Positions 1-64,000 of a stretch of 64,000 nt of DNA are shown one piece after another. Source of the stretch: Chroococcidiopsis thermalis PCC 7203 (lineage in GTDB: Bacteria > Cyanobacteriota > Cyanobacteriia > Cyanobacteriales > Chroococcidiopsidaceae); NCBI RefSeq assembly GCF_000317125.1, contig NC_019695.1, forward strand, positions 1,786,336-1,850,335, read 5' to 3'. Under the pieces are notes generated by a model. It was given only the letters and a program-made list of their open reading frames with translations, did no database searches and was not told where the DNA came from. Numbering within the stretch: position 1 is the stretch's first letter; every line of letters starts with the position of its first letter. A program made the translations under genes and the position numbers.

Positions 1-1
1 C

Positions 2-544
2 ATTTTGGTGAATAATCTGGGAATTTATCAAGCCAAGGAATTTGGCGAAATCACAGATGTAGATTGGATGGAAATTATCGAAACTAACCTCATGAGTGGC
101 GTGCGGTTATCGCGGCATTACTTACCGCTGATGCTGCAACAAAACTGGGGACGGATTATTTTTATCTCCAGCGAATCATCTGTGAATATTCCCGCTGAAA
201 TGATCCATTATGGCGTAACCAAAACCGCTCAACTTGCCTTGGCGCGAGGAATGGCAGAAACTACAGTTGGTAGTAACGTTACGGTAAATTCTATCCTGGC
301 TGGTCCCACCAAGTCAGAAGGGGTAGAAACTTTCGTGCAAGACATGGCGCAGTCTGGCAATATCGATCCGAGCCAGGTAGAAAAAGAGTTTTTCGAGAAG
401 ACTCGCCCTTCTTCCCTAATTAAACGCTTCGCCACGCCGGAGGAAGTTGCGGCTTTAGTTGCTTTCGTAGCCAGTCCCTTAGCGTCTGCTATTAACGGCG
501 CAGCCTTGCGAGTTGAGGGGGGAGTGGTGCGATCGATTATTTAA
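2..544 (+). CDS. SDR family oxidoreductase, 5'-truncated by the window edge
   Basis: This is the C-terminal part of a short-chain dehydrogenase/reductase. The frame is open to the first base and begins ILVNNLG, matching the NNAG motif of classical SDRs, so the Rossmann N-terminus lies outside the window. The catalytic Ser region (FISSES) and the YxxxK pair (HYGVTKTA) are present. The C-terminal EGGVVRSI resembles the usual substrate-loop and GG-containing end of the family. Substrate cannot be read from sequence. A TTG at 5 is an internal codon, not a real start. A GC-rich hairpin follows the stop directly. Confidence 0.9.
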   Translation: MLVNNLGIYQAKEFGEITDVDWMEIIETNLMSGVRLSRHYLPLMLQQNWGRIIFISSESSVNIPAEMIHYGVTKTAQLALARGMAETTVGSNVTVNSILAGPTKSEGVETFVQDMAQSGNIDPSQVEKEFFEKTRPSSLIKRFATPEEVAALVAFVASPLASAINGAALRVEGGVVRSII

Positions 545-549
545 GTAGT

Positions 550-573
550 AGGGGCGCACAGCCGTGCGCCCCT
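550..573. terminator. GC-rich hairpin after the SDR gene, terminator-like repeat
   Basis: AGGGGCGCAC and GTGCGCCCCT form a 10-bp stem with a 4-nt loop, 6 bp after the SDR stop. There is no clear T-tract, so termination is inferred. Similar hairpins with GTAGGGGCG ends recur elsewhere in the window, so it may be a dispersed repeat that also serves as a terminator. Confidence 0.5.
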
Positions 574-579
574 CTAGAT

Positions 580-613
580 ATTGTATAAACCATGTTCGTA
601 TGGTTTATACAAT
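580..613. promoter_or_regulatory. Perfect 14-bp inverted repeat upstream of fumC
   Basis: The arms ATTGTATAAACCAT (580-593) and ATGGTTTATACAAT (600-613) are exact reverse complements around a 6-nt spacer. The element ends 49 bp before the fumarase start. It is AT-rich and lacks a U-tract, so it looks more like an operator or transcript hairpin than a classical terminator. Function is not known. Confidence 0.5.
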
Positions 614-662
614 TGCGAATTGGAGTGCCATAGGATGTAGGATGTGGTGAATTAAGGAATAA

Positions 663-2069
663 ATGCTAATGGAACCCATGACTGCTCAAATCGGCACTCG
701 GACTGAAACCGATAGTATGGGGACGATTGAAGTACCGAGCGATCGCTACTGGGGCGCACAAACCCAGCGATCGCTAATTTACTTCGCCATTGGCAACGAT
801 ACCATGCCACGGGAAATGATTCGGGCGATCGGAGTTTTGAAACAAGCGGCGGCGGTTGTCAATCAAGAGTTGGGACAACTACCGGAAGATAAAGCGAGTT
901 TAATCGTGCAAGCCGCAGAAGAGGTAATTTCTGGCAAGCTAGACGACCATTTTCCGTTACGAATTTGGCAGACGGGCAGCGGCACTCAAACCAACATGAA
1001 TGCAAATGAAGTTATTGCCAATCGAGCGATCGAGCTAGCTGGGGGAGTTTTGGGCAGTAAAAAGCCAATTCACCCCAACGACCATGTAAATATGTCCCAA
1101 TCTTCCAACGATACGTTTCCCACAGCAATGCATATTGCCGCAGCTGAAGAGATTTACCATCGACTGCTACCAATGGTCAAGAAACTGCGAGACGCATTGG
1201 CAGCTAAATCTGAGGAATTTCAGGAGATTGTCAAAATCGGTCGCACTCACTTGATGGATGCCGTACCTTTGACTTTAGGACAAGAATTTTCTGGCTATAT
1301 CGCTCAATTAGATAAAGACTTAAACCGCATTCAAGCTGCATTACCAGATTTATATGAATTAGCAATTGGGGGTACGGCAGTAGGTACGGGTTTGAATACA
1401 CATCCAGAATTTGCCGATCGCGTCGCGGCGAAAATTAGCGATCGCACCCAATTACCATTTATCTCTGCCCCAAATAAATTTGCCGCTTTAGCGGCTCACG
1501 ATGCGATCGTTGCTGCTAGCGGGACGTTGAAAACCCTAGCAACTTCGTTAATGAAAATTGCCAACGATCTGCGCTGGTTGGGTTCTGGTCCCCGGTGTGG
1601 CTTAGGAGAGCTAATTTTACCTGCGAATGAACCTGGATCGTCAATTATGCCAGGAAAAGTCAATCCGACTCAGTGCGAGGCGATGACGATGGTATGCGTG
1701 CAAGTGATGGGAAACGACACCGCGATCGCAGTTGCCGGATCTCAAGGTAACTTCGAGCTAAACGTGTTCAAGCCTGTCATGATACACAACTTGCTGCACT
1801 CCATCCGATTATTAGCCGATGCTTGCTCGTCTTTTACCGAACATTTAGTTGTTGGTATTGAGCCAAATCGAGAACAAATTCAGCATTTCCTCACCAATTC
1901 CCTGATGCTAGTCACAGCACTCAACCCCCATATCGGTTACGATCGCGCTGCTGCTGTGGCGAAAAAAGCATATAGCGATCGCACTACGCTACGCCAAGCC
2001 TGTGTCGAGTTAGGCTACCTCACCGAAGTAGAATTCGATCGCCTCGTCCGCCCGGAGAAAATGATTTAA
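663..2069 (+). CDS. fumC: Fumarate hydratase, class II
   Basis: Catalyses reversible hydration of fumarate to L-malate in the cytosol, part of the TCA branch and of fumarate recycling from purine and arginine synthesis. The 468-residue length is typical of class II (iron-independent) fumarases. The superfamily signature [11 protein letters not shown] lies near residue 324, and the upstream substrate-site segments [13 protein letters not shown] and SQSSNDTFP are intact. ATG codons occur at 663, 669 and 678; AAGGA just before 663 favours the first. The N-terminus EPSD-type segment [14 protein letters not shown] is canonical. It stands alone, preceded by an inverted repeat and followed by a repeat-filled spacer. 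Confidence 0.96.
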
Positions 2070-2100
2070 TTAGGGAGCAGAGAGTAGGGAGGGACAAAGG

Positions 2101-2160
2101 GGAACTCGGGAACCCCACGACCGAAGGGAGTGGGGATTAGGGGGCGAAGGGGGACAAGGG
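2101..2160. repeat. 60-bp dispersed repeat module, copy 1
   Basis: This 60-bp stretch matches 47014-47073 at 59 of 60 positions by direct reading. It contains an inner segment (ACCCCACGACCGAAGGGAGT) flanked by GGGGGACAA-type tandem units. It lies in the 354-bp gene-free spacer after fumC, which also holds CCCATTACC repeats near 2167-2200; nothing else is recognisable there. Confidence 0.8.
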
Positions 2161-2423
2161 AGCAACTACCCATTACCAACTCCCATTACCCATTACCTAT
2201 TCTTCCCGTGTATCTACTGAACGTTCAATCGCAGCAGCATGAATCCAGAAAAAGTTTCCGCATAAATGCTCTGGGGGTAAGAGTGAGGGTGGGTTAATTT
2301 TTTTTTATATTTTTGTTGCTTGTACTTAGCCTAAATGCTAATTTTCAGCGTTGTGGGTGGGAATGCAGCGAAAATTGTTTTATATTCAATAACTACTCGA
2401 CTTAAAGCACAAGGCTAGCTACG

Positions 2424-3176
2424 ATGAAGCGGCGAATTCAATCTTCCATAATAACCAAATTTTTTAATTTAGATATTAGTAGGAACATGGCGATCGCGCC
2501 AGTCGTAACTCTATTGGTAGGAACATGGTTGGCAGTAGTTGCTAACGCCACTGAAACGCAACCCATAGCTGAAAACAAAAAAACAATTCCGAATTCCGCA
2601 TTCCGAATTTCTAATTCTAATTTCACTCCCCGCGAACTCGACTTTCAAGCTCCCTCTTCTGCACCAGCTAACCCCGCATCAGTTAAGCCTTTACCAGTAA
2701 ATCCCGTACCTACTCCTCGCACAACGAATTACTTGGTTTACGTAAATAATCCGAATGCATTGACGCTACAACGAATCAAACAGTTTGAGCCATCGGCATT
2801 CGTGCGCCAGTATCAACAAAGAAACGTGATTCAGGCAGGAATATTTCAACAAACTGCCAACGCCCAAAAACTAGCGATCGCCCTAGAATCTCAAGGCATT
2901 GATGCGCGAATTGTCAATCTTTCAACTGGAGAAGATACAGATTTTACAGGTAAATTTTATTTTGTCGTCATTCCTGCTAAACAAGACAAATTAGGTGCGA
3001 TAGAACAGCGAATACAACAGCTAAGAATGGGAATGCCAGTCAGAATTAGCCAGCGCCAAGAACCGCGCACTCACGTAAGAGTGGGACCATTTTTGGCAAA
3101 AGAACAAGCCGAAAATTGGCGGCGCTATTTACGAGCTTCAGGACTGAGAAGGGCGCGAGTTTATTACGGACAATAG
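2424..3176 (+). CDS. Exported SPOR-like repeat protein, unknown role
   Basis: 250 residues. One hydrophobic segment at about residues 22-42 (MAIAPVVTLLVGTWLAVVANA) looks like a signal peptide or anchor. A Pro-rich linker (about 60-100) follows, then two halves resembling SPOR/sporulation-related repeats: a segment with QAGIFQQTANAQKLAIALESQG and a closing HVRVGPFLAKEQAENWRRYL. SPOR domains bind denuded peptidoglycan, so a cell-envelope role is inferred, not shown. Residues about 55-67 (IPNSAFRISNSN) are encoded by an ATTCCGAATTCCG-type short repeat seen elsewhere in the window, so this linker is probably repeat-derived. Confidence 0.7.
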   Translation: MKRRIQSSIITKFFNLDISRNMAIAPVVTLLVGTWLAVVANATETQPIAENKKTIPNSAFRISNSNFTPRELDFQAPSSAPANPASVKPLPVNPVPTPRTTNYLVYVNNPNALTLQRIKQFEPSAFVRQYQQRNVIQAGIFQQTANAQKLAIALESQGIDARIVNLSTGEDTDFTGKFYFVVIPAKQDKLGAIEQRIQQLRMGMPVRISQRQEPRTHVRVGPFLAKEQAENWRRYLRASGLRRARVYYGQ

Positions 3177-3196
3177 TTAATAATTGAATTAATAAC

Positions 3197-3601
3197 CTAG
3201 AAAACTGCTAGTACAATTAAGGCGACCAAGCAAACAAACTGAATGCCTAAACAGAAAACTCGATACAACGGATTTAAGCCAGCTATGTGAATCAGTGAGT
3301 GTGCTAGCCGAAATCCGATGTATGCGACAACAAGTGAATCTACCGCTGTTCCAAATACGCCTCGAACTGTGAGCAGAAACACAACTCCTAAATATAAAGG
3401 TAGGTTCTCCACCAAGTTAGCTTGTACCCGATATAAGCGCCAAAGCAAGCTTTCATCATTTGGTGTGGCGAAATCTTTGACAGAACCACCAGCAGAGAGA
3501 TGTCGAATTCTAACAACAATCAAAGAGACAACGACAGCGATCGTCCATACGATGAAAATTACTAAACCCCAAAGGGGAAAGGTCATATTCACAGTACCCA
3601 T
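3197..3601 (-). CDS. MAPEG family membrane protein
   Basis: MAPEG proteins are four-helix membrane proteins related to glutathione transferase/leukotriene synthase enzymes. Helices are visible at WGLVIFIVWTIAVVVSLIVV, NLPLYLGVVFLLTV and a final LGIQFVCLVALIVLAV. The family motif RxxxNxxENxP is present as RVQANLVENLPLY. The reading frame is open back to 3664, but 3601 (MGTVNMTFPL) or 3586 fits the usual short N-terminus better; the upstream residues are Ser-rich and have no Shine-Dalgarno. Substrate is unknown. It converges with the gene before it. Confidence 0.75.
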   Translation of the reverse strand: MGTVNMTFPLWGLVIFIVWTIAVVVSLIVVRIRHLSAGGSVKDFATPNDESLLWRLYRVQANLVENLPLYLGVVFLLTVRGVFGTAVDSLVVAYIGFRLAHSLIHIAGLNPLYRVFCLGIQFVCLVALIVLAVF

Positions 3602-3726
3602 GACTGAATACATACAATCTGTCCTGGTAATGAGACTGCTGCTACTATAGCGTTCCTCACGCAATTGCTTTCAATCATCCTGGACTGCATATATAGCGCT
3701 CCTAGATGAATCGTGAAATCGATTGC

Positions 3727-3762
3727 CCGTGTAGAGATGTTACATGTAACGTCTCTACACGG
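3727..3762. repeat. REP palindrome (TGTAGAGACGT family)
   Basis: CCGTGTAGAG and CTCTACACGG bound a near-perfect 36-bp palindrome in the spacer between the MAPEG and nnr genes. It belongs to the same family as copies at 39549, 42938, 43276, 43716, 53022 and 62596, probably mobilised by the RAYT at 42985. Confidence 0.8.
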
Positions 3763-3920
3763 AAAACGTTTGCAAATCAATTTGGATTGCTGTAGTTGCT
3801 GCTGATATGCGATCGCAGCACGACCCGAAAAACCGATCGCCTCAAGCTTTATGACTCAAGCGTTAAGCTGTAGCTCGATAAGGCTGGTAGTCTAGATAAA
3901 GTAAGCTTTGGATTTGAGCT

Positions 3921-5480
3921 TTGCTACCAGAACGATCTAGACGCAAACAAATTGAGCAAGTCGTAGTTACGGCTGAGCAGATGCGCCAGATTGAGGCGCG
4001 GATATTTGCTGCGGGAATGCCAGTAGCAGCTTTGATGGAAAAAGTAGGGGGCGCGATCGCCCGACGAGTGCAGACATTGTATCCCTATCCGCAGATACGG
4101 CGGGTCGGCGTGCTAGTAGGACCAGGACATAACGGTGGTGATGCGTTGGTGGTGGCGCGAGAGCTACATTTTCAAGGGTATGAAGTTCTCGTTTACCGTC
4201 CGATCGCCAAATTGAAAGAATTAACCGACCAACACGCACAGTATGTTAAGAGTTTGGGCATTCCACATTTTGAGGCGATCGCTGCCTTGCAAGATTGTGA
4301 CTTGTTAATCGATGGCTTATTTGGGTTTGGCATGGAACGCCAAATCACCGAGCCTATCGCCTCAGATATTCACCAACTCGACCGCTGGTCTATGCCTATT
4401 CTCAGCATCGATCTCCCTTCTGGGTTGCATACAGATACAGGAGAAGTGCTAGGAAAAGCAGTTAAAGCAACGCGAACTTTTTGTTTGGGATTGTGGAAGC
4501 AAGGATTATTACAAGATCGAGCATTAGAGTATATCGGTACGGCAGAACTGCTCGATTTTGATATTCCCGTAGCAGATATACACGCTGTTTTGGAAGCGCC
4601 TAAAGTCAAGCGCGTGACGAGTGACTTGGCGATCGCCACTCTTCCCCTGACTCGTCCGCCTGTCACCCACAAGTACAAACAAGGGCATTTACTACTCATC
4701 TGCGGTTCGCGACGCTATGCTGGCGGTGCATTACTAACGGCTTTAGGTGCTAGAGCAAGTGGTGTCGGAATGCTGTCGATCGCCGTGCCTGAATCGCTCA
4801 AACCCCTGCTGAACGCGCAACTTCCTGAAGCATTAGTTGTAGGTTGTCCCGAAACCGATAACGGCGCGATCGCCCAGCTCGATTTACCAGAAGGAACCGA
4901 TTTAGAATCATTTCAAGCTATTGCCTGCGGTCCCGGTCTGACTTTAGAAGCCACGCCGATTATCCAAGGAGTTTTAAACAACGATTGTCCCCTAGTTCTA
5001 GATGCAGACGGGTTGAATATTCTTGCCATTTTGGGGACGCAAAAGTTATCGCGGCGATCGTCTCCAACCGTCCTCACACCTCATGCAGGAGAGTTTAAGC
5101 GCTTATTTCCCGATGCTCCTAGCCCGATGCAAGACCGCGTTAGTGCTGTACGAGAAGCAGCGCAGACGAGCAAAGCAGTAGTATTGCTCAAGGGAGCGAG
5201 AACGGCGATCGCCAATCCATCAGGTCAAGTCTGGCTTAATCCTGAGAGTACGCCTGCATTAGCACGGGGTGGGAGTGGCGATGTTTTAACTGGATTACTG
5301 GGGGGACTGCTCGCCCAGGCAACCGCACAACATATCTCAGTAGATGCGATCGCGGCGTGTGCGGCATGGTGGCACTCCCAAGCTGGCATTTTAGCAGAAC
5401 GAGAAAGAACTCAAATCGGAGTCGATGCATTTACATTGACGCAGTTTTTGATTCCAGTTCTGCATCAATCTGTAGGATAG
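3921..5480 (+). CDS. nnr: Bifunctional NAD(P)H-hydrate epimerase/dehydratase
   Basis: Repairs damaged NADHX and NADPHX. The N-terminal YjeF_N epimerase domain (about residues 15-225) carries GPGHNGGDALVVAREL. The C-terminal ADP-dependent (S)-NAD(P)H-hydrate dehydratase domain (about 240-515) carries HKYKQGHLLLICGS and the nucleotide-site motif GGSGDVLTGLLGG. Length 519 is typical of the fused bacterial enzyme. The start used is a TTG at 3921; the conserved start of the domain (VTAEQMRQIEARIF) begins about 15 residues later and an ATG lies at 3979, so the true start is uncertain. No operon partner is evident. Confidence 0.93.
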   Translation: MLPERSRRKQIEQVVVTAEQMRQIEARIFAAGMPVAALMEKVGGAIARRVQTLYPYPQIRRVGVLVGPGHNGGDALVVARELHFQGYEVLVYRPIAKLKELTDQHAQYVKSLGIPHFEAIAALQDCDLLIDGLFGFGMERQITEPIASDIHQLDRWSMPILSIDLPSGLHTDTGEVLGKAVKATRTFCLGLWKQGLLQDRALEYIGTAELLDFDIPVADIHAVLEAPKVKRVTSDLAIATLPLTRPPVTHKYKQGHLLLICGSRRYAGGALLTALGARASGVGMLSIAVPESLKPLLNAQLPEALVVGCPETDNGAIAQLDLPEGTDLESFQAIACGPGLTLEATPIIQGVLNNDCPLVLDADGLNILAILGTQKLSRRSSPTVLTPHAGEFKRLFPDAPSPMQDRVSAVREAAQTSKAVVLLKGARTAIANPSGQVWLNPESTPALARGGSGDVLTGLLGGLLAQATAQHISVDAIAACAAWWHSQAGILAERERTQIGVDAFTLTQFLIPVLHQSVG

Positions 5481-5589
5481 TCGTTAAAAATCATACTTTT
5501 TGAGGGAGAAAAACTCTGTACTTAAATGGCAAGCTGAGAGAAATTAGCCTACGGCAGGATTTTCTGCTGCCAAAATCTCAGCAGCAAGT

Positions 5590-8070
5590 ATGGTAGATCG
5601 GGAAATAATTCAGATAAGTAGAGCCTTAAGCGCCACCTACGATCTGCGGGTGGTTTTTCTTTCGCTAGCGATCGCGATTTTTGGTGCTTACACAGCGCTA
5701 GATTTGGTGGGACAAGTTATTTATGCGCAGGGAATTGCACGGAAATTTTGGACGGTTGGCGGCGCGATCGCTTTAGGAATTAGTGTCTGGGCAATGCATT
5801 TTGTTGCCATGCTTGCCTATCAATTACCAATTCCCATCTCTTACAACTTTGAAATCGTTTTACTGTCAATGGTAGTGGCGATCGCATTTGCTGGTTTGGG
5901 GCTGTTCCTCGTCAGTCGCCTACCGTTGAAATGGCTGTTGTTAGCGTCTGGCAGTTTTTTTGTCGGGCTTGCCGCTATTGGGATGCATTACATTGCTATG
6001 CAGGGGATGTTGGTAGCAGCAGAACCAATCTACGATCTGCGGTTCGTTGCTTTTTCCAATTTGTGTGCGGTTGGTCTGTCCTTTTGTGGCTTGTGGCTGA
6101 CATTTCATCCGGCTGCTAAAGTTCTGGTTCCGGCTGAGAGTTGGCGCAAGCTGGGAAGTGCCATCTTAGCGGGAACTGCGATTGATGGAATGCACTACCT
6201 GGCGATGGCGGGAGTCGATTTCTATCCCAGCGTCCAAAAATTAAGCACGATGCCTGCTGGCATTGATAACTACGTGCTGGCAATTACGATTGGTGTTGCA
6301 ACTTTGGCGATCTTATTATTGGGTGGCTTGGCTTCTTTTTTTGGTCAACAACTCAGAGCAGAAATCGCCAGAGTTGAAGCAATACGAGAAAGTGAAAAGC
6401 GATATCAAGAATTATTCGAGCTGGCTCCCGATGCCTATTTTTCCCTGACACCTGATGGCACAATCCAATCGGCAAATCAGTTTAGTGCTGAGTATTTAGG
6501 CTATAGCCAAGAAGAACTAATTGGTAGTTCGGCTTGGATGACAGTTTACGAAGCCGATCTTCCTTGGGCGCAGCAGTGGATGGAGAGCATGTTTCGCGAC
6601 AGAGTGACGACGAGCGAAATCGAACTGCGAAAAGTGCGTAAAGATGGCTCGGTGTTTTGGATTCGCGAACGCAGCAAATTAATTTTAGATGCAATAGGGA
6701 CACCTGTAGGACTGAATACGATTTGCCGCGACATTACCCAATTGAAACAAGTAGAAGAACAATTGCGGCAGAATGCGTTTCACGATCCGCTCACGGGATT
6801 ACCCAATCGCGTGCTGTTTATGGATCGCTTGCAATTAGCGATCGAGCATCACAAAAGGCATCCAGAAGATTTTTTCGCCGTTTTGTTTCTAGATTTAGAC
6901 CGCTTTAAAGTCATTAACGATAGTTTAGGGCATTTACTGGGCGATCGCTTACTCATGGCGATCGGCGATCGCCTTAAAGAATGTCTGCGTCCTATAGATA
7001 CGGTAGCGCGGCTCGGGGGAGACGAATTTACAATTCTGATCGAGGATATTACCGATGTTAGCGATGCAATTCGCGTTGCCGAACGAGTCAATACTGCGCT
7101 TGCTGTGCCGTTTCATTTAGACGGACAGGAAGTTTTCACCGCTGCCAGTATTGGTATTGCCTTAAGTACCACTGGTTATGAAAACTCCGAAGACGTGCTG
7201 CGAGATGCCGATCTTGCCATGTATCGCGCCAAAAGCCAGGGAACGTCAGGCTATCAGATATTTAACCCTGACATGCACGCTAGGGCAGTAGCACTGTTGC
7301 AATTGGAAACAGATCTAAGAAATGCTGTGGAACGACAAGAGTTTCGCCTGTACTATCAACCAATTATCTCGCTAGCTACAGGTAGAATTGTCGGTTTTGA
7401 GGCTTTGATTCGCTGGCAACATCCCCAATACGGTTTGCAAAACCCCAGCCAATTTATCCACGCCGCAGAGGAGGCGGGACTGATTAACCGCATCTGTCAG
7501 TGGGTACTCTACACGGCTTGCGCTCAATTAGCTCAGTGGCAAAGGCAATTTCCTGCGATCGCACCTTTAACGATGAGTGTAAATATTTCTGGCAAGCAGT
7601 TCAGTCAACCCCAGCTCAGCCAGCAAGTACAGCAAGCTTTACAGGATACAGAATTAAGTGCCGAATGCTTGCACCTAGAGATTACTGAAGGCGCAATTAT
7701 GGATGGAGCCGGAGCCGCACCCGATCTCCTCTGGCAGTTACGAAATTTAGGCGTGCAATTATGGATCGATGACTTTGGCACGGGATACTCATCTCTAGGG
7801 CGGCTCTATCACTTTCCGATTCACGGTTTAAAGGTCGATCGCTCCTTTGTGGCACAAATTGAAAACGCTGACAACGTCCCCCTTGTGGAAACTATCCTCA
7901 CTCTCGCTCGCCAGCTCGAACTAGAGGTGACAGCCGAAGGAGTAGAAACCGCAACACAACTTACCCGACTGCGAGCTTTACAGTCCGAATACGCACAAGG
8001 CTACTTTTTCTCTCCTGCTGTAGATGGGGAAGCAGCAACAGCCTTACTGAGTCAAAATCTGCAATGGTAA
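5590..8070 (+). CDS. MHYT-PAS-GGDEF-EAL signalling protein
   Basis: Predicted membrane-bound cyclic-di-GMP enzyme. The first about 255 residues form seven membrane helices of an MHYT sensor with MHFVAM, MHYIAM and MHYLAM motifs, thought to bind copper and sense a diatomic gas or redox state. A PAS domain follows (about 275-395) and then GGDEF at 476-480 with an intact inhibitory RxxD site (RPID) five residues upstream. The phosphodiesterase domain has EAL at 604-606 and DDFGTGYSSL. Both catalytic motifs look complete, so either activity is possible; which dominates cannot be read here. It stands as a single gene. Confidence 0.93.
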   Translation: MVDREIIQISRALSATYDLRVVFLSLAIAIFGAYTALDLVGQVIYAQGIARKFWTVGGAIALGISVWAMHFVAMLAYQLPIPISYNFEIVLLSMVVAIAFAGLGLFLVSRLPLKWLLLASGSFFVGLAAIGMHYIAMQGMLVAAEPIYDLRFVAFSNLCAVGLSFCGLWLTFHPAAKVLVPAESWRKLGSAILAGTAIDGMHYLAMAGVDFYPSVQKLSTMPAGIDNYVLAITIGVATLAILLLGGLASFFGQQLRAEIARVEAIRESEKRYQELFELAPDAYFSLTPDGTIQSANQFSAEYLGYSQEELIGSSAWMTVYEADLPWAQQWMESMFRDRVTTSEIELRKVRKDGSVFWIRERSKLILDAIGTPVGLNTICRDITQLKQVEEQLRQNAFHDPLTGLPNRVLFMDRLQLAIEHHKRHPEDFFAVLFLDLDRFKVINDSLGHLLGDRLLMAIGDRLKECLRPIDTVARLGGDEFTILIEDITDVSDAIRVAERVNTALAVPFHLDGQEVFTAASIGIALSTTGYENSEDVLRDADLAMYRAKSQGTSGYQIFNPDMHARAVALLQLETDLRNAVERQEFRLYYQPIISLATGRIVGFEALIRWQHPQYGLQNPSQFIHAAEEAGLINRICQWVLYTACAQLAQWQRQFPAIAPLTMSVNISGKQFSQPQLSQQVQQALQDTELSAECLHLEITEGAIMDGAGAAPDLLWQLRNLGVQLWIDDFGTGYSSLGRLYHFPIHGLKVDRSFVAQIENADNVPLVETILTLARQLELEVTAEGVETATQLTRLRALQSEYAQGYFFSPAVDGEAATALLSQNLQW

Positions 8071-8381
8071 AAAAGTTGAAAGTCGTAAGTCGAACAAGGG
8101 ATAGGGGGAGTAATTCTAGCCACTAGTCACCAGCCACTAGCCACTAATAACTGATAAATCTGTAGCTTTTCATCTTGACACAGCCGATCGCCAAATTGCG
8201 AGATTTTTATCAGGGTTTTTAACTTGTATTATTTGTTTACACTTACCTATTAATACTTAACGATCGCTGGCTCCCAATTAAGAATATCTTAATTTCAGTA
8301 ATTTTTCTGACCCAGAAAATGTGCGGATAAATTATGTTTGATTTGTCTGCTTCATGAAATTTTTTTGAACTTAAACGGAAA
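8071..8381. other. Gene-free spacer with short repeats
   Basis: The first 90 bases hold CCACTAGTCACCAGCCACTAGCC-type short direct repeats of the kind scattered in other spacers. The rest is AT-rich with no recognisable RNA gene; it presumably holds the promoter of the small exported protein that follows. Confidence 0.4.
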
Positions 8382-8690
8382 ATGCTGACTGGAAAGCAAC
8401 TCACATACACACTTCTCTCTACTGCCACTTTTTTCTTTCCTACATTGGTTCGAGCTGAAGCAAATACCAATGCATACCCGGCAGAAGTCGTACAAAGTTT
8501 TATGCAGGAATGCACGGAAAAAAGTGGTAAAAAACAAGTCTGTGCTTGCGTCCTCGATCGCATTCAAGACGACTACGATCTCGAACAGTTTTCTAAACTA
8601 GAAAAAAAGTACAGAGCAACTGGCAAAATTCCCAAAGAAGTCAAGAAGTTTATGTTTGGCTGCGTTGCCAGCAATCTTGCTAATAATTGA
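8382..8690 (+). CDS. Small exported four-cysteine protein, unknown function
   Basis: 102 residues with a likely signal peptide (residues 1-25, ending LVRAEA) and a mature domain of about 75 residues with four cysteines: C44, a C-x-C pair in QVCACVLDRIQ, and a C near the end (FMFGCVAS). The pattern suggests two disulfides in the periplasm. The DRIQDDYDLEQF segment and TGKIP turn look like a conserved small cyanobacterial family, but I cannot name it. Codon use resembles neighbours. The gene stands alone. Confidence 0.65.
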   Translation: MLTGKQLTYTLLSTATFFFPTLVRAEANTNAYPAEVVQSFMQECTEKSGKKQVCACVLDRIQDDYDLEQFSKLEKKYRATGKIPKEVKKFMFGCVASNLANN

Positions 8691-8865
8691 GTCATTTGTC
8701 ATTTGTGAATGATTAGTGTTCTTAGTTACGACTTACGACTTCTCGTTTATCATTTGTAGACTTACCAATAACTAATGAATCATTAGTCAGTTGTCAATAT
8801 TTCTTTGGGCGTACCAATGACAAATGACGAATGACTAATGACAAACTATCAAGCCGATAACTTAA

Positions 8866-10230
8866 CTAGGTGTGAGTAGTAACTACGTTCGCGCGATCGC
8901 CTGACGGCGCGTAATAATCACCGTTTTCATCAATCCCTAACTGAAGTAATGATTCTTCGCCAGTAATTAACCTCGCTCCTCGCTTGCGGGTGAAATAGTT
9001 CCAGCCCCACTGGAAAATTACTACCAACTTATTGTCAAATTCAATCAGGTAGTAAATATGCACGAACAGCCAAATTAACCAAGCAAAAAGACCTGAGAAC
9101 TTGACGAAACGTAAATCTACGACTGCGGCATTGCGTCCGATCACCGCTAGGCTGGCGATATCAACGTAGCGGAAAGGAGTGACAGCTTGTCCCTGAAGCC
9201 TGCGTTGGATCAGTTCTGCTACATATTGCCCTTCTTGCATGGCTACGGGTGCGACTCCTGGTAAAGGTTTGTCATCTTGGTGCGAATAATTCGCCAAATC
9301 GCCAATGATGAAAATATTGGAATAGTTAGCCAGACTTAGATCGGGTTCGACAATGACTCGTCCCGCCCGATCGAGTTGCGCCCCCGTGCGTTGGGCGATC
9401 GCTTCTCCCATCGATGAAGCCTTCACACCCGCTGCCCATAAAACCGTCCGCGCAGGAATGGATTCAATATTCTCACCTTGACGAATCGTCACAGCATCCT
9501 CGGTGACGTTCGTAACTAAAGTCTTAGTTTTGATCGTTACGCCCAATCGCTCTAAAGAGTGCGCCGCTTGAGCCGATAACTTTGGATCGTAGGGTGGTAG
9601 GATGCGATCCATACCCTCTATCAGCAAGATTTGGGTTTCTTTGGTGTCTATATTGCGAAAATCGCGCTTTAACGTACTGTAAGCAAGCTCCGCGATCGCC
9701 CCAGCTAATTCTACTCCCGTTGGTCCCCCGCCCGCGATCGCAAAAGTCAACCAAGCACGACGTTTTTCTGGATCGGTTTCCTTTTCCGCTGCTTCAAAAG
9801 CTAGAAAAATCCGCCGTCGCATTTCTAAAGCATCTTCTACAGTTTTGAGTCCTGGTGCAACTTCTGCCCAGTTATCGTTACCGAAATAATGGTGACTTAC
9901 CCCAGTCGCGACAATCAGGCTATCGTAGGCTAATTCGCCATTCCGCAAAATAATTTTTTGCTGTTGAGGATCGAGATCGATGACTTCGCCCATCAGCACT
10001 CTAGTGTTTTTTTGTCGATTCAAAATCGCCCGCAACGGCGACGAAATATCGGCTGGGGAGAGAGTCCCCGTAGCAACTTGATAGAGCAGGGGTTGAAACA
10101 GATGAAAATTCCGCTTATCCACTAGAGTGACATCGAAACCACTTTTTCCTAATGCTTTGGCTGCATACAGCCCAGCAAAGCCGCCACCAACGATGACAAC
10201 TTTATGAGGAGTTTTCATAGGTTCTACCAT
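8866..10230 (-). CDS. ndb: Type II NADH dehydrogenase (NDH-2)
   Basis: Single-subunit, non-proton-pumping NAD(P)H:quinone oxidoreductase at the thylakoid or plasma membrane. The FAD dinucleotide motif VVIVGGGFAGLYAA is at residues 11-24, and the NADH-binding motif AGGGPTGVELAGA lies near 168. The FAD-contacting FIIGDLANY is present near residue 310. The C-terminal segment (GLFAWLIWLFVHIYYLIEF) is a hydrophobic membrane-association helix typical of NDH-2. Starts at 10230 (MVEP) or 10218 (MKTP) are both possible. It is divergent from crtQ across a repeat-rich spacer. Which Ndb paralog (A, B or C) is not decided. Confidence 0.9.
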   Translation of the reverse strand: MVEPMKTPHKVVIVGGGFAGLYAAKALGKSGFDVTLVDKRNFHLFQPLLYQVATGTLSPADISSPLRAILNRQKNTRVLMGEVIDLDPQQQKIILRNGELAYDSLIVATGVSHHYFGNDNWAEVAPGLKTVEDALEMRRRIFLAFEAAEKETDPEKRRAWLTFAIAGGGPTGVELAGAIAELAYSTLKRDFRNIDTKETQILLIEGMDRILPPYDPKLSAQAAHSLERLGVTIKTKTLVTNVTEDAVTIRQGENIESIPARTVLWAAGVKASSMGEAIAQRTGAQLDRAGRVIVEPDLSLANYSNIFIIGDLANYSHQDDKPLPGVAPVAMQEGQYVAELIQRRLQGQAVTPFRYVDIASLAVIGRNAAVVDLRFVKFSGLFAWLIWLFVHIYYLIEFDNKLVVIFQWGWNYFTRKRGARLITGEESLLQLGIDENGDYYAPSGDRANVVTTHT

Positions 10231-10442
10231 AAGTTAGATGCTAAATTTTCTCTACTTTTACTACCTACAGAGCTTTGTTGCGTCATTAAGCAAAGATCTG
10301 TACCTTTGCCAATACTTGCTTCACAGATTTTAATCCCAGATTACTGCGATCGCCACTTTTTGGGCGTAGCGACAGTTACCAGTTGTCAGTTATTAGGGAG
10401 CAGGGACGAGCTGGGAGCAGGGGAAGAAGATATTAACTTCTC

Positions 10443-10560
10443 CTCGTCCCCTTGTCCCCCTTGTCCCCCTTGTCCTCCTTGTCCCCCTTGTCCCCCTTGT
10501 CCCCCTTATCCCCCTTGTCCCCCTTATCCCCCTTGTCCCCCTTGTCCCCCTTGTCCCCCG
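10443..10560. repeat. 9-bp tandem repeat (CCCTTGTCC units)
   Basis: About a dozen copies of a 9-bp unit CCCCCTTGT, with a few TTAT and TCCT variants, fill this part of the 387-bp spacer between ndb and crtQ. The same unit, read as GGGGGACAA, occurs at 46963-47097 and inside the GHL10 gene. Open frames across it (GDK repeats) are artefacts. Confidence 0.9.
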
Positions 10561-10617
10561 ACTCCCGACTCCCACTCCCTGTTAATATACGTAAAGAAAC
10601 TGAGCGGGTAATAACAC

Positions 10618-12084
10618 ATGCGGGTTGCGATTGTCGGTGCGGGGCTGGCTGGGCTAGCAACTGCCGTCACGTTGGCGGATGCTGGCTGGGAAGTAGAGAT
10701 TTATGAGTCTCGCCCCTTTGTAGGTGGAAAAGTTGGGAGTTGGATAGATCCCGATGGTAACCATGTTGAGATGGGGTTGCACGTCTTTTTTGGCAATTAT
10801 TACCAGCTATTTGAATTAATGAAGCAGGTAGGGGCATTTGAACACCTACTGCGAAAAGAACACGTCCATAATTTTATTAATAAAGGCGGACGCACCGGAG
10901 CGTTAGATTTTCGCTTTATTACAGGTGCGCCATTTAATGGATTAAAAGCCTTTTTCACGACTTCGCAGCTGTCACTACAAGATAAAGTGCAAAATGCGAT
11001 CGCCCTCGGTACTAGCCCCATCGTGCGGGGTTTAATCGACTTTGAGGGGGCAATGAAAACAATCCGCAGCCTCGACAACATCAGTTTTGCTGACTGGTTC
11101 CGCCGTCAGGGTGGCAGCAATGGTAGCATCAAGCGGATGTGGAACCCAATTGCCTATGCTTTAGGTTTTATCGACTGCGAGCATATTTCTGCTCGTTGCA
11201 TGTTGACAATTTTCCAAATGTTTGCTGCTAGAAGCGAGGCTTCGGTGTTGCGGATGTTGGAAGGTTCGCCGGATGAGTTTTTGCACAAACCAATTGTGAA
11301 GTATTTAGAGGATAGGCAGGTCAAAATTTTCACGCGGCGGCGAGTCAGAGAAATTCAATTTGCCCAAGACAGGGGAGAAACCAGCGTCACGGGCATAGTT
11401 GTTGCTAGTGGCGAGACAGAAGAAACAATTACTGCCGATGCCTATGTCTGTGCTTGCGATGTCCCGGGAATTCAACGGCTCTTACCTGCGGCATGGCGGC
11501 AATGGTCGCAATTTGACAACATTTATAAGTTAGAAGCAGTACCAGTTGCAACGGTACAATTGCGGTTTGATGGTTGGGTGACAGAACTGCAAGACGCTCA
11601 AAAACGCCAGCAATTGCAGCAAGCCGCAGGCATCGATAATTTACTGTATACACCGGATGCCGACTTTTCTTGTTTTGCAGACTTGGCTTTAACTAGCCCG
11701 ACAGATTATTACCGCGAGGGACAGGGTTCTTTATTGCAACTGGTACTGACACCAGGCGATCCTTTCATTAAAGAAAGTAACGAGGCGATCGCTCAACACG
11801 TCCTCAAGCAAGTCCACGAACTATTCCCCTCGTCGCGGGAGTTAAATATGACTTGGCATAGCGTCGTCAAGTTAGCGCAGTCTCTCTATCGCGAAGCACC
11901 AGGGATGGAACCGTATCGCCCTTATCAAACTACGCCAGTAGCAAATTTCTTCCTAGCGGGGAGCTACACCCAGCAAGACTACATCGATAGTATGGAAGGG
12001 GCAACACTTTCGGGGCGATTGGCAGCGAAAGCAATTCTGGCAAGTGAAAAACTAGCCAGCCAAGGTGAGTTGTCGGCTGTATAG
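10618..12084 (+). CDS. crtQ: 9,9'-di-cis-zeta-carotene desaturase
   Basis: Converts zeta-carotene via neurosporene to prolycopene in carotenoid synthesis, at the thylakoid/cytoplasmic membrane, passing electrons to quinone. It is of the plant/cyanobacterial CrtQ (Zds) type, not bacterial CrtI. The FAD motif [20 protein letters not shown] sits at residues 4-23, followed by VGGKVGSW and [13 protein letters not shown], all typical of the family. The C-terminal FAD contact [19 protein letters not shown] is intact. Length 488 is normal. Next comes an SRPBCC protein, a pairing well known in cyanobacteria, 68 bp downstream on the same strand. Confidence 0.95.
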
Positions 12085-12152
12085 GTAGACGCAGGCGCGG
12101 TAGTAGCTTCGAGCGATACTGCATAGACACTAAACAACCAGAGGAAAAGTCA

Positions 12153-12614
12153 ATGCCAGATTGGTTAGAGCATAGCGTACAGGTTGAAGTGCCAGTTCCC
12201 GTTGACCAAGTATGGGAATTGTGGTCAGATCTAGAGCAGATGCCGCGTTGGATGAAGTGGATTGAGTCGGTAAAAGTGCTGGAGGATAACCCTGATTTGT
12301 CACGCTGGCATTTAAATACGGGGGGATTGCAGTTCGACTGGCATTCGCGCATTTTGAAGAAAGTACCAAATCAAATTATTCAATGGGAATCTGTGGATGG
12401 TCTGCCCAATCAAGGCGCAATTCGGTTTTACGATCGCCACAACAGTACCATTGTTAAGCTCAGCGTTGCCTATGCCTTTCCAGGAATTTTAGGAAAAATT
12501 ATGGATAGCCTATTTTTAGGTCGTGCAGTCGAATCGACGCTGCAAGCCAACATGGAAAGATTCCGCGATTATGCCATTCAAGCTCAAGCCCAAAAGCAAG
12601 GGGTTAGTTGTTAG
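12153..12614 (+). CDS. SRPBCC (polyketide cyclase/START-like) family protein
   Basis: 153 residues with the START-like fold signature: the N-terminal strand HSVQVEVPVPVDQVWELWSDLEQMPRWMKWI and a final amphipathic helix. Such proteins bind hydrophobic ligands. It is encoded 68 bp after crtQ in the same direction; this pairing is conserved in cyanobacteria, which suggests a role in carotenoid handling, but that is inference. AGAGGAAAAG upstream of the ATG gives a plausible ribosome site. Confidence 0.85.
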   Translation: MPDWLEHSVQVEVPVPVDQVWELWSDLEQMPRWMKWIESVKVLEDNPDLSRWHLNTGGLQFDWHSRILKKVPNQIIQWESVDGLPNQGAIRFYDRHNSTIVKLSVAYAFPGILGKIMDSLFLGRAVESTLQANMERFRDYAIQAQAQKQGVSC

Positions 12615-12637
12615 TTGTTAGTAATTGGTTGATGGTT

Positions 12638-12701
12638 GTAGGGGCGGGTTCACCAAAAAACTTTGTTTGTAACCGAGATTTCAGGTAAACCCGTCCCTAC
12701 A
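12638..12701. repeat. Hairpin element with GTAGGGGCGGGTT ends
   Basis: Starts TGTAGGGGCGGGTT and ends AAACCCGTCCCTACA, inverted terminal arms of about 14 bp enclosing about 36 bp. It is the same family as the array at 14458-14706 and as a compact copy in recG at 29050. It lies in a 274-bp spacer with TAGTTGT repeats before it. Confidence 0.75.
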
Positions 12702-12888
12702 GCAGTAGTAAGTGGCAATACCCACATTTCACACCCTATTGCTAGGTAAATATGGCTATAGGTACAACCCATAGTGTATTCAGCTATGTTTAGATTGACA
12801 GTAATAGCCTTTGTGCCAAAGTTCAATTTGCAGTCAATAATCGAGTTATTTTCCCTAGTCCCTAGCCCCTAACTCCTCACCCCTCATT

Positions 12889-13389
12889 ATGTCTCGGACT
12901 TCGCCAATTCCTGTTGTGACAAATCATCCCAGGCTTGCTATTATTCAACGCTTGCGTAAGCTAACACACCTAATGGATAATGCGATCGCAATTCCAGGGA
13001 CGAAGTTTCGCATTGGTTTAGACCCCATTTTAGGATTGCTACCAGGAGCGGGAGATTTTATCGGCACGGCGCTTTCGGCATATATCGTACTGGAAGCCGT
13101 GCGCTTGGGACTTCCCAAAGAGACATTGGGAAAAATGGTGAGTAATATTCTGTTAGAAAGCGTAGTTGGTACTGTCCCAGTGGTGGGTGATTGGTTTGAC
13201 TTTGCCTGGAAAGCCAACGTTAAGAATCTGGAGCTAATAGAGACACATTTGGGGGTAACAAATACTAGTAAGCCTGCCAATCGCTGGTTGATGTTTCTAC
13301 TGGTAGTAGGGTTCTTAATTATTGGTATAGGTTTAGTGACCTTGAGTGTGCTAGTTTTTAAACTGCTCTTAAATGCAGTGACTAGCTAA
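12889..13389 (+). CDS. DUF4112 domain membrane protein
   Basis: 166 residues. The central motif FRIGLDPILGLLPGAGDFIGTALSAYIV and the later VVGTVPVVGDWFDFAWKANVKN are characteristic of DUF4112 proteins. One strong C-terminal membrane helix (MFLLVVGFLIIGIGLVTLSV) and a moderately hydrophobic middle are visible. Function of the family is unknown. It is 19 bp upstream of the alpha/beta hydrolase gene and likely co-transcribed. Confidence 0.8.
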   Translation: MSRTSPIPVVTNHPRLAIIQRLRKLTHLMDNAIAIPGTKFRIGLDPILGLLPGAGDFIGTALSAYIVLEAVRLGLPKETLGKMVSNILLESVVGTVPVVGDWFDFAWKANVKNLELIETHLGVTNTSKPANRWLMFLLVVGFLIIGIGLVTLSVLVFKLLLNAVTS

Positions 13390-13408
13390 TTGAGGTTTTA
13401 AGACAGGA

Positions 13409-14326
13409 ATGAAGGACTGGTGGCAGGCGACATTTCCCCAGGGGAGACAAACATTAAAAATTATCGATGCGAATGGCTACCCAGTTTCTATATCTTACGG
13501 AGAGAAAGGCACGGGTAAGCCACTATTTTTAATTCATGGAATTGGCAGTTGGAGTTACAACTGGCGTTATAGCGTCGAACCCTTATCGAAATACTTTCGC
13601 GTGATTTGTTTCGATGCCAAAGGTTACGGGTTTTCGGAAAAGCCACTACGTAAAGAAAGACACGATCACCAATTGATCGAGCTATCGCGGATTATTAGCG
13701 GCTTGTGCAACGAACCAGCCATCATCGTTGCAGAGTCGCTGGGTGCATTAGTGAGTTTGGGGCTGGCGCTTGCTTATCCTCAACTGATCGAAAAATTAAT
13801 TGTTGTTAATGTCCCAATCTTTCCCGAACGCCTACCGCATTGGGGTATGTGGTTGCTGTCGCAATTACCAACAGAAATAGTCAAAGCGATCGATTCAACT
13901 CGGTTTCCATATTTTTTTGCCCCCATCATGCGGGAATTAATGCGATTAGAGCGGCGATCTGTACTATACGATCCCTCAATATTGACGGACGAAGATGTCT
14001 ATTGGCTGACCTATCCGTTTGTAGAATTTCCTGGGACGATCGCCAAAGTTGCGGAAGACTTACAAATTGCAGCAGCAGAAATCGAACACTTGCAGGCAAA
14101 AAAACCAAGCTTAATTACTAAAATTCAAAATTATCTACACAAAATTAAATGTCCCACCCTAATTTTATGGGGAAAACAAGATAGCTGGTTTCCGTGTAGC
14201 GATGGTGAGAAACTGCGATCGCGCATCCCTAACGCTCAATTAAAAATTCTTCCCAATTGCGGTCATGATGCCTCAGCTGGTGCAAACCAGGCAGTGAATG
14301 CAGCAGTGTTGGAGTTTCTGAAGTGA
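13409..14326 (+). CDS. Alpha/beta hydrolase
   Basis: 305 residues with the alpha/beta hydrolase fold. The oxyanion motif LIHGIGSWSYNW (near residue 42), nucleophile elbow AESLG with S110, an acid in WGKQDSWFP and the His in PNCGHDASAG make up the expected triad. The first elbow residue is Ala rather than Gly, a tolerated variant. Such cyanobacterial proteins are often compared with pheophytinase-like or haloperoxidase-like hydrolases, but the substrate cannot be told. It follows the DUF4112 gene by 19 bp, so an operon is likely. Confidence 0.85.
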   Translation: MKDWWQATFPQGRQTLKIIDANGYPVSISYGEKGTGKPLFLIHGIGSWSYNWRYSVEPLSKYFRVICFDAKGYGFSEKPLRKERHDHQLIELSRIISGLCNEPAIIVAESLGALVSLGLALAYPQLIEKLIVVNVPIFPERLPHWGMWLLSQLPTEIVKAIDSTRFPYFFAPIMRELMRLERRSVLYDPSILTDEDVYWLTYPFVEFPGTIAKVAEDLQIAAAEIEHLQAKKPSLITKIQNYLHKIKCPTLILWGKQDSWFPCSDGEKLRSRIPNAQLKILPNCGHDASAGANQAVNAAVLEFLK

Positions 14327-14457
14327 GTAGTGGCAAATTGGTAATTGGTAATTGGTAATTGGTGAACTCTCCTGAAGCCCCTGAACCTTTCCTACTTCCT
14401 TGTCTCTGTTGTCTTTTTTCCTGATATCACGTCCGGTTATTGACCGTAAATTCTGTC

Positions 14458-14706
14458 AGGGCGGGTTTATTGAGATCTTCTGTATTATGTATGAAGATCT
14501 CTGTTAAAACCCGCCCCTACGGTGATATGGCTGTTTGAACAGACATGATATGACTTCGGTAAGGGCGGGTTTAACCGCAGAATTATCTGTTCTGCCAGAG
14601 GTTCTTCAAAAAACTCGCCCCTACGACTTTGACTTTTGTACGGGCGGGTGCGCGCAAATAGGTTGACAACCTTAAGTGAAAATTTTCGATCGAAACCCGT
14701 CCTTAC
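14458..14706. repeat. Three successive hairpin elements with GGGCGGGTTT ends
   Basis: Three elements of 64-69 bp lie at 14458-14521, 14559-14624 and 14638-14706. Each begins with GGGCGGGT and ends with CCCGCCCCTAC, CTCGCCCCTAC or CCCGTCCTTAC. Their interiors differ, so only the ends are conserved, as in MITE-like elements. They fill most of the 450-bp spacer before the thioredoxin reductase, after a run of GGTAATT units at 14339-14364. Confidence 0.75.
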
Positions 14707-14711
14707 GACTT

Positions 14712-14738
14712 TTGACTTCTCAATAGCTCTGTTATAAT
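14712..14738 (+). promoter_or_regulatory. Candidate promoter of the NTRC-type reductase
   Basis: TTGACT (14712-14717) and TATAAT (14733-14738) are separated by 15 bp, a little shorter than the usual 16-18 bp, and lie 38 bp before the ATG. The -10 is a perfect match. The TTGACT belongs to a TTTTGACTTTTGACTT-like repeat, so its use as a -35 is uncertain. Confidence 0.4.
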
Positions 14739-14776
14739 AACAAAAACGTAGTCGTTATGAGTTTATATATTCCCCT

Positions 14777-16144
14777 ATGACCAATCCTGCTGTTGAGAAC
14801 TTAGTGATTATTGGCTCTGGACCCGCTGGATACACGGCAGCTATATATGCAGCGCGGGCAAACCTCAAACCTGTTGTCTTTGAAGGCTTCCAAGCAGGGG
14901 GCTTACCTGGCGGACAGCTGATGACGACGACAGAAGTAGAAAACTTTCCTGGTTTTCCAGAAGGAATTACAGGACCGGAACTAATGGATCGGATGAAGGC
15001 TCAAGCAGAACGCTGGGGAGCTGAGTTATACACCGAGGACGTAATTGCAGTTGACTTGTCGCAGCGTCCGTTTACCGTCCGTTCTGAGGAGCGGGAATTT
15101 AAGACGAATAGCATCGTCATTGCGACTGGAGCTACTGCAAAGCGTTTGGGACTGCCGGATGAACACCAGTTTTGGAGCCGAGGTATATCAGCATGTGCGA
15201 TCTGCGATGGCGCTACACCGATTTTCCACAGAGCGAAATTAGCCGTGATTGGTGCTGGTGACTCCGCCGCTGAAGAATCGATCTACCTGACCAAATATGG
15301 CGACGAGGTACATATGTTGGTGCGGGGTGACAAAATGCGTGCTAGTAAGGCGATGCAAGACCGGGTTTTGAATAATCCCAAAATTACCGTTCACTGGAAT
15401 ACGGAAGCGGTAGATGTGTTTGGCAACGAAAAGCACATGGAAGGCTTGCTGATCCGTAACAACAAAACAGGCGAAGAAAGTAAGCTAGAAGTACGGGGTT
15501 TATTCTATGCGATCGGTCACAATCCCAACACATCTTTATTTAAAGGTCAACTGGAATTAGATGATGTAGGATACATTGTCACCAAGCACGGTTCGGTAGA
15601 AACCAGTGTCGAAGGAGTATTCGCGGCTGGAGACGTGCAAGACCACGAATATCGTCAAGCAATTACGGCTGCTGGTAGCGGTTGTATGGGAGCAATGCTA
15701 GCAGAGCGGTGGCTGTCGGTGAATGGATTGATTCAAGAATTCCACCAAAAACCAGAGACTCCCAATAACGAACTGGAACATCAAGCCAAGCAAGCCGCCA
15801 CCCCAGAAGAATTCGATCTCGCTCAGACGCGGCATTATGGTGGCTATGCTTTACGCAAACTATTTCATGATAGCGATCGCCTGTTGATGGTGAAATATGT
15901 CTCGCCTGGATGCGGTCCTTGCCACACGCTCAAACCGATTCTGAATAAAGTTGTCGATGAGTTTGACGGCAAAATTCACTTTGTCGAAATTGACATTCAA
16001 GCAGATCCTGATATTGCCGAGAACGCTCAAGTTACGGGAACGCCGACTATCCAATTCTTTAAGGATAAGGAACTGCTGAGCGAAGTCAAAGGCGTAAAGC
16101 AAAAGAGTCAATATCGCCAGTTGATTGAAGGCTATCTGAATTAA
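14777..16144 (+). CDS. trxB: NADPH-thioredoxin reductase with C-terminal thioredoxin domain (NTRC)
   Basis: Transfers electrons from NADPH to thioredoxin and 2-Cys peroxiredoxins. Residues 1-315 form the reductase: FAD motif [16 protein letters not shown] at the N-terminus, redox pair C140-A-I-C143, and NADPH motif [14 protein letters not shown]. After a charged linker, residues about 345-455 form a thioredoxin domain with C379-G-P-C382. This fused form is known from chloroplasts and some cyanobacteria and supports peroxide detoxification and redox control of pigment synthesis. Length 455 matches fused enzymes. All four cysteines are present. It appears monocistronic. Confidence 0.95.
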
Positions 16145-16577
16145 TTTGTGGCAATAATCGCGATTGAATTTGATTTTGACTCTTTGTTAAGGGTCGTTTC
16201 ATGGGTTGTAGAGACGTAGTAACTTGCGTTTTCACAACCCATTATTTCAGGCAATTCTCAAGTTAAATTTTAAGTAAATAAAATTATAACTAATGATACA
16301 TGTAATACTCTAAATGTTAAAATACTCGGTTAAGCAAAATTTAAAGAAAAATTAGAGATTGAACCCGGTCATTGCCCTAATCTAGCGAGGCTCCTCAAAC
16401 ATCCTTTTTGACTTCTCTATGTTTAAATAATTTAGAAAAAGTGAAGATCGGCAAAAACTCGGATGTCGTTCGACTATTTTGCAGTCTGTAATAAATTATC
16501 TCCATTGAGCTGCCTAGATTAGCACTAATTCTCTGCTCGTTACGGTTTGCTTATTGTGGAGTTGTTGAATTTACAGT
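16145..16577. other. Gene-free spacer with one hairpin
   Basis: ATGGGTTGT (16201-16209) and ACAACCCAT (16234-16242) form a 9-bp stem after the reductase gene and may terminate its transcript. Between them lies TGTAGAGACGT, half of the REP palindrome, suggesting a decayed copy. The remaining AT-rich sequence shows no recognisable gene and presumably holds the kinase promoter. Confidence 0.5.
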
Positions 16578-19433
16578 ATGCTGCCAAAACCTTTAACCAA
16601 CCAAAAAAACACAAGCGATCGGGAAGTACCTCTACGTCTCCTGTTGATATTGCCATTCGTGCTGCAAATTTTTGCCGCTGTTGGATTGACTGGATACTTT
16701 TCTTTGCGTAACGGACAACAAGCAGTTAACGATTTGGCTAATCAGTTGATCGAGAAAACCAACCAGTTAGTGAACGAACATCTCAATGCTTACCTAGCAA
16801 TGCCTCATCAAATCAATCAGCTTAATGCCAATGCTATAGAGATGGGGAAACTCAACCTGAAAGATTTTCAAGATGCAGGCAAGTATTTTTGGCAACAAAT
16901 GCAGGTTTATGACAAGCCTAGTTATATCGGTTATGCTCTTGCAAACGGCGAGTCTGCTGGGGCAGGACGCTGGATCAAAGGGCAAGACGTGACAATCGAA
17001 GAAATTTCTGCTCGTACTCAAGCTAAATCCTACACTTATTCCACAGACAAACAGGGAAATCGGCGCAAACTAGAACAAGTAGTCGAGTACGAACCTTTGA
17101 CTGATGTGTGGTATACCCAAACCGTAAAGGCAGGCAAACCGCTTTGGACGCGGGTATATACGACAGACAGCTATGAGGAATATGTAGCGGCTTCTGCGAA
17201 TTACCCGATCTACGATAAAGCTCGCAAACTAGTCGCTGTGATTGGGGTCGATCTGCTGCTGTCCGATATCAGCGATTTCCTCCGAAAGATTCAAATTAGC
17301 CCTTCAGGACAAGTCTTTATTATCGAGCGAGATGGGCTGTTAATTGCTAATTCTGGTGCTGAAAAACCATACAAAGTTGTTAATAAGAGTACGCACCGCA
17401 TCAGTGCAACAGATAGCCAAAATCCGCTAATTCGAGCTACAGCCAAATATTTACAGCAAAAATTTGGCAGCTTTAAAGCAATTCAAAATAGCCAAGTATT
17501 AAACTTTCAACTGAAAGGCGATCGCCAATTCCTGCACGTACAACCGTGGCGCGATCGCTATGGCTTGGATTGGCTAGTTGTAGTCGTCGTCCCAGAATCC
17601 GATTTCATGGCACAAATTAATGCCAACACGCGCATGACAATTTTGCTGTGTTTTTCGGCATTACTAGTAGCAATCATATTGGGAATTGTTACTTCTCGTT
17701 GGATCGCTCAACCGATTGGGCGTTTGAGTCAAGCTTCTGAGGCGATCGCGACAGGAGATCTGAACCAAGAAGTCAAAGTTGTTGCTGTCAAAGAATTAAA
17801 AACTTTGTCCCACTCCTTCAACCGGATGGCGGCGCAACTCAAAGACTCATTCGAGCAATTAGAAAATCGAGTTCAGCAGCGCACCCGCGAACTCAACGAA
17901 GCTAAAATCGCGGCGGAAACAGCAAAAGAAACGGCAGAAGCGGCAAATCAAGCGAAAAGCGAATTTTTGGCAAACATGAGTCACGAATTGCGTACTCCCC
18001 TCAACGCCATTCTCGGCTTTGCTCAACTGATGCAACGCAGTCGCACCCTCACTTTAGAACAGCAGGAGAACGTTAGCATCATCAATCGCAGTGGCGAACA
18101 CCTACTAGCGTTGATCAACGACGTACTCGACATGTCCAAAATCGAAGCTGGGCGGCTAACACTGCATCCACAGGAATTTGACCTGTACTTAATGCTGAAT
18201 GCAGTCGAAGAAATGTTTCAACTCAAAGCAGACTCTTTAGGTTTGCAACTGATCTGCGATCGCCACCCAGATGTACCGCGCTACATCAAAAGCGATGAAA
18301 AGAAACTGCGTCAAATTTTAATCAACCTCATTGGCAATGCCCTGAAATTTACTTCTCATGGTAGCGTGACCGTGCGTGTAATAGCAGGGAGCAGGGACGA
18401 CGAGCAGGGAGCAGGGAGTAGGGGGGAGAGTGGGAGAAGGGGAGTAATTACCAACTACCAATTACCAATTACCAATTACCAATTACCAATTACCAATTAC
18501 CAACTCACTTTTACAGTCCAAGATACAGGCGTAGGCATAGCCGCAGAGGAATTAGGGCGGTTGTTTCAAGCTTTTGTTCAAACGGAAACTGGGCGCAAAT
18601 CGCAACAAGGTACGGGTTTGGGTTTAGCAATTAGCCAAAAGTTCGTGCAACTGATGGGAGGCGAGATTTCTGTCAGCAGCCGGATAGGAGTCGGGACGCA
18701 GTTTGAATTTACCATTCCCGTACAGCTAGCAGATCCTAGCAGCATTCCCCAGGAGCGACCGCAGCGACAGGTAATTGGACTCGTACCAGGACAACCGCAG
18801 TATCGCATTTTAGTAGTAGACGATCGCCCAGAAAATCGACAAATTGTCATCAAACTGCTGACTCCAATCGGCTTTGAAGTGCGCGAAGCCGAAAATGGTA
18901 AAGACGCGATCGCGGTATGGTCGAGTTGGGAACCACATCTGATTTGGATGGATATGCGGATGCCCGTGATGAATGGTTACGAAACGACAGAATATATTAA
19001 ATCGCACCTCAAAGGGCAAGCAACGATAATTATTGCCTTAACTGCTAGCACGTTAGAGGAAGAAAAAGCAGTGGTACTTTCGACGGGGTGCGATGATTTT
19101 ATGCGTAAACCCTTCCGTGCCGAAGAACTGTTTGAGAAGATGGCACAGCACATTGGCGTGCGCTACACCTACAAAGAGGAAGGAGAAAAACAAGATGTAG
19201 CGATCGAGGCATCATCGTGCGTCCTTAATCCTTCATCCTTACAAATTATGCCCCACCACTGGCTCGAACACCTACAGCAAGCAGCGGCACAACTCGATGG
19301 GGAGACAATCGCGCAGCTCGTAGCGCAAATTCCCGAGACTCATGCGCCTCTGGCAACAGCCTTACTCGAACAAGCAAACAATTTTGATTTTGATGATATT
19401 CTCAATCTCGCCCAAGCAGCGATCGGATTATAG
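16578..19433 (+). CDS. Hybrid sensor histidine kinase (dCache-HAMP-HisKA-HATPase-REC)
   Basis: Membrane sensor kinase. TM1 at about residues 20-44, an extracytoplasmic Cache-type sensor (about 50-340), TM2 near 353-376, HAMP, coiled coil, then HisKA with phospho-acceptor H469 in MSHELRTPL. HATPase boxes follow (N-box [10 protein letters not shown]1 DTGVGI, G2 GTGLGLAIS), and a receiver domain with D792 in [12 protein letters not shown]. The tail of about 60 residues after REC lacks an HPt His motif that I can see. Residues about 603-644 are a low-complexity insert made from spacer-type repeats, between two strands of the ATPase domain. The REC-GGDEF-EAL gene starts 3 bp after the stop, so the two form an operon. 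Confidence 0.93.
18385..18508. repeat. In-frame repeat insert inside the kinase ATPase domain
   Basis: First a GAGCAGGGA-type purine-rich stretch, then nine or so 7-bp units of ACCAATT. Three units equal 21 bp, so translation gives a seven-residue period ITNYQLP. The same units lie between genes at 14339, 35527 and 50011. Flanking codons resume the HATPase strand [12 protein letters not shown] without a frameshift. Confidence 0.85.
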
Positions 19434-19436
19434 TTT

Positions 19437-21656
19437 ATGAACAGTGAGTGGGCGACTGCCTCTGAAAAGACAATCTTAATTGTGGACGATATTCCCGATA
19501 ATTTGCGAGTGCTATCAGCAACGCTATCCGAGCAGGGTTACAAAGTCCGGTGTGCTAAAAATGGCAACATGGCATTAAAAGGAGCGCAGGTAGCTGCACC
19601 AGATTTAATTTTGTTGGATGTCAAAATGCCGGATATAGACGGTTATGAGGTTTGCCAACACTTAAAAGCTGAGATGCGAACCCGTGAAATTCCAATAATT
19701 TTTATGAGCGCTCTAGACGACGTGCTAGACAAAGTCAGAGCTTTTGAAGTCGGGGGAGTTGACTACATTACTAAGCCGTTTCAAGTCGAAGAAGTTTTAG
19801 CTCGAATTAAAAATCAACTTGCCTTACAAGCAGCTAAGGCAGAAATTCAGCAATTAAATATCAAACTAGAACAACGGGTAGAACAGCGTACCGCGCAATT
19901 AGCAGCAACGAATCATAAACTACAACAAGAAATTCTCGAACGGCAGCAAGCAGTTCAGCTATTAAATGAAAGCGAGGCACGACTGGAGAGCATTTTAAAC
20001 TCTTTAGAAGAAGTTGTCTGGTCTGTTACTGCTCAAAATCCCACCTTGATTTATCTCAATCCTGCCGCACAGAAGGTTTACGGTATTCCGACGACAGAAT
20101 TTTTAAAAAATCCGCACTTGTGGCTAGAAGTCGTACATCCAGAAGACCGCGAACAAGTGGAAAAGGGGGCGCAAATCTTGCGATCGCAGGGTAGCCATAG
20201 CTCGGAATATAGAATTGTGCGTGCTGATGGTGAAGTGCGCTGGTTGTACGCTCGCGCTCATTTAATTTGCGACCCTACAGGCATTCCCCTACGAATTGAT
20301 GGCATTATCTCTGACATTACCGATCGCAAGCGGATCGAGCAACAACTCATCTACGATGCTTTACACGATGACCTGACGGGATTACCGAATCGCACGTTTT
20401 TTCTGGAACGGTTGGAGCTAGCGTTGAGATATACCAAACGACATCCAGATTATCTGTTTGCCGTACTTTTTATCGATCTCGATCGCTTCAAAATTGTGAA
20501 TGATAGCCTCGGACATGCAGTAGGCGATCGCCTCTTGATTGCTTTTACCAGTTTAATGCAACAATGCTTGCGTACTTCAGATACCGTGGCGCGCTTTGGC
20601 GGGGATGAATTTACAATTTTACTAGAAGACATTGAGCAAATTGCCGACGCAATCAAAATTGCAGATCGCATTCAAGCAGAACTTGCCCAGCCGTTTGAGT
20701 TAGAGGGGCATACGGTTTTTACTACTGCTAGTATCGGCATAGTTTTTAGTGGTATGGGATACGAGTCTCCCGCCGAGTTGCTACGGGATGCTGACACGGC
20801 GATGTACCGAGCTAAAGAGAGCGGCAAGGCACAATATACAATTTTCAACCCTGATATGTACGCTCAAACGCTACAACTACTGCATTTAGAAAGAGATTTG
20901 CGGCAAGCTTTGGAGCGTCAAGAATTTTGCTTGCATTACCAACCGATTGTATCTTTGAGTAGCGGTCAGATGGTTGGCTTTGAGGCACTCATCCGCTGGC
21001 AACATCCAGAACGAGGTTTAGTTTTCCCTGGTGAATTCATTCCTATTGCCGAAGAAATTGGCTTAATTGTACCCATTGGTGAATGGGTTTTAGAACAAGC
21101 TTGCGCTCGATTGCGACAGTGGCAGTTACAGTTCCCTCAAGCAGCGAATTTAAAAATTAGTGTCAATCTAGCTAGCCAGCAAATTAACCACCCCAAATTA
21201 AGCGAACAGATAGACCGAATTTTGGCTGTAACTGGCTTAGATGGTAGTCACTTAAGATTAGAAATTACTGAAACCATGTTGCTACACCATACAGAAGCAA
21301 CGATTGACATGTTATTAAAAATTAGGTCTAAAAATATTCAACTAAGTATTGATGATTTTGGTAAAGGTTATTCTTCCTTGAGCTATTTACATCGATTTCC
21401 TATTAATACTTTAAAAATTGATAGTTATTTTATCAGTCAAATAAATCCTAATTCTGAAAATGTGGAAATCGTCAGTACGATTAATACCCTAGCTCATAAT
21501 TTGGGTATGGATGCGATCGCTGAGGGTATAGAAACGGCTCAACAATACGCTCAACTCAAAGCTTGGGGATGTGATTTTGGGCAAGGATATTTCTTTGCTA
21601 AACCTTTGGACTTCCATGCGGCAGAAGCGTTGATTATATCGAATCCGCAATGGTAA
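19437..21656 (+). CDS. REC-PAS-GGDEF-EAL response regulator
   Basis: Cytosolic response regulator that likely controls cyclic-di-GMP. The receiver domain (about residues 10-130) has acceptor D61 in LLDVKMPDIDGYE and a conserved KPF motif. A coiled coil and PAS domain (about 180-300) follow, then GGDEF at 388-392 with inhibitory RxxD (RTSD) upstream, and EAL at 516-518 with DDFGKGYSSL. Both enzymatic motifs are intact. It starts 3 bp after the hybrid kinase stop, so the kinase is its probable phosphodonor. No membrane segment is visible. Output direction (synthesis or breakdown) is not predictable. Confidence 0.93.
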   Translation: MNSEWATASEKTILIVDDIPDNLRVLSATLSEQGYKVRCAKNGNMALKGAQVAAPDLILLDVKMPDIDGYEVCQHLKAEMRTREIPIIFMSALDDVLDKVRAFEVGGVDYITKPFQVEEVLARIKNQLALQAAKAEIQQLNIKLEQRVEQRTAQLAATNHKLQQEILERQQAVQLLNESEARLESILNSLEEVVWSVTAQNPTLIYLNPAAQKVYGIPTTEFLKNPHLWLEVVHPEDREQVEKGAQILRSQGSHSSEYRIVRADGEVRWLYARAHLICDPTGIPLRIDGIISDITDRKRIEQQLIYDALHDDLTGLPNRTFFLERLELALRYTKRHPDYLFAVLFIDLDRFKIVNDSLGHAVGDRLLIAFTSLMQQCLRTSDTVARFGGDEFTILLEDIEQIADAIKIADRIQAELAQPFELEGHTVFTTASIGIVFSGMGYESPAELLRDADTAMYRAKESGKAQYTIFNPDMYAQTLQLLHLERDLRQALERQEFCLHYQPIVSLSSGQMVGFEALIRWQHPERGLVFPGEFIPIAEEIGLIVPIGEWVLEQACARLRQWQLQFPQAANLKISVNLASQQINHPKLSEQIDRILAVTGLDGSHLRLEITETMLLHHTEATIDMLLKIRSKNIQLSIDDFGKGYSSLSYLHRFPINTLKIDSYFISQINPNSENVEIVSTINTLAHNLGMDAIAEGIETAQQYAQLKAWGCDFGQGYFFAKPLDFHAAEALIISNPQW

Positions 21657-21676
21657 TTGAGTAGTGCGTGAGTAGC

Positions 21677-21701
21677 GTAAGATGGGCATTGCCCACCTTA
21701 C
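21677..21701. terminator. Hairpin between convergent genes
   Basis: GTAAG-TGGGCA pairs with TTGCCCA-CTTAC with one mismatch, in the 55-bp gap between two convergent genes. The same GTGGGCATTGCCCAC core forms the rpsF terminator at 35067, so it is a repeated terminator-like element that may act in both directions. Confidence 0.55.
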
Positions 21702-21711
21702 TCGGACTAAA

Positions 21712-22878
21712 TTAATTCTCGATTGGTGGTGCGAGCGGCGCTCTCAATCTACCACCACCACCGATGTTATCAGGTCTGTTATTGTCAATGATGTTTAGTG
21801 CTGAAATTAGCTTCATCATGTCGTCATAAAAAGCACCACTCCGACCTTCAAAACTATAGCCGTAGCGATTGCGAAATTCTTCTGGAACTCCTTGTTCTAC
21901 AGCGAGATAGTAAGCGTCCCAATAAGCATCATCGACTATGTATGCACCATAATTTTGTAATGCCTTGAAAATCTTCTGCCCCGCAGGAGTCTTTAATCCT
22001 AAACTGTCTATCTTTACGTGAGGCGGGATTGCCAATAAACTACCTTGTACGAGTTTAGAATTAGTCCCCTTATATTCACTCTCGGCATATCGGTCGGCGC
22101 GGTCGGCGGGCCAGCGATAACCGGGCATAGATTTAGAATAATGAAGATATTTTTTGCCCCAAACCAAGATTTTGATCGCGTGGCGAATTGGTTCGTCACC
22201 TGTTAGTTCGCCTCGGCGAATAGAACCACCGATCGCCGACATCCCAGAACCGAAGTGAGTACCTTTAATCCCGTCGCCGTAAATGTCAACACCCCCCCAC
22301 GGGTTACGCCAGCCGTGGATGTTGCCACCTGCGGTACAACGAGCCAGGGGTTCGAGTTGCTCGATCGTTCTTCCATCTGGCATCAAAAAAGCTGCGGCAT
22401 TATTAGGGGTAGAGTATGGTTGACTGGTTGCGTCTGGGACGATTAAATTGTCGGGGACTGGGAGAGAAAGACCCATTGATTGCTTACCCGTACAGCGTCC
22501 AGGACCGAAACTTCCCGGTGATACAACTTGTCGCATCGGATCGCCAGCTTTGAGCTTGTAGAAGTACTCCCGATCTGCACCAAAAAAGCCTGCTTTTGGA
22601 AGATTTGCTGGTACATATGTTGCAGTAGCTCCAATTGGCATATTCCAAATTGAAGTAGAGGAGAAGGGCCACAACCATTTGTCTCGCGATTTGGGGTCTT
22701 GAGCTAGAATGCCAGAAGTCACTTGCTGACTAATGAGAAAATCTTGGCTTGGCTTTTGAGCCGACAGATTGTCAGATTTCCCTTCATTATTTGCAGTCGT
22801 TGTATGACAGCTACCGATAGTAATACTAAGAACAACACTAGCTGCTAGTGCAATTTGCTGAGCTTGAAACTTACGCAT
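21712..22878 (-). CDS. Predicted lipoprotein of unknown function
   Basis: 388 residues, not recognised. A signal peptide ends in a lipobox-like IGSC with C24. The mature protein starts with a low-complexity region, then WPFSSTSIWNMPIG near residue 70. Conserved-looking motifs include HGWRNPWGGVDIYGDGIKG, HFGSGMSAIGGSIRRGEL and IRHAIKILVWG, rich in Gly, Trp and His as in secreted carbohydrate-active or surface proteins. C-terminal GGGGRLRAPLAPP is Pro/Gly-rich. An envelope location is inferred; no catalytic motif can be named. It converges on the signalling operon, with its own promoter presumably in the large spacer upstream. Confidence 0.7.
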   Translation of the reverse strand: MRKFQAQQIALAASVVLSITIGSCHTTTANNEGKSDNLSAQKPSQDFLISQQVTSGILAQDPKSRDKWLWPFSSTSIWNMPIGATATYVPANLPKAGFFGADREYFYKLKAGDPMRQVVSPGSFGPGRCTGKQSMGLSLPVPDNLIVPDATSQPYSTPNNAAAFLMPDGRTIEQLEPLARCTAGGNIHGWRNPWGGVDIYGDGIKGTHFGSGMSAIGGSIRRGELTGDEPIRHAIKILVWGKKYLHYSKSMPGYRWPADRADRYAESEYKGTNSKLVQGSLLAIPPHVKIDSLGLKTPAGQKIFKALQNYGAYIVDDAYWDAYYLAVEQGVPEEFRNRYGYSFEGRSGAFYDDMMKLISALNIIDNNRPDNIGGGGRLRAPLAPPIEN

Positions 22879-23558
22879 GATCTACTGTATATCTTTAGTG
22901 AGTGCGAGCAAGACAGAGGTTGCTGCTAGTTGAATTTGAGTTGGGGGATAGAAGAAACTTGAAAAATGCGATCGCATATATCTAAACACTTAAGGAAATA
23001 GAGTAAAATATCTCGACCGTGAAACTCAGAGCGATCGCGCTTGGTTTAAGTTAAATTTATAGAACCATCACAAAATCAAGTTAATATGTATTTTTCAGAT
23101 CGACCAAGGGCAATTCTACTGAAGTTAAATTACAGTAAAATTGCCGATCTGCAAGCATTAACTCGATCGATCTACGTTGTTTGGAGATGTTTGCTAAGCG
23201 ATCTACCTACGCTTGAGGACGATTGCTGGCTACTATGCGTTTTACTTATGAGTTAGCAAATTAATACAGTATCTATCGTATAAATACGTAAATTTTACCT
23301 ATATTTGAGATCCATAAAAATAATTAGTACAGCACTAAGCCCCAGCGAATAGAATTCGCGGCTAAATAAACGCGGCTAAATAAACATAAATGTAAAGCAG
23401 TTTGCCGTAGGCAAACTAGCCCGCGCGGATTCATGGCAAGTTAAGGGTTGAACCTACATTCACGCAGGATAGGCAGGTTTTGCGTGTGTAGCAGCGATTT
23501 CAATCGCCAAGGGCAAGATCTCAAAAAATAGGGCGGGTATAACCCACCCCACAAACTC
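22879..23558. other. 680-bp gene-free region with several small palindromes
   Basis: No gene or RNA is recognised. Small palindromes occur in a row: GCGAATAGAATTCGC (23345-23359), AGTTTGCCGTAGGCAAACT (about 23399-23417) and GCGATTTCAATCGC (about 23491-23504), with CGCGGCTAAATAAA twice just before. This looks like a composite dispersed repeat downstream of ppsA. The part near 22900 probably holds the lipoprotein promoter. Confidence 0.5.
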
Positions 23559-26012
23559 TTAGCACCCGCGACCCAACTTCTCTTCTACTTCTGCTACCAT
23601 CAACAGAGTTTTTAGTACCGAATCGGGGTTGAGGCTCATAGAATCTATTCCCTGTTCTACTAAAAACTGAGCGAATTCTGGGTAATCGCTGGGGGCTTGA
23701 CCGCAGATCCCAATTTTACGACCCTTAGCTTTAGCAGTAGCGATCGCCATTTGCACCAATCGCTTAACTCCTGGGGTGCGTTCGTCAAACAAACCCGCCA
23801 CTAAAGCCGAATCTCGGTCTAATCCAATTGTCAGCTGAGTTAAATCGTTAGAACCAATCGAAAACCCATCAAAGACTTCGCTGAATTCCTCCGCCATCAA
23901 AACGTTGTTGGGCAACTCGCACATGACGTAAATTTCTAACCCGTCTTTACCTCGTTCTAAACCGTGCTTTGCCATTTCTGCCAAGACTTTACGCCCTTCT
24001 TCGGGAGTGCGGCAAAAAGGAATCATCGGAATTAAATTGGTTAACCCCATCTCTTTTCGTACCTGCTTGATGGCATGACACTCCAAAGCAAAAGCATCGC
24101 GGTAACGCGGATCGTAGTAACGCGCCGCCCCCCGCCACCCTAGCATCGGGTTTTCTTCCTTGGGTTCAAACTGCTTTCCACCGAGTAAGTTGGCATATTC
24201 GTTCGATTTAAAATCACTCATCCGCACGACAACTGGATTAGGGTAAAAAGCAGCTGCCAGCGTCGCTGCACCTTGGGCTAGTTTCTCGATAAAATACTGG
24301 GGCTTCTCTGCAAAGAATGCCGTCATTTCAGCAATTTTGGCTTTTTCCGCTTCGTCCTCTAAGCGATCGAAATGCAGCAGTGCCAAGGGATGAATTTTGA
24401 TATAGTTGGCAATAATAAACTCTAGCCGTGCCAATCCCACACCATCATTAGGAATTGCCGAGAGGCTGAAAGCTTCCGCAGGATTGCCTACGTTCATCAT
24501 AATTTTGGTACGAGTGCGAGGCAGGTTATCTAAGGGAACTTCTCGAACTTCAAAAGGTAATAATCCTTGGTAAACCTTTCCCTCATCGCCTTCAGCACAG
24601 GAAACCGTAACTTCTTGCCCAGAATGCAACACGCTAGTAGCATCGCCACAACCGACGATCGCCGGAATTCCAATTTCTCTAGCGATAATTGCGGCGTGAC
24701 AAGTTCTACCACCTTGATTTGTCACGATCGCGCTAGCTTTTTTTAAAATAGGTTCCCAGTCGGGGTCTGTTTTATCAGTAACTAACACATCCCCAGTTTG
24801 GAAATGGTCGAGTCTATGCACGTCTGTAATGACTTTAACTTTCCCCTGACCGATCGCCTCGCCGACACTGCGACCTGTAATTATAGGTGCATCGCCGTTA
24901 GCCCCGACTAAGTGATAACTCCGTAAAACGTTGAGACTTTTTTGCGATTGTACGGTTTCGGGGCGGGCTTGGACGATAAATAGTTCTTCTGTTACGCCGT
25001 CTTTTGCCCACTCAATATCCATCGGGGTATAAGTACCGCGCACTTTAGAGTAATGATCTTCGATCGCGCAAGCCCAACGCGCTAATTGCAATATCTCGTC
25101 ATCGTTGAGGGCATATTTGCCGCGATCGCTAGGTACGACAGGAACGTTTCTGGTAACTTTCGATCCGCCTGTATCGTAGACCATTTTGAATTCTTTAGAA
25201 CCCAATCTTTTACCTAAAATCGGGCGAAAACCTGCTTTGAGTGTAGGTTTGAAGACGTAGTATTCATCGGGGTTAATTGCCCCTTGGACGATATTTTCGC
25301 CCAAACCATAGGCGGCTGTAATCAAGGCTGCATTTTTAAATCCTGTCTCCGTATCGATAGAGAACATCACCCCAGAAGCCGCCAAGTCAGAACGTACCAT
25401 TTTTTGTATGCCAATTGAGAGGGCAACGCTGAAATGGTCAAAACCTCGGCTGTGACGATAGGAGATGGCGCGATCGGTAAATAGGGAAGCAAAACAACGA
25501 TGACAGGCAACTAGTACGCCTTCAACGCCGTTGATGTTGAGGTAGGATTCTTGCTGTCCGGCAAAACTAGCATCTGGTAAGTCTTCAGCTGTGGCGCTAG
25601 AACGAACGGCAACATCAGTGTCAATCCCGTAATTTTCGCATAACTTTTCGTAGGCAGTAGCGATCGCCTCTTTTAAGTCTTTCGGGAAAGGCGTGTACCG
25701 CAGCATAGATCTTGCTTGTTTACCGCGTTGGCGTAAGTTATTCAGATCTTCTACATCTAAATCGGCAAACAGCGATCGCAATTTGGCATCTAAACCAGTC
25801 TGCTGAATGTAATAGCGATAGGCATAAGCAGTAATTGCAAAGCCGTTGGGAACGTTAATACCTTGGGGTGTGAGTTGTTGGATCATTTCGCCTAAAGAGG
25901 CGTTTTTCCCGCCTACCAAAGCCAGATCGTGAATTCCTACCTCTTCAAACCAGAGAATCAGCGATCGCTCTTTTGCTGCTGGGGAGGTCGTTTCTGTTAC
26001 CGCCGTTACCAT
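23559..26012 (-). CDS. ppsA: Phosphoenolpyruvate synthase
   Basis: Makes phosphoenolpyruvate from pyruvate with ATP hydrolysis to AMP and phosphate, for gluconeogenesis and carbon overflow control. The N-terminal ATP-grasp domain (VGGKNASLGEM, RSSATAEDLPDASFAGQQ) precedes the phosphohistidine domain with H439 in GGRTCHAAIIARE and the TIM-barrel PEP-binding domain (GSNDLTQLTIGLDRDS). Length 817 fits. The start MVTAVTE has a plausible AGAGAGGAAAAT upstream. It is a single gene with the decayed Rpn fragment and recG behind its promoter region. Confidence 0.95.
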   Translation of the reverse strand: MVTAVTETTSPAAKERSLILWFEEVGIHDLALVGGKNASLGEMIQQLTPQGINVPNGFAITAYAYRYYIQQTGLDAKLRSLFADLDVEDLNNLRQRGKQARSMLRYTPFPKDLKEAIATAYEKLCENYGIDTDVAVRSSATAEDLPDASFAGQQESYLNINGVEGVLVACHRCFASLFTDRAISYRHSRGFDHFSVALSIGIQKMVRSDLAASGVMFSIDTETGFKNAALITAAYGLGENIVQGAINPDEYYVFKPTLKAGFRPILGKRLGSKEFKMVYDTGGSKVTRNVPVVPSDRGKYALNDDEILQLARWACAIEDHYSKVRGTYTPMDIEWAKDGVTEELFIVQARPETVQSQKSLNVLRSYHLVGANGDAPIITGRSVGEAIGQGKVKVITDVHRLDHFQTGDVLVTDKTDPDWEPILKKASAIVTNQGGRTCHAAIIAREIGIPAIVGCGDATSVLHSGQEVTVSCAEGDEGKVYQGLLPFEVREVPLDNLPRTRTKIMMNVGNPAEAFSLSAIPNDGVGLARLEFIIANYIKIHPLALLHFDRLEDEAEKAKIAEMTAFFAEKPQYFIEKLAQGAATLAAAFYPNPVVVRMSDFKSNEYANLLGGKQFEPKEENPMLGWRGAARYYDPRYRDAFALECHAIKQVRKEMGLTNLIPMIPFCRTPEEGRKVLAEMAKHGLERGKDGLEIYVMCELPNNVLMAEEFSEVFDGFSIGSNDLTQLTIGLDRDSALVAGLFDERTPGVKRLVQMAIATAKAKGRKIGICGQAPSDYPEFAQFLVEQGIDSMSLNPDSVLKTLLMVAEVEEKLGRGC

Positions 26013-26338
26013 AGCTATTTTCCTCTCTAGTGATTGCTACTGCGATCGAGTCAATTTATATCAAAAAGTAAATTTAGTATTTTCTTTTCTAATCTATTAG
26101 GGATCAAAGCCTTTTGACATCAAATCTAAACGAACCTACATATTTGTAAGTTACCAGCAATTTTGCAAAGAGTATTATTTAGAACTTATAGTGACAAAGA
26201 TAAAATTGAATTACGCAAACTCTTAGTATTGACTAATCTAACAATTTTTGCGAAGACTTGTTGTATAACCTACTGCAACTAGTAAAAATCGAAAAAAACA
26301 TCAATTGTGTAGTAGTAGGCGAGAATATGTCTAAATTC
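26013..26338. other. Spacer upstream of ppsA, nothing recognised
   Basis: AT-rich 326 bp containing the ppsA promoter by position. No repeat family member, hairpin or short gene stood out on either strand. Confidence 0.4.
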
Positions 26339-26824
26339 TTAGTTTGCTGAATTGTTCAACCAGTTGACTAAATCTTCTGGATTAGAAAACTCCAATAGAG
26401 CTTCAGCCAAATTCTCTAACTGAGTTAAGGATAACTGGCAAATACGCTCTTGTAATTCAGGCTCAACGGCTCCAACTCGGCGCGGTAGCTGACGTAGAAT
26501 CAACGTGAGAGCTTCTTCCTGTCTTCCTTGTTACAGTCCTTGTTCCATCCAGCTCGTTACTATTTGCATCACAACCTCCTGTTCCTCTGGTGCAATTTGA
26601 TTTATGTTAGTGCGAAAAAGTTCTTCTTCGGCTGTATTCAATTTTAAATAGGTATCAATAAATCCAGAAATTAATTGCATTCTTGTCGGATCTAACCGCA
26701 AAGTTGCCAAAGCTCTTACGAATGTATTCAATGGTACATGATACAGGAGCAGTTTCCAGGTCGTAGAGTTGTCGTAGCTACGAAAAATCTCGAACACTTG
26801 GAACGATTTACTGATTGCCAGCAT
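26339..26824 (-). pseudogene. Decayed Rpn-family (PD-(D/E)XK transposase-like/DUF4351) gene
   Basis: The frame 26824-26531 ends MEQGL-stop, but translation continues in the same frame past the TAA (26531-26533) as QGRQEEALTLILRQLPRR, then GAVEPELQERICQLSLTQLENL, and ends WLNNSAN-stop at 26339. That is the usual coiled C-terminus of Rpn/YhgA-like recombination-promoting nucleases in cyanobacteria (MEQGLQQGRQEEA). The TAA is one base from CAA. The N-terminal nuclease core is absent: the fragment begins in the middle region (RALATLRLDPTRMQLISGFIDTYL) and only 39 bp separate it from the recG stop. It is therefore both truncated and interrupted. Confidence 0.75.
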
Positions 26825-26863
26825 TGGAAGGATATTACTTACTAAGATTTTATAGACCCTAAC

Positions 26864-29437
26864 TTAAGTTAAAATCGTCCCACCCATCAACTTTTGATAT
26901 CTATAAGTTAATTCTGCTTGCATTAAAGTCCAACGTTGCAAAGTTGGATCTTTCTCCATCACCTTCTCAGCGGCTTCTCGCGCAATTTCTAAAACAGCCT
27001 GGTCGTCGATTAAACTTGCCAAAGTAAAATCTGGTAGTCCAGCTTGACGCATTCCTAAAACTTCCCCAGGACCGCGAAATTTCATATCTGCTTCAGCAAT
27101 AAAAAATCCATCTTGAGATTCTTCTAATACTTTTAAGCGCTGACGGGCAGTTTCATTCTTAGGATTACCCATTAACAGACAAAAAGATTGCGCCGCACCA
27201 CGTCCGACACGTCCCCGCAACTGGTGCAATTGAGATAAACCAAATCGCTCGGCATTTTCAATTAGCATTACCGTAGCGTTGGGAACGTCTACACCAACTT
27301 CAATTACAGTTGTAGAGACGAGAATTTGCGTTTGGTTGTCGCGAAATAAATTAATCGCCTCGTCTTTATCGGCTGACGACATGCGACCGTGGAGCAATCC
27401 GACTTGAAACTGGGGAAAAATGCTTTCTTGCAACTTTTGATATTCATCGACTGCTGCTTTTAAGTCCAGCTTTTCCGATTCTTCCACCAAGGGCAAGACA
27501 ATGTAAGCTTGTCTGCCTTGAGCAACTTCACGCAGAATTAATTCATAAGCGTGCGATCGCTCTTTACTAGATAAAACTGTTGTATGAATCTTCTGTCTAC
27601 CTGGGGGCAATTCATCAATTTGGCTCACATCCAAATCCCCGTGTAAAGTTAAGGCTAGCGTGCGGGGAATTGGCGTAGCTGTCATCGTCAAAACGTGGGG
27701 AGACTCGCCCTTTTGTTGCAAACGCGCCCGTTGTCCGACACCAAATCGGTGTTGTTCGTCAATTACGACTAATCCTAAACGTTGAAAAATGACTTTATCT
27801 TGAATTAAGGCATGAGTCCCCACTAATAGGGGTAACTCTCCTGTTTCTAATTGGGCGTGAATTTGCCTTCGTTTCGCCGCTGGAGTCGAACCCGTTAGCA
27901 ATTCTACAGGTAAATGCAGTAAATTAAACCAACCAACTAACTTGCGATAATGCTGTTCTGCTAATACCTCTGTGGGAGCCATCAACGCCCCCTGGTAGCC
28001 TGATTGAATCGCGGCGAGAATTGCTACCACTGCAACAACCGTTTTCCCCGAACCCACGTCTCCCTGAACCAGGCGATTCATCGGTACGGATTTTTTTAAG
28101 TCATTGAGAATGTCATTAATCACCCTTTGCTGCGCACCAGTGAGTTTAAAAGGTAAAAGTTGATAAAACTTTTCCACCAATTGACCGCTTGGCGAGAGAA
28201 CGGCACTATTAGCAATTTGCCGTGCTTTATATTGGCGTTGCAGCAAACCTAGTTGTAAATAGAAAAACTCGTCAAATACCAGCCGACGACGGGCAAGTTC
28301 TAAAGCGTCAGTATCAGCTGGAAAATGGATATTAGCGATCGCTTCCCTTACCTCAACAAATCCGTAATAATCGCGTAAAGCTTTTGGTAGCGGATCTTTG
28401 AGATGAACTAGGGATGGAAGTGCGGTAGTGACAGCCTTGCGCACCATATCTGCCCCGACACCTTCCGTCAAGGGGTAAATTGGTACAACTCGACCCACAG
28501 TTAATGAATCAATTGTATCTCCTGGGTGTGCCAGCACCTCCAGAGCTGGTTTGTCCAGCGTCAGACCGTATTTACTCTCTTTCACCAATCCCGACGCTGC
28601 GATGACTGCGCCAGGTGGATATTTGCGCTTTTGTTGTTCTTGCCAACCGCGATGAGAATAACGTCCGCCAGCGAAAAAGTAGTTGAGGCGAATTTGACCC
28701 GTATTATCTTTCAGGACAATTTCCAGAATGGATAATTTAGCATTACGGGGACTGGTAAAACACTGGCACTTTTTTACCGTTCCTACTAGCGTTGCTGTTT
28801 CTCCCGCCTCTAAATTGCAAATCTTAACCTGTCGTGCGTAGTTAATATGATCGCGGGGATAGTAGAGTAAGACATCTCTGACGGTATACAGTCCCAACTT
28901 GGCTAAAATCTCACCTCTTCTCGCACCAATCTCCGGCAACCTAGTCAAGGGCTGCTCTAAACTGGGTGCAAGACGTTGATTTATCTCTGAAGATTTAGTA
29001 GAAATTAGGGTTGAGGTTTTAGGTTGGACGACGGGGGAGTCGGGAGTCGGTAGGGGCGGGCTTCCAAACCCGCCCGTACGGGAGTCGGGAGTCATGTTTT
29101 GACTTTTAACTTTGGACTTTTGACTTAATTCGTCACCTAACTCATAGAAATGCTGCTGTTCTGATACTTGCTGAGAAAGGTGCAAGCATCTACGTGCTGC
29201 TGCAACTACGCTTTGTCTCTCTTCCTGCGTCATCTGATGGTATTCGGCAAATTGCATTGCCATTTCCTGCCATCTACGTCTTTCTTCTACAGATAAAGTG
29301 ACAGGAGGTTTGCCAAAACTCAAACAGAGAAACTCGCTGAAGCGGTATTGTTTCCCTACCAAGTCTACAAAGCCTTTCTCTGCCTCCACAGCTAAGGCTT
29401 TCTGCAATCGCAACCAGTCTATATCGTCATTAGTCAT
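26864..29437 (-). CDS. recG: ATP-dependent DNA helicase RecG
   Basis: Branch-migration helicase that remodels stalled forks and Holliday junctions. An N-terminal extension of about 160 residues, usual in cyanobacteria, precedes the wedge OB domain (TLVGTVKKCQCF). Helicase motifs follow: Walker A GDVGSGKT near 459-466, DEQHRFG near 556, TMTATPIPRTL and the RecG-type QLRGRVGRG. The C-terminus FRGPGEVLGMRQ is typical. Length 857 is somewhat long, partly because residues about 103-134 (SKVKSQNMTPDSRTGG, PLPTPDSP) are encoded by spacer-type repeats. It is downstream of the coiled-coil gene on the same strand. Confidence 0.95.
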   Translation of the reverse strand: MTNDDIDWLRLQKALAVEAEKGFVDLVGKQYRFSEFLCLSFGKPPVTLSVEERRRWQEMAMQFAEYHQMTQEERQSVVAAARRCLHLSQQVSEQQHFYELGDELSQKSKVKSQNMTPDSRTGGFGSPPLPTPDSPVVQPKTSTLISTKSSEINQRLAPSLEQPLTRLPEIGARRGEILAKLGLYTVRDVLLYYPRDHINYARQVKICNLEAGETATLVGTVKKCQCFTSPRNAKLSILEIVLKDNTGQIRLNYFFAGGRYSHRGWQEQQKRKYPPGAVIAASGLVKESKYGLTLDKPALEVLAHPGDTIDSLTVGRVVPIYPLTEGVGADMVRKAVTTALPSLVHLKDPLPKALRDYYGFVEVREAIANIHFPADTDALELARRRLVFDEFFYLQLGLLQRQYKARQIANSAVLSPSGQLVEKFYQLLPFKLTGAQQRVINDILNDLKKSVPMNRLVQGDVGSGKTVVAVVAILAAIQSGYQGALMAPTEVLAEQHYRKLVGWFNLLHLPVELLTGSTPAAKRRQIHAQLETGELPLLVGTHALIQDKVIFQRLGLVVIDEQHRFGVGQRARLQQKGESPHVLTMTATPIPRTLALTLHGDLDVSQIDELPPGRQKIHTTVLSSKERSHAYELILREVAQGRQAYIVLPLVEESEKLDLKAAVDEYQKLQESIFPQFQVGLLHGRMSSADKDEAINLFRDNQTQILVSTTVIEVGVDVPNATVMLIENAERFGLSQLHQLRGRVGRGAAQSFCLLMGNPKNETARQRLKVLEESQDGFFIAEADMKFRGPGEVLGMRQAGLPDFTLASLIDDQAVLEIAREAAEKVMEKDPTLQRWTLMQAELTYRYQKLMGGTILT
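29037..29130. repeat. Spacer-type repeats inside recG coding sequence
   Basis: GGGAGTCGGGAGTCGG flanks a short hairpin element (GTAGGGGCGGG / CCCGCCCGTAC, 29050-29079), followed by GGGAGTCGGGAGTC and GACTTTTAACTTTGGACTTTT-type units. The same pieces fill spacers elsewhere. Here they are translated in frame in the RecG N-terminal extension. Confidence 0.8.
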
Positions 29438-29492
29438 TGGTCATTTGTCGTTGGTCATTTGTATCTAGTGAAGGTTGTTAACCGATCGCTTA

Positions 29493-30374
<882 letters not shown>

Positions 30375-30505
30375 CTTTTCAGTTATCAGTTATCAGTTAT
30401 CAATGGTACGTGGTGCGATCGATGCGGGTGTGGGGTGTAGTGTTTTTTCTCCGCGACTCTCCCTTGTCTCCCTTGTCTCCCTTGTCTCCCTATTCCCTGC
30501 TCCCT

Positions 30506-30548
30506 AAAAAAAAGGACGGGTGGGTGCGTCGCACCATTTTAACCCGTC
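30506..30548 (-). terminator. Rho-independent terminator of rpsB-tsf
   Basis: On the minus strand GACGGGTT pairs with ACCCGTC-type arm (with an inner hairpin TGGTGCGACGCACC), followed by CC and eight T. It lies 44 bp past the tsf stop, a classical intrinsic terminator. Genes further downstream would then need their own promoter or read-through. Confidence 0.8.
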
Positions 30549-30591
30549 TGGTAAATTGAAGGGAGCTAATCAATAGCTCGATGATTTGGCT

Positions 30592-31215
30592 CTATTCTTC
30601 GGATGACTTTTCGATGCCTTCACCTAAGACGTAGCGGGAGAAGCGACGGATTTGGATATTTTCGCCTAACTGGGCGATCGCTTCTTTAACCAAATCTTCT
30701 ACTGATTTGTTTTGATCCTTGATATACGCTTGATCCACTAAGGACATCTCTTTCAAGCGCTTGTCAATGCGCCCAACAACGATCTTTTCGCGAATGTTCT
30801 CTGGTTTTCCTGCTAGATCGTCTTTCCCCATTTCAATTGCCTTTTCCTTTGCGACAACTTCAGGGGGAATATCGCTGACTCTAACGTACTCTACGTTAGG
30901 ACAAGCAGCGATTTGCATGGCAATATTTCGCACTAATTCACTAAATGCTTGGTTGCGCGCTACGAAGTCAGTTTCGCAGTTCACTTCCACTAGCACGCCA
31001 ATTCGCCCGCCAGTATGGATGTAACTATCTACTAGTCCTTCTGCTGCTACACGTCCAGCTTTCTTTCCAGCAGAGGCAAGTCCTTTCTGCCGCAGCCATT
31101 CAATGGCTTTTTCCATATCGCCATCGGTCTCTTGGAGTGCTTTTTTGCAATCCATCATGCCAGCGTTTGTTCTCTCGCGTAGCTCTTTAACAGCCTTTGC
31201 AGATATTTCCGCCAT
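30592..31215 (-). CDS. tsf: Elongation factor Ts
   Basis: Guanine nucleotide exchange factor for EF-Tu. The N-terminal UBA-like segment ([22 protein letters not shown]) and the conserved EF-Tu contact TDFVARN are intact. Length 207 is the short EF-Ts form common in cyanobacteria and thermophiles. It follows rpsB by 92 bp on the same strand, the conserved rpsB-tsf order, and is followed by an intrinsic terminator. Confidence 0.97.
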
Positions 31216-31307
31216 CTTCCCTCAATTCCTATTTGTTATTTGTTAATTGTTTGTTAGTCAACGGTTAATTGTTTGTCACTATCAACCATTAACCATTAAC
31301 CATTAAC

Positions 31308-32111
31308 CTATCCTTCTTCCTCTTCTTCGTTAGGAATCACCGCATCAGTGTATTCACTTTCGCTTTCATCATAATCGAAATCTTCTTCTGCACCCTCGTA
31401 ATCTTCGTAATCCTCTTCCGCATCCAATTGTCCGTGTCGTCCTTCGTAAATTGCGTCAGCTAATTTGCCTACAATCAATTTGATCGAACGGATGGCATCA
31501 TCGTTAGCAGGAATGGGAACGTCAACGAGATCGGGATCGCAGTTTGTATCCAGCATAGATACAATTTCAATGCCTAGCTTCTGGCATTCTAATACTGCGT
31601 TGTATTCCCGCCGCTGGTCTACAATTATGACCACATCAGGAACTTTGCGCATGTTCTTGATTCCACCCAGGTATTTTTGGAGTTTAGCTAGCTCTCGGCG
31701 CAGTACCGATGCTTCTTTCTTGGGTAGTAAATCCAGCGCTCCGCTTTCCTCGCGACGTTCTAACTCTTTCAATCGTTCGGCGCGAGTTTTAATCGTCGTC
31801 CAGTTAGTCAGCATTCCGCCTAACCATCGCTGGTTGACATAGCTAGCGCCACAACGCAAGGCTTCTTGAGCTACAATCCCTGCTGCTTGACGCTTCGTAC
31901 CAACGAAGAGAAACTTTTTCCCTTGCTCGGCAGATTGTCTGACGTAATTGTAAGCTTCATCCATTAACTGAGCTGTCTGCACCAAGTCAATGATATGAAC
32001 GCCATTACGAGCAGTGTAGATGTACTGCGACATTTTCGGATTCCACCTGCGGGTTTGATGCCCAAAGTGAACCCCAGACTCCATCATTTGAGCCAATGAA
32101 ACGACTGGCAT
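31308..32111 (-). CDS. rpsB: 30S ribosomal protein S2
   Basis: Binds the small subunit near the head-body junction. It starts [27 protein letters not shown], and [16 protein letters not shown] and [19 protein letters not shown] are hallmark S2 segments. The 267-residue length includes an acidic C-terminal tail ([23 protein letters not shown] from about 235) typical of cyanobacterial S2. First gene of rpsB-tsf. Confidence 0.97.
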
Positions 32112-32290
32112 ATCTTCTTTAACTCCTGATTCGGGTTAATCCTCCACCCAGCTGCGTCTCCCAGGAAACACCCGAAAACACTGGATGTGCGATTTGTAGA
32201 CAACTTTTCTAGTATAATATGGTTTCAAACTAAAACGTTTCGGCACTTACGAAAAGTCTATACGGGTTTCTCTCCCATAACAGAACGTCT

Positions 32291-33253
32291 CTACTCGGTT
32301 CTAGGTTTCATCAAAGCGTACTCTTCGTAAACTCCTTGGACGTTGTACCAATTGAGAAAAATGCGGGCGACTTGTTCGGCTAACTGAGGCTTACCTTGGT
32401 TAATCAACCACCTTAAAACTGGGGCTAGGGTACGCTCGTTGAGTTGTCCGCCGAGGGAAAGAATCCCCCATAGCAAGCGGTGTATCCAAGTCATTTGGAT
32501 CATCATCCGCACTTCCCATGTTGGGTGCTTTTGGTAGAACAAAACTCCCATCCGACCGCGTTGAATTTCTTTGTCAATTAAATTAGGAATTTGCTCTAAA
32601 TTAAAGGCTGGATGCCAGTGATAGCCGACTGCATCGGGGCATTTCACTAAATTTAATCCCAACTGTTTCAACCGCACGCCTAATTCCAAATCTTCCCAAC
32701 CGTAGAGTTGAAAGCGCGTGTCGAATAACCCAGCTTTTTCTAGCCAATGACGAGGAATAGCTACATTTCCCGTGGCAAAATAAGCCGCAGAAAAATCGGT
32801 AATTTTATAAGGCTCGGCTGTAGGATTGTCAAAATTACATGTATTAATTACTCTGCCATAGGTGAAAATGCGATCGCTGCCATACATTTCTCGTCCCTGC
32901 TGCAACCCTTGAGCGTGCGCCTGCAAGAAATTCTCAGTCACGACCAAATCGCTATCGATGAACACGATCGTATCGCCTTTTGCCCGTTCTACTCCCAGAT
33001 TGCGAGCCGCAGCTGGTCCCTGGTGGTCTTGTAGAAGCGATCGCACGTGGGGAAATTCAGCTGCATTTGCCTCTAGCCATGCCAAAGTGCCATCTGTAGA
33101 GCCATCATCGACTAAAACTACCTCATAGCCTTCTATAGCCACATCGTCATGGTTTTGGCGTTCTAGCGATCGCAAGCACTTCGCCAAAATTGGCAGGCGA
33201 TTGTATGTAGGAATGACAATACTGAAAAACACGGTTTTTCCCCTTAATACCAT
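32291..33253 (-). CDS. Glycosyltransferase family 2
   Basis: GT-A fold glycosyltransferase, 320 residues. N-terminal FSIVIPTYNRLPILAKCLRSL, the nucleotide site VDDGSTDGT and a DxD-like IDSDLVV are present; the acceptor-side WEDLELGVRLKQLG resembles galactosyltransferase-like C-terminal domains. No membrane helix. Acceptor unknown: candidates are cell-surface polysaccharide or a glycolipid. No other polysaccharide genes are next to it. It starts 15 bp inside a spacer rich in TGGTAATTGG repeats. Confidence 0.88.
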   Translation of the reverse strand: MVLRGKTVFFSIVIPTYNRLPILAKCLRSLERQNHDDVAIEGYEVVLVDDGSTDGTLAWLEANAAEFPHVRSLLQDHQGPAAARNLGVERAKGDTIVFIDSDLVVTENFLQAHAQGLQQGREMYGSDRIFTYGRVINTCNFDNPTAEPYKITDFSAAYFATGNVAIPRHWLEKAGLFDTRFQLYGWEDLELGVRLKQLGLNLVKCPDAVGYHWHPAFNLEQIPNLIDKEIQRGRMGVLFYQKHPTWEVRMMIQMTWIHRLLWGILSLGGQLNERTLAPVLRWLINQGKPQLAEQVARIFLNWYNVQGVYEEYALMKPRTE

Positions 33254-33360
33254 CTATAAGGGTAATTGGTAATTGGTAGTCGGTAGTTGGTAGTTGAGTG
33301 GTGCGTGATGCGATGCGGTGCTTGGTGCTTGTAGTTGGTCGCTGACAACTTGGTCACTGG

Positions 33361-33993
33361 TCACTGGTCACTGGTTCCGACTCCCGCTTTACGTGCTTCC
33401 AGCCACAGGGGAACAAAAATGACAGCGAAAGCGATCGCTAGTGCTACGATGCCAAACTTAGCTGTGAGAGCAACTAATTCTTCTAGAGAAACAATTTTAC
33501 CGACGAAGAAAGCCAGCGTCACCATGACTGATGCCCAAGCAGCAGCCCCCGCTAAGTTATAAATAAAGAATTTGGCGTAGGGCATTTGGGCAACACCAGC
33601 CAGTGGACCAGCAAAAATACGTAATAAAGCAATAAATCTGCCAAAAAATACGGCTTTGGTGGCGTTGTTACTAAACTGTTCTTTCATTTCTAGGAGTCGG
33701 TCTTCTGAGATGCGGAAAATTCGACCGACTTGCAACATGAACGACCAACCGAATTTTCTGCCGATTAAATAGCCGCAAGTTCCACCAATAGCAGCTCCCG
33801 CGATCGCATCACCTAAAACGAGCCAGTAATTTAACTCGTCACTACCTGCAAGAAACCCTCCTACTATGGTTACGGTTTCACCTGGGACGGGAATACCGAG
33901 GTTTTCTAATAAAATTCCGAGAAAAACTGCCCAATATCCGTACTGGTGGGCAATTTCCTGAATTCTTTCCAACGATAAAAACTCTAGTGACAT
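33361..33993 (-). CDS. DedA family membrane protein
   Basis: DedA/VTT proteins are membrane scramblase-like transporters, linked to undecaprenyl-phosphate and lipid recycling. Family motifs here are ENLGIPVPGETV, GGTCGYLIGRKFG and FFGRFIALLRIFAGPLAGVAQMPYAKF, with about five hydrophobic helices. The frame is open to 34056, but 33993 (MSLEFL) follows an AAAGGCGG ribosome-site-like sequence and gives the usual N-terminus. The C-terminal end (KAGVGTSDQ) is encoded by a spacer-type repeat, so the natural stop may have been replaced. Confidence 0.85.
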   Translation of the reverse strand: MSLEFLSLERIQEIAHQYGYWAVFLGILLENLGIPVPGETVTIVGGFLAGSDELNYWLVLGDAIAGAAIGGTCGYLIGRKFGWSFMLQVGRIFRISEDRLLEMKEQFSNNATKAVFFGRFIALLRIFAGPLAGVAQMPYAKFFIYNLAGAAAWASVMVTLAFFVGKIVSLEELVALTAKFGIVALAIAFAVIFVPLWLEARKAGVGTSDQ

Positions 33994-34678
33994 CCAGCCG
34001 CCTTTACAAAGTTTTACTTTTCTTCCATCTTGGCGCGAGCCTGGAAAATGTGTCAATCCAAGTTATGCTGCCGTTTATCCTCGCACCGGTCGAATATTAC
34101 GAAAAACTACTGAAAATCAATAAATATTACATTGCTTGCTTTACGTAATCTTTATAAAAATCCAGATTTGTAATAAAGATTCGGTAAAAACTGTTGATTT
34201 TACTGACACTTGAGGGTTTCCATGCTTAAATCGATTCATCTGAAGCAGCCGCTCGAATACTTTCCTAATTGTTTTGGTATTAAACCTAAAATGTAGCGAT
34301 TGAGGCAGCAGTATCCGCGCGTGAATCTACTGAGATCGATTGAATTAACTCTATGAACTACAACAGAAACAGCAGTGATTTTACGGTTGGATATATGTAC
34401 TAAAAATCGTTAGCCTAAAATAGGAGTCAAGTTTACGTAAATAAAAGCGATTAATTCAGTCATTTTTTATTTAAATATTTGTGAATTCATTAAACTTAAG
34501 GACAAATTTTTATAGCTTGAAATTCCCACTGCTTTTTGAGTAACTAAATTTCAAAATCTCTTGAATGGAGAAGCTTCAGACAATCGACAATTTGTGCCAG
34601 TTGATTCGGGTTTATATATAAATTCACAATAACTGGCTTGTCTAAAACCCTATTGTATGCACTGATAAATCGGCAATA
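33994..34678. other. 685-bp gene-free region
   Basis: AT-rich spacer between divergent DedA and STAS genes. Short frames such as one near 34221 (MLKSIHLKQPLEYF, 24 codons) and near 34352 (17 codons) have no support. No RNA gene, repeat family member or strong hairpin was recognised. It is unusually long for two housekeeping-like neighbours. Confidence 0.4.
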
Positions 34679-34984
34679 ATGATGAGTACACAAGAATTTC
34701 AACTAATTTTGCTTCAGCCACCAGAACGCCTAGACGAAAATGGTGGTAGTGCCTTAGAAACTCAATTGGCTAGGCTATTGCCTCAAAAGCAAGCTCTCTG
34801 GGTGATCGATCTAGCCCAAGTTGATTTCATGGATAGTGCTGGCTTAGTTTCCTTGGTTAGTGGGTTGAAATCTGCAAGACAAATCGGTTGCCGTCTAGTC
34901 CTATGTAATGTGCAAGCTTCCGTAAGGCTAGTATTAGAACTAACACAACTGGATTCTGTATTTGAAATTTTTGATAGCTTATGA
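34679..34984 (+). CDS. STAS-domain anti-sigma-factor antagonist-like protein
   Basis: 101-residue single STAS domain. The phospho-acceptor region VDFMDSAGLVSLVSGL matches the SpoIIAA/RsbV family, with the serine in DSAG. Such proteins are switched by phosphorylation by a Ser kinase and PP2C phosphatase; no partner kinase or sigma factor is nearby, so it probably works with genes elsewhere. Two adjacent ATG codons (34679 and 34682) can each serve as start. Confidence 0.85.
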   Translation: MMSTQEFQLILLQPPERLDENGGSALETQLARLLPQKQALWVIDLAQVDFMDSAGLVSLVSGLKSARQIGCRLVLCNVQASVRLVLELTQLDSVFEIFDSL

Positions 34985-35066
34985 TGAGGTGCTAACAACT
35001 GTTAATTCACCTGCTCTAATGCGTTAGTTGGCGATCGCCTGAAATTGAGAGTTTTGAAAAATGAAA

Positions 35067-35089
35067 AAGGGTGGGCATTGCCCACCCTT
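35067..35089 (-). terminator. rpsF terminator
   Basis: AAGGGTGGGCA / TGCCCACCCTT is an 11-bp stem with a 1-nt centre, followed on the minus strand by TTTCATTTTTC. It lies 24 bp past the rpsF stop. The core is shared with the hairpin at 21677. Confidence 0.75.
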
Positions 35090-35112
35090 CTTGTTTTAAT
35101 TTTACGATAGCT

Positions 35113-35436
35113 TTATTCCACTGCTGCGGCTTCAGGAGTGGCTGTTGGTTCTTCTGACTTAAGCGTCAGGTAGCGAATGACTTCTTCGCTCAAGCGCATT
35201 GCCCTTTCCATCGGAGCTATAGCTGTCCCTGGTGCTTCATAGTTCATTTGAACGTAAACGCCTTCGCGCTGTCTGCCAATCTCGTAGGCAAGACGGCGCT
35301 TACCGCGCAGCTGAATTTGTAGGTTAGTAGCTCCCTGGTCTTTGAGGAAGTTTTCATATTTAGCGATCGCCTGTTCGATCTGTTCCTCTCCCAGGTCGGG
35401 ACGCAAAATGTACATTGTTTCGTAGGCTGATGGCAT
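35113..35436 (-). CDS. rpsF: 30S ribosomal protein S6
   Basis: 107 residues, binds S18 and the central domain of 16S rRNA. Typical S6 features are [44 protein letters not shown] and the closing [14 protein letters not shown]. The C-terminal extension is Glu/Ala-rich. As in most cyanobacteria it is not followed by rpsR; here it is alone with its own terminator. Confidence 0.96.
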
Positions 35437-35469
35437 GGTACGCTCAGTAATCTCCTTTTGGACAAAAAG

Positions 35470-35513
35470 GCTGCTCTCCGTTTTTTGACGAGCAGCAAGG
35501 ATTCATCATTATA
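35470..35513 (-). promoter_or_regulatory. Candidate rpsF promoter and leader hairpin
   Basis: On the minus strand an extended -10 (TGATATAAT, core 35508-35513) is followed by a hairpin with GCTGCTC/GAGCAGC arms (35490-35496 and 35470-35476) and a 13-nt loop, 34 bp before the rpsF start. rpsF leaders bind S6-S18 in other bacteria; I see no clear CCG bulge, so autoregulation is only a possibility. Confidence 0.4.
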
Positions 35514-35580
35514 TCAGTTGATGAGTGGTAATTGGTAATTGGTAATTGGTAATTGGTCGGCAGATGCTAGCAAATGACTA

Positions 35581-36225
35581 TTAAGACTGCCCATCTTTTT
35601 GCTGAGCGTACATGACCCGCAGGACTAAAGCGGGGTCGATGTAATTGTTAGCGTATTTCAAACCCCAATGTAGGTGAGGTCCTGTAGTGCGTCCTGTCAT
35701 ACCGACACGACCGATTCTAGCTCCAGCGGGTATTGTTTGCCCTTCCCAAAGGACAATTCCGCCTTCGCGATCGATCATGTAGCGGTTTTTGCCTTGAGTG
35801 CCGACCTGTCCTTGCATGTGACAGTAAATGTGATCCCAAGCTCCAGAACGAATAATAACGTGCGTACCGCAGGCATCGCGATCGGCAACCTTGACTATTG
35901 TGCCAGTCCACCAACTGCGGACGTAACTACCTTGAGGTGCTACTAAATCTAAACCACTGTGAAATTCCAAGCCCGAACCGCCAGTAGGAGAGCGACGGTA
36001 ACCGAAAGGCGAACTATAGTATTGGAAATTTTCGACTGGAAAGGATGCTTTGCGCCAAAGATTACCAGTGGCAATTTTGTTTTGTGCTACTTCCTCTGCT
36101 GTTACCTTTTTTTGATGCCATGCTAGTAGGGGTAAGCTGGCAAGACTGAGTGCAACCAGCAGCAAACTTTTTTTGGAAACAGTAAAACCCAGTTTTTGAG
36201 ACCTCAGAAGTTGAAATTGCTTCAT
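35581..36225 (-). CDS. M23 family metallopeptidase
   Basis: Zinc endopeptidase of the LytM/lysostaphin type acting on peptidoglycan cross-links. An N-terminal hydrophobic segment (about 20-35) serves as signal or anchor. Zinc ligands are visible as H89 and D93 in FHSGLDL and H186 in GPHLHWGL, with H136 region (YCHM) also conserved, so the site looks complete. Length 214 suggests a catalytic domain without LysM or coiled-coil parts. Periplasmic location is inferred. Confidence 0.88.
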   Translation of the reverse strand: MKQFQLLRSQKLGFTVSKKSLLLVALSLASLPLLAWHQKKVTAEEVAQNKIATGNLWRKASFPVENFQYYSSPFGYRRSPTGGSGLEFHSGLDLVAPQGSYVRSWWTGTIVKVADRDACGTHVIIRSGAWDHIYCHMQGQVGTQGKNRYMIDREGGIVLWEGQTIPAGARIGRVGMTGRTTGPHLHWGLKYANNYIDPALVLRVMYAQQKDGQS

Positions 36226-36670
36226 GCTTTGACTCCTAGATCTGGGTACTGGTTTGACACCACGGGCATTAGCAGAATTCGAGCGATCGCAACTTGATTC
36301 ATATAACTTAAATAAAATACTGGCAACTGACTAGTGGAGAAGAAAAAATTCCGAATATTACTGACTGATTAGTTTGAGTAGACTGTTGAGGTCGAACTGG
36401 TGTTGCCTCTATCTGAAATTTATATTTAAGTTCGCTATAGATTTAGGTTCGCTAACAATGTGAATAATCAGATTTTTCACAATTTGCTGAAAATCCTGCA
36501 AAAACTTAACACGATTTATCTTGCCATAGCAAGGGTAAATCTACGGAAGGACGCATCTTCTCTGAGTTAGCGATCGGCGAACTGTGCAGAACCACTCGCG
36601 AATGTGTAAATTTATCGTTAGAATTTTTAAATTAATGAATTAAATCTCGATCGCCAGACGCTCTTACCTC
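36226..36670. other. 445-bp gene-free spacer
   Basis: Divergent promoter region between the M23 peptidase and a small membrane protein. AT-rich, with no recognised repeat element or RNA. Confidence 0.35.
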
Positions 36671-37054
36671 ATGCTGACAGAAATGTTGCCGTTTACTCTC
36701 AATTTAGATGCTACTGCGATCGCTGGAGCTAGTTTGTGGTCGCTGGCGTTATATTTAGCTTTTTCAGGCATAGGCGACTGGATAATACACCAACTCCAAC
36801 GCTGGTTTAATTTTGCCGAGCAATCGCTTTACATAAATCGAGCAGAATTTGAAAAAACCCGCATAGCGAGAGAATCTCAGAATGCTTTTTACGCTTCGTT
36901 ATTCAGCATTGTGCCTTTTTTGATTTTTGGCAGTTTGTGTAATTACGGCATCGAACTGAGCTTAGGTCGGAGTTGGGCAATTAGTATGGGTATACTTGCC
37001 TGCGTTAGCTGCGGAGTCTACGAGTTAGGACGACGAGATGGTAGGGAACAGTGA
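36671..37054 (+). CDS. Small conserved membrane protein, unknown function
   Basis: 127 residues. Two to three hydrophobic helices are visible: ASLWSLALYLAFSGIGDWII, FYASLFSIVPFLIFGSLC and SWAISMGILACVSCGVYELG. Between the first two is an amphipathic stretch with LQRWFNFAEQSLYINRAEF. No family can be named. The stop runs directly into GTGACCAGTGACCAGTGACC spacer repeats, so the last residues (RRDGREQ) may be repeat-affected. Confidence 0.6.
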   Translation: MLTEMLPFTLNLDATAIAGASLWSLALYLAFSGIGDWIIHQLQRWFNFAEQSLYINRAEFEKTRIARESQNAFYASLFSIVPFLIFGSLCNYGIELSLGRSWAISMGILACVSCGVYELGRRDGREQ

Positions 37055-37107
37055 CCAGTGACCAGTGACCAGGTGAGCGGTAGCTTCTGACTCCCGATTC
37101 CCCTAGT

Positions 37108-38448
37108 TTACTTAAGTTCTTCATAAACAATTTGAGCAATTTTAGCGGCGGCTCCTGTTTGTCCGCGCACGCTGCGTAATTTGGAGCGCATTTCTTCTAG
37201 TTTTTCAGGATGCTGTAGATAGTCGAGTACGAGTTCTGCTACAGTCTGAGGTTGGAGTTTACCAACCAGTTCTGGCACAATTTCCGATTTTGCCCAGATG
37301 TTGGGCCACGATCGCAAGCCCAATCGCTGCAATACTAACCAGTTTATTACTTTTGCCATACTCGTTCCTATTAAAGGTAAATTTACGAGTACCCCAGGGA
37401 TACCATCCCAAGCCCGCATCGCGTCTAGTTGCTGAGTTGGTAACAAAACAATCATTGGCACGCCTAGAGAGCCTAGTTCGGCTGTATTTGCGCCTACGGT
37501 TGTCAAGCATAAACAACATTGAGATAACAGATCGTAAGCTGGCGATCGCGTCCACAATTCTACTACTAAGCCGCTAGCTGTTTTTAGTAGGGGTGAGGGG
37601 TGAGGAATCAGTTCGGCTGTGGAACCTTCTACTAAAGGAATAATTGGATTTTTTTCACGGTTGGCAAACTCAGCCAAGGTTTGCACGTCTAAAGTAGGTG
37701 CGACGGGAATGACAAAGCGGGTCTGCGGTCGTTGTGTATGAATGTATTCGGCGATCGCCAGCATCAACGGTACTCCCTGTGACAGTTTCGCAGCTTTAGA
37801 GCCTGGTAATAAACCAATTAATTCAATTTTGGATTGGTCATGGGTAATTGGTAATTGGTAGTTGGTAGTTGGTAGTTGGTAGTTATTCTCTCCTGCTTCC
37901 CCTGCTCCCCTGCTCCCCTGCTCACTCCTCACTCCTCGCTCCTCACTCCTCACTCCTCCAGAGGCTTCTGCCATCAAATCCCCTACTACCGTAAACTTGT
38001 GGGTATGTTTTGATGGAGCGCTATCGATTAAGTCTGGTTTCATGACGGCAAAGCGATCGATCCAACTATGCCAGCGCGTCTCCCACTCGGCATAAATTAC
38101 GGTACGATAACCGAGACGCTTGCCGACGATCGCAGAAAATAATTGATCTCCACCTAAAAACACCACAACACCGCGAGTTCTCCAATCCCAGTTGTCTGCG
38201 GTTTTGCCCCAGAGCAAAAATTGCCAGAAATGCTTCGCTGCTTGCACTCTATCGACTTCTGGGTAAGATTGGGCGATCGCGGCTTCTTTGCCACTAGCAT
38301 TCGGACAAGGAGAAAGCACTACCGAAATTCTGACGCGATCGCGATCGTCTGCTAGTTTCTGGCGCAAAGCTTGCACGACGGGACGCACCCAGGTTGTGAC
38401 TTCCCCAGGACCATTAGACAAAACCAATATATCGATGTTATTTGTCAT
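37108..38448 (-). CDS. LpxB-like glycosyltransferase
   Basis: 446 residues, related to lipid-A-disaccharide synthase but of the cyanobacterial paralogous type. The GT-B N-terminal part has LVLSNGPGEVTTWVRPVV and FLGGDQLFSAIVGKRLGYRTVIYAE; the C-terminal part has LTTVGANTAELGSLGVPMIVLLP, matching the nucleotide-sugar side. Substrate is unclear. Residues about 160-204 ([30 protein letters not shown]) come from spacer-type repeats placed between the two domains, where a flexible linker is tolerated. The start ATG lies in a TTTGTCATT-type spacer. Confidence 0.8.
   Translation of the reverse strand: MTNNIDILVLSNGPGEVTTWVRPVVQALRQKLADDRDRVRISVVLSPCPNASGKEAAIAQSYPEVDRVQAAKHFWQFLLWGKTADNWDWRTRGVVVFLGGDQLFSAIVGKRLGYRTVIYAEWETRWHSWIDRFAVMKPDLIDSAPSKHTHKFTVVGDLMAEASGGVRSEERGVRSEQGSRGAGEAGENNYQLPTTNYQLPITHDQSKIELIGLLPGSKAAKLSQGVPLMLAIAEYIHTQRPQTRFVIPVAPTLDVQTLAEFANREKNPIIPLVEGSTAELIPHPSPLLKTASGLVVELWTRSPAYDLLSQCCLCLTTVGANTAELGSLGVPMIVLLPTQQLDAMRAWDGIPGVLVNLPLIGTSMAKVINWLVLQRLGLRSWPNIWAKSEIVPELVGKLQPQTVAELVLDYLQHPEKLEEMRSKLRSVRGQTGAAAKIAQIVYEELK
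37838..37972. repeat. Spacer-type repeats inside the LpxB-like gene
   Basis: TTGGTAATTGGTAGTTGG units (7 bp) followed by TGCTCCCCTGCTCCCC and CTCACTCCTCACTCCTC units, all translated in frame on the minus strand. The three repeat types match spacer repeats elsewhere in the window. Confidence 0.85.
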
Positions 38449-38617
38449 TTGTCATTGGTCATTTGTACCTTTTCATACCCTTGTTTTTAATTTTTCAGAC
38501 TTTCATGCTTATCATAAAACGAAAATTTAACAGCATAAATTTAAATTTTATTTATTAAATTTTTGCAAAGATTAGTCAAAATCCTAATGATTAGCCACTT
38601 CAGGCAAAATTAACAAA

Positions 38618-38634
38618 CGTAACGAAAAGTTACG
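38618..38634. promoter_or_regulatory. Inverted repeat upstream of chlH
   Basis: CGTAAC and GTTACG separated by 5 nt, 270 bp before chlH in a 456-bp gene-free region. It could be a regulator-binding site. Apart from this the spacer is AT-rich, with no RNA recognised. Confidence 0.3.
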
Positions 38635-38904
38635 AAATTTTTATCAAATTGTGTCAGTTACAGCCTGAATCTAACTTTTGGTAGGCACTTTCTGATAAAA
38701 AAAACTCATGTGCCGTGTATTTTCTACGCCGATCGCAGTTCGGTTTTTCGACTGTAACGCGACCAGTTCACAATCTGTAGAGATCGTCGAACTTACTGCG
38801 TAGAGGTACAAGTGGGACATTAGGAAAGTGTGTATCTGGTGTCCTACGTTCATTGCCAGAGATCCCTACAGACAGAAGAACACGCATCAAAGGAGCCTTA
38901 CCGA

Positions 38905-41900
38905 ATGTTCACACACGTCAAGTCCACCATCCGACACATTACGCCCGACAACCTGGCAGAACGTGCTTTAATCAAGGTGGTCTATGTCGTGCTAGAGTCC
39001 CAGTATCAGAGCGCCTTATCGCAAGCGGTACGCCAAATTAACCAAAGCAATCCGAATTTGGCGATCGAAATTAGCGGCTATCTGATCGAAGAACTCCGAG
39101 ACCCTGAAAACTACGAGGAGTTCAAGCGCGATATCCAAAGTGCCGACATCTTCATCGCCTCACTGATTTTTATTGAAGACTTGGCGCAAAAGGTGGTAGC
39201 GGCAGTAGAACCATACCGCGATCGCTTGGATGTGGCTGTTGTCTTCCCCTCAATGCCAGAGGTGATGCGCCTCAATAAAATGGGTAGCTTCTCGATGGCG
39301 CAGTTGGGACAATCCAAAAGCGCGATCGCCCAATTCATGCGCAAGCGTAAAGAAAAATCTGGGGCTTCTTTCCAAGACGGGATGCTGAAGCTACTCCAAA
39401 CCTTGCCCAAGGTACTGAAGTATTTGCCCATCGACAAAGCCCAAGATGCGCGTAACTTCATGTTGAGTTTTCAGTATTGGTTGGGGGGGTCGCCAGAAAA
39501 CCTGCAAAATTTCTTGCTGATGTTGGCGGATAAATACGTGTTGAATGGTGTAGAGACGTTGCACGCCACGTCTCTACAATACCGGGAACCCGTAGTTTAT
39601 CCCGACATGGGTATTTGGCATCCTTTGTCAACCACTATGTTTGAGGATGTCAAGGAATACCTCAACTGGCACAACAGCCGCCAAGATATCTCTAGCGACC
39701 TAAAAGACCCGCTTGCGCCTTGCGTGGGACTCGTACTGCAACGCACCCACCTAGTAACGGGGGATGATGCCCATTACGTAGCAATCGTGCAGGAACTCGA
39801 AGCAATGGGGGCGCGAGTGGTTCCTGTGTTTGCGGGTGGTTTGGACTTTTCCAAGCCCGTCGATGCTTATTTCTACGATCCAGTTAGTAAAAATCCGATC
39901 GTAGATACGGCGATCTCCCTAACGGGTTTTGCCTTGGTAGGAGGACCTGCACGACAGGATCATCCCAAAGCAATTGAAGCACTGAAGCGGCTGAACCGCC
40001 CTTACATGGTTGCCCTGCCTTTAGTGTTTCAGACGACGGAGGAGTGGCAAGATAGCGATCTAGGCTTGCACCCAATTCAAGTGGCACTACAAATTGCCAT
40101 TCCAGAATTGGATGGGGCGATCGAGCCGATTATACTATCAGGTCGAGACGGTGCGACAGGTAAAGCGATCGCCCTGCAAGACCGAATTGAAGCCGTTGCC
40201 CAACGTGCGATGAAATGGGCAAACCTGCGCCGCAAGCCGAAACTTGACAAAAAAGTGGCGATTACCGTTTTCAGTTTCCCGCCTGATAAAGGTAATGTGG
40301 GGACAGCCGCCTACTTGGATGTATTCGGTTCCATTTACGAGGTGATGCAAGCCCTGCGAAATAACGGCTACGACGTGCAGGATTTGCCAGAGTCGCCCAA
40401 AGAGTTGATGGAACAGGTGATCCACGATGCCCAAGCGCAGTACAGCAGCCCCGAACTCAATGTTGCTTACCGGATGTCCGTACCGGAATACGAAGCACTG
40501 ACTCCCTATTCGCAAAAATTAGAGGAAAACTGGGGACCACCACCAGGGCATCTCAACAGCGACGGGCAGAACCTTTTGGTATACGGCAAGCAATTCGGTA
40601 ATGTTTTTATTGGCGTACAGCCGACATTCGGCTATGAAGGCGACCCGATGCGGTTGTTGTTCTCTCGTTCTGCCAGTCCCCATCACGGTTTTGCGGCTTA
40701 CTACACATATTTAGAGCAAATTTGGCAAGCTGATGCGGTGTTGCACTTCGGGACGCACGGTTCCTTGGAATTCATGCCAGGAAAGCAAATGGGGATGTCG
40801 GGTGACTGCTACCCAGATAATTTAATTGGCATGATTCCCAACTTGTACTATTACGCAGCAAATAACCCCAGTGAAGCCACAATTGCCAAACGCCGCAGCT
40901 ACGCCGAGACGATTTCCTACTTGACACCACCAGCCGAAAATGCTGGATTGTACAAGGGTTTGAAGGAATTAAGCGAACTAATTGGTTCTTATCAAACTTT
41001 AAAAGATTCCGGTCGCGGTATCCCCATTGTCAACACCATCATGGATAAGTGCCGGATGGTAAATTTAGACCAAGATATTAACTTGCCCCAGCAAGATGCC
41101 AAAGATATGACTGCTGAGGAGCGAGATAATATTGTTGGCTTGGTGTATCGCAAGTTGATGGAAATTGAGTCGCGGTTGTTGCCTTGCGGGTTGCACGTTA
41201 TTGGGAAGCCGCCTTCAGCAGAGGAAGCGATCGCAACTTTGGTTAATATTGCTGGGTTGGATCGGGCTGAAGAAGAGATCCAAAGTTTACCTCGGATTAT
41301 TGCCAATAGCGTCGGGCGGGATATTGACGAAATTTATCACAATAGCGATCGCGGTGTCTTGGAAGACGTGCAATTATTACAAGACATCACCCTTGCCTCC
41401 CGCGCCGCCGTTAGCGCTTTGGTACAGGCACAAACCGACGCAGAAGGAAGAGTTTCCCTAGTTTCTAAGCTCAATTTCTTCAACATGGGTAAAAAGGAAC
41501 CTTGGGTAGAAGCTTTGCATCAAGCAGGTTACGCCAAAGTCGATCCGAATGCCCTCAAACCCCTGTTTGAATACTTAGAATTCTGCCTGCAACAAGTTTG
41601 TGCGGATAACGAACTGGGGGCTTTGTTACGGGGATTGGAAGGCGAATACATTTTACCTGGTCCTGGTGGCGACCCGATCCGCAACCCCGATGTGTTGCCT
41701 ACAGGTAAGAATATTCATGCCCTCGACCCGCAAGCAATTCCAACAATGGCAGCGGTGCGATCGGCGAAAATCGTCGTAGACCGCTTGTTAGACCGCAATA
41801 AGGCAGAAAATGGTGGAAAATTCCCTGAAACCATTGCCTGCGTCCTCTGGGGAACCGATAATATCAAAACTTACGGCGAATCCCTAGCGCAAATTATGTG

Positions 41901-42891
41901 GATGGTCGGCGTGCGTCCGGTTCCCGATGCTTTAGGACGGGTGAACAAGTTGGAATTGATTCCTTTAGAAGAGTTGGGACGACCCAGAATCGATGTTGTC
42001 ATCAATTGTTCCGGTGTTTTCCGCGATTTGTTCATCAACCAAATGAACCTGCTAGATCAAGCGGTGAAAATGGCGGCGGAAGCGGACGAACCTGTAGAAA
42101 TGAATTTTGTTCGCAAACACGCCTTAAAGCAAGCTGAGGATATGGGGATTAACTTGCGCCAAGCTGCAACCCGCGTATTTTCTAATGCTTCCGGTTCCTA
42201 CTCGTCCAATATTAATTTGGCAGTGGAGAACAGCACTTGGGACAGTGAAGCTGAGTTACAGGAAATGTATCTCAAGCGCAAATCCTTTGCTTTCAGTGCC
42301 GATAATCCAGGGACGATGGAACAGTCGCGGCAGATTTTTGAAACTACCCTGAAAACTGCTGAAGTGACATTCCAAAATCTCGATTCTTCCGAGATTAGTT
42401 TAACGGATGTCTCCCACTACTACGACTCAGATCCGACAAAAGTTGTGGCAAGTCTGCGGAATGATGGTAAGATGCCTACTTCCTACATGGCAGATACAAC
42501 TACAGCTAACGCTCAAGTCCGTACTTTATCAGAAACCGTGCGTTTAGATTCCCGTACCAAGTTGTTAAATCCCAAGTGGTATGAAGGAATGTTGTCTCAT
42601 GGTTACGAAGGCGTGCGGGAACTTTCCAAGCGGTTAGTTAATACAATGGGTTGGAGTGCGACTGCGGGTGCTGTCGATAATTGGATCTACGAAGATGCTA
42701 ACGACACGTTCATTAAAGATGAAGCCATGCGTCAGCGGTTGTTAAATTTAAATCCTCATTCCTTCCGCAAGATGGTTTCTACTTTATTAGAAGCAAATGG
42801 GCGCGGTTATTGGGATACTGATGAGAACAATTTGGATCTGCTACGCGAGTTGTATCAGGAGGTAGAAGACCGGATCGAAGGGATTGAATAG
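38905..42891 (+). CDS. chlH: Magnesium chelatase subunit H
   Basis: Large porphyrin-binding subunit that inserts Mg into protoporphyrin IX with ChlD and ChlI, the first step committed to chlorophyll. 1328 residues. I chose 38905 ([12 protein letters not shown]) because it matches the family N-terminus and has AAAGGAG 9 bp upstream; the frame is open to 38830. Conserved parts include [59 protein letters not shown] and the closing [14 protein letters not shown]. Near residue 216, [10 protein letters not shown] is encoded by a REP palindrome lying between ADKYV and [10 protein letters not shown]. The fold there is presumably a tolerant loop. It appears to be a single gene. Confidence 0.97.
39549..39578. 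repeat. REP palindrome inside chlH
   Basis: TGTAGAGACGTTGCA and CGCCACGTCTCTACA form an imperfect 30-bp palindrome in frame with chlH codons 215-225. It is a full-size member of the family at 42938, so it is likely an insertion that kept the frame. Confidence 0.8.
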
Positions 42892-42937
42892 ATCGTAGGT
42901 TCATTAGGTTATAACCGTGTAGAGACGTTGCATCGGG

Positions 42938-42967
42938 TGTAGAGACGTTGCATGCAACGTCTCTACA
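42938..42967. repeat. REP palindrome, perfect, 18 bp upstream of the RAYT gene
   Basis: TGTAGAGACGTTGCA and its exact reverse complement, no spacer. A second half-copy (TGTAGAGACGTTGCAT, 42918-42933) lies just before in direct orientation, giving a one-and-a-half unit array between chlH and the transposase. Confidence 0.9.
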
Positions 42968-42984
42968 TATATGCCTAAACCGAT

Positions 42985-43581
42985 ATGACTTTATTCAAAA
43001 ATAAATATCGCATTGAATCTACACGATTATCAAATCGAGATTATGCGGCAAATGGACTATATTTCATCACGATATGTACGGGCGATCGCACCTGCTTTTT
43101 CGGCGATATAGTCAATACACAGATACATTTATCTGCGATCGGGCAAATAGCTGAGAAATTTTGGGTAGAAATTCCTCAGCATTTTAAACATACATATATT
43201 GATGCTTATGTTGTGATGCCTAATCACGTACATGGGATTATTATTATAGATAAACCATATGTTGTTTCAACAACATGTAGAGACGTTGCATGCAACGTCT
43301 CTACAGACATATCGAACGATCTTGATGATTGCAATTTTTTTACAACAATGTCAATGATTTCGCCAAAATCTGGCTCCTTGAGTGCAATTTTGCAGTCTTA
43401 TAAATCTGCTGTTACTCAATGGTGTAGGAAAAATGGTTACGATAACTTTACTTGGCAACCAAGATTCTACGATCGCATCATTCGTGCAGATGGTTCTCTA
43501 GATAAAATTCGAGAATATATTGTTAATAATCCTACAAAATGGAAAGAAGACAAGAACAATCCTTCTAGTTTGTGGATGTAA
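42985..43581 (+). CDS. REP-associated tyrosine transposase (RAYT, IS200-like)
   Basis: Single-strand HUH-type Y1 transposase domesticated to move REP palindromes. The HUH pair is H81-V-H83 in VVMPNHVHGIIII, the probable nucleophile is Y162 in WQPRFYDRIIR, and the C-terminal REYIVNNPTKW is the RAYT signature. Length about 198, of which residues 98-107 ([10 protein letters not shown]) are a REP palindrome inserted in frame, and about residues 108-130 are also divergent. REPs lie on both sides at 42938 and 43716. No second IS end or target duplication could be identified. Activity is unproven given the insert. Confidence 0.9.
   Translation: MTLFKNKYRIESTRLSNRDYAANGLYFITICTGDRTCFFGDIVNTQIHLSAIGQIAEKFWVEIPQHFKHTYIDAYVVMPNHVHGIIIIDKPYVVSTTCRDVACNVSTDISNDLDDCNFFTTMSMISPKSGSLSAILQSYKSAVTQWCRKNGYDNFTWQPRFYDRIIRADGSLDKIREYIVNNPTKWKEDKNNPSSLWM
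43276..43305. repeat. REP palindrome inside the RAYT coding sequence
   Basis: Perfect 30-bp palindrome (TGTAGAGACGTTGCA arms), identical to the upstream copy at 42938, and in frame with the transposase. Confidence 0.92.
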
Positions 43582-43611
43582 TACCAATTTACTCATTGAC
43601 TACGACAAAAG

Positions 43612-43655
43612 AGATCCCCCCAACCCCCCTTATCAAGGGGGGCTAGGGGGGATCT
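43612..43655. repeat. 44-bp palindromic repeat (AGATCCCCCC ends)
   Basis: AGATCCCCC and GGGGGATCT enclose ACCCCCCTT and AAGGGGGG with a short TATC loop, a different hairpin repeat type, between the RAYT gene and the next REP. It could fold as a terminator for the transposase. Confidence 0.8.
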
Positions 43656-43691
43656 TCTGTAGCATAGTTTTAGTGAAATGGTATAATAAAA

Positions 43692-44258
43692 TTGAAACAA
43701 AATTGCTCCAAGAAATGTAGAGACGTTGCAGGCAACGTCTCTACATTTCTTGTTTTTATTAGAAAACCAACTGAAGCAGATTGTCAAGAATTGCTATCCT
43801 TTCACCAAAGAAGCAAGGAGTTTCATTTCCCTTGGGCTTTTCCTCCACTTAATGAGCAGGAGTGTAAAAACTATATTAATCGTTGCCAAAATGAAAACTT
43901 TGAAGGTTTACTGATTTGCCATTTAACCGACCGTAAAATTATTGGAGTAGCAAATTTCAGTCAAATCTTCTATCGAGCATTTCAAAATGCTTATCTTGGT
44001 AATTATGTTGATGTAGATTTTGCAGGTCAGGGATTGATGTTAGAGGGCGTACATTTAGCGATTGATTAGGCTTTTGATACACTTAATTTACATCGAGTTG
44101 AAACCAATATCCAGCCTGAAAACAGAGCATCAATTAATTTGGTAAAGCGGCTAGGTTTCACGAAAGAGGGCTTCTCTCGACGATACCTAAAAATCAACGG
44201 AGGATGGCGCGATCGTGAACGTTGGGCTTTAACGCTTGAAGATTGGGTAAAGAGTTAG
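43692..44258 (+). pseudogene. GNAT (RimJ-type) acetyltransferase with internal stop and REP-derived N-terminus
   Basis: Codons 43692-44066 end at TAG (44067-44069); the same frame continues AFDTLNLHRVETNIQPENRAS, LVKRLGFTKEGFSRRYLKING and WALTLEDWVKS to a stop at 44256-44258, together a complete RimJ/RimL-like fold (N-terminal IRKPTEADCQELLSFHQRS, acetyl-CoA region YVDVDFAGQGLMLEGV). The TAG replaces what would be a residue in the AxxAFDTLNLHR helix. The normal start is missing: the first codons read CRDVAGNVST from a REP at 43716, so the palindrome probably cut the 5' end. Probably non-functional. Confidence 0.75.
43716..43745. repeat. REP palindrome at the 5' end of the acetyltransferase remnant
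   Basis: TGTAGAGACGTTGCA / GGCAACGTCTCTACA, near-perfect; symmetry extends to AGAAA...TTTCT giving about 40 bp. Confidence 0.9.
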
Positions 44259-44279
44259 GAGGTCAATGTAGAAATTATT

Positions 44280-44345
44280 ATGCAAGAGTGGATCGAGACT
44301 GCGAAGGAATTAGGACGTACTATTTCTGAACTAGAACACAATTGA
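44280..44345 (+). CDS. 21-codon ORF, possible gene remnant
   Basis: MQEWIETAKELGRTISELEHN then stop, 21 bp after the acetyltransferase remnant. It looks like the amphipathic N-terminus of a longer protein cut short, but nothing recognisable follows. Low support as a gene. Confidence 0.2.
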   Translation: MQEWIETAKELGRTISELEHN

Positions 44346-44391
44346 AATCAGCCTAATTTTTGTAGAAATATCGCTACATTCTCCAAGCACC

Positions 44392-45771
44392 TTAGTCCAA
44401 CTGCCAAATTTTAATTGTCATATCCCGACTGCAACTAGCTAGTACGTTCCCTTGCGAATTGAAAGCAACCCCATTCACCCAATCGGTATGTCCCTGAAGC
44501 GAACATAATTGTTTTCCCGTACTGGGATACCATAACTTAATCGTATTATCTCCTCGGCTCGCTAAAGTCTGCCCGTCGGGACTGAATACCACAAATCCTA
44601 CATAACTGTGATGCCACGTCACAGCAGAAAAAGGTTTAGCCGTACCCAATCGCCATAACTTAATCGTCTTGTCATAGCTAGCACTGGTCAAAAACTGCCC
44701 GTCAGGACTGTAGGAAATCGAATTCACCCAACTTGAATGTCCTTTAAGGACGTGCAGCAGTTGTTCCATGCCTAAATGCCAAATCTCAATGGTTTTATTA
44801 CAACTGCCGATCGCTAAAGTTTGACCGTCAGGACTGAAAGCAACAGAATAGGCTGAGTTTGCTTGACCGACGCGAGTATCTAATCTTTGTCCTGTGGTTA
44901 AATCCCAAAAGTGAATTGTCTTGTTTTTACCATGACTAGCCAACTTTGTCCCATCAGGCGCGATCGCAATCGACCAAACTGGATCGGAATGTCCGATTAA
45001 TGTATGTAGTAATTCTCCCGTATCTAGCCGCCAAATCTTAATCGTGCGATCGTCGCTACCGCTAATTAACCATTTGCCATCGGGACTGATAGCAATAGAT
45101 CGTACCCATGCTGTATGTCCGATCAGAGTCTTTAATAATTTTCCTGTCGCTAAATCCCAAATTTTAATTGTTGTATCCGCACTAGCACTGACTAGAGTTT
45201 GTCCGCCTGGACTAATCGCCACGGCAAATACCCAGTTCGTATGTCCAATGAGGGTGTTGACGCATTTCCAGCGAGTCTGAGGCGATGCTGTAGGCGATGG
45301 CTTAGGTGTTTTGGGTTTTGGTTCCAGTTCTAGGGCAATTTTAAAATCAGAGTCTGCCCGATGTTTGTATCCCAGTCGGGCGCAGGCGAGTCCGCGATAT
45401 TTATAAGCAGCTGCAAAGTTAGGTTGGAGACGAATCGCTTGCGTAAAATCCTCGATCGCCACAATATATCTACCTCGTCTCGCGTTCTCCATTCCTCGCT
45501 TAAAATAAGTCTCGGCGCAAGATTTGTAGGTTGAGTAAGTTCCTGTAACCGTAGCTACTCTACTCGCGTGTGGCTGTTGCCATTTGAGTTGCTGGTACGC
45601 CTCGTTAATTTTTTTGATTTCTTCTTCGGCTTGCTGCTTTAATTGGGAGCGATCGGGAAATAAATCGGGATGCCAAGTTTTTGCCAAGGTACGATAGGCG
45701 TGCTTCACCTCAGCAGCAGTTGCACCAGGTTTTAGTCCTAGTATTTGGTAATAGGTTTCGACTTGACTCAT
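44392..45771 (-). CDS. DnaJ-TPR-WD40 repeat protein
   Basis: 459 residues combining a J-domain (about residues 5-65, with H34-P35-D36 in TWHPDLF), TPR-like helices (about 80-155, YFKRGMENARRGRYIVAIEDFTQAI) and about seven WD40 repeats (about 170-459, e.g. SADTTIKIWDLATGKLLKTL). The J-domain would recruit an Hsp70, and TPR and WD40 parts bind client or partner proteins. Such multi-domain DnaJ proteins occur in cyanobacteria; the client is unknown. It has no membrane segment. It is divergent from the tocopherol cyclase gene, 76 bp apart. Confidence 0.9.
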   Translation of the reverse strand: MSQVETYYQILGLKPGATAAEVKHAYRTLAKTWHPDLFPDRSQLKQQAEEEIKKINEAYQQLKWQQPHASRVATVTGTYSTYKSCAETYFKRGMENARRGRYIVAIEDFTQAIRLQPNFAAAYKYRGLACARLGYKHRADSDFKIALELEPKPKTPKPSPTASPQTRWKCVNTLIGHTNWVFAVAISPGGQTLVSASADTTIKIWDLATGKLLKTLIGHTAWVRSIAISPDGKWLISGSDDRTIKIWRLDTGELLHTLIGHSDPVWSIAIAPDGTKLASHGKNKTIHFWDLTTGQRLDTRVGQANSAYSVAFSPDGQTLAIGSCNKTIEIWHLGMEQLLHVLKGHSSWVNSISYSPDGQFLTSASYDKTIKLWRLGTAKPFSAVTWHHSYVGFVVFSPDGQTLASRGDNTIKLWYPSTGKQLCSLQGHTDWVNGVAFNSQGNVLASCSRDMTIKIWQLD

Positions 45772-45802
45772 CTCAATGGCGATAACTTTCTTGCGTCAAT
45801 AG

Positions 45803-46951
<1,149 letters not shown>

Positions 46952-46962
46952 GGAGTGAGGAG

Positions 46963-47097
46963 TGAGGGGGACAAGGGGGACAAGGGGGACAAGGGGGACA
47001 AGGGGGACAAGGGGGAACTCGGGGACCCCACGACCGAAGGGAGTGGGGATTAGGGGGCGAAGGGGGACAAGGGGGACAAGGGGGACAAGGGGGTAAT
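46963..47097. repeat. 9-bp tandem repeat (GGGGGACAA) with a 60-bp module
   Basis: Six or more GGGGGACAA units, then the 60-bp module (47014-47073) shared with 2101-2160, then more units. It ends before GACTTTTGACTTTTGACTTTT repeats at 47126-47180. All lie between tocopherol cyclase and the tRNA. Confidence 0.9.
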
Positions 47098-47198
47098 TCC
47101 AAGCCACCAGTTACTCACCCGACTTCTGACTTTTGACTTTTGACTTTTGACTTTTGAATTCTGACTTCTGACTTCTGATGCTATGATCGCAAAGGATT

Positions 47199-47272
47199 GG
47201 GGCTGTAGCTCAGTTGGATAGAGCGAGCGCCTCCTAAGCGCTAGGTCGCGCGTTCGAGACGCGCCAGTCCCG
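47199..47272 (+). tRNA. tRNA-Arg(CCU)
   Basis: Cloverleaf by hand: acceptor GGGGCTG pairs with CAGTCCC, D-arm GCTC/GAGC, anticodon stem AGCGC/GCGCT with loop CTCCTAA giving anticodon CCT (reads AGG), T-stem GCGCG/CGCGC with loop TTCGAGA, discriminator G. CCA is not encoded. 74 nt. Confidence 0.96.
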
Positions 47273-47377
47273 TCAAAATTCAAGCCTTACAGCTATGTCA
47301 GCAGGGAAAGCTGTTTGCCTGAATGACAAACGCTCGACGCTTGTAATCGCGTGTTCAAAGTGCCATAATTCACAAAA

Positions 47378-47932
47378 CTAGCTAATATAAGTGTTTTCAT
47401 ACCTAGCAATAGATGTAGGCTTGAGCAGGAATAAAGCAGCTTTTTCCTGTGTTGCTTCAGATAAATGAATTTGTGCCAAAGTAACTAATCCTTCCGTGAC
47501 AAAAGAATCTCTAACTACAGCATTTTCTCGACCATTAAAGGAAGTTTCATAAAAAACTTCTTTAATCCCAGCTGAAATAATTAACTTTAAACAAGATAGA
47601 CAAGGTTCTAGGGTGACATAAATACTCGCCCCATCAGTAGATGTACCGTGTTTGGCAGCTTGGGCGATCGCATTTGCTTCAGCGTGTACAGCCCGTGATG
47701 GTAGGCTCTTACTAGCGTCACAACTGCTCAACCCTGGATAGCAGTATCCTTGAGCAGTACAATGAGCCGAACCAGACGGCGAACCGTTATAACCTGTTGC
47801 TACAACCTGCTTGTTTTTAACAATTACCGCGCCAACTGGAAAAGCAAGGCAAGTTGAACGAGTAGCTGCTAGTTTAGCCAACATTAAAAAGTACTCATTC
47901 CATGTTGGTCTTTGGTCATCGCTAGCTGTCAT
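47378..47932 (-). CDS. dCMP deaminase (zinc-dependent)
   Basis: Deaminates dCMP to dUMP, the substrate of thymidylate synthase. Zinc site: H83 and E85 in VHAEANAI, C111 and C114 in EPCLSCLK. The CDA-fold start FPVGAVIVKNKQVVATGYNGSPSG is typical of the ComEB/dCMP deaminase type. 184 residues, normal. Its ATG overlaps the stop of the upstream ThyA-like gene in an ATGA tetranucleotide (47929-47932), so the two are translationally coupled. Context supports pyrimidine nucleotide supply. Confidence 0.92.
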   Translation of the reverse strand: MTASDDQRPTWNEYFLMLAKLAATRSTCLAFPVGAVIVKNKQVVATGYNGSPSGSAHCTAQGYCYPGLSSCDASKSLPSRAVHAEANAIAQAAKHGTSTDGASIYVTLEPCLSCLKLIISAGIKEVFYETSFNGRENAVVRDSFVTEGLVTLAQIHLSEATQEKAALFLLKPTSIARYENTYIS

Positions 47933-49434
47933 TTTCCGTCCTGGTTATATAACTTTCCTGTTTTCAAACACTCGGATGCCTTTTGCAACTCCATTCCTAA
48001 ATATCCAGAGTGATCTGGACGAATAGAAGGAGAAGCAGCACAAATTTCTCTTAAGAGCTTCAAGGGATTTTTTCCAGAATAGCAAGCAACAACCTCACCG
48101 TTACCAGGTGTTGTTTGGGTAACAACTATCTCACCATCTGTAACTTCAATTAGGAAGTTTCCACATGGATCGTTGTAGTCTAATTGTTTAGAAATTACCG
48201 CATACTGCTGCTTAATCAGTCGATCTACGTTTTCCCAAGTATCGTCATATATGTGGGCTGATTGGCTCATTGTAATCAGCGGTCCCATGCGTAAATCGTA
48301 ACTAGAACGAGCGGCAATTTCATCTCGAATATGCTGTTGTAATGCTCTCAATCCCATAGCGTTTGCAGCCCATGCCGAGAACATATCGTTACTGCGTAAC
48401 GTCGCTGTTAATGATATTTCTTGCTCGACAACTCTCACCCAAATATGATTTAAACATGGGCTACCACCTTTTTCATGGTCTTTCACATCCCATAGTGTCA
48501 TGACGGCACTAGCAGCATCGATCTCTCCAATCAGCTTTTGAATCACCTGCTCGACTTGATCTCGACCAAAATGCGATCGCAATCTTTGACCGTAAGTATA
48601 TTTCACCCCTTCTCTATAGGGCTGGTCGTCTAAAATCTGCGAAAGATATTCTTGAATAAAAGCGCGATCGCATGGTAGATAATTTGGTTCGGGAAAATAG
48701 AAACCCTCTGGTTCGTCGGTGACAATTGCCATCAGATCGATCAATTCCTGCCATTGCCCATCGTAGCCAGTAGGTCGAATTGTTCCTGTTGTTTTGATTC
48801 GGTGAATAATTTTCACCCAAGTTTCAGCAATTGTTTTTCCTTCAATTCGATGTCCGTAACGAGTCCCAGGTAAAACTGTAGGAACTACACTCTCTATAGG
48901 AAATTCTAAAGGCACACCCCAAGGCTGTATTTCTTGTTGTTGAGTCACAGCAACAAAATTGCGCGTCTGCTCGACTGCTTCAGTAATCGAAAACACTTCC
49001 TTAACTACAAGATTTTGCCGTAACTGTTCCAATGCAAAAGCATCGACTTCCATATCGATATACCCAGAAATGGAGGAACGAATCATCCAGCAGTGCTTTC
49101 CCGTATCGCTTGACCCTGCTGCAAAGCCATGCTCGAAAAAATCTAACAAGCACTTCGTACCCCCTGAGTTTCTATCTTCTTTAGTAGCGTTGAGAACAAC
49201 TAAGAAACGAACGTGAGGATTGGCGAGTAAATTGCGGATCAGCAAGTTAATTCCCCGCGTTGGCGAGTATAACTGTCCGATGACTGCATATTCGCTCTGT
49301 TGCAAATGCTTGGCGATCGCCTGTTTGACAGTCCAACCAGTCACTACTGCAACTTGTCCAGTGCCATATAATAGCTGGTTTGGTTTATGCGAAGGTCTGT
49401 AATGGTACTGTTTTGTAGAATCGGTGACTGTCAC
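47929..49434 (-). CDS. ThyA-like thymidylate synthase with flanking DUF4346-type domains
   Basis: 501 residues. The central part (about 190-415) is a thymidylate synthase domain that keeps the catalytic set: C327 in GGSPCLNHIW, R347 and D350 in RSND, N358 in WAANAMGL, and H394-I-Y396 in AHIYDDTW. The remainder of the ThyA folate/dUMP loop is divergent and the overall form resembles the archaeal-type enzymes. The N-terminal part (about 20-165, with NATKEDRNSGGTKCLLDFF and ISGYIDMEVDAF) resembles MtrA-like/DUF4346 proteins, and the C-terminal (about 415-501) matches DUF4346. It overlaps the dCMP deaminase start by 4 bp. Activity is inferred from the residues. Confidence 0.8.
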   Translation of the reverse strand: MTVTDSTKQYHYRPSHKPNQLLYGTGQVAVVTGWTVKQAIAKHLQQSEYAVIGQLYSPTRGINLLIRNLLANPHVRFLVVLNATKEDRNSGGTKCLLDFFEHGFAAGSSDTGKHCWMIRSSISGYIDMEVDAFALEQLRQNLVVKEVFSITEAVEQTRNFVAVTQQQEIQPWGVPLEFPIESVVPTVLPGTRYGHRIEGKTIAETWVKIIHRIKTTGTIRPTGYDGQWQELIDLMAIVTDEPEGFYFPEPNYLPCDRAFIQEYLSQILDDQPYREGVKYTYGQRLRSHFGRDQVEQVIQKLIGEIDAASAVMTLWDVKDHEKGGSPCLNHIWVRVVEQEISLTATLRSNDMFSAWAANAMGLRALQQHIRDEIAARSSYDLRMGPLITMSQSAHIYDDTWENVDRLIKQQYAVISKQLDYNDPCGNFLIEVTDGEIVVTQTTPGNGEVVACYSGKNPLKLLREICAASPSIRPDHSGYLGMELQKASECLKTGKLYNQDGK

Positions 49435-49443
49435 AGGCTTACA

Positions 49444-49635
49444 TCACAAAAGTAACTCTTGTAGAATACCTAAACCTGAAACAAAATTGCCAGTTACTCG
49501 TATCTTTTTACATTCGTCATCGGCGATCGCTACCAATTCGTTCTGTGTAGCAAAATAACCCACATCCATATCTACGCCAGTAGCTAGCACAACTTCACAA
49601 ATAAAGCTGCTGGGCAACAAAAAACCTCGACTCAA
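49444..49635 (-). CDS. Small ORF upstream of the ThyA-like gene, doubtful
   Basis: Up to 63 codons ending 10 bp before the ThyA-like start. The first Met lies inside the psb34 terminator; an internal Met at 49569 gives 41 residues (MDVGYFATQNELVAIADD...). The acidic residues are normal for a soluble peptide, but no family was recognised and the position may merely be leader sequence. Confidence 0.2.
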   Translation of the reverse strand: MSRGFLLPSSFICEVVLATGVDMDVGYFATQNELVAIADDECKKIRVTGNFVSGLGILQELLL

Positions 49636-49644
49636 AAGCCGAGG
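49619..49644 (-). terminator. psb34 intrinsic terminator
   Basis: CCTCGGCTTTTGAGTCGAGG followed on the minus strand by TTTTTT, a classical hairpin plus U-tract, 68 bp past the psb34 stop. Confidence 0.8.
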
Positions 49645-49712
49645 TGCAAGAGGAGGAATTAAATGCCGATGGGAGCTACTGTTATCGAACTTAAATCTTG
49701 AAATTAAAAAAC

Positions 49713-49883
49713 TTAGCTAGCAACTAGAGCAACTAATACTATAGCCATGACAAATACACCAGCGATCGCACCCTGAAAAGCATAGCGACTCTGCTGTTCT
49801 GGGGATGGGTATTCAGAATAATACATTTCTGGCTCAGTGGCGTAGTTGTTGATGATACCGTCTTCGTTGATAGTTGTGTACAT
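49713..49883 (-). CDS. psb34: Photosystem II assembly protein Psb34
   Basis: 56-residue single-helix membrane protein. It starts MYTTINEDGIINNYATEPEM, then YPSPEQQSRYAFQGA and one C-terminal helix (AGVFVMAIVLVALVAS), matching the Ssl1498/Psb34 light-harvesting-like family that associates with CP47 intermediates in PSII assembly. It is too short for a 60-codon cutoff. An HLR1-like site lies 26-43 bp upstream of the ATG and an intrinsic terminator follows, so it is a monocistronic, probably light-regulated gene. Confidence 0.9.
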   Translation of the reverse strand: MYTTINEDGIINNYATEPEMYYSEYPSPEQQSRYAFQGAIAGVFVMAIVLVALVAS

Positions 49884-49908
49884 ATCGCTTATTGCTTGTT
49901 TGTTACTT

Positions 49909-49926
49909 CTTGTAAACTAATGTAAC
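49909..49926 (-). promoter_or_regulatory. HLR1-like RpaB-binding site upstream of psb34
   Basis: On the minus strand GTTACATT-AG-TTTACAAG: two direct 8-mers separated by 2 bp, matching the HLR1 consensus (G/T)TTACA(T/A)(T/A) at 15 of 16 positions. HLR1 is bound by the response regulator RpaB in high-light genes. It lies 26-43 bp before the start codon. An overlapping inverted TGTAAC...GTTACA also includes the first copy. Confidence 0.6.
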
Positions 49927-50010
49927 GCTTTTGTTACAAAAAAGCAAGATGACTTGACAAATAAAAAATAAATAGTACACAAAAGTAGAACTTATCGCTC
50001 GGCGAGCAAC

Positions 50011-50052
50011 TACCAACTACCCATTACCCATTACCCATTACCCATTACCAAC
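50011..50052. repeat. CCCATTA 7-bp tandem repeat
   Basis: Five or so units of CCCATTA with TACCAAC ends, in the 348-bp spacer before cysA. Same 7-bp class as the units at 14339 and inside several genes. Nothing else recognised in the spacer other than the cysA promoter region. Confidence 0.85.
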
Positions 50053-50231
50053 AGACAAAAGAATTGTTGTAATGTGTTGACTAACTCAGTTTTGGCAGAC
50101 AAGAGCTGCTAATCTATGGTATATATCTACTGTAATCCCACCGATAAACTGGAAATTAGAGGGATAAGTTATTGTCGAATGCTGACAACTGATTCCTTAG
50201 CCTCCAGCCCCTAGCCCCTACCTCAGTCAAA

Positions 50232-51248
50232 ATGGGTATTGTTGTAGAAAACGTCACGAAACAGTTCGGCAGTTTTATCGCTGTCGAAAACGTCAGTTTA
50301 GAGATTGAAAGTGGTTCATTAGTCGCTTTGTTGGGTCCGTCAGGATCGGGTAAGTCTACGCTTTTACGTCTGATTGCGGGGTTGGAGATGCCGGATAGCG
50401 GTAAAATCTTGCTGACGGGTAAAGATGCGACCAATCAGAGCGTACAGGATCGGAATATTGGGTTTGTATTTCAGCACTACGCTTTGTTCAAACACATGAC
50501 GGTACGCCAAAACGTCGCCTTTGGGATGGAAATTCGCAAAGCCACCAAAGGGAAAGTTAAAGGGCGGGTAGAAGAATTATTAGAGTTAGTACAATTAAAA
50601 GGATTGGGCGATCGCTATCCTTCGCAACTTTCAGGCGGACAGAGACAAAGAGTCGCCCTGGCGCGGGCGCTAGCGGTAGAACCAAAAGTTTTGTTACTAG
50701 ACGAACCCTTCGGGGCGCTAGATGCCAAAGTGCGGAAAGATTTACGCGCCTGGTTGCGCCGCCTCCACGATGAAGTCCACGTTACGACAGTATTTGTCAC
50801 CCACGACCAAGAAGAGGCGATGGAAGTTGCCGACGAAATTGTCGTGATGAATAAAGGTAAAGTCGAACAGGTAGGAACGCCAGCCCAAATTTACGATCGT
50901 CCCGCTACAGCATTCGTGATGAGTTTCATCGGTCCTGTGAACGTGTTACCGAGTACGGCGAAAATATTTCAGGGTAGCGGGTTTGATTCTGCCCATCCAG
51001 AAATCTTCTTACGTCCCCAAGATGTGGCGATCGAGACAGAACCTAACGCTACGAGTGTCCCTGCAAGAGTCAGTCGGATTATTCATCTGGGCTGGGAAAT
51101 TCAGGCAGAGTTAACTTTAGACGACGGACAAGTCGTCATGGCGCACTTAACACGCGATCGCTTCGACCAGCTGCAACTCGAACCGCAGCAAAAGGTTTAT
51201 GTCAAACCCAAAGAAGCGAAATCTTTTCCGCTATACTATTCGATTTAA
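50232..51248 (+). CDS. cysA: Sulfate-type ABC transporter ATP-binding protein
   Basis: 338 residues. Walker [10 protein letters not shown] near residue 34, signature [15 protein letters not shown], Walker [12 protein letters not shown] and the H-loop THDQEE are complete; a C-terminal TOBE domain ([24 protein letters not shown]) matches CysA of sulfate/thiosulfate importers. The permeases and binding protein of a sulfate transporter are not next to it; the following gene encodes a peptide-type binding protein on the same strand. It may supply an ATPase to permeases encoded elsewhere. Confidence 0.88.
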
Positions 51249-51359
51249 TGTCATTGGTCATTTGTAAGTGGCTAGTATCTAGTGGCTAGTAGCTAGACTT
51301 TTTTCTAGTCACTAGCCACCAGTCACTCTCTACTGGCTAAATCGAAAACAATAAAAAAT

Positions 51360-53018
51360 ATGAACTGGTTTGGTTTATCGCGCCGACAATTTTGGTCGTG
51401 GGGAAAATTCTTCAGTCTGCTGAGTCTATGCTGCTTGCTGATCGTCAGTTGTAATACTTCTCGTCCGCCAGCACAAACAACAACGCCTGCTACTGGTGGT
51501 GGTGGTGGTGGGGGTAACAGTCGCATTACTGTGGGGACAACGTTAAGACCGAGAACGATCGATCCCGCAGATAATTACGAGTTGACAGGCACTAACATTA
51601 CTACTAGTTTGTGCGATCGCCTCTACACTTACAAACTAGGTACGGGAGAACTAGAACCCCAGCTAGCTACAGCTTTACCTAAAGTCAGTCAAGATGGGTT
51701 AACTTATACGATTCCCATCCGTACAGGAGTCGTTTTTCACGACGGTACGCCTTTCAACGCCGAAGCGATGGCGTTTTCCCTGAATCGGTTTATTAAAAAT
51801 GGTGGTAAACCGAGTGCGTTGTTGTCAGATGTGGTGAGTTCTGTAGCGGCGACAGGAAATGACCAAATAACAATTAAATTAAAAAACTCTTTTGCGGCAT
51901 TCCCTTCAGTCTTAGCTTTTCCTGGGATGTGCGCCGTCTCTCCCAAAGCCTATCAAATTGGTAGCGGCAAATTTTTACCGACAAAATTTGTTGGCACGGG
52001 ACCCTATCAGTTAAGGCAGTTTACACCGAATTTGGTACGGATGGATGCATTTGATAAATATTGGGGCGCAAAACCGACAAATCAAGGTATTGACTTTCAA
52101 ATTCTCTCGAATGCGGCAAATTTATACAATTCTTTCCGTACGGGTGCAGTAGATATTGCCTATCAAACCTTCGATCCGCAACAGGTAGAGAGTTTAAAAC
52201 AGCAAGCAACATCAAAAGGATGGCAGGCAATTGAAGAAAAAAGCAATACTGTCACCCACATGATTTTGAACGTCAAGCAAAAGCCTTTAGACCAGTTGGA
52301 GGTGAGACAGGCGATCGCCTCTATGATAGATCGTCCCCTACTGATACAACGAGTTTACCAAAATCAGGCGCAACCACTCTACAGTATGCTGCCCGATACC
52401 TTCGACAGTTATAAACCCGTGTTTCAATCGGCTTATGGCGATGGCAATGTAGAGAAAGCAAAAGCCTTACTAGCCAAAGCGGGATACACCAAAGAGAACC
52501 CCTTGAAATTACAAGTCGTTTATCCTGGGTATTCCCTGATTCGGGAACAAATAGCTGGTACTCTGAGGGGATACGCAGCGCAGAAACTCGAAGGAATCAT
52601 TCAAATCCAGCCGCAGCCAGAAGAATCAGCTACCTTTTTCGCCAACCAAGCCAAAGGAGCATATCAGGCAATTCTACAAGATTGGTATCCCGACTTTGGC
52701 GATCCCGATAACTACATTCAACCATTTTTGAGTTGTCCCAAAGGCGATGCTAGCGGTTGCGAGAATGGTGCCAGTCAAAGCCAAGGTTCGTTCTACTACA
52801 GCGATCGCATGAACAAGTTAATTGCCCAACAGCGCCAAGCACAAGACCCGCAAGCGCGGGCAAAAATCTTTGGCGAAATTCAAGATGCGATCGCCCAAGA
52901 CGTGCCGATTATTCCTCTAGTTCAAAATAAAGACTACGTTTTTGCTCAAAAAGGACTTCAAGGCGTACAAATCGACCCAATTTTGAAACTTCCCTTGTGG
53001 CAGATAAAAAAAGGATAG
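51360..53018 (+). CDS. ABC transporter substrate-binding lipoprotein, peptide/nickel (SBP_bac_5) type
   Basis: 552 residues, periplasmic solute-binding protein of an oligopeptide/nickel type importer. Signal peptide with lipobox LIVSC (C31), then a flexible Thr/Pro stretch and poly-Gly (GGGGGGG at about residue 43-50). The family motif near DGLTYTIPIRTGVVFHDGTPFNAEAMAFSL is present, as is the C-terminal DAIAQDVPIIPLVQNKDYVF. No permease follows. Its stop is 3 bp before a REP palindrome. Confidence 0.9.
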   Translation: MNWFGLSRRQFWSWGKFFSLLSLCCLLIVSCNTSRPPAQTTTPATGGGGGGGNSRITVGTTLRPRTIDPADNYELTGTNITTSLCDRLYTYKLGTGELEPQLATALPKVSQDGLTYTIPIRTGVVFHDGTPFNAEAMAFSLNRFIKNGGKPSALLSDVVSSVAATGNDQITIKLKNSFAAFPSVLAFPGMCAVSPKAYQIGSGKFLPTKFVGTGPYQLRQFTPNLVRMDAFDKYWGAKPTNQGIDFQILSNAANLYNSFRTGAVDIAYQTFDPQQVESLKQQATSKGWQAIEEKSNTVTHMILNVKQKPLDQLEVRQAIASMIDRPLLIQRVYQNQAQPLYSMLPDTFDSYKPVFQSAYGDGNVEKAKALLAKAGYTKENPLKLQVVYPGYSLIREQIAGTLRGYAAQKLEGIIQIQPQPEESATFFANQAKGAYQAILQDWYPDFGDPDNYIQPFLSCPKGDASGCENGASQSQGSFYYSDRMNKLIAQQRQAQDPQARAKIFGEIQDAIAQDVPIIPLVQNKDYVFAQKGLQGVQIDPILKLPLWQIKKG

Positions 53019-53021
53019 ATC

Positions 53022-53051
53022 TGTAGAGACGTTTCATGGAACGTCTCTACA
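53022..53051. repeat. REP palindrome between convergent genes
   Basis: TGTAGAGACGTTTCA / GGAACGTCTCTACA, imperfect 30-bp palindrome. It reaches into the last codons of azlD (stop at 53047), so it overlaps a gene end and could also terminate both transcripts. Confidence 0.85.
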
Positions 53052-53343
53052 ATCGTAGGCTAGCGATCGCGCCAAAGACAAGACAACCAAAGGCGATACG
53101 TAGGAGAAGCGGTAGCTTATAAATACTCGCAACTACAACAACTATACTTGCAGCGATCGCCCCCCAAATTTCTACAGTTGACTGTCCTAGATCGGCTACG
53201 CTACTAGTAGCCATTACTAAAATTACCGCAAAACCAACTTTATCCAACCAACCCGCTTGCAGCCGTGTCCTTACCCAAATACCGACACTCCGCATCAAGA
53301 AAGTCCCCAAACCAGCCAATAAAATAATCCACCAAACATGCAT
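53047..53343 (-). CDS. azlD: AzlD-type branched-chain amino acid export subunit
   Basis: 98 residues with three to four hydrophobic helices; N-terminal WWIILLAGLGTFLMRSVGI matches AzlD. It partners with AzlC to export branched-chain amino acids. The stop lies within a REP palindrome, so the last residues (SLRL) may be altered. azlC is 104 bp upstream on the same strand. Confidence 0.85.
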   Translation of the reverse strand: MHVWWIILLAGLGTFLMRSVGIWVRTRLQAGWLDKVGFAVILVMATSSVADLGQSTVEIWGAIAASIVVVVASIYKLPLLLRIAFGCLVFGAIASLRL

Positions 53344-53447
53344 CTGAACTTCACCCTTTCTTAGCGTTCTTAACTTTGCATCTACTCTTACGAGAAGTTG
53401 CTTTGCGCCTTCGCGTCTTTACGTGACATAAAAAAGAATTTTTGCAG

Positions 53448-54104
53448 CTACCGATAAATTTTAGGCAACACTACAGCCAAGCAAGTCACCCCTACAATCG
53501 ACAATAAAAAACCCAAAGTTCCCCAACCTTGAGTTACCAGTACCAAACCAACACCGATCGCCACTACAATCCACTCTCGACTGAGGCGATCGCCAATACT
53601 ATCGACTAAAAGACAGATAAACAAACTCGGCAAAGCAAAACTCAGCCACTGTACGGGTAACTTTGCCCCGATTTGACATCCCAACCAAGTTCCAGAGATC
53701 CAACTCAACCAACATAGAATATGGATGCCGAAATAGTAGAAATGCGATCGCGGTTTGCTAGTAATATCTAGAGCAAAAGCCTCATCTGTAAGCCCGTGAG
53801 CCAGGAATAATCGCTGTCCTAGCCCAAAAGAGTTGAAAATGCGATCGCTAGCCAGACTCATCGGAATATGCCGCAAATTAATCAACAGCATCGTCAGCAC
53901 GATACTTACCCAGAATAAATCTTGCTTGACTCCTTCCAAAGCGGCAAATTGGGCAGCACCAGCATAAACCCAAATAGACATCGTAACTGCTGCTGGCGTG
54001 GATACACCTATCCCAGTTGCCAGCGCCCCAAAACTCATCGCTACAGGGAAATAGCCAACTCCCACCCCCAAGGCGCGATGAATGCCTTTCAAAAACTCAT
54101 GCAT
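53448..54104 (-). CDS. azlC: AzlC-type branched-chain amino acid exporter
   Basis: 218 residues, about five to six membrane helices. The family motif FPVAMSFGALATGIGVS and the AGAAQFAALE segment identify AzlC. Works with AzlD just downstream; together they resemble the AzlCD exporters. Promoter likely in the divergent spacer with the antitoxin gene. Confidence 0.9.
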   Translation of the reverse strand: MHEFLKGIHRALGVGVGYFPVAMSFGALATGIGVSTPAAVTMSIWVYAGAAQFAALEGVKQDLFWVSIVLTMLLINLRHIPMSLASDRIFNSFGLGQRLFLAHGLTDEAFALDITSKPRSHFYYFGIHILCWLSWISGTWLGCQIGAKLPVQWLSFALPSLFICLLVDSIGDRLSREWIVVAIGVGLVLVTQGWGTLGFLLSIVGVTCLAVVLPKIYR

Positions 54105-54328
54105 TGACCGTTCTCGAATCCGCTACAGCATTAGTTTAGTTAGTGGGGGCAAATTCAGTCTTGAACGATCTTGCTCTAGATTTATTCAGTAACAGCGTGT
54201 TTCAGTGGTGGCAAATACCTTGAAACGAAGCACGAGATTTTCGCCTGCCTGCTCTCATGCAGTATTAGCCTACTGGTTGACATATTAACTATAGAATCAA
54301 ATATCGTATCCTGTCGTGAGAACTTGAA

Positions 54329-54514
54329 ATGGATGCTTTAGTCCGAGGACTCGACATAAAACTGCGCCAATGGCAACTTAATATTGCTCATCAGGTGAGA
54401 CAATATCTGGTGGAGATTATTGAACTGGCAGACCAAGACGCTTTAGGTATTCTTCGTTCTAAAGCAGTTGAACAAGAAGTGTTGGATTTGATTGATGAAC
54501 CTAAAACCAGGTGA
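54329..54514 (+). CDS. Antitoxin-like small protein
   Basis: 61 residues, acidic and helical (QLNIAHQVRQYLVEIIELADQDALGIL), not matched to a named family. Its last codons overlap the start of a MazF-type toxin fragment by 20 bp, which is the usual TA arrangement, so an antitoxin role is inferred from position. Confidence 0.6.
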   Translation: MDALVRGLDIKLRQWQLNIAHQVRQYLVEIIELADQDALGILRSKAVEQEVLDLIDEPKTR

Positions 54515-54623
54515 GGTGTGGCTAGCTGATTTAGGACTTGCAGCCAAGACGCGCCCTGTCATCATTGTGTCTCGCTACGATCCTACCCCCTTTGAACTCT
54601 CGTTTGCCACAATCTATAGGTGA
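54495..54623 (+). pseudogene. MazF/PemK-type toxin, truncated
   Basis: 42 residues: MNLKPGEVWLADLGLAAKTRPVIIVSRYDPTP matches the N-terminus of MazF-family endoribonucleases (GEVWLADLG...RPVVIVS), then diverges to ELSFATIYR and a TGA. Full toxins are about 110 residues, so the RNase fold cannot be complete. The rest seems deleted, with the methyltransferase gene beginning 20 bp later on the other strand. Frameshift is possible. Confidence 0.75.
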
Positions 54624-54642
54624 AATACCGCTGGCTATAGCT

Positions 54643-55218
54643 TTAATACAGAAACGGAACTAATTTCCAAGTTTTGTCTGCATATATCTTGTATTCTTCT
54701 CCAAAACTTGCTTCTAGCATCTTCTCTTCTACACCAATTCGGTAAGCTCGGGACGTAATTCCGATAACTACAATAGCTATCAACACAACCCAATTCGTAA
54801 CGGCTAATCCCGCGCCTATCTCCATCAGTAATGTTCCAAGATATCCAGGATGGCGAATAACGTTGTACGGAGCTTGATTTACAATTTTCTGCCCTTCGAT
54901 AACCTGTAATGTCCTTGTATAAAACTCACCCAGCGTTTTAGCAGCCCAATATCGCATTGCTAATCCACCAAGCATCAGTGTTAATCCCAGCCAGCCAACA
55001 TTTGCATGGCTCCAGTATCCGACTTCATAAGTATTTAAGATAGGCGCAGTAATGACCAGCAAAATACCGATCGTGCCACTGCTCCACAGCACTTGAGAAC
55101 TGCCTGCATCAGCTAGTCCTGGTTTGAGCTTGAGTGCCTGTTCACCTTTTCTCAACGAACGCTCCATCACAAAGTAGCAAGCAATCAAGAGGTATGCCGA
55201 GACAGTTGTAATTGTCAT
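54643..55218 (-). CDS. Isoprenylcysteine-type / PEMT-like membrane methyltransferase
   Basis: 191 residues with about five membrane helices. The SAM-binding motif NVIRHPGYLGTLLMEIGAGL and the C-terminal EEKMLEASFGEEYKIYADK are the hallmark of the ICMT/phospholipid methyltransferase family. Substrate in bacteria is usually unknown. Confidence 0.85.
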   Translation of the reverse strand: MTITTVSAYLLIACYFVMERSLRKGEQALKLKPGLADAGSSQVLWSSGTIGILLVITAPILNTYEVGYWSHANVGWLGLTLMLGGLAMRYWAAKTLGEFYTRTLQVIEGQKIVNQAPYNVIRHPGYLGTLLMEIGAGLAVTNWVVLIAIVVIGITSRAYRIGVEEKMLEASFGEEYKIYADKTWKLVPFLY

Positions 55219-55349
55219 ACTGACTTTTCTAAATACAGAAATAAATCATCTAGAACTACTATATTTTCCTGGCGTAACTCCGACGCTTAAGATGCAGAAA
55301 ATCAAGTAATTATTAAAAGCTCGATTGTGTCTTCTCGATCGCCTGCGAA

Positions 55350-55784
55350 TCAATTTCGATCGCGCTCAGATGTAGGTGGAGATGGTGCAGAACGACCCAG
55401 AATTAGCGGAATACTCATAGTTCCCAGAGCCATCATAATGACTGCCAAAAGCCAAATTACTAAACGGTTGGGGCGATAGTTACCGCTTTCAATTTGCCCA
55501 AAAACTCGGTTATATCGCCAAGCTGCTAAGGCAATCGTGAAGATACCAACTATAACTAGGCTAACCCCCAAATTCTCGGAGCTAACTAAATTGCGATCGG
55601 CAACCGTAGGTTGTTGAGTCACGGCTGTTTGAAGTTGGCGCAGAAATAGACCGAATCGAGCGATCGCAAACCCAAAACCAATTAAAGCGATCGCAGTCCG
55701 CAACCAAGCTAAGAAAGTCCGCTCGTTGGCTTGATGTTCCCGTTGGCGATCGATTTCCGATTTTCTGTTCGTGCTATTTTTCAT
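55350..55784 (-). CDS. DUF202 (YidH-type) membrane protein
   Basis: 144 residues. N-terminal NERTFLAWLRTAIALIGFGFAIARFG is the DUF202 signature, and two more helices follow (GVSLVIVGIFTIALAAWRY, VIWLLAVIMMALGTMSIPLIL). Function unknown. Its start abuts the stop of the hydrolase gene (55784/55785), so it is in the same transcript. Confidence 0.88.
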   Translation of the reverse strand: MKNSTNRKSEIDRQREHQANERTFLAWLRTAIALIGFGFAIARFGLFLRQLQTAVTQQPTVADRNLVSSENLGVSLVIVGIFTIALAAWRYNRVFGQIESGNYRPNRLVIWLLAVIMMALGTMSIPLILGRSAPSPPTSERDRN

Positions 55785-56855
55785 TCAGATTCCCAATTGA
55801 AGGGGAGTTGGGGAATCGACTGCGTAACTTCTGACCGAGATATATTTAACACTGCTTTTCTCTTGCGACCAAATCGGCAACTGATTCACCTTTTGTAGCG
55901 TTAAATCTACATATTTCATGCCTTTCTCGCCAACTATCTCCATACCAAAATAGCCTTCTGCACCATCATGTTCGTGCGGTCCGCTCGAATGTACCGTATA
56001 ACGACCCTGCCTGACAGCCTGATTAAACGGCGAACCTACCGTTCCAATCCAGCGAGAGGGAAAAATAATTCTGCCAATATCCTCTACCCAGTCTCGTTGA
56101 CCTTGTAAATGATAAATCTGGTCAGCCGTGTTAAAACCATCTGTGCCACCAAACACACCTCCAATCGAGACAACTGCAATTTGAGTGTTTGGCAGCCATC
56201 GAGCGAGATATGGAGTTGCGGCAAGGGCAACTTGAGCGCCACCACTCGTCCCCATCAATAGAATCTTAATTGGTTGCTGAGAGGTTTGGGATAAGGGGTG
56301 AGCTGCTTGCATCCGGTCAACGATCGCGTTAGCAATCCCCAAGTTATAGACTTTTCCATAGCGATCGTCGGCAGAAATCGCAAAACGCCAGAGGTTGCGA
56401 ATTTTTATTAATACATCCGCCACACCATACCAACCTTTAGCCTCGTCTGCAAAACGCCACAAGGGAGCTAAAAAGCGCTCTCCCCCCAAACTTTCATTTG
56501 CGGCTGAATAGGGAAAGACATCGCGTACGGTAACGCAGTTAGGATGCGCTTGTTCGAGACGGTTGAGAAAGACTTCTTCCCCAGGTAATAGCTGGTTAGC
56601 AGAAAAATCTCCCACACCTGTTAAAAAGACAATGTAACAATTTATATTTGCCGACTGCGCCTGAGAATTTGAACTGCCACTCAATCGCAATTGCTTATCT
56701 GGCTTTGGTTTTAGCCCCAAACTCTCCACTTCTTGAGATAGCCACCAAACCAAAGTTCCCACGGGTGAGAACATGCCCCAAATCAAAAGTATAATTCCCG
56801 CTAGAACTAGCAGTCTTAAGCTTCCGCTCCGCAGCCAATTGACAAACCTCACCAT
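55785..56855 (-). CDS. Exported alpha/beta hydrolase-like protein
   Basis: Predicted anchor at about residues 10-30 after MVRFVNWL (start chosen at 56855, because upstream residues [14 protein letters not shown] are spacer repeats though the frame is open to 56936). The central LLMGTSGGAQVALAATPYL is a nucleophile elbow (G-T-S-G-G), followed by VVSIGGVFGGTDGFNTADQ and a His in SSGPHEHDGAEGYFG. No close family is recognised; a lipase/esterase type is inferred. DUF202 follows directly. Confidence 0.65.
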   Translation of the reverse strand: MVRFVNWLRSGSLRLLVLAGIILLIWGMFSPVGTLVWWLSQEVESLGLKPKPDKQLRLSGSSNSQAQSANINCYIVFLTGVGDFSANQLLPGEEVFLNRLEQAHPNCVTVRDVFPYSAANESLGGERFLAPLWRFADEAKGWYGVADVLIKIRNLWRFAISADDRYGKVYNLGIANAIVDRMQAAHPLSQTSQQPIKILLMGTSGGAQVALAATPYLARWLPNTQIAVVSIGGVFGGTDGFNTADQIYHLQGQRDWVEDIGRIIFPSRWIGTVGSPFNQAVRQGRYTVHSSGPHEHDGAEGYFGMEIVGEKGMKYVDLTLQKVNQLPIWSQEKSSVKYISVRSYAVDSPTPLQLGI

Positions 56856-56953
56856 AAGATCGATTGGAATTGGTAATTGGTAGTTGGTAGTTGGTAGTTG
56901 GTAGTTGCGAATGACCATTAACCATTCACTACTCACTTTTCAAGGAATTTAAA

Positions 56954-57493
56954 GTGCGCGATCGAAATAGCAATCTTTGGAGTTTACTACGGGAAGCACT
57001 AACTTTAGACCCTAATTTTTACGAACATATTCCGATCAACGCGAAAAACCGCCGCTTCGCCCAAATAGTGGTTGTTCTTGCAGCCATCTCCTACTCGCTT
57101 GGTAGTGCTGTGATTTTTTTAATCAACCGAATTCCCCTACCGTTGTTAATTTTGAGGCTCTTGGGCAGTGGGATCGGTGTCGTCATCGGCTACTACTTTT
57201 GGACTTTGACGATTTGGAAAATTGGTGACTGGTTTAAACCAAATCACGTAACTTATCGAGCGCTGATGATTCCTCTAGGCTTGGCTTACGCCCCCCAAGC
57301 TCTCAACTTTTTAACCCTGATTCCTCTATTGGGTCAACCAATTGAGCGAATTCTAGCCGTGTGGAGTTTGCTAGCGGCAATTGTAGCAGTCCGCCAAGGT
57401 CTAGATATTTCCCCTGGTTGGGCGATCGCAATCTGTTTAATCGGTTGGATACCGCTTCAAATGACAATCGGTCTAGTCAGAGCGATCGCTTGA
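56954..57493 (+). CDS. Yip1-domain-like membrane protein
   Basis: 179 residues with four to five helices (IVVVLAAISYSLGSAVIFL, LLRLLGSGIGVVIGYYFWTLTIW, LMIPLGLAYAPQALNFL). Pattern resembles bacterial Yip1 domain proteins. The start is GTG at 56954 with AAGGAATTTAAA upstream. The end of the gene runs into AAGTCAAAAGTCAAAAG repeats. Function unknown. Confidence 0.65.
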   Translation: MRDRNSNLWSLLREALTLDPNFYEHIPINAKNRRFAQIVVVLAAISYSLGSAVIFLINRIPLPLLILRLLGSGIGVVIGYYFWTLTIWKIGDWFKPNHVTYRALMIPLGLAYAPQALNFLTLIPLLGQPIERILAVWSLLAAIVAVRQGLDISPGWAIAICLIGWIPLQMTIGLVRAIA

Positions 57494-57605
57494 GAAGTCA
57501 AAAGTCAAAAGTTAAAAGTCAAAAATTAGGAGTCAGGAGTCAGGAGTAATTCTCCCTCAGCTGGGCGACTCTCTCTTCCCCGGCTCCCGGCTCCCGGCTC
57601 CCGGC

Positions 57606-57791
57606 TCACTGTTCCTGGGTTTTTTCCTGTCGTTCGTCTGAGATTGCTTGTTTAATTTCTGGGCTGTCGAGTAACTCTTTTGCCATATCCATGAACTTGA
57701 GACTGTCTGGGTGGATTGACTGTCGCCGCAAAATGGGAATTTCCTCATTAGAAGCATCGTTGTTTGCTGGACGGTCTGCATCTGAGTACAT
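57606..57791 (-). CDS. Small hypothetical protein
   Basis: 61 codons, hydrophilic, MYSDADRPANNDASNEEI... with helix SLKFMDMAKELLDSPEIKQAISDE. It is not a repeat artefact except at its end (EKTQEQ near CTCCCGGCTCC units). It looks like a plausible small soluble protein, but support is modest. Confidence 0.4.
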   Translation of the reverse strand: MYSDADRPANNDASNEEIPILRRQSIHPDSLKFMDMAKELLDSPEIKQAISDERQEKTQEQ

Positions 57792-57846
57792 AATTCCTAA
57801 CTTGAACTCGCCTTTTCAAAAATTGTATCGAGTTTGTCTCTATATT

Positions 57847-57904
57847 GCGATCGCAATTGAAGTAGAACACTGCGATCGCAATTGAAGTAGAACACTGCGA
57901 TCGC
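57847..57904. repeat. 25-bp tandem units carrying HIP1 octamers
   Basis: GCGATCGC occurs at 57847, 57872 and 57897, exactly 25 bp apart, each followed by AATTGAAGTAGAACACT (third one changes to AATTTCG). A local duplication in the spacer after the GH5 gene. Confidence 0.9.
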
Positions 57905-57928
57905 AATTTCGATAGAAAGCCATAAAGC

Positions 57929-59830
57929 TTACGCCTGCACCCGAAAATCGTGGATCGACCACCAAGCTTTTTTCTCTTGTTTGTTGACAACGCGAATATA
58001 GCGACCTCTCACAGGAGAATTTAAGCCGATCCTCGTCACGGGAGAACCTAGACCTTGATATACTGGTTTGCCAAATTGGTTGGGATTGTTACCTACATAA
58101 ACCTCAAATCTTGTCAAGTAATCGTCTCCTGAAGATCCTGCATTCATGACGATCTCTCTAACTGTTTGGGGCGATCGCATATCGACTTGAAACCAATCGC
58201 CATTTGCGATCGCATCTCCACTGGTATAGCGCGTATCTGAATTGCGATCGATTGCCATATCTGGCGCTTCTCGATCCCAAGTACCTTTGCGGCTGGCTGA
58301 GGCTTGCCAGTTACGCGAATTTAATTCATTTTTGCCCACAACCGTTCTTTCAGTTCCAGCACGATAAACTAAAAATTCGGCAAACGACCAATCGGGCTTT
58401 GACTTTTTCGCAAATCTTTGAGGGACAATTCTGATATACCTAGCTTTTTGCGTCGGAAAAGACACTTGCATTCGTGCCATTGCATTTCCTTTGACACTGG
58501 CAACCAACTTTCCTTTTGACTTTGCCGTATTAGAGACATAGACCTGATAGTCTCGTAAAAAACTACTAGCGGCTTTGCGAGAATCCATCACGATTCTATT
58601 GAACGACTGCGACGAACCCAGATCGACAGCAAACCAATTACTAGAACTTGCATTGGCGATCGCAAATTGCGTCCGAAAGTCATTGTCAATTGCAGCTGCG
58701 GCATTTCCTCCCGAACTACTTGCTTTCCAAGCAAAACGATTCAGTTCAATTCCTCGTTTCGGTTCGGAGAGATTATGGGAATCGTCCCACACTTGTTCGC
58801 CCAACCAAGTTAAATTCGTCGGGCGACTGCCATTTGTTTTATTAACACTATCGCCACTCGCCCCACCCGTATCGGACGTTGCTAGTGCGTTCCAATCCCA
58901 TGCCCAATAATGCCATACGAGTCTGCCAATGCCACGCTTTTTTGCCACTGCCAAAGATATACGGGCGGCTTCCGTCACGTCTAAATCTGCTTGTGAATTG
59001 CCTGTAGTGGCAGCATACTCGCCAATAATCATTGCCAATCCTTTTTTCTGGACGCGATCGACAAAATTATCGAGTTTATTTAAATTCCAATTCCAATTAA
59101 CATAAGTATGCAGGCTAAAGACAACTCTTCTTCTCGGATCGGTTTTTAAAAGTTGTTGTCCGTAAGTTAAAAACGCACTGGTAGAGTCTTTAATAAAGTT
59201 AGCTTTGGTCGTGCCGTTGCCGTCTTCAGAACCAAAGTTGTAACCATCAACTACAATAATATTATTTGCACCTGCTTTGCGTATATCTTGGATTAGCAGT
59301 TTGTGCATGTCATACCAATATTTTTCGACTTTATTTGTTCCCCCTGGTTCGTTCATAATGTTGAACCAGACATAGGGATTATTTTTATAACGAGTGGCAA
59401 TTTTGCGCCAAAAATTACGTAAATCTTGTAAGGATGGATTGGAATCTTCAGTATAAAAACTACCTGAATGGTCGTGACATTCAAGCATAATTACTGTTCT
59501 GGGATTACTGCCAGCATAGGCTTTGACGTATTTATCTATTAGCTTATCGGTGACAAACCAATTCGGATCGCTACCTGGTTTCAGTACTAATGATAGTCTG
59601 ACGGTATTAAACTTCCAGATATTTTTGATATATTTCACATCTTTGGCACTCGATTGATCTGTCCAAATGCCAATATTTGCTCCTTTCATTACAAACGGCT
59701 GTCCGTTAGGAGCAAAAATTTTCGTACCTCTAACAGTAAATTCTTTTGCACTTGCTGCTGGAGAAAATCCAATAAAAACTATGCAGAGGAACGCCAAAAC
59801 CGATATAAGTGTAAAAGAAATTTTTCTCAT
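57929..59830 (-). CDS. Secreted GH5 glycoside hydrolase with two discoidin-like domains
   Basis: 633 residues. Signal peptide (1-28, ending ASA). GH5 TIM barrel about residues 30-350: acid/base E161 in WFNIMNEPGG and nucleophile E271 in AMIIGEYAATTG, with H241-T-Y243. Two F5/8-type C (discoidin) domains follow, about 360-490 and 500-633, each with DLGS/DMRS-SFNRIVM or TVREIVM pattern and RIVPQRF or RVVNKQE ends. A cellulase/mannanase-type activity is inferred; the discoidin domains should bind surface sugars. The start ATG is 59830; GHL10 gene lies upstream on the same strand, 108 bp away. Confidence 0.88.
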   Translation of the reverse strand: MRKISFTLISVLAFLCIVFIGFSPAASAKEFTVRGTKIFAPNGQPFVMKGANIGIWTDQSSAKDVKYIKNIWKFNTVRLSLVLKPGSDPNWFVTDKLIDKYVKAYAGSNPRTVIMLECHDHSGSFYTEDSNPSLQDLRNFWRKIATRYKNNPYVWFNIMNEPGGTNKVEKYWYDMHKLLIQDIRKAGANNIIVVDGYNFGSEDGNGTTKANFIKDSTSAFLTYGQQLLKTDPRRRVVFSLHTYVNWNWNLNKLDNFVDRVQKKGLAMIIGEYAATTGNSQADLDVTEAARISLAVAKKRGIGRLVWHYWAWDWNALATSDTGGASGDSVNKTNGSRPTNLTWLGEQVWDDSHNLSEPKRGIELNRFAWKASSSGGNAAAAIDNDFRTQFAIANASSSNWFAVDLGSSQSFNRIVMDSRKAASSFLRDYQVYVSNTAKSKGKLVASVKGNAMARMQVSFPTQKARYIRIVPQRFAKKSKPDWSFAEFLVYRAGTERTVVGKNELNSRNWQASASRKGTWDREAPDMAIDRNSDTRYTSGDAIANGDWFQVDMRSPQTVREIVMNAGSSGDDYLTRFEVYVGNNPNQFGKPVYQGLGSPVTRIGLNSPVRGRYIRVVNKQEKKAWWSIHDFRVQA

Positions 59831-59937
59831 GGCGTTACCTATCCTCTGGAAAAGCGCTCGCGCAAAGACACGAAGGCGCTAAGGCTAATCTTTTGCGTCT
59901 TTGCGGCTTTGCGCGAGATTAACAAACAGTTGCCATT

Positions 59938-62688
59938 CTAGCGCTGCCTAGCCAGAGGTGACGATGATTTCAGCACAACTCGTTCGCCATAATTTAACAG
60001 CCTTTCAAGAGTAGTCAGGCGGTTTGACCACACGTTGACTTGGTAAGAATTTTCTAACGCTTGCGATCGCATCCAATTTTTAAACTGAGTCTGGAAGCTA
60101 TTTAAAGCTGTTCTAGCTGCTGCTAAGTTACTGACAGAAGGAGTTTGAGCTAAGCGATCCAAAGCAGTCTCTAAGTTTTGCGATCGAGTATTAAACTCAC
60201 TCAGTGCCGTCCCCTTCAACCAAAGCCGCTCGTTTGCCAGCAAGAATTGCCACTCTTGGCGCAAATTAACATAACGCGCCGCTGCTGTGTGGAAAGGCTG
60301 ACGATAAGGGACTGGTGCAGTCACTTTGACTTTTGTGCCTTGGGTGTTGTGAAAAACTTGCTGGAGTTCATCGTTGAGGTTTTCAACAGCAAAAAGGGCG
60401 TAGCCGCTCCCGGGTAAGTCTCTAACGAGCTGAATTTGGTCGAATGCACCCATAGTTGGTAAGTTCAGCAAGCGAATTCCTGGCAACAGCAAAGCCGAAC
60501 CGAGTTTGCTAGAGGTAATCCAGGGTTGGGCGAGGCGCTGAAAACGGTAGGAATCTAGAGCATAAGTCATCGGCACGATCAAATCTACATCGCCGCGATT
60601 TGCCCAGACTTCCCAGTGTTGCTGTAACTTATGGGTGCGATCGTGTTCTGATAGAGGAAAGACAGCCACAGACATCACCAAGTTAGGGCGCTTTTGCTTC
60701 AAGTAGCGGGAAGCTTGAGCGACAAAACCATCGATTTGTTGCGTGCGAAACTGCGTCCACCTTTGCCATAAATCGCGATCGCTTGGTTTAATTGTCGTTG
60801 GGTCTACGCCCGTCAGTTGTTGAAACTGCTGCCTGGCGGCAATTCCGTAACCATAAGTCCGGTCGGCGCTGGGGTCTTGGAAAGGATAGCGGATGTAGTC
60901 TAGTTGCAAACCATCCACGTTGTAGCGGCTGACAATTTCTTCGTAAAGCCGTAATAAATATTGTCTGGCGGCGGGGTTGGCTGGGTCTAAAAATGGCTTA
61001 CCTTGACCGGGCGGAAATAAACTCCCGCGATTATCGTAACTCGCCCACTCGGGATGAGCGGCAATGACGGGTCCTGGATAATCTGCGGGTAAATTTATCA
61101 GCGTATTATGACGCTTGTTGCCTACGGCAAAAGTCCACACCCAGGCATGTAACTCCATATTGCGATCGTGGGCTAACTTCACCGCTGATGCCAACGGGTC
61201 CCAGCCTCTAACTAGTGGGTTGGGTTGAGGTGCAACTTGACTGGGATAGATCGGATAGCCAGCATTAACGGTTTCAAAAAAGATTGTATTGATACCAGCA
61301 GCGGCGAGACGGTCAAAAATCTTTGCCAATCCTTGCTCCGAACCCGCACGAATAATACTACCTCGGTCTAGCCACATCGCCCGAATTTCTGGTTGAGCCG
61401 CGTACTGTTCGACGGGGTAGTTTTGCCATAGTAGTGCTTGTGCTTTGTGCCATTGCTGACGCGCCCCCGCAAAGTCCTTTTGGGCGATCGCCTGGGGTAA
61501 AGTTTTGGCAATTGCTTTCGCCTCTGCCACTGCCCTAGCTGCCGATTCTGGTAACGTACCCACAAAGGAGCCAGTTGTCGCTACAGCGGTTGTTTCAGAG
61601 TTAGTTAGCTGTGCCGTTGCATTATCATTCATGCTGCTACTAAAAGCACGAGCTGCTAACTGAGCGCTTTCAAATCTGCCAATCAGATTATCTAACTCTT
61701 GTTTAAGCGCAAATGCCTGTACCCCATCTAAACCTGGTGGGGCAATTCGTTCGATCGCCTCATCTGCTGGTAGTTTGTTGTTGGTAATTGGTGATTGGTG
61801 ATTGGTAATTGGTAATTGGTGATTGGTAATTGGTGAATTCTTCTCTGTCCCTCTGCTCCCTTGTCCCCCTTGTCCCCCTTGTCCCCCTTGTCCCCCTTGC
61901 TCCCTGCTCCCTGCCACCGCACTACTACAATTCTGCGGCGCTACCGTAGCCGACTCAGGCAAGGAAATATACTGACTTAAAGACGCTCTCAACCAAGCGC
62001 GATCGAAGTCTCCTGGTGATACGTGACTCGAACCCCAACGCCAACCTAAAACCGTGGCGCGATCGCTTTTGACGACTGCGGCTTGATTTATTTGTGACTG
62101 CCAAATCGCGATCGGTCTACTATTCACACCAGTAGGAATTACAACTCCTCCCTGCACCAAACCATCATTTCCGGCTGGCTCCAGCCAATCTTTACTATTA
62201 CCCTGTAAGGTTTGTAAGTTATTGGGAGCATCTAGAGGAAATCCCCAGTACGCGCCTAAAAGCGAACTCAAGAGCTGGCGTACCCCCGGCTGACTCGTAC
62301 TTCCAACAGCACCACTGGCTATGACTTTACCACCTCGGCTCATCCATGCTTCTAAGGCAAGTGCTTGGTTAAAGTCAATATTCTCTACGTTAGGTAGAAA
62401 GATAACAGAGCGATCGCTCAAATCGCTGGCATTTTTGACAGCAGCTAAATCGACGACGCAATAATTGACTCCTGCTGCTTGCAAGCGCGCAGAAATATCC
62501 ATCCACTGAGCTGCATTATCATCGCTTTTAACTACAGCTAAAACTGCGGGTTCTTCTGCGGCTGTAGCAGGTAAATAGAAGGCAAGAGGCAAAAGTAGAG
62601 ACGTTACTAGCGTCTCTATTAAAAAATTCACAGACCTAGCCCTTACCAGGGTTGGTAAGAAAGCAAAAATATCAAAATTTTTAGACAT
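59938..62688 (-). CDS. Secreted GHL10 (DUF187-type) glycoside hydrolase-like protein
   Basis: 916 residues. The signal segment (about 20-43, SVNFLIETLVTSLLLPLAFYLPATA) includes codons from a REP palindrome. A GATase-like/DUF4350-type N-terminal part (about 48-190) is followed by a low-complexity insert (about 258-307) of GQG and ITNHQLP units, then the GHL10 barrel (about 440-800) starting IRAMWLDRGSIIRAG with FFETVNAG and LQLDYIRYPFQDP. The tail is helical. Sugar substrate unknown. Its ATG overlaps the stop of the DUF512 gene (TAATG), implying coupled translation, and a GH5 gene follows. Confidence 0.85.
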   Translation of the reverse strand: MSKNFDIFAFLPTLVRARSVNFLIETLVTSLLLPLAFYLPATAAEEPAVLAVVKSDDNAAQWMDISARLQAAGVNYCVVDLAAVKNASDLSDRSVIFLPNVENIDFNQALALEAWMSRGGKVIASGAVGSTSQPGVRQLLSSLLGAYWGFPLDAPNNLQTLQGNSKDWLEPAGNDGLVQGGVVIPTGVNSRPIAIWQSQINQAAVVKSDRATVLGWRWGSSHVSPGDFDRAWLRASLSQYISLPESATVAPQNCSSAVAGSREQGGQGGQGGQGGQGSRGTEKNSPITNHQLPITNHQSPITNNKLPADEAIERIAPPGLDGVQAFALKQELDNLIGRFESAQLAARAFSSSMNDNATAQLTNSETTAVATTGSFVGTLPESAARAVAEAKAIAKTLPQAIAQKDFAGARQQWHKAQALLWQNYPVEQYAAQPEIRAMWLDRGSIIRAGSEQGLAKIFDRLAAAGINTIFFETVNAGYPIYPSQVAPQPNPLVRGWDPLASAVKLAHDRNMELHAWVWTFAVGNKRHNTLINLPADYPGPVIAAHPEWASYDNRGSLFPPGQGKPFLDPANPAARQYLLRLYEEIVSRYNVDGLQLDYIRYPFQDPSADRTYGYGIAARQQFQQLTGVDPTTIKPSDRDLWQRWTQFRTQQIDGFVAQASRYLKQKRPNLVMSVAVFPLSEHDRTHKLQQHWEVWANRGDVDLIVPMTYALDSYRFQRLAQPWITSSKLGSALLLPGIRLLNLPTMGAFDQIQLVRDLPGSGYALFAVENLNDELQQVFHNTQGTKVKVTAPVPYRQPFHTAAARYVNLRQEWQFLLANERLWLKGTALSEFNTRSQNLETALDRLAQTPSVSNLAAARTALNSFQTQFKNWMRSQALENSYQVNVWSNRLTTLERLLNYGERVVLKSSSPLARQR
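61770..61917. repeat. Spacer-type repeats inside the GHL10 gene
   Basis: TTGGTAATTGGTGATTGG units (7 bp) are followed by CCCCCTTGTCCCCCTTGT units (9 bp). On the coding strand these give ITNHQLP and GQGGQG. Both also occur as spacers at 10443 and 46963. Confidence 0.9.
62596..62618. repeat. REP palindrome remnant in the GHL10 signal peptide
   Basis: TAGAGACG and CGTCTCTA arms with a TTACTAG centre; same TGTAGAGACG family but shorter. It encodes residues about 24-31 (IETLVTSL) in frame within the hydrophobic segment. Confidence 0.7.
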
Positions 62689-64000
62689 TACTTAATACAA
62701 GTATCGATGAGTTCCTCAACTCCCCTGACTGGGAGAATTGGGATATTTAATTTATGAGATAACTCTTCTATTGTCATATCATCCAAAAAACAGTTTTCGC
62801 CATACTTCAGCATCACGGCAGGCAGTATGACCGCGTTACCTAAGTCTTTACCACATAACCCTTCTAATAAATCTTGTCCTGTGAGTAATCCGGTGACAGA
62901 AATTTTTTGTCCCCAATAGTGACTACACAGAGCTACCATATCTATCCGCAGCCCATTTACTTGATTTAACTGTTGTAAAATTGGTTGAAACGCTTTTTCT
63001 ACGGCATTACCAACAACCCAGATAAATCGGCGTGATGGCTCGACTTGCAGCGGAAGATGTTTGGCTGCACTAGCAAAATGTTTTAAAAATAGGCGAATTG
63101 AACCCACACCGTTATCGATTTGAGGATAATCTTCATAATGAGATTGCGGTGGTAAATCCTCCCCTGCAACCAAAAACCACTCGTCTGCTAACCAGGCAAA
63201 GTTAGTGCCTAACTGCTGGCGAAATTTCTGCTGCAAGGCTTTGACTTGGGCTATGACTTCGGCTGCTTTTTCTGGAGTCACTGGAATTAACTCATCTTCA
63301 TCTGGACGAAACCGTGTCAAGCCTACTGGTACGACAGCAACAGAAGTAACTGCTGGTACTTCCCCAGGATCGCCAAGATAAAATTTTGCTAAATCGAGCA
63401 ACGTTCTTTCCAGATGTATGCCATCGTTAATCCCAGGACAAACAACAACTTGAGCGTGAATTTGCAGTCTTCGTTCTCGAAACCATTCAATCTGCTCTAA
63501 AATTTGAGCGGCTCTAGGATTTTTTAGCAGCCGCACCCTAACTTCAGGTTCGGTAGCGTGAACTGAGACATACAAAGGAGACAGGCGCATTTGTTCGATT
63601 CGCTGCCATTCCTTTTGGGTGAGGTTTGTCAGTGTCAGGTATGAGCCGTAAAGAAAGCTAAGGCGATAGTCATCATCCTTTAGGTATAAACTCTGTCGCT
63701 TACCTGGAGGTTGCTGGTCGATAAAACAGAACGGACAGCGATTGTTACACTGAATTAACCCATCGAACAGGGCTGTCTCAAACTCTAGTCCTAAATCTTC
63801 GTCGTAGTCTTTCTCAATTTCAACCGTATGAGTTTTACCTGCTGCATCTAAGACATCCAGTTGCAGCACTTCATCAGCACACAAAAACTGATAATCGATT
63901 AAGTCACGCGGACGAGTATCGTTGATGGATACGATCGCATCTCCTGGTTCAAAGCCAATCTCAGCAGCGATGGAATCTGGTAAAACCTTGGAAATGCGGG
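62688..64000 (-). CDS. PDZ/Fe-S DUF512 protein (TIGR03279-type), partial at the window end
   Basis: The frame is open from 62688 to the window edge, so the N-terminus is outside. From 63990 down to 63900 it reads as a PDZ domain (SKVLPDSIAAEIGFEPGDAI, VSINDTRPRD), then CNNRCPFCFIDQQP, a radical-SAM-like three-Cys cluster, and the C-terminal DUF512 region (GVGSIRLFLKHF, VTGLLTGQDL). This combination is the conserved cyanobacterial oxidoreductase family TIGR03279; its reaction is not known. Its TAA and the ATG of the GHL10 gene share one base. Confidence 0.88.
   Translation of the reverse strand, partial: RISKVLPDSIAAEIGFEPGDAIVSINDTRPRDLIDYQFLCADEVLQLDVLDAAGKTHTVEIEKDYDEDLGLEFETALFDGLIQCNNRCPFCFIDQQPPGKRQSLYLKDDDYRLSFLYGSYLTLTNLTQKEWQRIEQMRLSPLYVSVHATEPEVRVRLLKNPRAAQILEQIEWFRERRLQIHAQVVVCPGINDGIHLERTLLDLAKFYLGDPGEVPAVTSVAVVPVGLTRFRPDEDELIPVTPEKAAEVIAQVKALQQKFRQQLGTNFAWLADEWFLVAGEDLPPQSHYEDYPQIDNGVGSIRLFLKHFASAAKHLPLQVEPSRRFIWVVGNAVEKAFQPILQQLNQVNGLRIDMVALCSHYWGQKISVTGLLTGQDLLEGLCGKDLGNAVILPAVMLKYGENCFLDDMTIEELSHKLNIPILPVRGVEELIDTCIK

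Follow-up and report, generated by a model that had tools for sequence, protein, structure and literature searches.

The RAYT gene in the 64-kb window (the window being the whole stretch of DNA that was analyzed) most probably forms a REPtron of TnpAREP subclass 2.4, that is, an HUH/tyrosine gene located after chlH, bordered by REPs and carrying another in frame, whose enzyme would act on REP hairpins and spread or replace REPs in a tolerant loop. The established part of this reading comprises the anatomy of the locus, the homology and predicted fold of the protein, the in-frame copy, a match between internal and flanking copies far above that of controls, and the wide recurrence of the arrangement. 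The locus supplies a cyanobacterial RAYT with identified REPs, and such defined enzyme-substrate pairs make the choice, spread, and keeping of REPs by RAYTs testable.

The RAYT gene and its predicted product

The gene (42985 to 43581, forward strand) encodes 198 amino acids and was identified from its ORF, its matches to PF01797 and NF047646, and the match of its predicted fold to 4er8. It contains the motifs NHVH, FYDRIIR, and REYIVNNPTKW and lies between REPs at 42938 and 43716, in agreement with the original prediction. The HUH motif (NHVH, residues 80 to 83; 43222 to 43233, forward strand) includes H81 and H83, which are invariant in a 64-row alignment of the window protein and 63 relatives. 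The putative catalytic tyrosine (Y162; 43468 to 43470, forward strand), located from the sequence, is invariant in an 11-row alignment of the window clade and is preceded by W157 and Q158 and followed by YIVNNP at residues 178 to 183. The match to PF01797 (Y1_Tnp) scores 30 bits, with a cut-off of 23. NF047646 (REP-associated tyrosine transposase) matches in two separate stretches with an E value of 6.6e-18, and the score of 65 bits falls short of the curated 80-bit cut-off; all 64 alignment rows match this model at an E value of 1e-3 or lower.

The same alignment served for the structure model, and its 63 relatives, which come from several phyla, are 63 of the 80 loci of the second survey set described below, 17 having been omitted as unreadable, too long, or containing a stop. 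The resulting model has a mean pLDDT of 85.4, compared with 34.6 when the protein was folded without an alignment. Its top solved match in Foldseek is 4er8 (E value, 1.3e-7; TM score by target, 0.65), the Escherichia coli TnpAREP in complex with its REP hairpin, and a sequence-profile comparison also gives 4er8 (E value, 4.3e-5). The stretch of lowered confidence at residues 91 to 120 (block means of 52 to 65), which follows the HUH strand and precedes the next helices, contains the residues encoded by an internal REP, and the loop carrying this REP is predicted from the model to be disordered. Identity as an anti-phage defense gene was rejected, as PADLOC gave zero matches.

REP palindromes in the window and in the genome

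A search of the window with TGTAGAGACGTTGCA, allowing up to 3 mismatches, found 16 places compared with 1.62 expected, and this number was reached in 0 of 100 shuffles, so that chance palindromes were rejected. HIP1 (GCGATCGC, as given in the source consulted) was rejected as the identity of the palindrome because its sequence differs. The window contains six full palindromes and one isolated half-site (42918 to 42932, forward strand, found by pattern search upstream of the gene), a tally below the at least seven copies previously claimed. The RAYT gene is flanked by 30-bp double-foot REPs of the form GTAG...CTAC, perfect or nearly so, namely, a perfect palindrome upstream (42938 to 42967), recognized by pattern search, its arms, and its hairpin fold, and a downstream copy found by pattern search (43716 to 43745). 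The third copy of the locus (43276 to 43305), with perfect 15-bp arms, had been counted among the spread copies and in fact sits inside the RAYT ORF itself, where it encodes 10 residues in frame (amino acids 98 to 107) between the HUH motif and the catalytic tyrosine. As single strands, the REPs of the RAYT locus each fold into a 13-bp hairpin of -12.8 kcal/mol, with a z score of -6.95 for the internal copy. The remaining full palindromes are a REP inside chlH, where it encodes 10 residues in frame (39549 to 39578), a dispersed TTAC-type REP with one changed base in one arm (3730 to 3759), and a dispersed TTTC/TTCC-type REP (53022 to 53051). Thus, the copies originally listed at 39549, 43276, and 53022 stand as full palindromes, the one placed at 3727 starts at 3730, and the one at 62596 is degenerate, with one arm and 3 mismatches.

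Comparison with relatives places the chlH REP in a loop of variable length, and among 20 relatives a clean 30-bp empty site was not readable, since the loop length varies. In three of these genomes (G021, G035, and G077), the residues at this place resemble decayed REP translations, as judged by eye. Two other features were observed beside the RAYT gene. An imperfect inverted repeat rich in CCCCCC/GGGGGG, unrelated to the REP, lies between the gene and the downstream REP (43599 to 43668). The downstream REP itself falls in the 5' part of a GNAT-like acetyltransferase frame, named by eye (43692 to 44257), which has an in-frame TAG at 44067 to 44069 and looks like a pseudogene.

The genome-wide search that had been proposed for the palindrome and for other RAYT genes found 125 palindromes of the form GTAGAGACGT...ACGTCTCTAC and two more RAYTs. 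The TTAC|GTAA variant accounts for 97 of the 125; among the 50 of these that were listed, 46 have the same sequence at all 28 positions, and this uniformity suggests recent spread. The symmetric TTGC|GCAA variant occurs in 6 copies, 3 of them at the RAYT (42938, 43276, and 43716), so that the variant of the RAYT locus differs from the bulk variant. With 125 palindromes across the genome, the family is not the local one of the original prediction. Five dispersed REPs (L001, L014, L018, L019, and L028) fall within open frames longer than 300 amino acids and are therefore probably inside other genes. A literature search with the letters of the palindrome returned unrelated papers only, among the matches listed.

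Other RAYTs and Y1 proteins of the genome

The two further RAYTs belong to the same group, and each has a different palindrome upstream, in the same loop, and downstream. One, at C1:203.5 kb, has the palindrome GTAGGGGCGCAC... and a gene with a TAG stop, and the other, at C1:423 kb, has the longer stem-loop GGGGCGGGTTT.... Thus, all three RAYTs of the genome contain an internal REP, each of its own type, and they are different genes with different REPs, the two that were aligned being 33% identical. The internal copies of the two other RAYTs score 9.0 and 6.1, which makes the palindrome threshold of 10 used below a strict one.

At an E value of 0.1, the other Y1 proteins of the genome are these two RAYTs and four IS200-like genes (L031 to L034). 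The window-type palindrome was absent from the 1.5-kb flanks of the latter, with one half-site at L034, and service of the bulk TTAC family by an IS200-like gene was rejected on these grounds. Identity of the window gene as an IS200 insertion sequence was likewise rejected, given three different RAYT genes with different REPs and a position after chlH shared by 10 of 12 loci; the mobile, multicopy transposase gene that marks IS200/IS605 was not found in the case of the window RAYT.

Internal REPs in RAYT loops across genomes

The genomes and loci of the survey carry G and L numbers, respectively. The first set consisted of 148 genomes of one order, drawn evenly, with 103 RAYT loci including that of the window, and the second, named set consisted of the best 80 of 577 loci from several phyla, 13 of them cyanobacterial. 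A regex parse read 78 of 103 loci in the first set (25 missed) and 43 of 80 in the second (37 missed). It was replaced by an HMM parse, which read 196 of 213 loci (98 of 103 in the first set, 80 of 80 in the second, and 18 of 30 in another RAYT class). The 178 RAYT loci of the two sets (98 plus 80) were scored together, with a long loop defined as one of at least 22 amino acids and a strong palindrome as one with a score of at least 10.

The loop DNA matched its own flanks (score of at least 18) in 36 of 78 RAYTs, compared with 2.5% of pairs with the flanks of other loci, and equal-length controls of the first set did so in 6 of 78 (N-terminal) and 2 of 78 (C-terminal) cases. The corresponding values for the second set, the best 80 of 577 loci, were 17 of the 43 parsed, compared with 7.9%, and 1 and 0 of 43 for the controls. 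Strong palindromes were found in 35 of 77 long loops in the first set (N- and C-terminal controls, 1 and 0 of 77) and in 62 of 80 in the second, again the best 80 of 577 (controls, 1 and 2 of 80), and 4 of 77 and 3 of 80 loops scored 10 or higher in one or more of 20 random resamplings. No strong palindromes were found in the 21 short loops or in the 18 parsed of the 30 loci of the other RAYT class. A matching copy in the flanks, within 1 kb, was found for 49 of the 91 internal palindromes that had 300 or more bases on each side and was missing for the other 42; the value for flanks of other loci was 8.8%. Some of the 13 cyanobacterial loci of the second set are probably first-set genomes, so that only the other 67 are surely independent; L278 has the internal REP and the scores of L077, and L279 has the internal REP of L075. 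An internal palindrome was present in 54 of these 67 noncyanobacterial loci. In 37 internal 28-mers, the arms pair in 505 of 518 cells, a count biased by their having been chosen as palindromes. The loops of L147, L159, L128, L140, L277, and L282 resemble tandem expansions, several of them of REP-encoded peptides (for example, RRNVSIHPT repeats), and expanded loops reach 117 amino acids in the first set.

Association with the palindrome and position after chlH

The window type comprises 12 loci (the window, L070 to L079, and L170) in a tree clade of 15 rows; the other three rows (L159, L163, and L167) form a separate branch, and their genomes were counted as lacking a window-type RAYT. The palindrome was found in 12 of 13 genomes with a window-type RAYT (including G103, in which the gene is broken) and in 39 of the 135 without one among the 148 genomes (Fisher P value of 1.0e-5, uncorrected for kinship). 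Together with the homology, the predicted fold, and the flanking and internal copies, this association bears out the original view of the gene as a RAYT with cognate REPs. The occurrence of the palindrome in relatives without the RAYT, which had been named beforehand as an outcome that would speak against the RAYT as mobilizer of the family, was observed in part; the 39 genomes, 17 of which hold at least 20 copies, count against a simple one-to-one link of RAYT and REP.

The chlH gene for magnesium chelatase subunit H (TIGR02025/PRK12493; 38830 to 42891, forward strand) lies directly upstream of the window RAYT, which starts 93 nucleotides past it. Including the window, chlH is upstream in 10 of the 12 window-type loci of the order, in nine families, at distances (from estimated starts) of within about 120 nucleotides in seven loci and of about 443, 882, and 985 nucleotides in three. 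No chlH was found beside L075 and L076 or beside L159, L163, and L167 of the separate branch. In G103, the RAYT after chlH is broken into two frames, and G065 retains a C-terminal RAYT remnant. The place after chlH thus recurs in many loci, as it would for a gene that is retained at its position. It is not universal, because chlH was present in the flank (up to 2.5 kb) of only 2 of the 13 cyanobacterial loci of the named set, L278 (Planktothrix rubescens PCC 7821) and L280. Of the 132 other regions downstream of chlH, 80 were searched and yielded no RAYT apart from the G065 remnant; 52 of 143 such regions lay outside the survey. A palindrome of the family type occurs just past the chlH stop in 7 of the 41 RAYT-less regions whose genomes hold the family, and palindromes of other sequences were also seen there by eye in some of 20 stretches, which weakens the idea that a lone palindrome after chlH is a scar.

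Turnover of the internal REP and lone internal copies

A quick tree of 78 RAYTs was made with the loop excluded, and 30 of its 75 inner branches are weak. By the turnover threshold, an internal palindrome is present in 33 of the 78 genes and missing from 45, and the minimum number of changes on the tree is 15 for palindrome presence, 8 for reading phase, and 25 for the inner arm. Reading phase was counted among the 26 genes with a readable foot, which use two phases (15 and 11 genes); the third would put the TAG of GTAG in frame. The changes on the tree and the phases are better explained by recurrent insertion or rewriting than by a single ancient insertion.

Three genomes (G041, G064, and G120) have no exact copy of the internal REP type apart from the internal one. 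The sole exact GCGAACGG palindrome of G064 is inside its RAYT, and 51 other places lie within 3 mismatches, most of those listed showing a symmetric change to GAATGG|CCATTC and six of them only that change. The sole exact GCGAACGG copy of G041 is also inside the RAYT, with one variant within 3 mismatches elsewhere. In G120 (7.4 Mb), the only GACAAGG palindrome within 3 mismatches is the one inside the RAYT, a gene with a TAG stop, whereas G110, whose RAYT shares this REP type, holds 40 copies; many copies are likewise present in G114, G060, and G135. The GACAAGG-type internal REP (GTAGAGACAAGG...) is common to cyanobacterial (L110 and L112) and Bacteroidota (L335, L342, and L344) RAYTs, which, at the level of sequence, suggests interphylum transfer.

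Explanations of the locus

In the proposed mechanism, the enzyme would recognize GTAG...CTAC and would bind and cut the single-stranded REP hairpin TGTAGAGACGTTGCATGCAACGTCTCTACA, and this cutting may spread or replace REPs. Copies would repeatedly land or be rewritten in the disordered loop that separates the HUH strand from the helices after it. They would persist there because GTAG...CTAC can be read through in two of its three frames and additional residues are tolerated in the loop; insertions elsewhere in the RAYT gene would be lost. From the sequence evidence, it is plausible that the window RAYT mobilizes the REP family. Several observations count against this explanation: the variant at the RAYT locus is not the bulk variant here, the internal copy is not of the bulk type in G064, 39 of 135 genomes without a window-type RAYT hold the palindrome, the protein scores below the NF047646 cut-off, and the 42 of 91 internal palindromes without a matching copy within 1 kb are not predicted by local hopping alone.

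Alternatively, the RAYT may have been domesticated and may no longer spread REPs here, the 97 TTAC copies having come from an earlier or lost enzyme; the shared location behind chlH (10 of 12 window-type loci, in nine families), the difference between the RAYT-locus and bulk variants, and the 17 genomes that lack a window-type RAYT and hold at least 20 copies would all fit such a history. We consider it rather unlikely, as the near identity of the TTAC copies listed (46 of 50) suggests recent spread, the remaining Y1 proteins found at an E value of 0.1 comprise a pair of RAYTs whose REPs differ and four IS200-like genes whose 1.5-kb flanks lack the palindrome, and chlH flanks only 2 of 13 cyanobacterial loci in the named set. 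The palindrome after chlH could also be chiefly a transcript-end hairpin of chlH, with the RAYT there by accident, since RAYT-less genomes have a same-type palindrome soon after the chlH stop (7 of 41 holding the family) and palindromes of other sequences stand there in some of the 20 stretches viewed by eye. The presence of the RAYT in 10 of 12 window-type loci, the broken copy of G103, and the C-terminal remnant of G065 make this reading very unlikely.

The lone internal copies raise another alternative, namely, that the internal REP is functional, either in autoregulation through a hairpin in its own gene or message or as a substrate seed that refounds the family after transfer or loss. The 42 of 91 internal palindromes without a matching flank, the sole copy of G120, the sole exact copies of G041 and G064, and the GACAAGG type in the RAYTs of two phyla, as if gene and REP had traveled together, are consistent with such a function. 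Nevertheless, a functional internal REP appears unlikely: 45 of 78 genes have no palindrome by the turnover threshold, its presence switches a minimum of 15 times across the tree, the gene of G120 contains a TAG stop, and G041 and G064 hold one and 51 additional copies, respectively, at up to 3 mismatches. The broader proposition that RAYTs retain their own substrate within the coding sequence, as a seed protected there or as a site for self-control, which moves between phyla with the gene, outlasts other copies, and is rewritten with the REP type, is decidedly doubtful. If the internal copy were functional, a transposase-like gene would store its own substrate in frame. The REPtron reading, in which the enzyme would act on REP hairpins, remains the preferred one, and what remains most intriguing is the reason that so many internal copies are solitary. 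A natural test series is provided by the same gene after chlH in nine families, whose internal REPs vary in the inner arm, and by the three genomes with an internal copy that is the sole exact representative of its type.

Comparison with known systems

The window RAYT shares the Y1_Tnp domain and fold with the TnpA of IS200/IS605 and differs from it in having one RAYT per REP type and a place after chlH in many relatives. With the E. coli TnpAREP REPtron (4er8), it has in common the fold (by model), the HUH motif and tyrosine, and flanking GTAG REPs. However, REPs inside the gene are described by Quentin et al. (2018; PMC6006769) as unique to subclass 2.4 (and some of subclass 2.8), not the subclass 2.2 of E. 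coli, and the E. coli REPs are bulged, whereas those of the window are perfect palindromes (PMC8266576). In the latter study, Corneloup et al. (2021) describe a RAYT with perfect-palindrome REPs that requires GTAG for cleavage; terms for subclass 2.4 and internal copies were not found in its available text. Di Nocera et al. (2013; PMC3733652) describe cyanobacterial GTAG REPs, intragenic GTAG REPs in other species, and REPs that flank transposase genes or overlap their ends. Their cyanobacterial GTAG-12, -15, and -16 REPs share the GTAG foot with the window REPs, a likeness drawn from the description.

In the account of Quentin et al., subclass 2.4 is defined by NH[IFV]H, WQ, and YIxNNP, occurs in Cyanobacteria and Bacteroidetes, has double-foot REPs, and carries in-frame REP insertions within tnpAREP itself, as a rule in the segment that separates HuH from Y; the designation group 4 is taken from their summary of Bertels 2017. 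The window gene shows NHVH, WQ and YIVNNP, double-foot flanks, and an in-frame REP between HuH and Tyr. The published motifs, length of about 194 amino acids, long HUH-Tyr spacer, GTAG...CTAC REPs, and in-frame internal REP of subclass 2.4 (RAYT group 4) are all shared by the window gene, with no qualitative differences from that description. On these sequence features, the window gene is assigned to subclass 2.4, the architecture of which is already described in PMC6006769. A limited literature search that included PMC6006769, PMC3733652, PMC8266576, and PMC2817692 (Nunvar et al. 2010), as far as their available texts extend, found no report of the chlH neighborhood or of a test of internal REPs against their own flanking REPs. 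To the account of PMC6006769, the supplementary figures of which may hold part of this material, the present analysis adds counts with controls, the match of internal copies to their own flanks, three RAYT-REP pairs in one genome, the chlH neighborhood, and the difference from the bulk variant.
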